Shown here: in pieces, positions 1 through 64,000 of the stretch
Layout: the number at the start of each line of letters is the position of its first letter
How positions within the stretch are numbered: the stretch's first letter is position 1
DNA from: Morchella semilibera
Lineage: Eukaryota > Ascomycota > Pezizomycetes > Pezizales > Morchellaceae
Length of the DNA stretch: 64,000 nucleotides
Direction of reading: 5' to 3'
Assembly (NCBI GenBank): GCA_009192285.1
Contig: CM018606.1
Span: 2,346,081 to 2,410,080 of the forward strand
The notes under the pieces: model-generated
Database searches by the model: none
The model's input: the letters and a program-made list of their open reading frames with translations, nothing else
Told to the model about the DNA's origin: nothing
Translations under genes and position numbers: made by a program

Positions 1-1053
1 GTTGGCAGAAAGAGGCTTTGATATATAGATATAATTAGAACACATACCATCGTTCCCTACCCAGCGAGTTCACCACGTGCACCCATCGAGCGTGGCACCC
101 AATTCCCACCCAAACATCTCTTAGCTACAGCTTTAGCGGCCATCATTTGCGTGTGAAAGGACCTCACACTCGGTAGGTAGTGAACCCGCTTGGTGGGGGG
201 AATGATGGTATCAGTGCTATTATCGACACTATTACCACATCCATGTAATACAGGCCTGCGAAGCCACAGCTCGCGATCGGTCATAACGAGAGGCGTCTCG
301 ATGGTTGTTTTAATCAGGAAAAAAGTTCCTATGGATCTTGGCTCAGGTCAGATGGTTCCATATGAAACTCTTCGACATCTGTGCGTGCTTCCCGTCGCGT
401 CCCGCCCCGGGAGGATATTATCTAGAAGGTCCGGCCGACCGCCCTCTTATTTTTATAGTCTAACCCGATATAAATACAACTACAGGCTCCCAAAGTCGGT
501 ACTCGAGAAGGTGCAGGTCTCCCGAGGGAGTAAGCTTTGATATACCCTCATAAACTATACTACAGGGTGGAATTTCAATTCAAGATTCATCGGGTGTCCG
601 ATCAGTGATCTCAGGTACCGTAGTTAGGTTTGGCCTACTAGTGCGTTATGCATGATTGATATCTAACCCCATTTCTTATATAAAGCTCTAGCTAAACTGT
701 GGTATTTTATAGCAACCCCTAGAATAACAGAACCAGACTATGTTGAAAGTCCGTACTCCTTTCATCCCCGAAACCAGAAACCGCCCAAATGCCACCCAAA
801 TGTCCCAAACCTAGGTATACAGTATAAAAACCACAGATCCCCGTAAAAATGAAAACAAAATCCCGCAAAAAGACCGAACACCGAATAGATGAATACCGAG
901 TGGGTCTAAAACAGAAAAGGAAAGAGAGGAAGAGAGAGAAAAACAATAAAACAAGATGTCCAGAAATCTAATCTGATTATTACTAAAAGAAAACAAACCC
1001 GAATGCTGCATGTTTACCACTTGCTTACATTCTCTAGGTCTTGGTTTTCTTGC
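1..1053. other. Gene-free window edge and 3' flank of GCV2
   Basis: No frame here resembles a known protein. The two short open frames (57-284 minus, 190-540 plus) lack recognisable motifs and are unlike the coding sequence nearby. The right part, about 700-1053, must contain the 3' UTR of GCV2, which is read toward the left edge. A gene running off the left edge cannot be excluded. Confidence 0.5.
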
Positions 1054-4000
1054 TTATTCATGCTCCTCGACGGGAACACACGAACAGAACAAGTTGAGAT
1101 CACCGTATGCTAATATCTAGTTAGCGCTCATGAAAATAAAGAGGGAAAAGTGGCTAAAGGGTTGAAGGAACTCACAATCATCCACTCGGGTAACAGTGGC
1201 CCAGAACTTCCTATCCTTCAGATATGGCAATGGATATGCGGCCATCTCTCTGGTATAAGGCCTCTCCCATTCACCCACCAATAGATCCTTTTGTGTGTGT
1301 GGAGAGTTCTTGAGAATATTGCACTCCTTGGGCATCTCACCCTTCTCAATAGCAGCAATTTCTCCCCTGATTTTGATCAATGCATCACAGAACCTGTCAA
1401 GCTCCTGAAGGTTCTCCGACTCGGTGGGCTCAATCATAAGGGTTCCGGATACTGGCCATGACATGGTAGGTGCGTGGAAACCATAATCCTGGAGACGCTT
1501 GGCAATATCAATGACTTCAATTCCACAAGTATCCTTGAAGTTACGGACATCAAGAATGAACTCATGAGCACATCTGTCCTTGGAGTTTGTATATAGAATC
1601 TTGTAGTGAGGAGCGAGGCGGGCAGCCATGTAGTTAGCGTTAAGCATGGTAATTTTTGTAGCGTGAGTGAGGCCACGAGCTCCCATCATCTTAATGTATG
1701 ACCAGGTAATTGGCAAGATACTTGCAGATCCCCAAGGTGCTGCTGAGATAGGTGCAATTGCCTGCTCTCCGCCGGTTTTGATGAGTGGATGTCCGGGCAG
1801 GAATGGTGCAAGGTGAGACTTGACACCAATTGGCCCAACACCAGGTCCTCCACCTCCGTGAGGAATGCAGAATGTTTTGTGCAAGTTCAAGTGGCAAACA
1901 TCTGCACCGATCTCTCCAGGGCTGCAAAGGCCAACCTGAGCGTTCATGTTTGCTCCGTCCATATAGACCTGTCCACCATGAGAGTGGATAATCTCACATG
2001 CCTTCTTGACACCAGGCTCAAATACACCATATGTGCTAGGGTATGTGACCATGAACGCACCAAGGGAGTCTTTGTATTTCTCAGCCTTGGCTTCGAGATC
2101 TGCCATATCCAAGTTACCGGTTTTCGAGTCGCACTTAACAGTAACAACCTTCATTCCAGCCATAGATGCCGAAGCAGGATTGGTTCCATGGGCAGATTGT
2201 GGGATAATACAGATATCACGATGTCCCTGGCCAGTTGACTTGAGGTACTCACGGATAACGCGAAGACCGGCGAATTCACCCTGCGCTCCAGAATTAGGTT
2301 GTAGGGAAACCGCATCGAAACCAGTAATGTCAGCCAAGTCCGCCTCAAGTTCATCAAGCATCTGCTTGTAACCTTGAGCCTGCTCAACTGGGGCAAATGG
2401 ATGCAGAGAGTTAAATTCGGGCCATGAAATTGGGATCATTTCGGTTGTTGCGTTTAATTTCATTGTGCAAGATCCGAGAGGAATCATAGAGTTGGCCAAC
2501 GATAAATCCTTAGATTGAAGGTGATGGAGATATCTCAACATCTCAGTCTCTGAGTGATGGCTGTTGAAGACCGGGTGTTGGAGGTACTTGGAGGTTCTAG
2601 CAAATGCCTGAGGAACAGCAGTACGTACTCCAGGTGCGATTTCTAGGTCCTCGGCAATCTCGGTCAACATTTCATTCCACTTGAGCCTCCCGGGGATTCT
2701 ATCCGCAAATGCAGACATGGCCGCCAAGATATCTTCGAGATCCTGAGATGAAACAGTCTCATCCATGGATATTGCGACCTTCTCTTGGTCTAGAACTCTC
2801 AAGTTGATACCATACCACTCCTCAACCTTAGCCACCGTATCTGCAGCGTCCTTGACCTTTACAACAACGGTATCAAAGTATCCACCCTCGGCTTTTGATC
2901 CGCCGTTGACCTCGAATCCTAGTCTGGAAAGCCCCTCCTCCAGAACTCTAGCCATTCCATACACCCTCTCAGCAATGGCCTTCAATCCTACTGGCCCGTG
3001 ATACACAGCATACATGGCACTCATGTTTGCCAACAATGCTTGCGCGGTACAGATGTTGCTAGTAGCCTTTTCACGACGAATGTGTTGTTCTCTGGTTTGT
3101 AGTGAGAGGCGGTACGCTGGATCGCCCAAACGGTCCCTCGAGACACCGATCAATCTACCTGGCATCTTACGCTTGCCCTTGTCCGAAGTGGCGAAAAACG
3201 CGGCATGAGGACCACCGTAACCAAGTGGGACACCAAACCTCTGGGCATTTCCAAATGCGATGTCAGCACCGAATTCGCCAGGGGGCTTCAACATAGTCAG
3301 AGCAAGCAAATCTGTAGCCGCTGACAAGGTTGCCCCGAACTTATGCGCAGTGTCAGCAACTTTTGAGTAGTCATTAATCGACCCATCAGTTGCCGGGTAT
3401 TGAATAAGAACACCAATAAGATCCTCGCCGACGGTCTCTATAGCGGCAATATCGAGGGCATCACCAACTTGAACCTTAATTCCAAATCCCTCGGCACGGG
3501 AGTACAAAGCCGCAATGGTTTGTGGGTGGACCTTGTTATCAACAAAAAAGGTCTTGTTGGGGCGTTTTTGGCGGGACATTGGGAGAAGACCCAGGGACAT
3601 GGTCATCGCCTCAGAAGCGGCTGTGGCTTCGTCGAGGACGGAGGCATTGGCAATTTCAAGGCCAGTAAGGTCAGTTACGACAGTCTGGAAATTAATGAGA
3701 GATTCAAGACGCCCTTTAAGAATACTATGAGTCAACAGACTTTCCCTCCACCAAGAGACTCGGGGAAGACCCGTATAATTAGATGAAACTCACCTTGAGA
3801 AATCTCAGGTTGATATGGGGTGTAGCTAGTGTACCATTCTGGACTCTCCAATACATTTCTTTGAATCACTGCTGGAGTCTTAGTTCCATAGTAGCCACAC
3901 CCGATGTATGTCCTCCTCAACTTGTTCTTGCTCGCAATCCCTCGAAGTCTCTCCAAAAGCTGACTCTCGCTCAAACCATTCTCAGGCTGGACCTTAAGTG

Positions 4001-4361
4001 CCCTTTCAGAGAGGATATTATCAGGGACCACATCCCGAACGAATGCGTCTAGAGAATCATATCCAAGTGCTGCAAGCATTTTTTTGGTTTCTGCCACATT
4101 GGGGCCGATATGGCGCCTTTGGAAGGTATCGAGTGGCTCAAATATCGACACATTGACAGGCTTTTCGGTCTCAGTAATAGTTGTGCTGGAGTAGGTACGC
4201 TTCTGGATCTTGGGAATTGTAAGAGCAGCAGTGGCGACGAAACGGGTATGAGGTATTGCGGCAGGGCGAAAATGAGATTTTGTGCTTGGAATTTTAGTCA
4301 AAGCAGGTGAGGAAAATAGCCTTCGCGAGACCACTAGACGACGCATTGCTAACGAAGACAT
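1054..4361 (-). CDS. GCV2: Glycine dehydrogenase (decarboxylating), P-protein of the glycine cleavage system, mitochondrial
   Basis: The PLP-dependent P-protein decarboxylates glycine and passes the aminomethyl group to the lipoyl H-protein in the mitochondrial matrix. Three exons on the minus strand: 4361-3794, 3713-1176 and 1109-1054, giving 1053 residues, the usual eukaryotic length. Introns are 80 and 66 bp, both starting GTGAGT, the second with a CTAAC branch site. The N-terminus is rich in Arg and Ser, as in a mitochondrial presequence, and is followed by the family signature FQRRHIGPN. The PLP lysine lies in NLHKTF at about residue 802, followed by the glycine-rich IPHGGGGPG. The last exon supplies the conserved end after TRVDD ([18 protein letters not shown]); without it the frame runs on into unrelated residues. 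Domain integrity looks complete. Confidence 0.97.
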
Positions 4362-6925
4362 TGTTGTCCTTGCCTTCAGTTGCGATGAATTTTTTGTGTT
4401 GGGTTTCTTATCGTGAGACCTGATAACAAAATGAGCTTAAACTAAATCGGGAGTTTATTTGGATAACGAAGAAAAAAATCCATCACAAACCTTGATGCTG
4501 AATTTTTCTATGCTTTACCGAAAGCTCTGAGAATTTGGGAATAAGAGCTAGAAATTTCGGCTCTAATGAGTAAGGAAATAGTAAAAACAGGCAATTCTAA
4601 AAACTGTCAGTGATGTAACAAATATTTTCTGCGAGAGGCCGTGAGTAGCCGAGGTAGAGAGGTAAACCAGTCGCGGCACGATGCGATGCAATAGTAGCGT
4701 CCCTGAACGTCACAACGATGCGGACGTTGTCGAGTCAAGGAAAACCACCCAACCAGGGACCAGCGAATAAAGTGATAGGAAATTTGCCACAACCCGACAA
4801 GAGATATGGTGAGAGTGGTAAAAGGGAGAAGAGGGGACGACAAAGAGGAAGAAAGGGGGAAATACGTACAAGAGGAATGTAAAGGTAAACTCTAATTGTA
4901 CGAGGTGGAGGCGTAGTGCTAGCGGCCGTGATGACTCCCGCGATAGCAGTCCAGGTTGGCGATAAAGGGATGCCGGTAATACGGTATTGCTCGGCCTGGG
5001 GCTAATCGGTAGAATGGAAGACAAGAAAGGAAATCCAAGTAACCCTTATTTGATTTGTTTTCTCCCCTTCTCTGGAATTACTATTACTATGAATATTGTA
5101 CTCCCGAGCTTGTAAACAGCTTGACCGAGGCCTGGGGGAGATACCAGCTTTAAAAGAGTCAGTAGAGCACAGGTGAATATCTATATCAACCTTCTAACTT
5201 CCGCTTTCGCCTCCGAGTGTCTTCTCCTTTCTTTCCACGACATATCAAGATACCATACACGTATGTAGTCTTCTGACAGCTTATCTCCCAAATTCGATCC
5301 TCCTTTGGGACCGTCCCTTATCACGGCGTGCTGGCAGGATGTATGTACTCAAGCACCGACATTCTATATCCTGGAACACGCACATCCGGCTTGAACCCTG
5401 TATCTGCATCGTGGAATGGTCCCTGAGACTATTTTCGCGATACACCCGTTCTTTGTGGAAGCACGATGCTTCTACGTATGAAGGCGTTGACCAAGTACCA
5501 CTAGGATTGCGGGTAGGTGTTCGAACGCCCTCGGAAAAATAGTGGTGTCGTGAGGTAAAAATATGCATAATTCGATACTCCTAGTCGTCGCTCTAGCCCG
5601 TCGCCCACCAAAATAGTAAGCCGTTGCGGGTCGCGCGAAGGAGAGTCAGTACCACAGTATCGTTGGGATTCCATAGGTAGAGAGTATTTACCAGCAGGTG
5701 CTCCCTGCATTGTGCGTGAGGAGTGTCGTGAGTAACCATCGTGAACTCAGAAATTCTAGCTAACGGTGTGGTTGTCTAGAGTTATGGATTTTTTCCAGTA
5801 CTGCATTAGGAACCATTTGCAGCAAATTTCAACCTTTGCTTTTTTTTCTGCTGCAGAAAAATCTAACGTTTAATGCCTAGACTTTGCTTTTTCTTCTGGG
5901 TACATTGCAACCCACTATGACGGTTTAACTGCACGCACATACTCTATGCGCCAACTCGAGTGGCTTCTGTTTCCAGATGCTCATCTTTAAAACTCGGCAC
6001 CCTTTACATAATATAACGACTCTTTATAAGGTCCTATGGTAACGCATCGCGCGGGAACCTGATCCGGGAGTTCGAATTCAAAATCAAGCGGTAGTTTGGA
6101 ATTTCCCTCCAAAGTCCAAACCCCGTTAATTTGAGGTTAATTGTGTTTGTGGTAGACTTAAAGAAATGTGTTAGTAGGTGCAGTGATCCGCTTTTAAACG
6201 CCACTTACCGCTTTTAATTCCTGATATTACTAAATACCAAGCAACATTTGCCGTCATCCAACTATAACCCGAGAAACCCTTCACATAAAACCGACAACAC
6301 GTTTATTCCGGTCCGATGCTGAATACTAAAAGATAAACCAATAAGATGATTTTTTGATCTCTATCTCTAGATACCTCCCCCCCATCCTCCTCCCGGTACG
6401 TAGAAAGCGCCCTCCATAACAACCCAGCCCCAACACCAACGTACAACAGTAATAATAGTAACAGTATTGATATAGTAGTAGCTGTGGTAGCCTAATAATC
6501 TACTCCACTAACCAAAGATCGCAGACCATCTGCCCATCATCATCCTCTCTCTTCGTCCTGATATGCCAATACATTTCTTGATCCAATCAAACTGCCAAGT
6601 CCAACCGGCCTAACCTTGCTTAACACATAAAACTCGGTAGGAAAAAGAAATGAAAGTATGAATAAGAAATTAGATTTCCAGAGGCAAGAGAGAGAGAACT
6701 TAGAATAACGTGATAGAACGGAAGAATGGGAACAGTTGAGAAAAATGGGGAGAAAAGAAAAAGGATAACAGGAAAAAAAAGGAAAGAATCTCCATAGCCC
6801 CGAACAAAGAGAAAATCATATCCTACCCTCTCCCACCACACCAAATAAAAGACTAGGAGGAACAAACCCCAACAGATGAAAAGAAAGAACACCGAAATGC
6901 GATATGAATGCAATAAAATGAACAT
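4362..6925. other. Intergenic: GCV2 promoter and 5' UTR, SRPK 3' flank
   Basis: About 2.5 kb with no supportable gene. Next to GCV2 there is a probable 5'-UTR intron on the minus strand at 4420-4490 (AAG before GTTTGT, and a pyrimidine-rich TTATCAG acceptor), seen from consensus only. Short frames between 4600 and 5710 match nothing I know. The stretch 6300-6925 is A-rich when read on the plus strand and likely holds the 3' UTR of the kinase gene to its right. Confidence 0.5.
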
Positions 6926-9260
<2,335 letters not shown>

Positions 9261-12200
9261 GCTGTGAACTCGTTAATGCGATTTCTTCGACTCTTTTTTC
9301 CTTTATTTTCTTTTTTTTCTTCTACTTTTTTTTTTTATTCTTTGAGAATATGAGGTAGATGGTGTCCTTTTTTAACTTTTACTCCGTTTCCGCTGTGGGT
9401 CGAGGGTCTTTTTCTCGGAGGATGGCCAAAGGAAACTTTTTTCTTGGAAGGGGAGACCGTGGTATTGTTAATCGGGTTGAGTGGCCCGCGAGGGGTTTTA
9501 GAGGTGGGGGGGTTGGAAGTGTGGTTGTGGGAACGGGGCAAGGTGAGGGAATGGACCTTGGCGGTTATGGAGCTAGTATAGGTAGACGATATGCTGTTTT
9601 ATGCCTGTGCTGCTGAGCAACTTATACAGCAACAGCAGTTAGAGGATTAACTGAATGTACGAATGTATGAATTCGAATATTCGAGATTGTGTGGATGCGT
9701 GAATGCGCGGATGCGAGTTATGTATCTTGCAGGCGAAGGGAAACGCCAGAACAAGAACACAGGGTATTAGGTATTCTGGGAAGCAACAGATTCGGAGAAA
9801 AAGGAAGAATAGGACTGAGACTTGGTTGATTGGGGATGATGGAAGGGGGGGGGGGGTACAAACAACAACCAGAACGGACAGGTAGGAGGGATGGAGAAAA
9901 AAGCAGAGAGAGAGGGAAGGATGGATGATGGATGAATGGACGGTTGTTGTGGTTGACAAGAGTCTACCTACAAGAACGCCTGTGAGTTCATTCTAGACTT
10001 ACCATGTATTAATATCTACTGGACCAACAGCAGAGCAGGTTTTCATATCTCTTCCAACGTCCTACAGCTAGCTTGATTTCAGTTTCAATTTTTTTTTATT
10101 TTTTGTACGCCCCCCCCCCTTTTTTTTTTTAAACGCTCTCTCTTTCAATCGTCTGGAGTTTGTGCGGGTTACTCTTGTACCCCCTCCTCTTCCTCTTCGG
10201 CGGCGCTCTTCCCCTCGTATGTTCCGTTGTCGTCTCCCGCTTACTCGTTCCCACCAAAACTGGTCGTCGATCGTTGGACACTGCGTCTGTCTCTTCCAAA
10301 TTGGGTAGAGGCAAAATCACTGGCAGCCTCTCAGAAACACAAGGTCAGGATCAAAACGGAGAATAACCCTTTCACACCTAAAAAGAACGAAGAGAGGGGA
10401 GAGGGTTTCCAAGGAAGGGGGCAAATATAAATATTACAATTCGACAAAAAAAAAAAGATTACGGCGGACCTGTCGGTTGCACAGCCAACGAGCGGTCTGG
10501 TTTGGTATGTGCACCTGAATTTTTTTTACCTCAAAAACCCTCCTATCAATCGAAGACTCAGGGTTGGCCACACTTTACGGATGTACGATATGCGAGCGAC
10601 CTCAGTCGTTAAAGGGGGCCCGGGGATATTAACCGCAATGTTAATGTTGATGTTCACATCTCACCGCATAAGAGGCACAGGTGAAGATCACATACATATA
10701 TGTTTTAGAACAAAGGTAGGAGATATACAATGGTAACAAAAAAAAAAAAAAAAAGAGGCACGATAGAGTTATAATGCAACGCACCGGCAACCTGGTGGGG
10801 ACAATTACTGCCTTGGAGCCGCCCTGGATTGTGCTATTCGCCTGAGTACCCATGGAACAGTACTTGGGAAGCGCTTGCACATACATAAACACAAGGTGAC
10901 CCGGTCAAGAGGGGAATTCTACATATGAGGACGCATGCAACCCCTCAGCAAGAACAGAGCTAGGTATCGAAGAACAAGGGAAAAGTCCGAAAAGACAAGT
11001 TCCCCCCCCCATCACTTCGTACTCCACACGGCGCATCACGGACCCAGAAACAAAAGGAAAAACCCCTCCTCCTCCTTCCTTCGCCCCTTCCTTCTCCTCT
11101 CCCTTCCTCCAATCGTTGGATCACGGGCATCTAATAGCCGCCCTGCCTTGCTATTCGAAAATCAGAAATGACATTACTTACCTACAACCTACCTGCCTGC
11201 CTGCCCCCATGGCGACTCCTATGTAGAGAGCAATAAGCAGCCTTCAATATAAACATATCGATCCCAGAACATGGGAAAATGTTATTAATAACCGATGTTC
11301 GGATCTGGAACTGAGGCTTCGCTTGTCATGCTCACTTGAGAATGCCCTGCCAAGTCGGTTATATGACTACAAGCAAGCTACAATTGCATCATCAAGCAGC
11401 GCTGAAACACCTGATGCAGCTGCTCTGGCTGGTGCTGTGGCTTGAGATCCTTGCAAAAGGTTACTGTTTCTCAAACCAGCCTCAGCATTCGGGCTCGAGT
11501 GTCGTCGAGTCTAGAATAGAGGATTCGAGGATCCGAAATCATGTGAGGGGAAATGGTGGGTTACACAAAGAATTCGGTCTTAGAGGTGGGAGACGTCGGG
11601 GCTCGTCTCCGGTCTTGGTCCGGAAAACAAACATGCTTGATTGGATATCACGAGTTAAGTTAATCCGTATGTTTAAAACCCCCTCTTAGGGGGAACACTC
11701 ATCATATTTCTTGGTTTTTATGTCACGATGTGAGAAAATTAGACATCTTTCATGACTTTTGGAGCTAGCACCGAAGCGCTCCAATATGCGTCAAAGATAA
11801 CAGACCCTTGCTATCGCACCCCCCCCCCCGGGGGATTGTCGGTCATGGATTCTCACTCGTCGGGAGGGAGAGATTTCAAAACCACCCAGGCGTTGTTCTC
11901 AGATCCCAAGATCGCGAGATGTCAAAAGATCGGAGAGTTCTTGATCAACAGCTCGGTAGACTCAACGCCCAAAAAAATAATATATAAGAAAGAAAAAAAA
12001 AGGGTAAATTCACTCTGCAGCAGCAGCAATATAGCGGCAAATCCCGCCGCATTAGCACCCCCCCCCCGTATCTGGAAGGGATTACTGCAGCTCTCCCGTA
12101 CCTTAAAAAAAAAAAACCTACTACCTTGATTCTGGGGGGGTCGATATTCTTAACCTGGTTTTTGCGCCGCTCAAGGTAACCCTTCTGTATATATCCATCC

Positions 12201-13274
12201 TAGAGCGCCCTTCATCCCTACATACCCCCAGCCTGAACCCCTGGCTAGCTATGTAGCTTAATGGTTCTAGAACGGCACCGTTTGAGAAGGGCAAGGCCCT
12301 CAATCCTAACTGCGACTCCCTGGGGTTTTTCCGGCTGTATATATGAACCTCGGGTTAAATACCTGCCTCACGTCCACTGAGTTGCCCCCCCCCAATGCGC
12401 ACATATAAAATACGTACAAGTCCATGCAACGCGGATCCACCATCGTAGCTCTGGCCAGATCTCTGAGTTTTGTAGAACAAGCACCGTGGCATCTGGCTAA
12501 AATAGCTGCATGCACCCCCATTCCTGTGATTGGAGCGCCCTAGATCTGGGTGTGCCCAGAACACGGGGACTGGGGCATACGGATGTAGATCTGACCGGCC
12601 CAATAGTAGGCGGGGCCGCTCATGCCCCCAGGCATAGCTTAAGCAAAGGTCAAGATAACTACTAGTAGTATTATTATATACACAGGTAAACAATAAAGCA
12701 ACCCTCTCTCGAAAAAAACAAAAAGGAATCGCCCATCTAGACCTGATACTCCGAAGCAAACAAGATAACTACTTAGTGGTATTACCACCAGATACATACA
12801 ATGTAGATAAACAAAACGCAACCCCCCCTCTAGCTCTCTCTCCCCCCAAAAAGGAACCACCCAATAGAGTATACGTATAGAACGAAAGCAAACACACCCT
12901 GTTGCGTTCGTTCTTGCCATGGCATAGATATAGATATAGCAACCCCCCAGGCTAAGCAACATATATGTATGTATATGTATAGAGCACCAAACCGCGCGGG
13001 TCAGACCAGACCGCAACACCGCAACCACGGCCAATGATCGTTCAGCCCGCCCAGGCAGGCAGGTAAGCAAGCTAGGTGGTGAACGTATGATGATGTATAT
13101 AAACTACACCCACCTGTTTCTAGCTACATAACCAAGCAAGCCTGCACTACATTAATCCACGGACACAGTCCGTCCTCCCCAACCAACGAGAGTCAAGAAA
13201 AGAAAAAAAAGAAGAAGAAAGAAACCACAAAATTCAAAACACCGTCCACCCCCCACAAAACACCCCCACCCCCA
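9261..13274. other. Gene-free intergenic region rich in homopolymer tracts
   Basis: Four kilobases without a recognisable gene. It holds the 5' leader of the SRPK gene (left) and the 3' flank of the golgin gene (right), runs of 10-12 G or C (9845-9856, 10110-10119, 11819-11829, 12058-12067), A/T runs, and a diverged tandem duplication at 12651-12892. The open frames at 9335-9541 (minus), 11336-11689 (plus), 11752-12129 (plus) and 12639-13070 (minus) have no family resemblance. The first has a Ser/Pro/Lys-rich composition but cannot be spliced in frame to the kinase. Confidence 0.5.
12651..12892. repeat. Diverged tandem duplication, two units of about 110 and 132 bp
   Basis: Unit 1 (12651-12760) and unit 2 (12761-12892) both begin CAAGATAACTACT and share, in order, a TAGTGGTATTA-like block, an ATAAACAA/TAAACAATA block, a GCAACCC block, CTCTCTC, AAAAAGGAA, a CACCCA/CGCCCA block, and a final GAAGCAAAC/GAAAGCAAAC. 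Differences are substitutions and small indels. No coding function is evident. Confidence 0.7.
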
Positions 13275-16200
13275 CTACGAATTCCTCAGCGCCGCCACAG
13301 CCGCCGTCCACTTCTGCTCATCCCTCCTATCAAACTTGAGGAGCATGCCGAGTACGGGCACGAGCTGCATCTGCGTGCGCTTCTCCTTCTGCTCCAGCAG
13401 CTGCAGGAACACGTTCTTCAGGTAGTCTGTGTTTACGGCGTCGCCGCCCGACAGCGACGAGCGCGACGAGTCGGCCGATGTGCGCGCCCTGGCCGCGGAC
13501 GTGGGGCTGGTGATGCCCTTGTTGGTGCTGGCGGTGCGCGTGGCGCGGTGGTCGTCTTGGAGGGCCTGGTGCTGTGGGTTAGTAAGAGGGTGTGTGTGCT
13601 AAGGGGGAGGGGAGGGTACCTTGTGTGTCTTTAGTAGCTTGTCGTGCTTTGCTTGGAGCTCCTCGAGCTCCTTCCGTGTCTCTGTCTTCTGGCGTTCGAT
13701 CTCGCGCACCTGCCCGTCTGTCTGGTCGAGTGTGTCCCTCATGCTTCCCAGCGCCCGCTTCGTCTCCTCAAACTCCCTGCTTATCCGCTCCACCTCCGCC
13801 TCTAGCTTTGCCCTCCCCTCCTTGGCGGCGCCCAGCTCCCGCTCTGCGGCCTCCTGCGCCTCCTCCGCCCTCTTGGCCCCCTTCTCGGCATCCCTAACCC
13901 TATCCCGCAACTCCTCAATCTCCCTTGCCCGGCGGCGGCCCACCGTCGCCGCCTCCTCCTCCGCCTTATCGCGCTCGTCCAGCGCCGCCTCCAAACGCTC
14001 CTTCATCTCTCTCGCGCGCGCCTCCTGCCGCGCCTCCACATCGCCCAGCAGCCTCCGCATCGTCTCGGCCTCGCGCGTCCGCTCCGCCAGCAGCCGCTGC
14101 GTCTCCGCAAGGTCCTCCTCAACAGACTCGCACTTCTCCGCCGCCTCCTTCATCTGCTGCGCCAGCTCGCCCGTCTGGCTGCGCATCGCCCCGACCATCT
14201 CCTGCGCGCCCGCATACTGCCCCGCCTTCTGCTCGAGCTCCTCCGTGAGCGCCGCGCGCTCGTTGCGCAGCGCCTGCATGTCGGCCTCGAGGGCCGCGAG
14301 CTTGGTCCTCGCCGCGGCGAGCTCGTCCGCGCTGCGGGCGTGCTCCTTGGCCGCCTTCTGCTTGTCGTCCTCGGTGGCGCGGAGGGCCTTCTGCGCCGCG
14401 CGGGTGGCGTCTTCGGCCGTGACGCGGCGCGACGCTTCGTCGCGTACCTTCTGCCGCGACTTGTCTAGCTCCGTGTCCTTGTCGGCGAGCTTCTTTGTGA
14501 GTGCTGCCGTCTCGGACTTGAGGTCGCGCTCGAGGCGCTGCAGCTCGGCGAGTTTTTGGTTGGCCGTGTTTTTGGCGGCGGTGAGTGTTGCGACTTCGGC
14601 GCGTAGGGCCGTCAGTTCCGGGAGGGCTTTGTCGTGCGCGGCGCGCAGATCGGCGAGCTCTTTGGCGCGGGTGTCGGCGAGCTGCTGGGAGGCGGCGAGG
14701 TCGGACTCGAGGGTGCTGGCGGTGGCCTTGAGGGAGTCGTGCTCGGTCTTGAGGGAATCGTGCTCGGTCTTTAGTGTGCAATTCTCAGACTTGAGGGCAT
14801 CATGCTCAGTCTTGAGGGTCTCATGCTCCGTCTTGAGGGCACCATGCACCGTCTGCAACTCAGCATGCGCCCCCTCCTTCAGCGCCTTAGCCTCCACCTC
14901 GGCCGCCTCCAGCTCCTCAATCCTCGTCTTCACGCCCAGCAGCTCCATCGTCTTCTCCTTCAGCTCATCCTTCGCATCCGTCAGGTCCCCGCCCAGGTTC
15001 ACCAGATCGTCGCGCAGCGACTCAATCTCCTCCCGCATCGACTCCGTATCCCCCACCTTCTTCTTGAGCTGGGCGATGAGCGCGTCCTGCCTCTCGACCT
15101 CGGCCTCCTTGTCCGCAAGCCGCTGCTCGATCGCCGACGCCTCCGCGCGCAGCGAGTCAAGCTCCTTGCTGTCCGTGGCCTGCAGCTCGGCGATCAGCGA
15201 CGCCTTCTCGGACAGCTGCTGCTCGAGCGCCGCCAGCTCCGCCTGCAGGTTCGTGATGATTGCGCTGGCAGTGTATGTCCCGGCGGTTGCTGCTGCAGCG
15301 GGCTCCGGGTCGTCCTCGACCATCTCGCTCTCCTTGATCGTCGACTCCTCGCCCTTGACCGAGCCGTCGACGGACGCCGCCGCTGCCGCCGCGCCCTTGC
15401 CCTTGTTCTTCCTCTTCTTGTTCTTCTTCTTGCCGCCCGCGCCCGTGGTTGGGGTGGTGGGCGTGGCGGGCGTGGCGGGCGTGGCGGGTTCGCCGCCCTC
15501 CTGCTGGGCGTTGTCCAGGCGCCGCTGGGCCTGCTCGAGCCGGGCCTCCAGGTCTGCCACCGTGCGCTCCAGCATCGTCTTTGCCTCGCGCAGCTCCAGC
15601 GCGTCGCGGCTGTACGTGACCATGTTTCGCATCTTCTCCGCGTGCTCCTTGAGCTTCGCCTCGAGACCCTCGATGTATGTCTGCTTCTGCGCAATCTCCT
15701 TCTGGATCTGGGCAACGTGGGCGGCGCCGGCCTGCGCGGCCTTCTCGGTGGCCGCGAGCTTCTCCGACTTGGCGTTGAGCGCCGCGGTCATGGCCGTCAG
15801 GTGCTGCAGCTTCTGCGTGAGCTCGGTGGTGCGCGTCTCGACGGAGGCGGCGGCGGCGGAGGCCGTGGCGAGCTTGACGGCCGCGGAGGCCTCGGTGGTT
15901 TGTGCGGCTTTGAGCTGGGCTTCGGCGGCTTTGGTCTTTTCGGCGGCGGCTTGGGCCTGTTCCTCTGCGGCTTTGAGCTTCTCGGCGGCGAGCCTTGTCT
16001 GGTCCTCGGCGGTCTTTCTCAGCTCCGCCACCTCCTTCTCCAGTGTCTCTGCCTTCGCCTTGGCCTCGTCCGTCTCCTTCCCCTTTGCCGCCGCCGTCTC
16101 TCTTAGCCCCTCCAGGTCCCTCTGCGCCTCCTCCACCCCCTTCCTCATCCCCTCGACCGCCTCCTCCGCGACCCTTCTGGCGCCCTTCTCCTCCTCGAGC

Positions 16201-17097
16201 TTCTTCTTGAGCTCCTCCACCTGCCCGGCCAGCTTCTCGTGCTCCTCGTCAATGTTGAATATGTCGTCCGATTTCTCCTTCTTCTTTTCGTCCTCCTCCA
16301 ATTTCTTCTTGTCCGCGGTGGCCTCGTCCTGCAGCTTGGCGACAAGCGCCTTCTGCTCGTCTCGCTCCTTGGACACGCGGATGAGCTCCTCACGCGCAAG
16401 GTCAGCGCGCAGGCTGAAGCTGCTGATCCAGTCGATGAGCGCCTTTGCGTCGGCGATGCTCTCGAACGGCGTGTTTTCGCGCAGGGCCTTTTCGAAGGGC
16501 TCGATGAGCGCGTTGCGGGCATGCACGATCTTGTAGGATCGGAGGAGCTCTATGGGGGAGTTTGTTAGTACTTATGGGCAGCAAGGGGGGAGGGGGGGGG
16601 GGCAAACCGCTGTGCTTAGCTTCTATCTTCTCGAGCTTCCGCAGCTTGACGCGGACCTCTGTGGGCAGGTCGCTATTCGCCATTCCTCCCGCACCACCAC
16701 CACCACCTCCCGTTACACCATTACCCCCACCGCTATTACCACCGCCACCACCACCACTACTACTATTATTGTTGTTGCTTGGTGTCCCTGGCCTGCTCCC
16801 CACGCCGTTTCGCTCCGGCCGCGGCGTGGGCGTCGCGCGGCCGCTGGCACCCAACGGGTCCTCTGTCACGGCCTCTGGGGCGGGCGTCCCCGCGCGTGGC
16901 GGCGTCGCAGTGTCGCTCTCAAAGTCGGCGGGGGCGGAGACGCTGGATGCGCGTGGGCCGCGGGTGGTGGTGGTGGTGGAGGTGGTGGGGGGGCGGCGCG
17001 GGGGCGTGGGGGTCGAGCGGGCGCGCGATTCTTGCTGTAGCTGGAAGTCGATCTCGCCGATGTGGGATTCGAGGGCGCCCTTGAGTCGGGAGAACAT
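13275..17097 (-). CDS. IMH1: GRIP-domain golgin (Imh1-like Golgi tether)
   Basis: GRIP golgins are recruited to the trans-Golgi by Arl1-GTP and tether endosome-derived vesicles. Exons: 17097-16608, 16549-13620 and 13571-13275, 1238 residues; introns of 58 and 48 bp, both with a TACTAAC-like branch. The start is the ATG of MFSRLKG, as in other fungal golgins, although the frame stays open upstream. Then come a low-complexity Ser/Thr/Pro/Gly/Asn region (about 25-150), a conserved N-terminal block (LLRSYKIVHAR, IEPFEKALRENTP), and nearly 900 residues of Glu/Lys/Ala-rich coiled coil broken by a short Pro/Thr-Lys/Asn linker near the middle. The last 50 residues are a GRIP domain: DYLKNVFLQLLEQKEKR with its conserved Tyr, LVPVLGMLLKF and DEQKW. 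The coding sequence is very GC-rich compared with the genes on either side of this island. Confidence 0.95.
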
Positions 17098-18574
17098 TGT
17101 GTCTCTGTGTGTTGTGGATGTAGGTAGGCCCGTATATGTAGATGTAGGTACTGTATGTAGATGAGGTGCTGTATGTAGATGAGGTACTGTATAGTTATAG
17201 AGGGGGGGGTGCCTGAAGGAGAGAGGAGAGAGAGAGGGGGGGGAGAGAGGGGGAGAGAAGGGGAGAGAGGGGGGGTTGATGGGGGTGGAATGGAGTATGG
17301 GGATAGTGTCGATGGGGGGCCGGGATTGAACGACGTCTGGGGATAAGTCAAGTGAGACAGTAAGTGACACAGTGACAGTTTGGAGGCTCAACCGGGGTGA
17401 GCGCCAAGGTGTCATTCATTGGATATCACTCGGCGTAAGTTATGTTCTCCATACTTCTACTCTCCCACAAACACTCTCTCCCTCCATACTTCTACTCTAC
17501 TCTACCCTCCTCTGCTCTACACTCCTCTACAAACAACATGCACCCCATCGGACACGTGGGCGGCCGGGTAAAAATAGAAACACCGTCAATGTGCTTTTGT
17601 TCTGCTTTTGTTCTTGTGCTACTGCTACGAATGGGGGGGGCGCACGTATATGCCGATACGAGGCGTGTGTATGACTTACATGTAGGTATGTACATAGGTT
17701 ACGGCTCTTCACGGGGAATCACTCGTCTTGTCGGCAAGCCGGGGGCCGCGCGTTCCTGGGGAGGGTGGTCCGGCGCTCTTGTAACTGTGGGCGGGGCTGG
17801 CTGGGCTATGGAGGGATGTGCTTGTATCATGTAAGTACTTGAATTGGAAAGTAGATATGGCCCTGAATATTGAAAAGATGCATGTAAGTAAGTAGAAGGT
17901 CGGTCCTCAGGGTGTCAATCGAGCACTGCTGAAAGAACTAGCGGCTCTGATGCCAAGCCCCACCCTTTGAATCCGGGGTATGGAGGGCGGGTATGCCAAT
18001 CCAGGAGCCTTGTTCTGGCTTTCAAGTCTATGAGGAGCTGGTCGTACCCGGTGTGCGTCTGCCAGGAGTGTAGGGTACAGATGAGGGGGAATTCTATACT
18101 GTAGTAATGGAATACTCAAGTAGATACATAGCCAGGTTATTTCTTGCTAGAGCCCTGGTTGCCGTATGGGTTAGGTTTACCACTCTCGGCCAATCAGCCG
18201 CTGTCCAGCACTGATGTCACCCATCAGAGGCTCTGCTCATGTCTTGTAAACGTCCTTGGGTAGTGAAAGGCCCGTAGATACAGATATTCAATGATCACGC
18301 GCCCGCCGGGTCGAGTTGCAAATATATCCGCTGGTTGGAGTAGATTACAGACCTTGGCATACTAAGTAATTGCCCCACCATTTCGTCCCATCCATTCCAT
18401 TCCATTCCCCCACCATGACAACCCCTCCGCTCCATCATCACCACCACCACCACCGAACAAGCACATAAGCCCTTTGCACGAGCAGGATAGATTCTTCTTC
18501 TGCCTCTTCTACTGCTATTACTACTACTACTACTACAGTCCCCCTTGCGTGGAGAGTGCTGACAGATAATAAGG
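17098..18574. promoter_or_regulatory. Divergent intergenic region between the golgin gene and NCA2
   Basis: Both flanking genes are transcribed outward, so the 1.5 kb must hold two promoters and leaders. Beside the golgin start are an 18-bp tandem repeat (17137-17191) and a long purine-rich (GA/GGGA) tract at about 17205-17280, which on the transcribed minus strand is a CT-rich leader typical of fungal promoters. Nearer NCA2 are short triplet runs (CAC and TAC). No gene is seen. Confidence 0.5.
17137..17191. repeat. Tandem repeat, 3 units of 18-19 bp
   Basis: Three adjacent units (17137-17155, 17156-17173, 17174-17191) follow the pattern TGTAGATGAGGTACTGTA with one or two changes each. They lie about 40 bp upstream of the golgin start codon, inside its leader or promoter. 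Confidence 0.85.
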
Positions 18575-20753
18575 ATGACTTTCATCTCAGAGTAAGTTAA
18601 TTATTATATATATACATACATATGGTAGTAAACAAGCCACTGACATCATACCTCCCACAATAGTCAACTCGTCCATCTCGACGCCCAGCTCGACCGTCTA
18701 CAGCTCGACCGTCTCCCCCCCTGTCCAGACGAGCCCACATCTCCATACTCCACCACCCACGCCGCCAGCACCCCCAGCGCGCACGCCCAGCACCTCCAGA
18801 AACTCATCAAGGCCCTCAGCGCAGCCCCCAACCGCCCCCTCACCCCCCAACGCATCGTAACCCTCCTCCGGTCGGCCACGCCGCCGACGCCGACGCTGCC
18901 GTCGCCGCAAGACCCCACCGCCGCAACCAAACCACTACCGACCACTGGCAGCGACCACGAGCTCGAGCTCGAATGGATCCTCGTCAGCAAGGCGGCCATC
19001 CAGACGTACGGCATCGTGCTCAACTCCCTCCTCGAGCAGACCCTGCCGCTCACGCAGGACATGTTCTACTGGGACGCCGTGGTGTCCTCCCCGGCCTACA
19101 CGGCCCTGTACACGCTGCAGACGGCGCCGTCGCGGCTCGTCGCCTTCTCCACAGAGATCGTGGCCGAGGCCCTGCGCCGCCTGAGGGAGCTCAGGGAGAT
19201 GGAGCGCATCCCCGTCCTCCCGGGCCCCTACACCATCGAGCAGGAGGATGTGGAGCTGCGGCTGGAGGAGCACGGGGAGTGGCTGGAGGCGCCGACAAAG
19301 GGCGACTCGCTGTCGCTCACGGCGCGCAAGTTTTACGCGCTCGTCAGGAATGCGCTGCATGAGCGCTCGTGGAGGGTCGGGGCCGTGTCGCCGCTGGCCC
19401 TGGCGAGGCATGAGATTGGGAGGAAGAGGGCCGCGGTCAAGAGACTGAGGGAGATGAAGGCGTCGGCGCTCGGCGTGCTGATTGGCGAGGGCCTGTCGTT
19501 TGGCCTCGAGGACGCCGAGCAGGACGGCGATGAGTGGAAGGGGATCGTGGAGCGCGCGGTGATGCTCATGGAGAACGTGGTCTGCAATGTCAGCACCGTG
19601 GACACCACCCTCGACGAGTTTGAAGAGACCGTCTTCGCCTTCGACAAGCCGACCGCCGCCGCCGCCACCGCCGCACGACCCACCGCAGCGCTCGCAAAGC
19701 AGCTCGTCGACATCCTCACCACCCACCTCCCCGCACAATCCTCCGCCTCCCGCGCCCTCATCGCAACCCACGGCCGCCCCTCCCTCACAACCCGCTACTG
19801 GCTCCCCGCCACGGCGCTGCTCCTCTCCTCCACCACCATCCTCCGCATGCTTTCCGCGCGCCGCGCAGAGCTCATCCAGTGGCTGCGCGACCTCGGCGAA
19901 ACCACAATCGACTTCTGGCACAACTGGGTCATCGAGCCCACGCGCCAGCTCATCGGCACGATCCGCCACAGCGAGGACTCGGAGGTGGCGCTGCTCTCGC
20001 GCGACTCCCTCGCCGCCGACATGCACAGCCTCGAACGCATGGTGGTCGACTTTGCCATCGACAACCCTGCCATGGCCACGGCCGACGGCCGCGGGCCCAT
20101 GACCGACGCCATACTCGAGAGCGTCCGCGCCCGCGTCAAGGAGGGCGACCTCACCCCCGTACTACGCGCATACGAGCACGACCTGCGCCGGCCGTTCCGC
20201 GGCGCCGTCCGCGGCGAGCTAGTGCGCGCGCTACTAATCCAGATCCAAAAGACCAAGGTCGACGTCGAGGTGGCCATCAGCGGCATCGACCGCCTGCTCA
20301 AGAGCCAGGAGCTCGTGTTCGGCATGGTGGGGCTGACGCCCGGCGTGCTCGTGTGCGTGGGAGCCGTGCAGTGGGCGCGCGGGGCCGTGGGCGGCAGGCG
20401 CGGCCGCAGGTCCTGGGCCCGCGCCGGCGAAATGCTCAGGGTGCTCCGCAACGTGGACCGCATCCTCGTGGCCAGCCGCGCCATGGGCGGCGAGAACGCG
20501 GGAATGCTCTCGTACAAGGAGCACGGGCTCCTGCTGTGCGAGGTCCACGTGCTCAGGGAGTTTTCGAGGAGGGTCCTGCCTAGGGGCGTCTGCGCTGAGT
20601 TTGTGGAGGATGTGGAGGAGCTGGTGGACGTGAGGAGGGGCGTGAGCGGGCAGGTGAGGGTTGTTGAGAGGATTAGATGGTAGGTTCCCTCCGTTCTGCT
20701 TTTTGGCGGTGGGCTGACTGTGGTGTAGGGCGTACGCAAAGTGGATCAGGTAG
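18575..20753 (+). CDS. NCA2: Nuclear control of ATPase protein 2 (Nca2), mitochondrial
   Basis: Nca2 is a mitochondrial membrane protein that, in yeast, is needed for proper expression of the mitochondrial ATP6/ATP8 transcript. Exons: 18575-18591 (only 17 nt), 18664-20679 and 20729-20753, 685 residues. The tiny first exon gives MTFIS and joins to DQLVHLDAQLDRLQL, matching the start of Aspergillus Nca2 as I remember it; the last exon restores the conserved end RIRWAYAKWIR. The C-terminal NCA2 domain shows the family blocks FWHNWVIEP, IGTIRHSEDSE, SLERMVVDFAIDNPAM, GDLTPVLRAYE and IQKTKVDVEVAISGIDRLLK. Two hydrophobic segments flank it (ATALLLSSTTIL and VFGMVGLTPGVLVCVGAV). Codon use is strongly G/C-ending, like the neighbouring golgin gene and unlike most other genes in the window. 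Confidence 0.96.
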
Positions 20754-22186
20754 GCGTAGGTATAGATGGGTGGGAGAGTATCAGCTCCCTACTTTTTACG
20801 GCGGTATTTTTTTTTTCTTCTCTTCTTTTGTATGTAGTTTAGTTTATACCCCCCTCTCATTTGTGGCTGTACATAACGGAGCAGAACACCAATTAACAAG
20901 CAATTACATGTAGCTACATACATGGCATGCAAAGAACATGTAGCCAGCCAGACACTGGAGCTATAGTACCAGGCCGGCGTGGTGTGTCATGGGCGATCAC
21001 TCACGCCGTTTCTTGCGCCTGGTGCGGTGTACGGGTTGCTGTGTATCTCGTCTGCTGCTTTAATCTCACAAGGTCTCGTCGTGGGCAGACGGTAGTGGTT
21101 TGGTTTATGTAGATGTGGTAGTGCTTTGTACATACATCGGGACTAAAGAGTGGCCCTTGTACTAAGAGCGAATCTACACGTATACTGACAAAGCCCGGAG
21201 GACCACAACACTACATCCCCTTCCAGGGCGACTATTCTATCGAATCCCTTCAGCTCCCTTTCTGCGGGGGTCAATATATAAACCCACTGACTCGGGATAG
21301 GAATTTGTCAATTAGTAAAGCCCCCCACAAAGGAGGGACTGCGTATTGGTTGCGGTGTCGGGGGGCGGCCCCTCATGCCGTATCACTCGGTGCCAAGAGA
21401 GGGTTATCGGATGCGGCTAGAGTGGGGGGGTTCTTATCTTGTTTTGCACACCCTGTTTCAGGGGACGTCATTGAAGAGCTCGTATCTAGCTTGACCCCAC
21501 ACGCGCGCTGTTGTTTTTATGGGAATTGTTGGGATGGTGGTGGTGGTCAGGAATAGCCGAAGCTACATACAGAGCTCGTACAAGTGGCCGCGTGGAGAGT
21601 GAGCTTTTTTGGGTTCTAGCGCTGAGGCGAGGGGTTACGGCTTACAATAGACACAACAGTATTGTGCCGACTCAAAACACTACATTCTCCCTGTGGACCT
21701 TGGACAATGGATACAGGGCTGTATATAGACAAGGATATGAAAAGCTCCTGCCTGTGTGTACTGAACGGTTGGTTGGTTGGTTGGTTGGGCATTTGACTTG
21801 TTCGCTGGCTGGCTCGCTGGCTACCTCTCCACACACACCCCCCAACATTCATGAATCGCGCGTTGTTCTTTGCACCGTGACCCGCTTCTATGCGCCGGCC
21901 GGGTAACTTTTCTAGACCTTTGTGACCCTCTGCTTCACTATCAGCGTCGTCCCCCTTCACTGTTGCCCGGGTCCGAAACTTTCCTTCCTTCCTGCCCATC
22001 ACAGACCATAGACACGACGTCCCAACTTCACAAACAACATCTACTGTCACTCACACAACCCACAATCACCTCCACACAACAACCAACAACACCTACCATC
22101 AAGATAGCCCTCAACCCCCCCCCCTCCCCCCATCATCTAGAAAAAGCTATACCTTACATTCCTCGTCACTACCGAAATCATAAACT
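20754..22186. other. Intergenic: NCA2 3' flank and Rab promoter
   Basis: No gene is recognised in 1.4 kb. The right-hand 250 bp is C/CT/CA-rich with several A-rich islands, as expected for the promoter and leader of the Rab gene. Short frames at 21305-21906 have no family resemblance. Confidence 0.5.
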
Positions 22187-23166
22187 ATGGCTGGCTCTAG
22201 AAACTATGACTTTCTGGTAAGCTTCTATATTCCCTCAACCACATCCCCCTCCTTCTCTCTCCCCCCCCCCCCACCCACCCACGCACCCCTCTCTTTCACC
22301 TTGGTATCAAAGAACTTGGAGTGAGTGGGCTGTCTAATATGGGTTATATCTCTCACGTATAGATAAAGCTCCTCTTGATCGGCGACTCAGGCGTCGGTAA
22401 ATCGTGCTGTCTCTTGAGATTCAGCGAGGACTCATTCACCCCGAGTTTCATCACCACCATCGGTATTGACTTCAAGATCCGAACGATCGAGCTGGACGGA
22501 AAGAGGGTCAAGCTGCAAATATGGGATACTGCTGGTATGTTCCGACCGGTGCCCCTACTTTTTGTTTCCCCGTTACCTGCTTGTAGTTGTTTGGCGCATG
22601 TTACAGGGGTGTTTCACACGTGGGTTGTTCGATGGGGGTTGTTGCTGACGTGGGGTCTTGCCCTAATCTACAGGACAGGAACGATTCCGGACAATCACTA
22701 CGGCTTACTATCGTGGGGCTATGGGGATCCTGTTGGTTTACGACGTTACTGATGAGAGGTCTTTCGATAGTTAGTTTCCCTTATTCCAAACACATCGCAT
22801 TGCCATCTTTTAACTAATGTTTCGCCCTGTTGAAAAAAAGACATCCGAACTTGGTTTTCAAACGTCGAACAGCACGCGACCGAGGGTGTCAACAAGATAC
22901 TCATTGGAAATAAATGTGACTGGGAGGAGAAGCGTGTAGTTTCTACCGAGCGTGGCCAGCAACTCGCCGACGAGCTCGGAATACCATTCATGGAGGTGTC
23001 AGCAAAGAGCAACATCAACGTTGAGAAGGCTTTCTTCGAGCTAGCTGCCGATATCAAGAAGCGCATCATGGATACTACACGCGCGGAAGAGAGGGCAGGT
23101 GGTGCGGGTAATACTGTGGATCCAGGGAGGGACAACAACGCCGGAATGGGCGGGAAGTGTTGTTAA
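22187..23166 (+). CDS. SEC4: Rab GTPase of the Sec4/Rab8 subfamily (secretory vesicle to plasma membrane)
   Basis: Sec4-type Rabs dock post-Golgi vesicles with the exocyst at growth sites. Exons: 22187-22216, 22363-22534, 22674-22769 and 22841-23166, 207 residues, the usual size. All GTPase motifs are visible: P-loop GDSGVGKS, switch [36 protein letters not shown] and SAK. The C-terminus GKCC is a double-cysteine prenylation signal. The sequence from [20 protein letters not shown] to [20 protein letters not shown] is close to Aspergillus SrgA and yeast Sec4, so the Sec4/Rab8 assignment is safer than Ypt1. One intron separates the glycine of DTAG from QERF. Confidence 0.97.
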
Positions 23167-24272
23167 GGCAGCTCTAACACAAAGCGCAAATGATTTTTCG
23201 GGATCAAATTGTACCTGCAACGTCAAAAGAAGTAGGATAGATAACACCCGAAGGCTGGCTGGATCGGATCGATTAGACTGCGTAGAGGCTATGGAGAAGA
23301 TCGAGCGTTCCTCATGGGGTTTTTTTCCCCTCTCTTTTACGTTGTGTCTTTGTGTTTGAGTCTGGTCGGTCTTGTTTTTTCTTTGCGTTGGTTACAATGG
23401 TTTTTTTTTAAAGGAAATTTCTCGTTTCTTCGTAATGGGGAGGGATAGGGGGTGAAATGTTCACCCTTTCCTTCTCTTTGTCTCTCCCTCACTTGCAGCT
23501 GTCATTACCCTATCTTTCAAGATCTTTTCAGTGTATGCATCTGTACTATGTTTTTCCCCCCCCCCACCACTACCGTTGCGTTTTTATCGTGGGGGTTAGA
23601 GTGCTCTATTCTTGTTATGTGCGTCTTTGTGTTTTCTTTCCTGTTGTACGTTATGGTTATGCTTTACGTGTTTCCTTCTCTTCTTATATGATGATGTGTG
23701 TCTGGGGGATTTGATATAGGTATATATATATCCTTCTAATCGACGTTTTTATGACTATCATGTCAGTTTTACGGAGTGGAGAGCTGCAAATGGTCACTGA
23801 TGCCGGGCCTCCCATGTAGGTGCTGTACTTACGTACTGATGGCCTGCTTATCTCGGCGTGATTACATGGTATTGGAATTGGAATCCTTGTGTCGATTATG
23901 TTCCCCGTGCCCGTTGGCACGCTGTTTCTGACGGCGCGGCATGCGCGTGGGGTATGTAAGTACGATACAATATTGTAAGTATCCACAAAACCAAGTTTAC
24001 ATAACATCCACGAGCACGTTTTTTTTCTTTTTCTTTTTCTTTTTCTCCCTTTCCTTTTCTTTTTCTTTTCGCAATTATTCACATACATTTATTGACCAAG
24101 GTAGGCACTTTCAATTATACATATATACATACATTACTGACAAACAGACAGAGATACCTGATGTAGGACCATCATAGTCAAGTCCCAACCACTAAAATCT
24201 GGCAAAATGGGACTCCGGCTTAATAGCAATCCCCCACAGAGAGACGAGGAGACTAATCCCCGTCCTCCGGGG

Positions 24273-24297
24273 CTCTCTCTCTCTCTCTCTCTCTCTC
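24273..24297. repeat. (CT)n microsatellite
   Basis: Twelve uninterrupted CT units plus one base, in the intergenic region upstream of the dehydratase gene. Confidence 0.95.
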
Positions 24298-24492
24298 CCC
24301 GAGGGGGAGGAGAAGGGAAAAAAAAAAGCCAATTGTTCTGTGCCTGGCCGGATACCGAGTTATTATGGGGGCGATAAATAACACAGTTACAGCCCCCCCC
24401 CTCCAGAGGAGGAGGGCGCTGTTGGTAAGGCAGTGAGTGGGTGGGGTTGCGCTGCTGTTTTTTTGCTTTGGAATGTCCCCTCCCTCCCGTAG

Positions 24493-24513
24493 TACGTACG
24501 TACGTACGTACGT
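24493..24513. repeat. (TACG)n microsatellite
   Basis: Five TACG units plus one base. The unit is self-complementary as GTAC/CGTA, so the tract can form a perfect hairpin. Confidence 0.95.
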
Positions 24514-24819
24514 TGGTGCTGGCAGGGGAGATCAAAGTGGGACAGCAGGCGGGGGAGTTGGTATGTGTGGGAGGAGGAATTGTGTATATATGCTGATGTC
24601 GAGCTTGGTGCTGCTGTTGATGGTGTTGTTGTCGTGTGGGAGAAAAAAACCGTTGATAAACAAAACGTTAGCCCACCAGGGTTCAGGGCACAGGGCACCC
24701 CCGATCTGCAGCAGCAAACGTCATACAAACCGTTGAGCGCAACCCTTGATTTACACCCTTGACTGCGAAACACCCCCGCTGGGCCCTAAAAGCAAAGGAA
24801 GGAAGCAAACAAAACATAA

Positions 24820-25560
24820 ATGGCACTTCTCTACCGGCGTCTTTGTTTCAGCCCGACCGCCAGGCCCCTGTTCGCTGCAAGGAAAATAGGAAGAAGCATG
24901 AATATGACATCTGCTACATCCATGGAGCCTCTGTGGTCCACAGGGGTTGAGGAGGGCCACAAGGAGGAAGCTAGGAAGCTGTTGAGAGATGGGAGATGGG
25001 AGTTGAGCGCGACGCGGATGGGCCTCGAGAGAAAGTTCGAGTTCAAGTCGTTCAAAACTACCATGGTTTGTGCTTTTCTTGAGGTGATGCTATGTGCTCG
25101 GCCTTAGAAAGTCCTGGGCTAGTTAACATGGGGTGGTGTGTGGTATGGTGTAGGTATTCATAAACCAAGTTGCGGACCAGTGTAAAGTTGCGCGACATCA
25201 TCCTGAATGGGCGAACGTGCGTACTTAGGCTCTTTCCCCTCCTTTGTTGCGGAAGAAGATTGTAGCATATATATTATTCCGGGGAGCTAGGCGCTGATTT
25301 TCCCCACCTCCATTATCGGGTTCAAACAGGTCTACAATAAAGTAGTGATTCGATGGACCACACACAATCCACTGGGTCTCTCACAGAAGGATATAGAGAT
25401 GGCCAAGTTCTGTGATGAGAGAGGAGCAGAACTTGGAGATGTTGACACGGGAAAAGTGGAACGGGCCCCCGCAGACAAGACGGGTGTTAACGTTCTGGAT
25501 AGCCTTTTGGGTCAGGGAGTGCAGGAGTGTGGACCATGCGCGGAAAAGTCGAAGAAATAG
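24820..25560 (+). CDS. Pterin-4a-carbinolamine dehydratase family protein (PCD/DCoH)
   Basis: PCD dehydrates 4a-hydroxytetrahydrobiopterin formed by aromatic amino acid hydroxylases; animal DCoH is also a transcription coactivator. Exons: 24820-25065, 25154-25216 and 25330-25560, 179 residues. The family core is clear: WELSATRMGLERKFEFKSFK, FINQVADQCKVARHHPEW with the active-site His-His-Pro-Glu-Trp, NVYNKVVIRWTTH and GLSQKDIEMAKF. The core is the usual 95 or so residues. The extra N-terminus has several Arg, one Lys and no acidic residue before the core, so it could be a mitochondrial presequence (inference). The C-terminal tail is poorly conserved. The substrate is uncertain, because fungi are not known for widespread tetrahydrobiopterin use. 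Confidence 0.93.
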
Positions 25561-26091
25561 GGGACAGCAATTAAGGTTCCAGAAATAGCAGCCGCCGGTG
25601 TGAGGGATGAATTGATTTTTTTTTTCTTTCCCACCAGTACGTTTCAATACACTCATTCGCGTAGAGATGCTCATCGTATGTCGAATCCCAACTGATAAGG
25701 ACAAGAAAAAGGTACATGGTGACAACCTAGTGACAACTTGATTGACCAACAAATTGAAAGCCTGACTGATGGGCTACAGGGGCTGCTGACTGGCTCCTTA
25801 ACATTTAACACGTGACCTCAAAATGCGTAATGACACACGTGCGGATTGCCGCCGTGGCCTTCTCTCAACCTTCTCTCACCTTGACAGGCTCAGCGCGCTA
25901 CATCCAGACTTTTTTTTACCGCCACATTCTCTTTTTTCCCTTTTCTTTTCTATTTATTGAACTCATCTCTCTTTAGCAGACCCTGGTAGCTTCTACCTAC
26001 CAAAGGTCGTGCTAGTCTTGTCCACCAACCACTACAACCCCCCTTCTCATCGCTGGTAGAAAGAGATACACACTCACACACTCCACACAAA
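25561..26091. promoter_or_regulatory. Intergenic: promoter and leader of LNP1
   Basis: A 531-bp gap with a T/CT-rich tract at 25910-25955 and a CA-rich stretch just before the LNP1 start, the normal look of a fungal promoter and 5' UTR. No gene is seen. Confidence 0.5.
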
Positions 26092-27524
26092 ATGGTTTCC
26101 TTCTGGCCCTTCAGAGTAAGTTGACATCCTATCCCATCTCATCTCATTTCTCGTGGTGTCTTGTGCTTTTCCCTACTAGGTACTCCTCCCCACTTGATGT
26201 GGAAAAGCTAACTGGAGGCAAAATGACAGGGCGACGATAGCTCCCCAGGTTCCTTCGAGCGCATTCTTGCAAAGCTCGCATCGCAGATCCAAGCAGAGAC
26301 TTCGAAGCTCGCTCTTCTTCGTCTACAGCTCCGCCGCTACAAGGGGCTCTGGACCATCTACACCTCGTTTGCCTACATTTTCTACGTACTCGTTATTTTC
26401 CTTGTCATAGGATGGAAGGAAGTGGGTCCCCCACAGATCGCGGGCTTGATCGGTGGACCTGTCGGGTATGGTTTCCTTATAGTGTGTCTTTCACGGAGCT
26501 ATATACTGATGGATTCTGTTTTGCGAATAGGATCTGGGGGGTAAGGAGTTTATTGGTACTCTATTACAACGGTAGAATCTCGGCCACTGAGACAAAACTG
26601 GAAGATCTACAAACGAAACAGAGGGATACCGTCGAGAAGCTGAAGGAAGCTACCAAATTTTCAACCACACAGTCGATTATTGAAAAATATGGTGGCGGGC
26701 CTATTTCGCCTTCAATCTCCGATATTGAGAGGAATAAGATGCAGCATGCACAGCAGCAAGGTCCACCCGGAAATCCGAATAACAATCAGCAGCTTAGACA
26801 ACGTCCCCAGGGACAATCCAGCTCGCTTCCACCCTCACCCCAGCAGATTCAACAACAATTCGTTCAGCAGCAGCTACAGCAGCAACAACAAGAACGAGGG
26901 CAACAGCATTTGGCACCCCCCTCTGGGGCTAATAATCCCAACCCAGTCAAGAAATTTAACCGGCCATCCCCCATCCCAGTTCTCAGCTTCCCCCCAGCTA
27001 CAGCCCCGACACCAGCTCGTCAGATTGCACCAGAGGAGATTCATTCACCACGCTGGTACGACCGCGTCCTCGATGTTCTCGTAGGAGAAGATGAGACCAG
27101 CGCAAAGAATCGCTTTGCGTTGATCTGCAAGAATTGTAGAATGGTTAATGGACTAGCACCTCCCGGAACAAGGAGTTTGGAAGAAGTGGAGGGGTGGGGG
27201 TGTGCTAGATGTGGCATGATGAATGGGAAACCACCAAGCCGTCCTCTGAGCAGGAAAGGGGACGAAGAAATGGACATTCACGGTCTTGGGGTTAGAGGAT
27301 CAAGCATTAGCAAGTCGGCTAGTCCAACACCTAGCGAGAGTGTTAGTGTTAGATCTACCAGAAGCAAGACAAAGAAGGTGTCGCCCGAGCCTGAGCCCGA
27401 ATCATCCGAAGAAGATAGTTCGGCAGCAACCGGAAGCGATCAAGTAGAGGAGGAAGAGGAGGAGGCTGAAGAGATTGAGGAGGAAGCCCCAAAGCCAAAA
27501 GGCAGAGCTAGTAAGAAGGCTTGA
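26092..27524 (+). CDS. LNP1: Lunapark (ER three-way-junction protein)
   Basis: Lunapark stabilises three-way junctions of the tubular ER network. Exons: 26092-26115, 26230-26465 and 26531-27524, 417 residues. The N-terminus MVSFWPFR joins to an amphipathic helix (FERILAKLASQIQAETSKL), then two hydrophobic hairpin segments: WTIYTSFAYIFYVLVIFLVI, and a second spanning GLIGGPVGIWGVRSLLVLYY, which needs the 65-bp intron removed. A coiled coil follows (ISATETKLEDLQTKQRDTVE), then a Gln/Pro-rich region, then the lunapark zinc finger CKNCRMVNG...CARCGMMNG with four cysteines. The C-terminus is highly acidic and ends in Lys/Arg-rich residues. Both N- and C-terminal parts face the cytosol in characterised homologues. 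Confidence 0.95.
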
Positions 27525-28107
27525 GGGCCTTTGTTTTTATTTTTTTTCCTCTTAATATATAGATTTCATGTGTTCTCGGTTTGCGAGGTGCGAGGATACT
27601 GGAGGGGGTAATATTTTATCGTTTCTCTTTTGTTCGGTCAGGGTTGGGGCTGGGGTTAGTAGGGAGGAGTAAAAAGATGAACTTGTTGAATTAGCTGATA
27701 TTATTATTGTTTTTTGCCCGAATCTGTTTCTGGTATCAGCGCGGGCATTTCTTTGTTTCCTTTCCTTCTTACTTGGGCTTAAAAATGTACTAGTGACGGG
27801 CGGTTCAATGATTCAATATGGTTTGGTTGTGTTATTTTTTCTTGTCTGCATAGTTCTAGCTTACAGATGAGATATCAAACATTTCCTCAATGCTATCGCT
27901 TTATATATCATTTCCCTTACTCGGGGAAGCGGGAAAACTCGGTGTCTGCCAGCCAATCGTAGTGACCGCTGACTAAACATCACAACCCGGATCGTAGAAC
28001 ATTTGCACCACTTTCCCGGGTAACAAACCATCAATCACTCAACCCCCAAACAATTCACAAACCAACCTCCATTCACAAACTGTACATTCCCGCCTCACAA
28101 TCCCACA
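27525..28107. promoter_or_regulatory. Intergenic: LNP1 3' flank and QCR9 promoter
   Basis: About 580 bp without a gene. The left half is the T-rich 3' flank of LNP1. The right half contains a CCAAT box 151 bp before the QCR9 start and a C/A-rich leader. Confidence 0.55.
27953..27957 (+). promoter_or_regulatory. CCAAT box upstream of QCR9
   Basis: The sequence GCCAATCG lies 151 bp before the QCR9 ATG. In fungi CCAAT boxes bind the HAP complex, which activates respiratory-chain genes. The site is seen; the regulatory role is inferred from the gene and the distance. Confidence 0.45.
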
Positions 28108-28587
28108 ATGCCTGTATGTATTCCCCATTTATTTCCCTCTCCGGCTGCCCGCTTGGGCAGAAATTGCACCCTAGGTCGAGATTTACCGGCCGGGGGATAG
28201 AATTTAGTTTTGCGATTTGAAACTGACAGCTTGGGGGGCAGATCTCATCCAGCATTTACAACGCCATTTTCCGACGAAACTACGTCTTTGTCGGGGGCGT
28301 TTTCGCCAGCGCTTTCGCCTTTGAGATGTAGGCGCCCCAAACCCTTCACTTCTCGCCCTTGTGTGCCTGTGTCGGGTTAGCTGGACGACTACACTCATCA
28401 TTTATGTTATGGTATCCTTATAGGATAGACTGCAAATAGGCTGGTTAAGAAGGAGAGACATGGAATCTTTGCTGACATGCTTTTGCTCTATAGGCTCTTC
28501 GACCAGGCCACCGACAAATTATGGGATAACCTCAACAAGGGTAGACAATGGAAGGACATTAGACACCGTTACGTCCAGGATGAATAA
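28108..28587 (+). CDS. QCR9: Cytochrome bc1 complex subunit 9 (Qcr9)
   Basis: Qcr9 is a small single-span subunit of complex III in the mitochondrial inner membrane, close to cytochrome c1 and the Rieske protein. Exons: 28108-28113 (six bases, Met-Pro only), 28242-28327 and 28494-28587, giving 61 residues, the usual size. The protein has the family layout: short N-terminus, SIYNAIFRRNYVFVGGVFAS with the membrane span continuing to FAFEMLFD, then NKGRQWKDIRHRY. All three exons are very short, so the gene is easy to miss. The six-base first exon is set by the ATG in CACAATGCCT directly before a GTATGT donor; other tiny first exons cannot be fully excluded. Confidence 0.93.
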
Positions 28588-31500
28588 GTGGTGTACCTAT
28601 TTCGACATGGAGCCTATAGATTTGGTGCTGGAGTGAGCGGAGCAAAAGAGATCTCTTTTGTTCTTTTCGTTTGTTCTTTATAATCGGGTTTGGTTTGGGG
28701 TGGCTCTCCTAGAGCATGAGCGGTGATTCAATTCATACCAGTTTTCCCCCGTCCCCGCTTCCATGTGATTGACTGCATTTCCATATGGTGTTTGGTGCTC
28801 TAGGCGTGATTATATTGGTGCCTGAGATGGATTTTGGTGCTTGGTGCCCCTTATAGTCATCATAGGTCAGATAGATTATGCTGGTTAGGAGGCCAAACGG
28901 TACAAAACCGAAAGCTGTTAGCTTTGATCAGTCAGATCTGCGAGTTATGTCAGCTTTTATACCTTGACTCTTTATTGACTATTTGGTTTCCCGGTCATAT
29001 TAGATACAAGACCAAGGATCACAACCGATAGGTGGTTTCTTTCTTATTTTACATTTACAATCTTCTATTCTAGCTTGGCCACAAGATACGGGGAATATAA
29101 AGTACATATCCAGATTTATCCGCGGCCTCTTTATCACCTGTTGGGAGGGGGAAATCAACCACAATGGTTTCTGTTCCTATGGAAATACCCGGAAACTCGA
29201 AAATATCCATTGAGTCCACTAATCTTTAGCCTTTTATAATTATTATCTCGCTGTGTAAACTCTTGCGGGGAATCTATCTCAATTTAGTCATAAACTATCA
29301 CTCGCGCATAAACTTTATTAGCCTAGTCAGTGTCTATATGCTTTTGCGTTGATATGGGCTCAAGTAATATTATACATCCTAGAAAATAAATCAGGACTTG
29401 TGCTTGGATGCATTGTTGCCCCCATGAACAAGACATAAGTCTTGCGATGCATAGAGCTGGAGTTATGAAAGAGGGGTATCTGCATGTCCGAGCTGATATA
29501 TACCTTGATTCAATGCAAAGCGCTTTAGCCATGGTCTCCACACCCATTTGTTATAACGCTATGAGCCTCTCTTTCTCTCTGCATTTCGAGTAGATTCTAG
29601 CCATGTTCAACATACCCACGGAATATCCAATAAATGCCCTGATATATCGAGGCAAGATGCGCTTCTGCCAAAGCATAATAAATGAAACACCCCCTGCTAT
29701 ATATGACGCCTGTGGGGGCACCTCTTATAAGCTCTAAAGTATTTGGATCAGTTAAAGGCCATTTCAGACTCACTTACGGGAATACCAGGTAATGTGAGCC
29801 CAGACAAAGACTAGATACGCCCATAGTGCGTCTCCAAACACTGGGCCCGGCGTTGGTTAGCATGTGGTCAGATGCCAAACCGGAGGATAGTTTTCAAGCT
29901 TCAAGTCCTATAAACTACATGTAGTCAAATGTCTGATATGATAAATCAGCTGATAGCAAGTTCAACAGATCCGCGGAAAAATACCCCTCCAGCAGGATAT
30001 TCGGTTGCATGAGTCGATATCCAGTTCTTTGAAAACTGTAGCTCACGGAAAGAACGTCTTGGGGGGTTTGATAACTTTCCCAAATGTCCTATATAGCACA
30101 TTGTAAGCATAGGAGTATAGGCTAGACATTCCAAGACTAGCAATCTCAAAAGGTACGGACCCCGAAACACCTCTATCTCGCGATACCACGACCTGAAATT
30201 CGAGCGAATCGGGAATGTGCTAAGTCACCGATTGTTATCCGGAGTAGCTACATATATATTGCGTGTCTTTATTTTCAACTGTGCAAGTTGATAGAGCCAC
30301 TGGTTCCGTAGCCAGACTAGAAGCAGTGTCCCCGCCCCACAATAAGCATTGTAGGTTATTTTGCCTAGCTGCAGAGAATTCTAGAGACGGTATGATTTTC
30401 TCAGCTTCGTCGTGCATTAAAGTCTTCTGGGGGGAAGGTTTAAGGGTTATATACCAAAAGGCCATATGATAGCTGTAAACAGCTTTTTTAAACCGCTTTA
30501 ACTACTTGGTGATGCATGTACTCTAATTGATAGAATCACAGTACTGAGCTGGGAGTACTTTTGCTCGCGTACCCAGGATACCTGGATAATCCCTGACGGC
30601 TTGTAGGGAGGGGGTTTACGCCTCTTTGGGTTAGCGAATAGTAAAGAAAACCGGATAAATCCCCTCACTACGCGTAAACATTTCATCCGCGCCGTCACAT
30701 GACACGTACACAGTCGAGTGATATCGTATGTATGAATATTTGCATAACATACATGTAATTATCCGCGCGCTGGGAGCCTATGAATGCACTGCATATCTTC
30801 GTTCACGAATCAACCGCGCAACGGCACATACAACTCTCTCCAGCAAACAAAGAACAAGCGTTTGGACCCATAAACCAATGCGAATCACAAAGCACGGATT
30901 CTCTCTTTGTCCCTCATTCCCACTGATTTGCAAAAAGCTAGTAATCCATACAACTATCACGGACAGCACCAAGGCATTCAATGAGAATGTTGCTCTCGAG
31001 ACCCACTTAGCGTCCATACAGTAGTGACTAAGCGAGCAAGAAGAAAATTTCCATAACAACTGTCCTATTGCTATAGCTCCTAGCTTACCATACGTGAGGC
31101 TTCAGATTGGCCCCATAAACATTCCACCTCCATCACCAAATGGGCAAGATAGTATCTACCATGGTTGACTTCGTACACCCACCCACCAGCCTGCCCTCTC
31201 GAGCGGACACCCCTAACAATACTCGAAGGAACGGATGGAGCGGATGGCCAATGGCTAGGTGACGTTCCGAGAAGCAATAGTTCCATAACGGAGTCATAAT
31301 GAGCCCCCCCCCCCTGTCGCGGTTGTCGCGGGTGAGGTAATATTTCTTTGTCGGAGCTGGCAGCTGCACCGTTTTTTCGTCTCTAGGGGTAGAAAATTAC
31401 CCTTTACTCTAGATCTGTCATGCCATCCGCTCCTACACCGGAGGCTCGAATTTGGGCGGGAGATTCAAGAGGGGTGAGGGGATCTTTTAGCACGAGCCGA

Positions 31501-34500
31501 CCACATCTCTGGCCCAAGGTTTGGGGGCGCAACATTCATCGATAAACCACTGGATAGTATCATTCAGGTGATATAAGTAACAAGAACTATCATCCGGTTT
31601 CGAGGGGATATGGGTTTCAATTCTCGCCTTTCGATCTTAAATACCAACGCAGAGTAACCTTTCATGAAGCGTGCGCAAGCAAAACCAACCAATCTATACT
31701 CGTGTAGTTTTGCATTCAGGTATGAGATAGTTCTTCAACGACCGACTAAGTTCACGAATATCTGTTGAGTTTGCATCTGGCTGGGACTAATCTTGGTTTT
31801 CTACCTAGGTATATCAACTTCTCACGTTCTTATATATGCAACTTTAGAGGAGAAAAAAAAATCGAAAGTTACGACAAAGACCTAGGGAGAGTGGCTTTTT
31901 GGTGCGAATTGGAGAACTAGAGTGTTGCCTCCGGAGTAGGAACGAGGCAAAGTACCCAGTCGTCTATGTTTGTCGGGAATTCTTCGTTGATCCCCTTATG
32001 TTGTCAAAACGAAAATGTGTTAAGTGACGCAAAAGCTCGAGTGAGATCGTGTGAAGCCGGGGAGCACAAACAAACTGTCCATAAAGGGTTAGCTTTGTCG
32101 ACTGTTTTTTTGTAAATTTGGAACGCTCTCGTCAGTTTCAAGTGAGTTTGGCCCTAAACATCTCCTTGTTAGCCTGGGACCCGATAACAAAGTTGTGGTT
32201 GAGAAAGGGAACTCTTGGCTGCTAGTGATCAGCAAATATGCGACGGACGAGGCGAAACGGCGGATCCTACATTAGCACATCAGTACACATCCTTCTATTT
32301 GAATCCCTCTTATTGTTCCGTTGTTGATAACTCTGTTATAGTCCTCAAGTATGGTCAAAAGAGAGTGAAGAAGTCAAAACGGGGGGGTCAACTCAGGTTC
32401 CGTCAAGCCTAGACCACAAGCGAGGTAAAGAGGCCATACCGGCAAGGCCTCAAAACGTTCTCCGTGACCGAGATATGCGTGCGTAGATCCAATTCTCCTC
32501 TTCCACGTTGCTCTTCCAGGTGTTGTTCTTCGATCCAGGCCTCTCGCCAACTATTGATCAGTGCCGTTAGCGTTGTAAACGCCATGTATCTCTAACCAGT
32601 GTGTATTCCGGAGTGAGTTTGATCGTCCAGCGGGAGGAGTGACTTCGGGGGTTCGGCGGATGTTTAGTGTAGCTCATGGGGAGAAGTTACCGACAGAGTT
32701 CTCCTGAAAGGGACGCGTTTTTTCTCATCAGGAGGCAGCTCAAGGACTACGTGGAAGAAGAGCAGTGTTATCGCCGGCCAAAAACCAGGACGGATACTAA
32801 CTGCTGAAACCTCACCACAATTCTAGCAATATGCAGTCGACGAAAGTTGAGGAATAGCTGGTACCTCGTACCCAGTTCACATGGCTTGAACCACGTGTGC
32901 CGGCCGGTGGTCGGGTTGATTCCCGGAGCCACCCATAGCAACAAGAAAGGAAATCATAATCATGAGAGGAGATATGTGACTATCTATGAATGTACGATCC
33001 CCGTTCTCGATCTACGTACATTGGAGCTACCTTGGCCTTGAAAAGGGCCAATGATTATTGCTGCATCTTCATCTTAGGAACAATATTTCACTCCTCGGAT
33101 AGACTATCGCACTTATGGAACTAATGGCTTTGTAGGCCATAAAGGCGTTGTGAAGATTACTCTGTTGCCTAGGTATACGTATGTGTTGCCAGTTATCTAA
33201 AGATAATTTACATCGCAAATTTGGAGGTTTCACCGCCTTTTCAGGCCCAGAGTAGGGAGATCCCTCAAAACTCTTAACAAAATACTAACTAGAAACGGGA
33301 AGACATGCAGCTGTTCCAATGCGGGGCCCAAGCAGCAGTCACGGCAGATCTAGTGTTTCAATAAGGGCTTATCAAACATTGGGAGAGCTTTGCATCGACG
33401 AAAGTATTTGGGTGCGTAACATGTTTATTGTCCAATGTTAAGTGCAGCGCTCAGCTATTCTGCACAAGATGGAGACATGTTTGCGCTGTAATTGAAACAT
33501 ACTTCCTTGTATCATAAACTCTTCAGCTTTTGCTAAGGGCAGGGAGTGGCCAGTTATCGAGACTGTCACACGGAGCCCCCGATTGCAACGATACAAACCT
33601 CCTCAACGATTGTCAGCCAGATTGAAATGGCCAATGGCTTGAAGAAAATTAAAATTAGATATTAATGAGCAATTTAGGTTACCGCCCAATGGTCCTGTAA
33701 TGTCTTTTGAGCTCATGCGGGCCATCCTTGGTACCCAAGGCGACAACCAAGCCATTAGAAACTCGGAATCTCTTTGCTCACTCATAAGAACGATAGAGTT
33801 TTAAACCGGCTCTTGGGGAGATACTACGTTGGCTGGTCGAATAGTTATAGTCGATCTGCCGGGGTATGCGTCAGTGAGGTCCCTTGGGGATTCTTTTGCA
33901 TACGGAGGCAGGACAGTTAGCAAACAGCATATTGATACGTATGTACCAAATAGTTGGATTTAGAACCGCTTGCAAACTTCCAATGTTTATCCTCTAGACT
34001 TGGGAGATTCAAATCACCCCTCCACCTGATTTATGTAAGCGTTGTTGGGGGTGTTTGTCGTTTCAACTCTGACCTCCTCCACGTCACATTGTACTGATGA
34101 TGCATATATCTATTAGCTCTCATGACTCATCGTTCTATAGATGTATGTTATGCATTTATAGACCATTAGGGAATCAGTATCGGTTACTTGAAGAGAGCCT
34201 AAACCTATCAAGAGTCGACAACGGGGGATTCTTCTCCGCGGTAATGTGCTTAAAACACTTTGATATGTATCCACCACTCACTGTGTCAGATAGTCTCGCG
34301 AATTTAATCCATATTTGAAAATTTCGAAGAATAATAACCTATAAAAAGGGCTAATATAGGCTATTGAGGATTCTCACGCCGGGCTAATCTGAGAGAACCC
34401 TACTCACGCACATACACACATACACATTCACATACACACATATGCGCACACGCACAAACAGACATGATTTGCCAACTGCCCTCCTAGGTAGCATTTCTTT

Positions 34501-37500
34501 TTCTACAGCCGGCGGCTAAGGAATTGTTGGGTATGTTCATCTACTTTGGCTATTAAAGATAACTATATGGAATGAGGTTAAAGATGACACAAACTATCAT
34601 TGACTTGTGCGTGAATATTTTTGTAGTTTAGACCACCAATAAACCCATGAGTTCTTAAATTTCTCATCGTGGGAACTGCTAATCAATTTGTGCGCAGAGC
34701 TGATAAGATGACCAAAGAGTCCACAAGACCCTGGTAGAAAAAAAAAGGCAAAGAAGTTTGGCCAATTGGAACGTGTGGCAACAGTGGAGGCCTTGAGGCA
34801 ATCCTGTGCTCTTCACTCATCACCGTGGCTTTGCTGCTCCCGGCCGCATTCTGACAGGGAAAGCCGCTTTGGGATACGTACCTCGCATGAGACAATTTTA
34901 TGTCCCACTAAAGGGATGACTGACTATGTATATATCTTATAGCCGGATCCTATCAATGCTCTTCTCATGGTCTTTTTTGAGGACCGGTTATCGAGTTAGG
35001 CGTGATAACTGGTCTTGTTCATAATCACAAGTGGATACATATTCATTATGAAGTGAATATTCAGGGAGGGATCAACAGGGGGGGAAGCCGAGGACTCAGG
35101 CTCTTTTTAAATCATTCATTTAATCAGTCGATAATAACGGGCCATTCTCGAACTAATATTAAGCAAGCGGAGATAAAAGAAGAAAAAAAGAATTAAGATC
35201 TCAGTACCGTACATATAACCCTAACCCCGATCAATATGCTGTATTGCGGTTCATGCAAAGGCGGCCAGCAAGCTAGTGCTGCTTGATGCAATATGATGCT
35301 TTAAAAAACCATGATCCTGATATGCCTTTGCCCGTGATATACCCACGGGAGTTAGATAAAGTTGAGTAAATTAGGTTTAAAGGGAGTTAGATAAAGTTGA
35401 GTAAATCAGGTTCAAAGGGATCCAGAATGAGGCCAACGTCACGTAGGCACTAGAGTAACCTGGAAACTGTGTAACGTACACGCCCTATCTCTTTTTCTTC
35501 CCTCTCATCCAGAATAGCCCACGCTTCCTTGTTCTTTCCCCACTTCTCCCTACTGCAGAGGTCAGCACAAGGGCGCCATATTTCTATGCACGAACACGAC
35601 TGATTCATAATGTTCTCGATAACCGTGATCAATAGGCGATTAACCGTATATGACAACACGATGTTAGTCCCAGGCAGAGGTCCGAATTGGCAATATGGTT
35701 AACGGGAATTCCGAGACAAACTTAACTCCAAATCTCCATGACGGCTATTGTTTGAACCTATATCACATTTCCTAGCCCTAATACGGGATATCCTTGGGAG
35801 GTGTGCTACGGAATGGTAGAATCACACCCGATCACTCGGTGCTAATTTTATCGTCTCTTCGCTCCCACAATGCAGTTAGGCAATTTGCTGCTGTTTAGAG
35901 GTGATGAATTAAATGAGGTTCAGAGTATCTACTATAAATCTCAGTGAGAATCTCAAAACCGGCAGCAAAGGTGTACACCGTTTGTGTTAGGTGAGGCCCT
36001 CTGCCGAAGTTCGAAACAGCTGCAGCAGTTGCTGCGTCATATCATATTCTAACCAATTCCTACTTTATTTATCATGTCGAAGATCTAGCACTTTTTGCAC
36101 AATTTTGGCACTATGAAGCAGCAAGAGATATCATGGCCCCATGGCTCGTGGTTAGAACAAAAAGTAAGATATAAGACCAAAGTGATCATTTGGCAACCAC
36201 TCTTATGTAAGCTTTACATTGCATGGCCACACCCATTTAAGAAATAAAACATTTATCTACATGTTAAATTCTGTTCTAGCGTCCATTTAGATTTCTTCAC
36301 TGCCGATTTTGAATTTCTGGATCGCCTGCGGCGGGAGTGCCCGCAGATGTAATCGCGGAAGCGCAGGTACCACGGCGGCTATAATATACACAGAGGCACA
36401 CCTCCGGTACTTTTCATCTACCAGCACATTGGTAGCTCCCGGTGCAAGAGCGGGAATGCACATTTGCGGGTTCTCCGGGACCAACCGAGCGATATACCAG
36501 GATACCAAGATTCATCGTTTTGCCGGTAATCTGCATTACAATGCAAGTGCGGGAAGGCGAAGACAGCACATCATGGGGTAGAATATATGATGTGCTGCAC
36601 ATATATGTGAGGATATGACGCCACGCGTGCATTGAGAGGGCTAGTTTTGCTAAGAACCAACAACTATCACCGTTGGATATACAGACACACATTTGAAGGT
36701 CAATTGCCATTACTACTATCATAATACACACATATATCACAATGACAAGCAACAGTTTGGGGTCAATTCTCCTTAGAAATGGCAGAATATATACATGAGA
36801 AGAGTACAATCCGTCGTAAAACCCACAAAGTACGTGGCAGGAGAACTCATAATATGAGATGTGAAGATCTAAAAAAGAAAAAGAAAAAAAGGTGTTTACA
36901 CTTTTGCTAGTCTGAATCCCGACCAGGGGCAAAAGGGCTTCACCTATGTTACAGTATGTACCTAAATGTGGCAACATTTGAAAAGCCCATAGGGTCCTGG
37001 TTCGGTTGATGACCCGAGGCTGTTGTTCCATCTGCAGTCCGTATTCAAATTCTTGAGCAACCGAGAATCTACCCGATCTTTTGTGTGGGGCAAAAGCCGA
37101 TAGGTTGGTCCTAGACCTCAAGCACAACACCTCCGGGTTTCTAAAACCAAGATTCTAGTATCAAAAAGTACATATCTGTATGAGCAAGCCTGCTATAAAC
37201 TAAGTTTTTTCAAAACTTAGAATTGGATATTAATTCTAATATTTCTAGCCACAGTACATCTAGATGTATCTATCTAAGTTCACACACCCTCCACGTATCC
37301 CCCAGTTTCGAATTCCGAATATCAGCCTCCGGACGTTTCGGAATATGTACGGTTCGGTACTTGCTAGTCGTTCGTAGCCCCGAGGATTCAGTAGCCAAAG
37401 AGACGGAAGCCCCTTCAAACTAACGATGAGTTCCTGGAGCCACACACGTAGGCCCGCATGAGTTCGAGAAGATATCTCAAAGCAAGTGCTCTCTTGTTCA

Positions 37501-39534
37501 AGATAGCCTTAGAGTTGAATAACTAGATGGGCATAGCAACCAACAGGATTCGAGGCTTAGCCGTTAATGCACCTGCGCCACTGAAACCCTGCAACAACTG
37601 CTGGACGAATAGCAGGGGTGATAGGTTCGAAGACCAGGAAACCAACGGGAGACTAAAGCTTGAGGACAAATAAGAAGACAGTTGCCAAGCTGGCGGTGAG
37701 GGAAAGCCCAGACCGGCCTTGTCTAAAGGTGGAAATCGATCTTAAATCGGCTCAAAATACCCGTCACGTCAAAATGGCCCTGTGAAGCTAAAACCCAATG
37801 CTAATTATAATGAACGGATATATCCCTATACGTATACGGATTGTAGAAATTCTTGGTTTATGTATTTACAAAGGATGTTGTAAACTGCAGTTCTCCTGTC
37901 CACCTCTTGAGCAGAATTAAAATCCCCCAAGTCCTTGAAGCTTTCAGGTTGATAATATCTGGTACCCTCAACTCCACAAACGCTAATAATTGATCATGAA
38001 GGTATCATACCACTCATATTCAATGCTAATCTCAACCTCTCTAGCAATTGCGGAATACATCTTCTAAATGAATCAATATGGCAGGCTGTTTTCTGCACGC
38101 AAGATGGCATCGAATGAGCAGTTGCCTACCCTTCGATCCCATCTTACGTGACAGAAAAATGCCCCCGAGTCCAAGTCGTAAAAGATGGAGCTTTCCCAAC
38201 TAGAGAGAGTTATCAGAGATTGACACCAATGCTCATGCTGTTGGAGAATGATGAGGATAATGAAGGGAGAGAAAGAGGAATAAGGGATGGGGTTCACAGA
38301 GTTTTTATATTAGAAATTACTCAGGTATTTCTGTTTGTTTTTATTCCGTTGGTTTTTCTTGCTGTACATACATCACAGTAACGAGAGGGAGGTAAGCGCT
38401 GGAAAAAGTGACAGGATTCCATGCGGTACACCCAGAGTCTCGGGTACGGCAGATCTGCAAGTTCTTTACCCCCGTTCCTTGTTCTGTCCAATTTTTTTTT
38501 CGTTCAGTTCTTACCCATATATTTCTCTACGTTCCATTCGATATTTGTGCAGGTCCACAAACCAAGAAGGGTGATGGATGAATGTGCGTTGTCAGGGAGG
38601 AAAGTGCACGAGAAAAGTGATAAGTGAGAAAAATTATCTAGTAAAAATGGCATAGTGGGAATTGTATTAGGGCCTGGCATCATGGAGGGTTGGAGTTTTT
38701 TTTTCTTTCTCTCTCTTTCTTTCTTGCTCCTATTCCTCCCTTTCCCACTTACTCTACATGATATAGTAGGATACAGGGCCAAGTAAGGACCAGAAGGACG
38801 AACATCAGTGACATGACAGGTGACAAGTCCTAGTGACAAGTGACGAGTGACAGGCAGAATAGTGTCAGGGCAGGGCAGAGTAGAAGGCAGAATCAATTCT
38901 TTGAATTTAGTAGAGTGTTTCAAGTAACGGTCACCTAACCATTTCTAGTAAAGAACTTAGCAGCAATATTACAAGGCAGCCAGAGGGACGTCAGTCTTGG
39001 GGTTGGGTTGCCTGGGACTTTGTTGGTTGTGGTGATTGACACTGGTTGTTGTGGTGGTTGTCTGGTTACGGGTTTGGGTTCTGGCCTGTTAGGTCAACTA
39101 GTGGTTTATTGGTTTATTGGTCGGCACTTACGTCGGCTGGAGCCGCGGCCGTAGTTTCGGTTGGCGGGCGCGGAAGTAAATCGGCGGATCGGAAGCAGGA
39201 GCATGGAAGGCATGTTGAGACAGCACACTTTCGCAGAGCCTCATACACATGTAAAAAACTTGTTGTTCCTAAGTTGGTCGTATCCAGCATAGGGTTAGGG
39301 GTAAATTCCCTTTGACCATCACCTGGACAGCCAACTGCAACCTTTCGAACCCCACTACATGATATCCTGCATGTAGCTGTAAGCCTCTTGAACTGCTAAA
39401 TCACAATAATCACTCACCACCCCCCATCCCATCGATCAAGCCATCCATCCATCTATCCGCCTCACTTTCCCCTGGTTCCCATCAATATCTATAGATCAGC
39501 GAGTACACCATTCACCATTCGCCATAACCACTCG
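28588..39534. other. AT-rich gene desert (10.9 kb)
   Basis: No supportable gene. After the QCR9 3' flank, the sequence is AT-rich and full of stops in all frames; the longest frame (36414-37130 minus, 238 codons) has no recognisable domain, though it carries one hydrophobic segment. Seen inside: a 35-bp tandem duplication (35351-35420), a CA-rich microsatellite-like stretch (34403-34465) and a cluster of TGACAAG-like units (38807-38860). No transposase or reverse transcriptase motif was found. The region may be decayed repeat DNA, but this is inference. Confidence 0.55.
35351..35420. repeat. 35-bp tandem duplication
   Basis: Two adjacent 35-bp copies, 35351-35385 and 35386-35420, start GTTAGATAAAGTTGAGTAAA and differ at two sites only, both T in copy 1 and C in copy 2. 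Confidence 0.95.
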
Positions 39535-40933
39535 ATGCAGGTCTTCCGCTCACCTACCCCGTGCCATTCACCTCGACAACTTTTTCGTTGTCTTCAGAGG
39601 TCTTCCTTATCCACTCCTTCCTCCTCCCCCCACCCCTACTACTCATACTCTTGCTCCTCCAATTTCCCTAAATTATACACAACCTCAAAATCTCGGACAT
39701 ACACCAATTCCTCTAGCTCCTTAGCTGGAGATAATACCGCAGAAGGCAGAACTGGTAAAAATGGTAGTATCAGCATCAGAAGGCCAATTGGTAGACTCGA
39801 TATCACCGATGAAACCATGTACACACCGCAGGAACCAGCTGTAAAAAGCGGTATAACCACAAGCAGGGACCACCGCGAGAATTCCCAGCGCATGAGTTTA
39901 AACAAGGCGACAAAACACCGACCCTCTAGTATGAACTTACTTTTTTCTTTTCTTTTCTTTTTTACTCCTCTTCCTCCTTACAATTGTTGCCCCAAGTTCC
40001 CGGAAATCAAGATTCCAGGCCATTTGTCGCTTATATTGTGATTAAATTTGTTTGATTCTATCCCTTTACCTGCAATTGATACAACTCATGAATACTCAGT
40101 CAAATATCCGTGTTGAACTGCCGTTTTATTTTGATTGTGGCTGACTATCTTCCCTATCAGCGTTCGGGAGAATCGTGGTATTAAGCGGAGTTGGTAGTAC
40201 ACTGCTTGAAAGCGATATTCGACGAATGGTGCCTACGAAAGCGCATATCCCCGAATTCCAAAGCGCGTCAGAAGGCTTTAAAGGCAAGTTTATCTAATGT
40301 TTATATGTGTACTCCAGCATTTTCTGACACTAAATAGTGATACCCTATCGATTCCCGAAAAGTCTCGCACGCAAACCTTTTTACAACCTGTTATTTGAGT
40401 CTCCCGAGGCTGCGAAAGATTTTGTTTTCGGGCAAGGCGATTTTTGGCTATTTGGGCCAAAATCTACTGTGCCTCCAGGACAGACACCTACCCTAACTTT
40501 ACCAGCCGCAAACGCTAAGAAAATATTCGACGATAATCGGCTTCTTTCTACTTTTCTCTCGTACGGGGGGGGTACTCAGGGCCACGGAAAATGTGTACTT
40601 CTTACAATCTCTGACCTTGGTGGTATGACTCGTGAGAGGGGAAAACTTCCTAGGACTAAGGAAGTGAGGGAGCTACTCGAAAATGATAATGTGAGGTTCT
40701 GCAAGGGAGACGAAACGCTGGATGACGCAGGTTTGCAAAGAATAATTTTTGGAAGAGTATTATCAGACGGGAGAATAATCCCTGACAGATTTGATGGATC
40801 AGAAAACGGGGCGGAAGGGAAGTGGATAGTTAGGTGTAGAGACGCGGCGGAAGCGCATAGGGTTGTGAGGAACTGGCACAAGAGGGAGTTCCGGGAAGGT
40901 GGTGGGAAGTTTTGTGCGGAAATGATTTATTAG
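39535..40933 (+). CDS. Putative mitochondrial protein with an RRM-like domain, function unknown
   Basis: Exons: 39535-39928, 40161-40283 and 40338-40933, 370 residues. The second intron (40284-40337, 54 bp) starts GC, not GT: the donor is AAAG followed by GCAAGT, and only this choice keeps the frame (FKVIPYRFP). The N-terminus is rich in Arg and Ser with almost no acidic residues for some 60 positions, like a mitochondrial presequence. The middle reads like an RNA-recognition motif: strand GRIVVLSGV, helix LLESDIRRMV, and strand-helix FYNLLFESPEAAKDFVFG. The C-terminal half holds a second alpha/beta region ending RCRDAAEAHRVVRNWHKREF. I do not recognise the family by name. It is the only gene in about 21 kb of AT-rich DNA. 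Coding status is well supported by the matched splice phases. Confidence 0.75.
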
Positions 40934-42200
40934 CGCCTTCTTTAAGATGAGATTGAACAAAGGAAGGATATTGAGTTACCCTATCTTTCACTGGCCATGC
41001 TGAAGAGTCCACTCTCTTGGCAGTAAAGTTTATCGATTCGTTACAAATCTATGATATATCATAATCGATCTTATCTTGGCCATACTCGTTTACCATGAAG
41101 AAAAAAATACAGCTGCTCAGGGCAAGGATAAATTGTATGGAGCGGCGATGACCACTCCTACAAATCATCCCCGCCCCTGTGTCATTTGCATTTTCTTGTT
41201 CTTTTCGTGGTAAACGAGTAGAAACCCCCATCATGCATCTAGTCCTATTGGTCGATTACCGATCAATGCGATGCTCAATCGTTATAGCTACAAGGCTGGA
41301 TGGGCAATGGGGAAATCGATCAATCCAACAGCCTAACTGTCAAGAAGATCTCTTGGGTTTTGCCTTGTGCTCAACGAGAATGGCAATGATGAATCCTGAT
41401 AAAGTTTTATCGAGATCCTTTCGCCACGATCGATACTCTGCACTACTTCGTGATTCATCCTATCCTGAAAAAACAAATGGGCGGAGGCCATTCCGCAAAG
41501 CAACGTATTCTGACTTGCATGCAAGAAAGCCACGCTAAGACGTTGAAATAAATATTGTGTATCAGACCAAAGTCTAAGAAAATTCTAGAGTGGTCTTACG
41601 TCAATCAGCCCTGTTAGCGATTTTTCTTGGGGTCTGATCCAGGCCCCTTGGCAAAACAAAACCCAAATATCTGGGGAAGTTGTATTTAAAACAGATACCC
41701 AACCTACTTGACTTTTCAATATCGTTGATCGTACGCCAATAATTTATTTCAAAGTCTTAGCGCGATTTCTTTATATGCAACAAATACCTAGCTGTCGTTT
41801 CAGGGTAGTAGATTTTTTTAAAATTCCGAAATTCCCCTCATAGTATATGAACTACATGTACTGACCCCAAGACGAGAAGTTGATATATCAGATTTGAAAA
41901 CAGGCGGCTCTGCGTGGTCTCTAGTTTATCGGAGGTACAAACAAATTGCAGGCTACATGCGTGAATACATATGTGCAGTACTTAGGGTACATCGTCAGGC
42001 TCCGAATTCCTGCCTTGGTTCGGAGTTGGTTGTATGTTGCAAGTGATGTTCGAGCCACCCTAAGGCTCGAGCTGCTGTGGGGTCTCGAGACATGTTTGAT
42101 ATGCCACTTGAAACGCATTAATCTCGCTTCTTATTTATATCAAGGCTACATAAAACGTTCCGAATCCTCGGGATCCGGTGTGGGCATGCAACTGCCGTGC

Positions 42201-42229
42201 GATGATGATGATGATGATGATGATGATGA
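42201..42229. repeat. (GAT)n microsatellite
   Basis: Nine GAT units followed by GAAGAAG, in non-coding AT-rich DNA. Confidence 0.95.
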
Positions 42230-43195
42230 AGAAGCGGGGAGACCAGTATACCACTACTTTTACTTGTTCGGTGCTTCTCTGCAGCGTCGACACATCGTGG
42301 TTCCACAATCTGTTTTCGAAAATTCCATGCTGCAGGATTACCTATCTTTCCCATACCCAATGATATGCTCTACGTAAATCGCATCCCTAATACATCCACT
42401 TCGCTGCAGACATCTTTCATGAAACAAAATCTATCCTATTATCCCCCGAAATTTTAGCAGAACTACCATGGGATCTCTAATGTGTTTACGATAGGTTTCA
42501 CCATGCAGCCGCTTGCTAGCTTATTCATTCGAACGTTTCCAGGCAGTCAAACCCCCACATGCATACATAATATCCAGCGGGTGACAATTTTCAACTATCA
42601 CCGCCGTTAACTACTAATTTAAGTGGTCTGTCTACACCCCACAAGCGTGAGGGTGATAGGTATTTCATTAATAATACTAACCTCTTCATTTGAAACGGTG
42701 CTCCCTGGATTGGCTCCTATAAGTCCTTAAATAAACGAGTCCAATCATACATTATACAAATGCATATAAGAAAAATGCGTATAAGTGAGGACCAATCTAT
42801 TTATTTCTTTTGATATACACGTTTATTAGTAGTTACTGCGCGGGGGGGGGGGGGGGGTTGCTTTGGGGTTGGGGCGGCGTTACGAGCCGCAAGCAATAAG
42901 GAGAAAGCGATTATATATGTAATTGTGTGATTAGATTGACCTTGATTAACATGCTTGCGAAGTCTCGGGAACTGCACTAATGATTCCACTCATGATGAAC
43001 ATAATAATCACTTGATCAATTGAGGTTGAATAAAATCAATTATGAGCGAACAGCCACCAGTAAGCTAGTATCAGCACAAAATTATGGCCGGTGAGTAAGA
43101 CTAGAGGTTTGGCAGAGATTTTTCTAGCAAATCAAATTCCAATGTCGCGATATATCTATGGTCAAATTACCATGTTTTGAAATGCTTCCAGCACG

Positions 43196-43272
43196 GCCGA
43201 GTGATGTCTCGGGGAGCTGAGCTATATGAGATGATACGATGGCATATACAGCTCATTTCCGAGACCTCGGCT
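43196..43272. repeat. Imperfect hairpin, about 24 paired bases
   Basis: The left arm (43196-43228) and right arm (43243-43272) pair through four blocks, read on the left arm as GCCGAG, GTCTCGG, TGAGCT and ATATG, interrupted by small bulges, with a 14-base loop. It could be a small fold-back element or a small-RNA precursor; only the pairing is seen. Confidence 0.65.
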
Positions 43273-46200
43273 CCTTGAATCAGAAACCTTGATAGATGTG
43301 CGTGAATATTGCTCCTGCAGAATGTGTTTGTGTCATTGCTATATTCGCATCACTAAATTATTTACTACTTAATCATAAAAGATCACTCGATTGCATACAT
43401 CATTGGATGGGCATTCCAAAAGAAAACCTAAATCACCTGCGATACAATTTCTGAAAAAAAACTATTGCAGTTAATGTAACTCTTCTGCATCCAGCGAACA
43501 AACGTAGGATTCGTGGCATACATCATAATTATATATACCGCAGTGGTTTAATTTAACAGACAGGTCGAGCATTACTACTCAATAGTAACGGTACTAAAAA
43601 CCCGCTCGCGATCGAGTCTATTTATTAGAATATTTTACCATTACAGTTTCTAATATGCACGTTTAGCTGTTGTTTATTTTATGACCTCGGAGCCTGCCTT
43701 ACGAGTCGGGTCTTATTCCCGTTGATTACTTATTGCCATGAGCTCCTTGAACCCCGCTGAGCGCCAAATAATGACCCTCAGGTATCCCTGGATGGAGAAG
43801 AATTAGTTGATAGCCCATTGTCTCTGTAAACATGTATTTCTACCCTGGACTACATGCTTGGTAAAGTTTTAATCTCGATTGTGCGCGGGCTAGTTTCATA
43901 ATCGAAATCGAGGAGCTCATTTGTAAGCCTTGCATGATATCCCGTGGTTTGGTAGCACTCTTCGGTAGTAGCTGCATCTATGGGGCCCAATGGTACAGCA
44001 TAACACTATCAGATATGTGAAAAGTGACCGGGGAATCTTGGCCGGACAAGTGCAGCTAGGAAAAACCCACACAAGGGATGGTAAAATGAGACCACGGCAC
44101 TAGTGCCCCATGTCCTTTGGTATTGCTATTATGCGATCTGTATAACTATATAACTCATCGATTGTTGCATGACGAATTTCTCACATTGATTTTGCGTATT
44201 TGGCCGACTTTTGCCCGCACGCATGTGTAGCGAATGCCAATTGTGATAAAGAGAGATATCTAGACAAATGTGATTAGTCGCCGAAACACGTTCCAGATAG
44301 CACCGGGACTGTACCTGCATGTGATGATAACTAATGTAAAAAGCCAGCTAGTAGGATTAAGGCAGGAGACTGCAAGGCTAGGGGTCTTAGTTTTTAAATA
44401 TTATATACTCTTCAGTACCTTCCACCCTTTTTAATCCACAAACCAAAAATTAGTGGACTGAAACTCGGAGAGAATATAGGTGTAGATAAATTATAAAGAT
44501 ACCTCACCTAAGTATTCCTTAGCCTTAGATTAGAGCGAGTGATAGCTCATGAATAAGCGATAGGCCCCATAAAAAAGTATTATAATCGAGAGACTATAGA
44601 GTGCGGAGAGTCTTGGTTTAGATAGGCTTAGGAGGAGAGCGGAAAGAGGGGGATAGCTTTTATTTATATACCCTATTCAATTTGTTGCCCCGAGGCTCCT
44701 CAAATTTACATTTCTTGGACATGTACTAGATCTGCAGAAATATTAACCCACCATCTCGAGTAAAGGTTCTTGTAGGAGCTCTCAAACATTCCGTGTTTTA
44801 TTGCCGTTCTTCTAAAGCGCGTATGTGACAGTATTGGTATTTGTTAGTGACGTTTTAGTCCTTTTATTGATGGGTTTGAAAACCTATATCTATACCCCAG
44901 TTAAGTGGGAAAGTACCTATAAATCACACGGACGGAATGTATCGTATCATGGCAGTGCTGGCAATGGTAGCGATTATGCGTTGGGGGGCGATGCGAGAAG
45001 AGGCTTGGAGCGTAAAGAATATATCAATTGGTGGTAGCATTGGAGAAATTAACCCCGGTCCCATGGCCAGCTAACTACAGACCACCTTTCTAGATCCTCG
45101 AATATATATACATGTATGTTTCCTGTAACTAGAGGTTAGGGTAATAGCCACTGAATTTTTATGAGAGTGGCTTTAATGTATCTAGCGATTTCCTAGAGGA
45201 GCTAGATAGTCGTTTATATTTAATTATAATTATATATATGTGCCGGGGTTGCATCAGTAACAATAGCCGTATTATAAGCCGAATCGACCTAGGACGAGGA
45301 GAGATATAGTCTAAGTTAACTCGGCCTCTCCGGCTTGGCGCGTCTTTGGACGTTAATTACTTGCACTTATGGATCTCGCAGGGCTTTGAGGTTACAAACT
45401 TGATTTACCAGGTAGGTGTATAGAGACTATCTGGGTACGTAGACAAGCGTAACCGGAATGTTCGCGACCGTAAATCACTCGATACGCGTACGATTGAACA
45501 GTTCGTTGAACCCCATTGTGCCGGCGTGATCCTAAGAATAACGCGTTCTATTGGATCAGTACTAGGAAAGCAAATAGTAAAACCCACCCGTATTGATAGT
45601 GCTGCTCTGAAATAATGAGATTTTGGTCAAAATCCAGGCTTAAAAGGCCTTGCAGACATGACCGTACCCGGGCCTAGGCCATCCAGGCTTATGTCAACCG
45701 ACAGCAGTATATACTAACCACTCAGAGCAAACATTGTATGGGCGAACATTGCATAATATGCATGGTATCTTGAAAGTGATGCGTGTATGTTGACCTTAAT
45801 AATCATACTCAATTGCTGGTAGGATGGTACATGCAATATCCACACCTGCGAGACACACCAAGTGCCAGAAATTGTATACAATTGGATGTCAAAACTGATC
45901 AGTAGAGTACTGCCTTGGCGGTATTTATACATGTATATCACATGTTCGGTGCCAAGCCAAAAAGACGAAACAAGGTTCGCTGAATTCTGTTTTCATTTGA
46001 TTACCGACTCGACCCCAGCGGTGTGTGATTCTACATTCTATTAATTCGTTTATTCCCTGGTGTTTCAACCCTGGGGATATACGTGACAGCCGCGACATAA
46101 GAGGTGAGTGGTGGTGTACGTAGGCTTATCTTTGGGACTATCAAGTATTCCGGTAAAATAATCATTGGCATCCTCCGAGCCTGCATCCTCCACGTGATTA

Positions 46201-47650
46201 ATCCCTTTGCTTTTACGACCAAATATTAAGAAGATATACATTCCATAGGCTACTGTAATTGGGATATAATCTAGGCTCTGAAGCGGCGTATTAGACACAT
46301 ACTACAAAATTCGGATGACTACATATTCAGGCTCGTGTTATGATTAAAGCTTTTTCAATCAATAGGATATTGCTGTAAAACCTCATCCTGTAAGTCTGGT
46401 AATCCGCGTGGCATACAGAACCTAGAGCCTTGTTAAACCGAAATTAAACTACAAAACAGTTAAGCACAGTGCCCGGCCTTAATTATACTTGACTAGGGGA
46501 CCCTCCGGCATTACAACTACATGTATATATCGAAGATAGTCTACCTAGTTAGACGAGACTAGCGTTAATCACCTTTCTCGTGCACGGAATTTTTATTTCA
46601 CTATTTTTTATGTTATAGAAGATATCACAATTATCACCATAGAGCTAGAGCCTTCAAGATCCATGGGAACACCCGATGTAAGTAAATGTAAATAGAAATA
46701 CTATGGCCACGACTTTAAGTTTATCGATCAAATAAGCTCCGGTTATCGGAGACCGGTAAGTACTGAAAATTGGAAATTTGCTGGCGCCATGACGATGCTT
46801 GGAAAAGTCGTCACCAATAAGGCATCAACATATATTGTAGAAGCCCGGTAAGGTCGGTGTAGGGGGTGGGGGAGTCCAATTCATAGAAAGTTTAAACAGT
46901 GTTATTAATCTGATTTTGAGACTGGAACTTAGTATATATGTAGCCTCTATACAAGGATCTGCTTTGTAATTAAGCCCCCCCCCCCCCCAATTTTTTTGTG
47001 TCCAACTCATTATGTAAGGGCCCGTTTGGCAATATAAGGCGCCGCAACAAACTTATCCAAAGAGTCACCTATGTGAGAGGACAAGTCACTTTCCAGAAAA
47101 GTGGGTTACCTGTCGTTTGGAAAGTTAAGTTGGTTAAACGTGGTATTAATATTGTAGGGACTAGGAGTAGCTTTTTTTGTTTTAATCAACAATTTGTTGA
47201 CTTTGGTTGACTTTTAAAAACCCCCGGCCCCCAATAAGTCAATATTTCTAATGAACGTAATTGACTTTCCCAAGGTGCATAGCAATTCCAAAATAGGACT
47301 AGACAACTGCGACATAGGATATAAGTGGCCATGCATGATCGCCTAAGCTAAGTACTTCGAAACTTGTCTTTTATTCTCATACCTTAGGATGAAATGAGAA
47401 AGGCTTACATACATACGTGTGTAGGTTTAGACACAGTAAGACTTTTAATTTCTTGCTCGATAAAAGAATGGAAGGAAGGGGGAAGAAGACTTCGTAATCT
47501 TGATAAAATTAAATTCTAGGTACATGTAAGTTTAAGCGTAGCTAGCCGAGTGATGGTGGATGAAGAAGGGCCGATTCATGCTTGGTCGTGTACCTACGGC
47601 TAAATTTATAATTATGGACTAAATGTGTGTGAGTACATGTACAGCGACAA

Positions 47651-47766
47651 GTAATAAGTGATGGAACGCCTGGCCTGAGAGCACAAACACCAAATGTTGG
47701 TGGCGTTTTACCAAAGTACACGTAGGTACTTACATGTAGGTATCTCTGTGTTCCATCACTTATTAC
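47651..47766. repeat. Fold-back element with 17-bp perfect inverted repeats
   Basis: GTAATAAGTGATGGAAC at 47651-47667 is the exact reverse complement of 47750-47766, enclosing 82 bp. TACATGTAC is found just outside both arms (47634-47642 and 47763-47771). Confidence 0.9.
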
Positions 47767-47835
47767 ATGTACCCACCGCTCTACTTCGGCGAAGAAGACA
47801 CCACTCTGCCAAGGTTGCGTGAAGGGTGTTTTCTC

Positions 47836-47857
47836 ACTTACCCCTACACCCGAAGTA
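47836..47857. repeat. Solitary terminal inverted repeat related to the MITE at 61.9 kb
   Basis: This 22-bp stretch matches the right end of the element at 61910-62381, including the flanking TA, at 20 of 22 positions, in the same orientation. I found no matching left end upstream, so it may be the remnant of a decayed copy. Confidence 0.6.
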
Positions 47858-49345
47858 CAAATAAGTAACTATGCTTAAAATGTGTCAGGTATGTGTCATA
47901 ACGGGTTGACACTAGCAACTTCATCCACGTGGAACGAAAGTGAAATTTCAATTCTACAATTATGTTCCTCCATGGCCATCTCATAAGAGGTAAAATCGCT
48001 AGGAGAATTCGTCATCGCCGGAATCAACTGTCGATCCTTCTCTTGGGCAAATATGTCTATTCAAAGCCAACTGTAAAATGTACCATGCCAGTGCACCATT
48101 TTATGGAATCCTGTCCTATAAGTGGGACCGGCATCGGGCTATTGGCCTGTTGGAAGTCTGTTGAGCGAATTCGCAGCTTGGTATTTTGTTGAAACTCGCA
48201 GAATCCAGGACTTCCTATTTCAGTAATAATAGTCCCACTGCTAACAAACGCCAACAATCTCTGACAAACACCCACATAAAGTGACGGGCTCAGTGACTTT
48301 GCCACAGCCCTCCAGCCCAGGGGATAAATCCGTCATGCCGAATACTTACTGGTAGGTATCAATAACTAAGTAGCTAGCTACCTGCTGACAAGATCTATAT
48401 GGAAACTGCCTCTTAAGATCTTCCGAACTTTATAAATTTGGGGGTGCTTTGGACCTGTAATTGCATGTCAGGTCCCCCCCCCCCTCTCAGTTGTCTTCCT
48501 AGGATTTACCTGGAAAATCCTCTTCCGTGGACGCTACCCACACCACTATTATCGCACCAGCGATTCAAAGCACATTTTCGGAGGTCAGGCAGGCATCATC
48601 TTTGAGTGAGTGACCGAACAGGTTGCTAGTGCAGGAGGGGCATTTTGGTGGTGGCTTGGCCGCCGAGGCTTTGTTACCCGAAGCTGCTGACAAATGACGC
48701 GTAATTGACTAAACAATGGATTTCCCCAATCCCCAATCCGGCTAATCACAGCAATCACAGCACCGGACCAATTAGAAGAATCACTACCCCCCCTTTCCAC
48801 ACTTTTTTCTTTTTCTTTTTTTTTTTCCTTCTCGTCTTACATTATCCAGCATCGAAGCCGTCTTACTCACGACTTACCACATCATCCTTCCTACCGACAG
48901 CAACAACAACAGACCGTATGTATGTACTTTCAAGAATGAGGGAATCGTTGGTAACTAAGCAAGAGATCCACTTATAGAAGGCTTAGGAAAGATCAGACTC
49001 AGACATAAAGTACACTCACAGAGCGAAACAAGACAAGAGGTGGACCAAACCAAACATCTCAGCCCATCCAGCCTTGCCTCCCCTAAAATAACTCTTTTCT
49101 CTACATACTATCCTCCTCGATCCAACCCAGAATCCCTTCTTTTTCTCATCCCGCAACACTTTCTCATCGCTTTACTTTTTGATTCTTTTCTGGCTAGAAA
49201 GGAAAAAAAAAAGATTAAGGCTAATCAAAATTCCAGTTTCAGTCGAAAACAATAGTCAGCAGAAATTATTAGAAACTACTTCCAGGTGAGCTTCTCTCTA
49301 ATATACCCACGTTCAATGCACCATACACATGTATTCTCACCATCC

Positions 49346-49348
<3 letters not shown>

Positions 49349-49379
<31 letters not shown>
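49349..49379. repeat. (TC)n microsatellite
   Basis: Fifteen TC units plus one base in the upstream region of kapC. CT-rich tracts are common near transcription start sites of filamentous fungi. Confidence 0.95.
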
Positions 49380-49383
<4 letters not shown>

Positions 49384-50177
49384 ATCGCTTGGTTACATAA
49401 ACTATCTCTTCCCATTTCCCCCGACCATCGATTCGCCCGTCGTCGTCGCCATCGCTATCTAGTTGAGGCTATATACAATACATCCATCTACATCTCTTTT
49501 ATCTTTTCTTCGTTGGATACCACCGTTTCCCACCCCCTTATAAATTTCGCCTGTACTTTCTGTTTGGCGGGACATCTGCTTTTAAGATGTCGTAGTTTAT
49601 TGCTAATACATCACTATCACTGCTATTTATGTACTTATTACTGGTACTTGTTTAACTACTACTCTTGCTTACACTAAATCTCTACTTAGTCAACAAGACA
49701 CCTCTAAAAGAGCAACCACCCCGGCCCACCCCCAACCGGAACTTACCTGGCGAATCAGTCTCGCGCCGTTTGACTCGATAGATCATACACGGACCCATTT
49801 CATCTAGGTACTCAAAAGATCCTGTCTTTCCATCCTATCCCATCCCATCCACATACCTACCTAACCCGCTCATCTAGTCATCCATCTGCTTATAACTCAT
49901 TAATCGCTAGCCAGATAACATCGACGTCTACCTTCCTCGAGTCGCGTCTTCCTGCAACAGCAAATAAAAAAAAAAAAAAAAAAAGGTACAAAATTATCGC
50001 AAAGACTCAAAGTAATTCCTTCTTGGGCCCGCAAAAGAAGGAACGTAGTACTTGGAAGGTGAATTGAAGGAACGCTCACCAAACAGCATCCATTATCACA
50101 GCAGGAAGGGGAAAGTGTAAAGAGATATCACACCAACCCACCAGCAGTTCATTCGTAAATAACGGAGAAACCAAATC

Positions 50178-50693
50178 ATGCAACCGCAGCCACAGACACT
50201 TGCCCCAGCCCCGCATCATTCTAATAATCTCCAGTCTCCTACCGCGCAGGTACAGTTGCACCCCCACCCACCCTCTTCCTCTTCCTCTTCCTTCCCTCCA
50301 CACCAACCACCGTGTCTACACGTAACAACCACCCCGTGGATCCGCTTCGTTATCGCTGCTGACACCCCACCAGGAAGTAACAACCGAGCAGAGTTAGTAC
50401 CCCTTGAACATAATTGTGTCCACACTCAGAGCTCGAGAATTAGCCCTCTCCTGGCAACCTGTATCGATGACGAAGTGCTAACCAAGCAATCTGTGACAGC
50501 TCTGCGAGCCCATCTCCTCTTAGGAGAAGAGGTCCCGCCTCCGCGGCAACAGTCAGAACAACCTTCGATTCTCACACTTCTTCCAGGATCTAACGCTCCC
50601 GGTAGTTCGAGTCCTCACGAGATGGCATCTCACGACATGAATATTGACCCGGCGATCTCGGGAGTGGGCGCACCACAAGCGCAGGCACAACAG

Positions 50694-50734
<41 letters not shown>

Positions 50735-51584
50735 GCAAATGATGGCGCAACCTCAGAGCCCGCCATTGAATAATAATTCCGGAACCTCCCCTGGTGTTGG
50801 CAGCGGCGGAGATCAACAGAGCGGTGCCGAGGAAGCCGGCGCCGAAGGGTCTGGACAAAAACGCGGTGGGAAGCGGGAGCTTTCAACCTCCAAGCGTGCT
50901 GCACAGAATCGCGCTGCACAGGTATGCCGCTACCCATCCCGCCGTTCACTACCAGGGTAACCTTAGTGTGAATAACCCACCCTGAAACATTTGACTAACC
51001 CGCAATTTTCATTCTTTTTTTTTTTTTTGCTTAATCCACAGCGCGCATTCCGCCAACGTAAAGAGGGTTATATCAAAAAGCTCGAGGAGCAGGTCCGCGA
51101 AGCAAATCAGATGCAGGAATCCTACAAGTTGATTCAGTCTGAAAACTACCAGCTTCGCGATTACATTATTAATCTTCAGTCGCGCCTTATCGAGTCCCAA
51201 GGAGAGGATGCTGTTCCCCCGCCACCTATACAGCTACTTCAAATGTCCCCCTCTTTGGCACTGTATCTGAACCATGATGCCCCACAACAGGCAGCAGCGG
51301 GTGCACCAACGGCGAACATGGGGGGCGTAGCGGGTGTTCCAGACCTGAACAATATGAACGGGAAGAGACAACACGACGAAGATCCTAACAATGCGTTCCT
51401 GCAGAACGTTGCCGTACAGGTACAGGGCAGCGGACTTTTCAACCAGCAGCAGCAACAGCAGCAGCAGCAGGCAGGGAACGCAAGCCCGGTGCAGGCGAAG
51501 AGGGCGAAAAACATCAATGGTGGCATGGAGGGTGTTGTTCAAGAGGAGGCTCCAAAGCCGGCTACTAACGGGAATGCGAACTGA
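50178..51584 (+). CDS. kapC: bZIP transcription factor, kapC type (Yap/Pap1-like)
   Basis: KapC-type factors are fungal AP-1-like bZIP DNA-binding proteins. Exons 50178-50921 and 51042-51584 give 428 residues. The start MQPQPQTLAPAPH matches the conserved kapC N-terminus. The bZIP spans about residues 228-290: GGKRELSTSKRAAQNRAAQ, then RAFRQRKEGYIKKLEEQV, with the Yap-type signature NRAAQRAFR and then the leucine zipper and LREYIINLQSRLIE-like end (here LRDYIINLQSRLIESQG). The 120-bp intron cuts the basic region between AAQ and RAF. Two polyglutamine runs (around codons 170-188 and after the bZIP) are coded by CAG/CAA repeats. The stretch from about 50250 to 50600 (residues 25-140) looks unlike kapC and may contain a further intron, e.g. 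50250 to 50428 or 50550, which would shorten the protein. Confidence 0.88.
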
Positions 51585-53613
51585 GCTTTCCCGAGACGAA
51601 AATTCAAATGAATAAGTAAAGCCAAGGACTTGCAATAGTACTGCCACGCTTGTCACTAGTGAAGAAAATGGGGGTTGGGGCAGTAGTGTACGAAATGTTT
51701 TTCCATATCTTTATAACACTATTTCTTTCCTTCTTGTTCTTTTACACCCTAATTACCCGCTCCTTAGCTCGGATCTACTTCTCGCCCTTTCATGGCCGAG
51801 CGCCGGCTAGATGGGGTAATCCTATTATACCTTAGGAGCGGGATACTTCATCCGCGCATATCAATGAATATATTGATGAAAGAGACGAGTTTTAAGGAAC
51901 GTTTATGTTTATGGAGAAACATCAATGCTGGGGATCAGATATATATACATAGTGAGGACGACAACCCTTTGTTTGGTCTTTCTAAGACTAACTCCTTTGT
52001 TTTCCCTTTTTTTTTTTTTCTAATTTCTTTTGGGGGGGTTATTCGGCGCTGAGTAAATTGAACATTTTTTTGTTTTTGTGTTTTCCTCGTGTTTTTGTGT
52101 CTTCGTTTTTTTCTCTTGTTTCAGATCTCTCCATCTCAAGGTAGTTATCTCTGTTATTTAACGAACGAACCAACAACTGCGATAGAAGCTGGGCGGCCGT
52201 TGCCGTTACCAACCTTTTGAAATTTTCCGTAAGCATCGACCGTCCCATTTATTCCCCCGACCGAGGGCTATTTATATCTCCTGTCCTGTCCTGTCACTCG
52301 TGCAGTTTTCGGCATCTTCCTTTCGCAGCCAGCTCGTAGTCTGGGCCCTAACACATAGCCACATATGTAGACATCACAAATACTGCCATTTCGCCCTTCT
52401 GCCGCTATCTCCAGAACCTTCTTCCTCCACCCACCAGCACACAGCACATCAGACAAGAGCCACCACCACCACCACCACCACCACCGCGAGCGAGCTGAAC
52501 AAGACCAGACCGGCTAACCCACGTTACGTAACAGCTTACAAGGACCCCAGATCTAAATCATGCGATCTCGCCAAGCAGGGATTGATCGCGGGGGGGTGGT
52601 TGTTGGTGGGTGGATGGATGTGGGTGGATATAAATTTGGCGACGATCATGGGGGTTGGGGGGCTGGGGATGGGGATCGGGGGCGAGTGAGGGTTTGTGAT
52701 GTGATGTTGTGTTACACATACAAGGTGGGAGCATAAGGTTATGACTTATGTAAGTTGGAGGCGGTCAGTGGGTAAAGTACCTAGAGTAGGGAGGAGACTT
52801 ACATGCACCGTCGTTTCTCGCGGGGGTATTAATGACATAGTCATACGGTACTTTTTTACAACAGCAGCAAGGAGGTAAAGTAGCTACATAGTACAGTAAC
52901 TTACTGCTTTTACTTTCAAACTTACACATCTACAGACTCTACCTACCCTCTACTCTACAGCCTAGTAAGATGAGTAAGCATATATTCGTAGAAACACAAA
53001 AAAGATATTCATTCTTAAACAGTCACTCCGCATCTCTCGCTTACAAGGCCGGGACAATGGCGAATCAAGATGAGATGCCCGAGGAGGGCTCGGGAATCGC
53101 CTCCCCGTAGCTAATTGCATCTACTCTAGACACGCGCGCGAACATCGGGTAGTAGCCGGCTGATTGACGGTGATGATAGATTGCAGTGCAGTGATAGTGC
53201 GAGTGTGAGTGCGAGAGGGTGAGTGCTCATGGAGACCCTGACTGAACCTTCATCCCCCCCCCCCCAACCCTTCCTTTCCATTCCATCCATATCCTTCCAA
53301 CCCCCCACTTGTAGCAAAATGCGTGCATGCAGTGAAGTATAGGTATCGTGATAGAGATAAAAATAAAAATAAAAAAAGAACAAGGGAAATTAAACAGGAC
53401 AAAAACAACATGGAAGAAATAGTAATAAAAAAAAAGACTAATAGTATACATTACAATCCCGACTTTGTGCCTTCAGCCCCCACCACTGACTGACTGGTGA
53501 TAACCTCTATCTACTCTATTTGCCCAAGTTGCTGGCTGGCCGCTGACTGACTGACTGGCGGTCCTGTTCAGGTGTGTTGGATTGTCCTGGATTGGGCGGT
53601 ATCTACCCTCGCA
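51585..53613. other. Convergent intergenic region between kapC and ARP5
   Basis: Both flanking genes end here, so 2 kb should hold two 3' UTRs. Short frames (for example 52300-52689 plus, with a His/Thr-rich ACC repeat at about 52462-52486) match no family. There is a 13-base C run at 53254-53266. No gene is supported. Confidence 0.5.
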
Positions 53614-56254
53614 CTACGCTAATGCATTCCCGAGCCGGTGCTCCTATAACACAACACAGTCATAATACAGTCAGCAAAAGCACACTTTTTTATTAACCAT
53701 TGCCGTGCATCAATCATCTGCATTTCACGTGAAGGAAATAGATAAACCCATGCAACAAAATTACTAACCTTCAGATACTCCACCCCCTTCTCTAGATACT
53801 CCTCCCTCGTGACCACGGACCTTCTCCACTCCGCGTCCTCCTCCACCTTGCTGCACCATTGCGCAGCGCCTCGCCACGCATCCATGATCGGATCACTCGC
53901 CATCCTCACGCCGAGTCCACAGCCGTACGGTAGCACGGCCATGAGCTCCTTCTCTAGCCGTTCCTGGAACCCGCTAAACATGCAATTTCCACCCGTGAGG
54001 AACACATCTCTGAGCGCGCGTTCACGGTCCTCAGGATTCGGGATACGGTGCAGCAGGATGTCGCTCGCAATCTCGATGATGCCTGCTTGGTCGACACCGG
54101 CCATGGCGGGCTGGAACACCACCTCAGGGACGCGGATTCGCTCGATGTTAAGGTGGAACTGGTTCGCCTCTGCTTGATTGTCAATGTCGAACGGGCGGGT
54201 GCCGCGGAAGAAGGCGTGCAGCATGCTCTTGCTCCAGTCGGACTGAGCATCTTGAGTATCGTTCTCGTCGAACTCTGGGTCGAACTGAAGGAGTTGGGCC
54301 TCGATGGACTTGAGCGCAGTGTTGAGCTCCTCCTCTTCCTCGTCTTCCTCGTCACCGCCGGTGCCGATGTTGCGGTAGACGGCCCAGTCGTCGTCATTGC
54401 GGCCGAAATCGTCATCACCGCCCTCGCCGCTGGGCGGGGGGACGCCGCGGCGCCGCTTCTTGGATGCGGGGGTGTCGGAGGCGAGGTTGGCGATGGACTT
54501 CATACGCATCTGGGAGGCAAGGGACTTGCGGTCGGATAATTCTGCTTTGAGGCGTTGGCGGTCCTTGATTTTGGCAAGGAGGGCCTCGCGGGCTGCTCGG
54601 CGCTGACCAACCCATGCTTCCAGATCCCGCTCACGGCTTTCTACGTCTCTCTGAGCTTCCTCCGCGATCCGGGCCTTCTCGGCTTCCTTCTCGGCTTTGG
54701 CACGCTGGCGGGCATCATGGTTGGATTTCATGAGTCTTTGGTGCCGCTTTTGCTTGCGGCCCTCTTCGTCGAGTTCTTCGTCGGGAATATCAATGAGCGG
54801 GAACTCTTTTGGACCTTCCTCTTCTTCCTCGGGGCCGATATCTTGTTTCCGGGCACGGCGAATCGTGAGGTCGAGTTCTTTGATCTTTTTGGCAAGATGA
54901 GCTTCAGAGGGAAAGTCGTTAGACTCCAGGAGGCGTTTAAAGTCTCTTTTTGTATCTGTGGCTGCCCGGGCCTGAATTGACTTGTAGTAATCGAGTTCTT
55001 GCTCTTTTTTGATGAGCTGTAGAAAACTTTATTAGTAAACGTGACCGAGTATGATACTGTAACCGATAATATAAAAATTACCTTTTCTAACCTCGCCTTC
55101 GCAGCCTGTTCCTGTAATTTCCGCCCACTTTCTTTCCTCCTCTCCGCGATCCTGTCCAGCTCCTCTTGGCTCTTCTCGACCTTGATAGTCTCCACAAACG
55201 GGAACTGAACGATCCTATCCTTCACCTCCAGCACCTCCGGGTCCAGATAGTTCATAACCTCATCCTTGTAGTCCCCGCTGACGTAGCAATGCTCCATCAT
55301 CAGGCTCTCCGCCTGCCATGGCTGCAGCTTCGCCGGAAAGGTGGGATATTTCAGCTGCAGAAGCTTCTGCATGTAGTCCGCCGACTGGGACCCGCCCCAA
55401 TTGAGCCTTGTGGCCATTGAAACGATTCCCTTGCCGTTGAGCACGGGGATGACATGTGTCGCCGTGTTCGACGATGACACCACGAGCCCGTTCTGTCCAC
55501 CATTGTATGAGTACGAAAACAGCGAGTCGATTCCGTAGACCAGCGACGGCGCGTTATAGCACTCAAACACCAGCTCCGTCATCACTACCGCACATATCTA
55601 TTAGCCCCTTGTCTCCCTGTCTCTTCCGCACCTCCACAGTAAAAAAGTAACAAGCCAAGCAAAGAAGGGGGTTTGGGGGGGGGGGGTACATACTCCGCCT
55701 ATTATATCCTGGATTACAGACAGCTTCTGTTATGACAATCGGATGCCCTACACCACCGTTCGCGCCAGCGCCGTCCGAAATCCCTAGCTTGATGAAGCAG
55801 TAGTCCAGCAGCGTCTCCATCTGGTCGAAATTACTGACTACATTGGCGTCGAATGGGGTCTTTGCCTGCGCGCGCGAGTTAGGGTCCGCGAACACGTCGT
55901 ACCCACAGACCGTGTACGTCTTGAGCGCCTTTCGGTCACGGTAGCGCGATACAAGCGGTGGGCAGATGATGCGTGGCGAGGGGTCGTGGGAGAAGCCGGC
56001 TCGGGTCTGCCATGAACCTAGGGTGGGGACGGGGGTGCGTTAGTTGAAGGATAGAGAGAAGAGGATGTGGGGGAGGGGAGAGGGGGTGTACCATTGTCGA
56101 TGACGATGGCAATCTCGCCGTTGTGTTTGTAGTTTGGGTCGAAGGGGGTGGTGGATGTGATTCCGGGGGTGGATGAGGGTGTATCACGAACGGTATAGAG
56201 CTTCGGGGGTGGTTTGGGGGAGGGAAGACGCGAGGAGGAGGCGGTGGTTGGCAT
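53614..56254 (-). CDS. ARP5: Actin-related protein 5 (Arp5), INO80 chromatin-remodelling subunit
   Basis: Arp5 works with Ies6 as a module of the INO80 complex needed for nucleosome sliding. Exons: 56254-56092, 56017-55694, 55584-55082, 55016-53769 and 53643-53614, 755 residues; introns 74, 109, 65 and 125 bp, with TACTAAT in the third. Actin-fold blocks are visible: IAIVIDNGSWQTRAGF (phosphate 1), PIVITEAVCNP, APSLVYGIDSLFSY, GLVVSSSNTATHVIPV (phosphate 2) and FLTGGNCMFSGFQERLEKEL (adenosine site). As in Arp5 of other fungi, a long charged coiled-coil insert (KKEQELDYYKSI through KLKAELSD-like sequence and an acidic stretch) interrupts the actin fold. The ten-codon last exon restores the conserved end EYLKEHRLGN. 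IES6 lies 1.6 kb upstream on the same strand. Confidence 0.96.
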
Positions 56255-56686
56255 TGTGTAGTGAGTACGGGGAGGTTAGTTCATGGGCGGGGAGAGAAGA
56301 GGCGATGGGCGGCGTGTGGTTGGATTAGGCGGTGTGCGGTACGGCGGTGTTGCTGGTTGGACTTTGGGCGTGGTGGAATTATTTAATTCGAGTTCGGAGC
56401 CTCAAAACATCACGGATACAGATATACAAATACGGCCACAAACCCCTACCAACAGCTGTGTCAATGATGAGACTTGGGTTACATGTAGAGCTAAAATCAC
56501 CATAGGTTTCTCTCTTTTTCATATTGGTACCATATCATATTATAATAGGTGTGTTGTCTTCACGATACTTAGTGAAGGCAAGGTGCGCTGCCCGATTGGA
56601 TCCCCCAAATTCTACAGCAGAGTAGTTATAAGAGGACAAACCATTCCTCCCTCCACCTACAATATAGCTATTACCTCTGCTACTCA
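56255..56686. promoter_or_regulatory. Short intergenic region between DAD4 and ARP5
   Basis: These 432 bp separate the DAD4 stop from the ARP5 start and must hold the DAD4 3' UTR and the ARP5 promoter. An open frame on the opposite strand (56283-56858) runs across it into the DAD4 exons and is not a gene. Confidence 0.5.
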
Positions 56687-57141
56687 TCAAACCGGTTCTT
56701 TTAAACTATCCGTCGCTATCAGGGCACCCCCAAAGTCAGCAGAAAGAAAAAAAAAGAAAAAACACAATATCCCATACCTTCAAGATGGAAGAGTACGTTC
56801 GACTGATAATTCTTCCACATCTGCGCCACTAGCTCCGTATTCATATTCTTCGTATTAATCTCCTACTCCTATTAGCAGCGTCCCCACCACCTCACCCAGG
56901 ACCTCGATACTTACATGCAGCGCCGCGTTCAGGACCATGACAGCCTCGTTTAGTTTCTCCTAGCGCACTTATCAGATCCTTGCCCTCCGTTGCAGAGTAG
57001 AGCAACTACTGTGCACTCACAACATTGGTGATGATGCGGGATAGCAGAAGGCCTAGTGAGCAATCGATAGGGTTAGTCATGCCATAAAGTATCTTGGGGA
57101 TGACGATATGTACCTTGCTGGTGCTCGTGAGGACTCTCCAT
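56687..57141 (-). CDS. DAD4: DASH complex subunit Dad4 (outer kinetochore)
   Basis: Dad4 is one of ten DASH/Dam1 subunits that couple kinetochores to spindle microtubules. Five tiny exons on the minus strand: 57141-57114 (28 nt), 57052-57021 (32), 56959-56915 (45), 56862-56778 (85) and 56715-56687 (29). They join in frame to exactly 72 residues, the length of yeast Dad4. The introns are 61, 61, 52 and 62 bp, all GT-AG. The product starts MESPHEHQQ, continues [41 protein letters not shown], and ends ATDSLKEPV; these are the family's conserved blocks in order across the whole length. No single exon exceeds 28 codons, so ORF scanning overlooks it. It sits between ARP5 and IES6 in the same direction. 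Confidence 0.95.
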
Positions 57142-57637
57142 TACTGTGTGGTGATGGCTTAGGTAGTAGTAGTGGTATGGTAGGTTGTTTGATGAGGGTG
57201 ACCTGGTTGATTAGATGCCTTGGCATTGGGACCCCCACGCCCCCGAAGATAGGTAGGGTTATTAAGTCGGGGCCCGGTATGAGGGCTCTGGGAATTCGTA
57301 GATATTATATATACTATGCTACAGAGAGGCCTGAAATGGTATTTTCTTCAATTGGTATTAAAAGCACCCTATTACAAAGAATTATTTGGGATGCTGGTTC
57401 TTAAGCTAGGGATGTTAGTTCGCACTGCTAGGAGCTACTACTACATGTTACCACATCTACTATTATCATGACCAATTCCCCACTAAACATTTTATATTCA
57501 GCGTAGAGCTTAGGAATACCATACCCTAAGCGTAAGCAATGGTTTAAAGATATAGCAAGGAACAAAGTATCCAGAATATCAACCCCCACCACCGAATAAT
57601 CATGTAGTAAGCATCTCCAGGTATCATTATAAAAAAT

Positions 57638-57700
<63 letters not shown>

Positions 57701-57807
57701 CAAAACACCCACCCCTCTAAAAAATATCCTATCTACATGTATCATACACAGGCCCCCTTCTACAAGAAGCAAGTAGCCAGTCCCACACCGCCATTCCCTC
57801 CCCACAC
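57142..57807. other. Intergenic between IES6 and DAD4, with (AG)28
   Basis: A 666-bp gap holding the IES6 3' UTR and DAD4 promoter. It contains a long (AG)n microsatellite at 57642-57697. No gene is recognised; the plus-strand frame 57108-57404 overlaps DAD4 exon 1 and lacks any family resemblance. Confidence 0.5.
57642..57697. repeat. (AG)28 microsatellite
   Basis: Twenty-eight uninterrupted AG units, the longest simple repeat in the window. On the transcribed minus strand of IES6 it reads CT and lies about 110 bp beyond the stop codon, so it could be in the 3' UTR. Confidence 0.97.
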
Positions 57808-58027
57808 CTACTTCAGCACCACATTCGCCCCCCTCAACTCCAAATACCTCTCCGCCACTCCCGGCGGTAGCATCCTGATTGCCTGGTACACTTCCCTATT
57901 CGCGTAACGCAGCCTCGTCTTCGGATCCGTATACGCCGCCGGCAGCCCCGTGACATCGCACCACTTCTTGGTATGTGCTGGATGCAACGACGGCGCACTC
58001 TCGATATTCGCGTATGTAGCCCCCATC

Positions 58028-58066
<39 letters not shown>

Positions 58067-58257
58067 GCAGGGGGGAGTGGGGTGGAGGCGCCAGAGTTGT
58101 TCTGTGTGCGGGTCGCGTCAGAGAGGATCTGCTTGAGGGTCTTTGTGCGCCGGGCAGCAGGCTTCCAGGTGCGGGATTTGAAGGGGCGCGGGTGGGAACT
58201 GATTATGTCGAGGGCATCAAGGACGGCGTTGGTTTGTGTGGTCTGTTGGGGGGCCAT
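57808..58257 (-). CDS. IES6: INO80 complex subunit Ies6 (YL1_C domain)
   Basis: Ies6 binds Arp5 and with it forms the INO80 module that grips nucleosomal DNA. A single exon of 149 residues from the ATG of MAPQQ; the frame stays open 42 codons upstream but that part is not conserved. Near the N-terminus is FKSRTWKPAARRTKTLKQIL, matching the basic block of yeast Ies6 (FKS, RR, KQLI/LKQIL). A 13-residue polyglutamine run from a CAG repeat follows. The C-terminal YL1_C domain is clear: KKWCDVTGLPAAYTDPKT, LRYANREVYQAI and the family-defining end YLELRGANVVLK. Yeast Ies6 is 166 residues, so the length fits. ARP5 is two genes downstream on the same strand. Confidence 0.93.
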
Positions 58258-58584
58258 TGTGGTGGGTACGCGTTGGGAGGTTTGAGTAGTAAATTTGGTT
58301 GTTTGGTGGTGTATGGTGGTTTTGGTTTGAGCTTTAGCCTGGAGTATGTACCCACAGTAGCAGGTTGCAACAGCTAGATTCATGCCAAGTCAGGAAGCCC
58401 ATACACGTGACTACATGTAACTGTGAATCTAGGTTTGCACCAAGCCTAATACAACACATCTATCTAGCACCTCATTCAACTGACTTGGTAGCTTCCTACG
58501 TTTATGAATCACCCTTGTTCTTTTTATACTATCTAATAGAAATATACCTTTACATCTACTATTTCCGAGCACAATCCGCCGGCT
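58258..58584. promoter_or_regulatory. Divergent promoter region of IES6 and the DUF6604 gene
   Basis: These 327 bp separate two outward-facing start codons, so they must contain both promoters or leaders. The sequence is unremarkable apart from a TACATGTA octamer near 58411. Confidence 0.55.
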
Positions 58585-61500
58585 ATGGGTCCTCCAAATC
58601 GAAACACATATTTAGAATACAAACGAAACACCGCTAGGCTTATCTGCTGGGTCGTCACGACAGCAACTAATGTTTCAAGAAGTCTTGAGCTAGATTCATC
58701 TTCAGTAGCTGTAGATCCCATCCCCCCACCCACCCCTCCAGTTTCCCCAGTAGCCACAAAAAGAGTCAATGGAAATATTGGAAAGGGAAAACACAGAAGG
58801 AAATCCCAGCCTCAATCTCCTCCTTCCCCCACGGTCCTCGACGACCCTACTTCCACTACGAGCCCAGAGATCACCGCCAGCAAGCTTGTATCTCTGTCAA
58901 GATTTATTTCTTCCTCGTCTATGAAGGCTGTACCATCGACAGTCTACAGCCTTTTCGAGTCTGTAATTCGGTCCAGAACTGACGCATATAATTTCTGGCT
59001 TGGCATAGACCTTGCAAATCCGTCCGAGGAAACTCAAAACTCTAATAAGGGCCACAAGGCATTCATTGATGCGCTCCAGGCGGCATTCGAAACCCTCGGT
59101 GGGTTAGAATGGAAACTCAAGTGCAACGCCGAGCGAGAGCAGAAGCTCAAGGAAGCCGCAGCCAATAAAATAGGCTCGATTTCGAAATCAAAGGAGCTCG
59201 AGCTAGACAACATGTTCGGCGGTCTCGAGATTGACGACATACCGTCCAACGGCGAAAACGAGGATCCAGGGGGGAATCAGAACGAGTGGCTCAAAGACAT
59301 TGTCCCGAAGCAGGGCTATGGTCAGAGGAAAAGCCCATCAAAGACACGGAAGTCTTCTGCACAGAGAGCTGCGGATTCTCAGAAACGGAGGTTGGAGAAT
59401 TACAAGATTAAGAGTGATGACGAGGCTTTGTTCGCTGCGTTCTGCTTTATGAAGGATCTTTTTGACCTCCGGAGGTGTGTGATCTCTGTGACCGTGATGA
59501 AGTGATCTTGGATGCGACTCAAATCGTAATCTAGCATCATAGTTAAATGTTGCCATGTAGGCTGATAAAAACAGCTACATCGCTGGCGTATGGCAGGAAG
59601 TTGCAAATGATACATTGAACACCGCAGTTGCAGGTGCACTCAGCAATCTGGCGGCAGGGATGGTTAAACAGCTGCAGTTTGATATCGCGGCAGACTTCCC
59701 ACAGTGTAAAAATTTCCAGTCCATCATAGATTTGCTCATCCCCGGAAATGCAGAGTACAAGTCCCTGACCGGCAAGACTGCGGCCGGCAGTTCAGAAGAA
59801 ACACAGACAGATAGTAACAAGACGAACGAGATTGATGACGGAATCCCGAAGCATACGCCAGCTTTCAATGGCCTTGATATCACTGAGGGATGTCTAATAA
59901 ACGCGTATCGAGACCTTGTCACATTCATCATTGACTATCGTAAAGGTCGCAATTGCAAGCCAACGCCGCCCATTGCTGCCCTCAGGTGGGACCCTAACTT
60001 AGATCTTCATCAGTGCAACGATGAAGAACGGAGAAAGTGGAGATCTGATTTCGCTATCATGTGGCTCTACGATATGGTGAACCAGTTTGCATCTTCACGG
60101 TTGACTGCAGATAAGCAAGTACAACCACTCGAAACAGTGGATTGGAAATCTGCGAAGTTTGGCCGGCGGGTTTTGTTCGGCCCTAGTGAATTCTCTGGCG
60201 AGGTAACACAACTAGCAATGTCACTTAAACATAGCCCTCTTATCGAAGAGATCCAGCCACATATGGTCTTCCAAGTTCAGGTAATGATGGACTCCATGAC
60301 GACTTTCAAACAATGGCACTTCCATCTTCCCTCATCGATCGCATCACAGCGCACCATTTTCGGCCCCGAGGTTCCGTTTGAGCTGGGTCGCCACATGGAG
60401 GATATGGAGGCCTTTAAAGAAGACTTTCTTCCCGGATCTAAGTTGCTCATGGGAGAATTCAAAAAGACGGACCCAGAGCGTTGGGAGTTCCCACTTAGAA
60501 ACGTGCCTCCATTAGTCTCCGAGATTGGGATTGTCCTTGGTGACTCTCTTCTCTCTCGACTGACCCACCGCGCGTTTCAGTCCCGGTTCCTTGATACCAA
60601 TCGGAATGGGTTATGGGTGTACTGTCCATGGATCTGCGGGGTGGGTCTTGCACAAGCACTCAATATTGTATTCGATTGGGGTAGAATTCTATGGGATAAC
60701 TCGGGTATTGCATTAGCAATGTTCCATTTCTATAACATCCTCCTTGCAAATGAACACCTCACAAAACCAATGCCTTTATTTGAAGACCTTATTCAGATCT
60801 TCGGCAATCAGGTCTTTCGCGGCGGCCGTCGCCCTCGTAACAACTTCTTTAAGTACTGGAATGCTGCCTCTGGTGTGAAAGCCCAATACTTTGCTCCTCC
60901 ATCGACAAAGCGTCTCCGTAAGGGCGGAGGCGTAGTCAATGACGGGGTTGAAACCAGCATGTGGCGCCGTCATGTCCGTACCTTCGACGAGCTATCTAAG
61001 CTCGCGTTGCTTGGTGAGGCAAACTGGATACCCGATAAAGTAGATCGTACAAAATTCCCAGCTCTGATTGCTCAGCAACAGCTAGTATCTGGTTATAAAG
61101 GGAAGCGCCACCTCCGAGAAACAAATACTTCGTTCCTCTCTGCAGTTAAGAAAGACCTCGAGTCTGATCTCTCCGGCCCTGTCCCCTTTAGTGGCCTCAA
61201 CTTTCTCCTGCTATTGTGGTTCTTCAACGGGCTATTCCGGAAGGTGTACGAAGGAACCCAAGAACATCCCATCTCCCAAGCACATCCATTAGATGCACAC
61301 GGTAAATGGCAAGACACGGTGTTGTATCTTGCATTATTCCCAGTATTGGCAGATGATCAGCTTGGGAGCCGTCTAGATAATGATCTGCTGAAGTGTATGG
61401 CTAAGATATTCGAGGAGGAGATGCACGAGTTTGAGTTGAGCGACTTTGTGTACTTCGATGAGAGTAGGTGTAGAATAAGAGAGAGGTCAGAGGAAGGTGA

Positions 61501-61591
61501 CGAGCCCGGGTGGAGAGATTTTGAGAAATTCATCGTTAGGGGTGGATTTTTCAAGGATGAGATTGGGGACAGCGATGATGATGAGTATTGA
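58585..61591 (+). CDS. DUF6604 domain protein, function unknown
   Basis: Two exons, 58585-59474 and 59575-61591, 968 residues. The intron is inferred: donor AG before GTGTGT and acceptor AAACAG, which joins FDLRR-like sequence to SYIAGVWQEV in frame; an alternative acceptor (TAG at 59558-59560) with a weaker donor is possible. The N-terminal domain (about residues 5-145) fits DUF6604: YLEYKRNTARLICWVVTTA, a Ser/Pro/Lys-rich linker, then ITASKLVSLSRFISS and VPSTVYSLFESVIRSRTDAYNFW. The rest (about 820 residues) is soluble-looking, with acidic tail DSDDDEY and no motif I can assign. DUF6604 proteins are widespread in Pezizomycotina and uncharacterised. No signal peptide or membrane span is seen. 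Confidence 0.85.
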
Positions 61592-61909
61592 GCTATCTGG
61601 CTTTTATAATTTTTCGGAGGTTAGCAAGATTTACTATGCAGAATTTTGTCATGGGACTTAAGAGTACGTACAAATTAAAATTGATGCTTCTAATGGCTGA
61701 CGCATGTACTATTTTTTTGTTTTTGTCCCCGAACCATTTGGATAACCATCGCATGCAGTCAGAGACTATCGCAAATGCATATTAGCGCATGTATTTATTG
61801 GACTAAAGATTATATAAAAAAAACTATACATGCCAATTAAAATATTATCGTCAAATGTATCATCTTGTTATTCAAGTGCTTGCGCAAAGTCGTAAATAGA
61901 TTAAATGTA

Positions 61910-62381
61910 CTACGGGTGTAGGGGTAAGTCTAGTCTCGTACCCATCCCCTACCAGCAGCTATAGCTAGCGCTCACCGTAGGGTCTGGAGCATTAACTTTC
62001 CGACAAAATATCATTTACTGTGTCGGTGACCCAAATGAAGCCTGACAGTGCTAAAAGTGGTTAGTTCCCGTGTCGGAAAGTTACATGTATATAAAGCCCG
62101 ATGGAGGCTAAAAAAAACTAATTTTCCCGTCAGAGACCTAAATGATGCCCGCCGGGGCTAAAAACCCTTATTTTTGTATGTAAACAGCCCTCCGACAGCC
62201 CTCCGACAGTCGGAGAGCCCCAATGCTCCCGCAAATTAAAAAGATCTCACCAAAGGTCTGAACGGTAATGCTCCAGCCCCTCCGGTAGGAGGGCTGGGTA
62301 CGAGCCTAGGGTAAGGCTGTAGACACCTACTGCTGTTGCAACCAACGACCACTGTCTACAGACTTACCCCCACACCCGTAG
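61910..62381. mobile_element. MITE-like non-autonomous DNA transposon, 472 bp
   Basis: The ends are 22-bp inverted repeats beginning CTACGGGTGT (61910-61931 and the complement of 62360-62381) with a single mismatch. TA flanks both ends (61908-61909 and 62382-62383), the target duplication expected of Tc1/mariner/Fot1-type elements; GTAC is present on both sides. Inside there are a second inverted pair close to the ends (CTCGTACCCA, near 61936 and 62295), a 13-bp perfect inverted pair (61993-62005 and 62071-62083), and about three degenerate tandem units. There is no open frame for a transposase. The superfamily is inferred from the TA and end structure only. Confidence 0.8.
62020..62169. repeat. 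Three degenerate tandem units inside the MITE
   Basis: Units start at 62020, 62070 and 62129 and are about 50, 59 and 41 bp. Each begins GTGTCGG or GTCAGAG, includes an AAATGA/ATATAA-like block, then GCC(T/C)G, then GGCTAAAA or TGCTAAAA. Confidence 0.6.
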
Positions 62382-63011
62382 TACTTGTAATGATTGATTG
62401 ATACTTCATACTTTACATGCATGCACGATATCACTCGCAATTTCATAGGGTTTCTGAACACGACTAGTATTCCATACACATAAAAAACCTCTAAGAGTAT
62501 ATTTTTGCACAGCACGCAATAGCAGTTGTGTTTAGAAAGGCTATGAGGTTGCGAGTACTTATAGATTTTCTAGGATTTTATTCTACTATTGCCAAATCAG
62601 TTTTATCCTAGGTCTTTTCTCATACATATAAGTATTTTCTATACTATAAAAATTATTCTAGGCCCTACGGTAGGTAAGTTTATGGGGCCGATCAAGCTCA
62701 AGCAATCGACCTACGAACGAACAACACTCCAGAATCACGAAATATCACTCGACCTTAGAGGATTTCATTATTCCTAATGGCAAGTCGGGTATTTATCCTA
62801 AAACAGTACCCTAATAATATTCCCCCATTGAGTGTTCTCATAAAGTCAGACTCCTATGGGTTTGATAAACATACCAGGACAACGTACGTTACAGCGGCTC
62901 ACTCGAATTTACGTGTAGTCATTAGTCTACTACTCTGACGTATATATCTTATAGCCTATAGGATGTACATGTATATTAAGCTTATATATGTATATATTCT
63001 TATCTCTTAGT

Positions 63012-63140
63012 CTGTCAATAAATGCTGACCCCCCTAGAAGAAGCAAATTTTGTGTGGCTTTACTAACAGATCCCCTCACCAAATAAATAGATCTTCCATA
63101 CAAACTTAATTCCTCTATTATAGGGGGCCAGCATTAACAG
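63012..63140. repeat. Small inverted-repeat element, about 129 bp
   Basis: AATGCTGACCCCCCTA (63021-63036) is nearly the reverse complement of TAGGGGGCCAGCATTA (63121-63136), and CTGT/ACAG lie at the outer edges. The interior has no open frame. It resembles a short MITE or fold-back. Confidence 0.6.
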
Positions 63141-64000
63141 TCCAAGGGATAGGCGGTCTAGGTAATCCCCCTAGGGTACTAGGCTTTTACGGACTCCCTA
63201 CCTTTGAGGTGGGTACACACAACAAGAACCCAAAATCTCTTGGCAGGCACTGCGGGGCTTTAGAGTTTTAGGTTTATGAAGGTAGATCTCGCCAGAATAT
63301 GCCCTCGTTTAATGGTCCCAATGTCCTTAGCCCGAATGTGAGTTATTTAGTTGGGACTGACCCACCACCAATATTACCTCTGACACCGGAATAGGCATAG
63401 GGTCAATGATAGATGACTCTTTGCTATCTAACTCTAAATAGCCTCTTAAGATCTGAGTTTTAATATGTTTGGTCGGTGTTAGTCATATAACTCTCCCCGA
63501 AGAATTTGGACTTGGCAGTGTGATTAGGTGTTCGCACGGATTCTTTATGCGTGGGTGGGGGCTGGTTTATGCTATGCTCACCATCCCTGTGAGTTACATA
63601 TGTAGACATCAGTTTATAATTTAACATACGAAGACCTTTTACATGTATGCTCTCAACGAATGGTCATACGTTTATTTGTCCCCACCCTGGTAAGGCGCAC
63701 GTTACTCTGGGCTTTAAACTCAGTTGCGGGTAAATTGTTTGGGCAACTCTCGTGTCCTAATAAACAACCAACAGTGCCAATACCAAACTTGTCTTAGATG
63801 CCAAGGTGTGTGGTAATGATTGATAACAGCTGTTTTTAAATTTTGGCCGTCTTTCACCACATAAGCTCCCGCCTAGGCCGCTACACAACATGGCCCACAC
63901 CACTCCCGCGTAGTTTCAATCCCGTTTCAAGGTTTCTAGTTTCTAGAAGAGTACTGCAGCAAATTCAGCTGGTACTCTGCAATGCATGTCTTACCACTAT

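Follow-up and report, generated by a model that had tools for sequence, protein, structure and literature searches.

Introduction

Does a stretch of 455 bases on the minus strand, at positions 57141 to 56687, encode a complete kinetochore protein, Dad4, in five small exons, and is it a working gene in its own right? A sequence-only reading of the window (the whole stretch of 64,000 nucleotides that was analyzed) had proposed a hidden DAD4 gene at this position. We conclude that the locus is almost certainly the single-copy DAD4 gene of the fungus, an ordinary ortholog carried in a much-divided gene. The host is probably a filamentous ascomycete. The biology of Dad4 is established, and the interest of the locus lies in its gene structure and its neighbourhood, not in a new function.

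The proposed course of expression is as follows. The gene would be transcribed from the minus strand, and ordinary splicing would remove four short introns. The resulting mRNA would be translated into a 72-residue Dad4 that, judging from the fold of its solved relatives, should be mostly helical. By the same comparison, Dad4 would be built into one arm of the DASH/Dam1 ring, a structure of ten subunits that couples kinetochores to microtubules.

Gene Structure

The gene has the following layout, in the order of transcription.

57114–57141, minus strand: exon 1, 28 nt, ending with the first base of codon 10 (spliced alignment)
57053–57113, minus strand: intron 1, 61 nt, phase 1, GTACAT...CTAAC...TAG, with the putative branch A 21 nt before the acceptor
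57021–57052, minus strand: exon 2, 32 nt (spliced alignment)
56960–57020, minus strand: intron 2, 61 nt, phase 0, GTGAGT...CTGAT...TAG, with the putative branch A 13 nt before the acceptor
56915–56959, minus strand: exon 3, 45 nt (spliced alignment and own-genome protein search)
56863–56914, minus strand: intron 3, 52 nt, phase 0, GTAAGT...CTAAT...TAG, with the putative branch A 10 nt before the acceptor
56778–56862, minus strand: exon 4, 85 nt (six-frame profile search and spliced alignment)
56716–56777, minus strand: intron 4, 62 nt, phase 1, GTATGG...T-rich...CTGAC...TAG, with the putative branch A 21 nt before the acceptor
56687–56715, minus strand: exon 5, 29 nt including the TGA (spliced alignment)

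Joined, the exons amount to 219 bases that read as an ATG, 71 further codons and a TGA, for 72 residues with no internal stop; the remaining 236 bases of the span (51.9%) are intronic. The sequence-only reading had given the same coordinates, exon lengths of 28, 32, 45, 85 and 29 bases, a product of 72 residues, its end residues and an intron share of about 52%, and all of these proved right on re-reading.

All four introns run from GT to TAG, are 52–62 nt long and contain a branch-point-like YTRAY motif whose A lies 10–21 nt before the acceptor. An extra motif, CTGAT, occurs in intron 4, only 4 nt before its acceptor. In their GT...AG ends, their short length and their branch-point-like motif, the gaps look like spliceosomal GT-AG introns of the fungal kind. 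In intron 3, alternative AGs occur 3 and 6 nt upstream of the acceptor (the latter read by eye), and splicing at either would leave an in-frame TAG in the mRNA.

With four introns over 219 coding bases, the gene is densely divided, at 18 introns per kb. The intron content had been called extreme, which is a fair impression rather than a rank within the genome. For comparison, Dad1 has one 68-nt intron within its aligned part, and for Hsk3 one open frame covers the whole profile. Dad1 and Dad4 each have a phase-0 intron in mid-protein (at 56914–56863 in Dad4). By hand alignment, these two introns are about 4 residues apart, so that a common ancestral origin is at most a candidate. In Cryptococcus, depletion of the splicing factor Slu7 is reported to deregulate the transcript levels of DAD4; the passage concerned does not state whether the DAD4 introns are responsible (PMC11142667).

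Identity of the Product

Comparison of the spliced protein with the Dad4 profile had been suggested together with the proposal of the gene. The Pfam family DASH_Dad4 (PF08650) matches with 112.1 bits (E 1.3e-32; cut-off 29.8), protein residues 1–71 aligning with positions 1–71 of a 71-position profile. The 31-residue frame around exon 4 by itself scores 40.9 bits on that family; adding the small exons thus raises the score more than twofold.

A search of the PDB with the protein returned three matches at E ≤ 1, and the top two are Dad4 chains. Dad4 of 6cfz, chain E, aligns without gaps over residues 1–71 of both proteins with 59 of 71 identical (E 1.5e-34). The alignment with Dad4 of 8q84, chain M, is likewise ungapped, 1–71 on 1–71, with 36 of 71 identical (E 9.1e-17). 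The third match is a ribosomal protein at E 0.79 and was set aside as a chance hit. These two solved chains are the orthologs with which the protein was compared; with both it is collinear over residues 1–71, and all three proteins are 72 residues long.

Two other Pfam families gave weak matches. Dad1 cross-matches at 16.6 bits (E 0.0092), below its cut-off of 31, and ZW10_C2 at 14.4 bits (E 0.041), also below its cut-off. No NCBIfam family matched the protein, which is unsurprising for a library that covers bacteria and archaea. With 112.1 bits for Dad4 against 16.6 for Dad1, and with a single place in the genome, the protein is the Dad4 ortholog rather than another Dad paralog.

Copy Number and the DASH Partners

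The fungus's own genome was searched (56,756,124 bases in 23 contigs), with scoring limited to the top candidates from a first pass. The Dad4 profile gave one match, at exon 4, and the Dad4 protein gave two, to exons 4 and 3 of the same gene, the latter at C4:2402992-2403048 with E 0.0666. No second Dad4 copy was found by either search among those best first-pass candidates. The sequence-only reading had named a better-supported Dad4 at another place in the genome as evidence that would speak against it; such a copy was looked for in these searches, and the matches fall at this locus only.

In the same genome, all nine other DASH subunits (Dad3, Dad1, Hsk3, Dad2, Duo1, Dam1, Ask1, Spc19 and Spc34) have matches above their Pfam cut-offs, these matches being exon pieces and not full gene models. 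Among 14 control genomes, the Dad2 and Dam1 searches each matched one, Bacillus subtilis, below the cut-off, and the other eight DASH subunit searches matched none. This looks like a genome with a complete DASH complex.

These results bear on the proposal that the locus is a decayed or unexpressed copy of Dad4, with the working gene elsewhere. The small and broken-up look of the gene is all that speaks for such a pseudogene, which we hold to be very improbable: the joined frame has neither a stop nor a frameshift, GT...AG ends are present at all four gaps, the protein matches two Dad4 orthologs at full length and without gaps, and no other Dad4 copy was found, among the best first-pass candidates, in a genome where nine partner subunits match.

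Some observations on the partner genes may be recorded. Dad3 (C5:1346899-1347054, minus strand) and Dad1 (C5:1352796-1353016, plus strand) are separated by 5,741 bases in which other open frames occur; roughly estimated, the chance that any pair among ten genes would be this close is 0.9%. One survey reports that 18 of 32 species have their Dam1-complex genes on different scaffolds, and that the 13 species with two or three of them per scaffold have a mean spacing of about 560 kb (PMC9998035). Dam1 and Spc34 each have one match on both contig C12 (1,576,628 bases) and contig C13 (1,575,470 bases), the Dam1 match being shorter on C12. Compared in two places, the two contigs share 99.7–100% identity. 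One stretch is apparently present in duplicate in the assembly, which may reflect two nuclei or two haplotypes, or else redundancy.

A scan of prokaryote genomes gave one locus from 58 candidate stretches, in a bin labelled Akkermansiaceae. By eye, this is an unrelated glutamate-rich coiled coil; it shares the short string EATDSLKE with Dad4, which we take to be a chance match. PMC12322030 reports a yeast lineage whose lost DASH genes include DAD4.

The Ies6–Dad4–Arp5 Neighbourhood

The genes on either side of Dad4 are as follows.

57808–58257, minus strand: Ies6 (INO80 subunit), 149 aa in a single open frame, carrying a YL1_C domain; start codon placed by eye
53614–56254, minus strand: Arp5 (INO80 actin-related subunit), several exons, the first and last placed by eye; limits approximate

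Ies6 is upstream of Dad4 on the same strand, 666 nt from the Dad4 ATG, and its best PDB match is Ies6 of 6fhs (8.8e-29). The interval between the two genes includes, at 57642–57697, a 56-base run of GA dinucleotides. Arp5 is downstream, again on the same strand, with its likely ATG, at 56254, 432 nt after the Dad4 stop. Three of its open frames match the Pfam Actin family. Two of these frames were compared with the PDB, and the best match of each is Arp5 of 6fhs (1.9e-136 and 1.5e-24). The frame at 56018–56275, judged by eye to be the presumed first exon of Arp5, matches no Pfam family on its own. Ies6 and Arp5 are partner subunits within INO80, and here the two flank the kinetochore gene Dad4 on one strand, from 53614 to 58257.

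The PDB chain of Arp5 (769 residues, u99563) is common to nine entries, for which the names listed are 'Arp5', 'DASH complex subunit DAD4' and 'Actin-related protein 5'. In at least one PDB entry, that is, an Arp5 chain carries the name of Dad4. The chain is not among the three PDB matches of the Dad4 protein at E ≤ 1, and seems to hold no Dad4 sequence itself. We suggest that the name derives from a database gene model in which Dad4 and Arp5 had been joined. The Arp5 chain of 6fhs is, we presume, that of Chaetomium. A joint model would imply that the two genes are adjacent in Chaetomium too and that Dad4 is mis-modelled there.

The same observations can be turned around to argue that Dad4 is no separate gene and is read together with the downstream Arp5 as a fused or shared transcript. 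The DAD4 name on chain u99563 in at least one entry is in keeping with this, as is the position of Arp5, next on the same strand with its likely ATG 432 nt past the Dad4 stop. However, the TGA ends the joined Dad4 frame at 72 aa, the length of each of the two solved Dad4 chains, and the presumed first exon of Arp5 has an ATG of its own at 56254. Moreover, Dad4 does not match the 769-residue chain at E ≤ 1, and its name is more simply explained by a faulty gene model. Fusion with Arp5 is therefore very unlikely.

Taking Dad4 as a gene separate from Arp5, it is tempting to propose that Ies6–Dad4–Arp5 is an old same-strand block in distant filamentous ascomycetes, with annotation repeatedly swallowing Dad4 into Arp5. 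We put this forward tentatively, leaning slightly against it; the one item from outside this genome that bears on a shared block is the DAD4 name on the Arp5 chain. In a literature text search, no paper mentioned Arp5 together with Dad4, each taken as a whole word. If the block and the swallowing are real, presence/absence tables of the Dam1 complex and lists of 'accessory' genes would hold false losses of Dad4.

Is the Joining More than Chance?

The exon boundaries were examined with a spliced aligner written for this analysis (BLOSUM62, GT...AG introns of 45–160 nt, penalty 12). Its queries were the two PDB sequences of Dad4, 6cfz and 8q84, neither of which comes from the window. The four introns returned by the two queries agree base for base. 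The alignments scored 257 with 6cfz and 130 with 8q84; exon 4 by itself scored 123 and 63. When exon 4 was kept fixed and its flanks were shuffled with dinucleotides preserved, none of 1000 shuffles reached the real score (best 140 and 76 for 6cfz and 8q84, respectively), and with the whole region shuffled none of 1000 did so either (best 43 and 41); since the junctions were placed by Dad4 homology, this control demonstrates a Dad4-coding path, not an RNA path. Across 284 half-overlapping tiles covering both strands of the window, a score above 37 was obtained, with either query, only in two tiles, on the Dad4 locus.

Exons of 28–45 nt are individually low in information, but that short frames should have come together by chance around one real exon is a negligible prospect, the flank shuffles with exon 4 fixed reaching at best 140 and 76 against the real 257 and 130. 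The claim of a five-exon gene matching Dad4 along its whole length is upheld by the Pfam profile, the two solved chains and these controls.

Visibility to Gene Finders and Annotation

Longer open frames overlap Dad4 on the opposite strand, as the sequence-only reading had said. These plus-strand frames are at 56283–56858 (191 aa) and 57108–57404 (98 aa), and neither has a Pfam match above the cut-off. The first gave one match, to DUF3331, at E 0.065 and 13.9 bits against a cut-off of 25, and the stop-to-stop frame 57063–57401, which holds the second, gave none at E ≤ 0.1. A six-frame profile search does find the exon 4 frame of Dad4 (E 8.2e-8, 38 bits, cut-off 29.8). It follows that the gene is hidden from ORF callers and visible to homology searches, and the description of it as hidden holds in the first sense and fails in the second.

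The sequence-only reading had expected automatic annotations of this genome and its relatives to lack the gene. For the relatives there are hints: PMC9998035 remarks that the genes of the Dam1 complex are short and are overlooked more readily, and at least one PDB entry puts the name DAD4 on an Arp5 chain. In the accessory genome of Penicillium, two Dad4 orthogroups are reported to rank with those experiencing the strongest purifying selection within it, and the authors attribute their accessory status to diversity (PMC9893605). Missed or split gene models would, we suggest, give the same picture. The same report shows that Dad4 is annotated in at least part of the Penicillium genomes, which argues against its general absence from annotations. 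A 72-residue gene in five exons calls for a spliced homology search. Each correctly modelled Dad4 improves the counts of kinetochore subunits, and such counts underlie arguments for the loss or the inheritance of the Dam1 complex.

Other Observations in the Window

A bZIP-like frame with glutamine runs, by eye apparently interrupted by an intron, is found at about 50600–51585 on the plus strand. An Rfam search restricted to 53000–62000 found nothing, and a tRNA search of the whole window with bacterial settings found nothing. In the main text of PMC5579357, Dad4 does not occur.

Comparison with Known Dad4 Proteins

The Dad4 of 8q84, chain M, there named 'DASH complex subunit DAD4', has the same 72 residues in length as the protein described here, yet only 36 of 71 positions are identical. 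We take this chain to be that of budding yeast, whose Dad4 gene, as we understand it, is without introns. Dad4 of 6cfz, chain E, again of 72 residues, differs by 12 substitutions in 71. Its organism we take to be Chaetomium thermophilum, following PMC9998035. Dad1 is described as the structural paralog of Dad4 in PMC9998035; in the present genome it is distinct from Dad4, a separate Dad1 gene being matched on contig C5.
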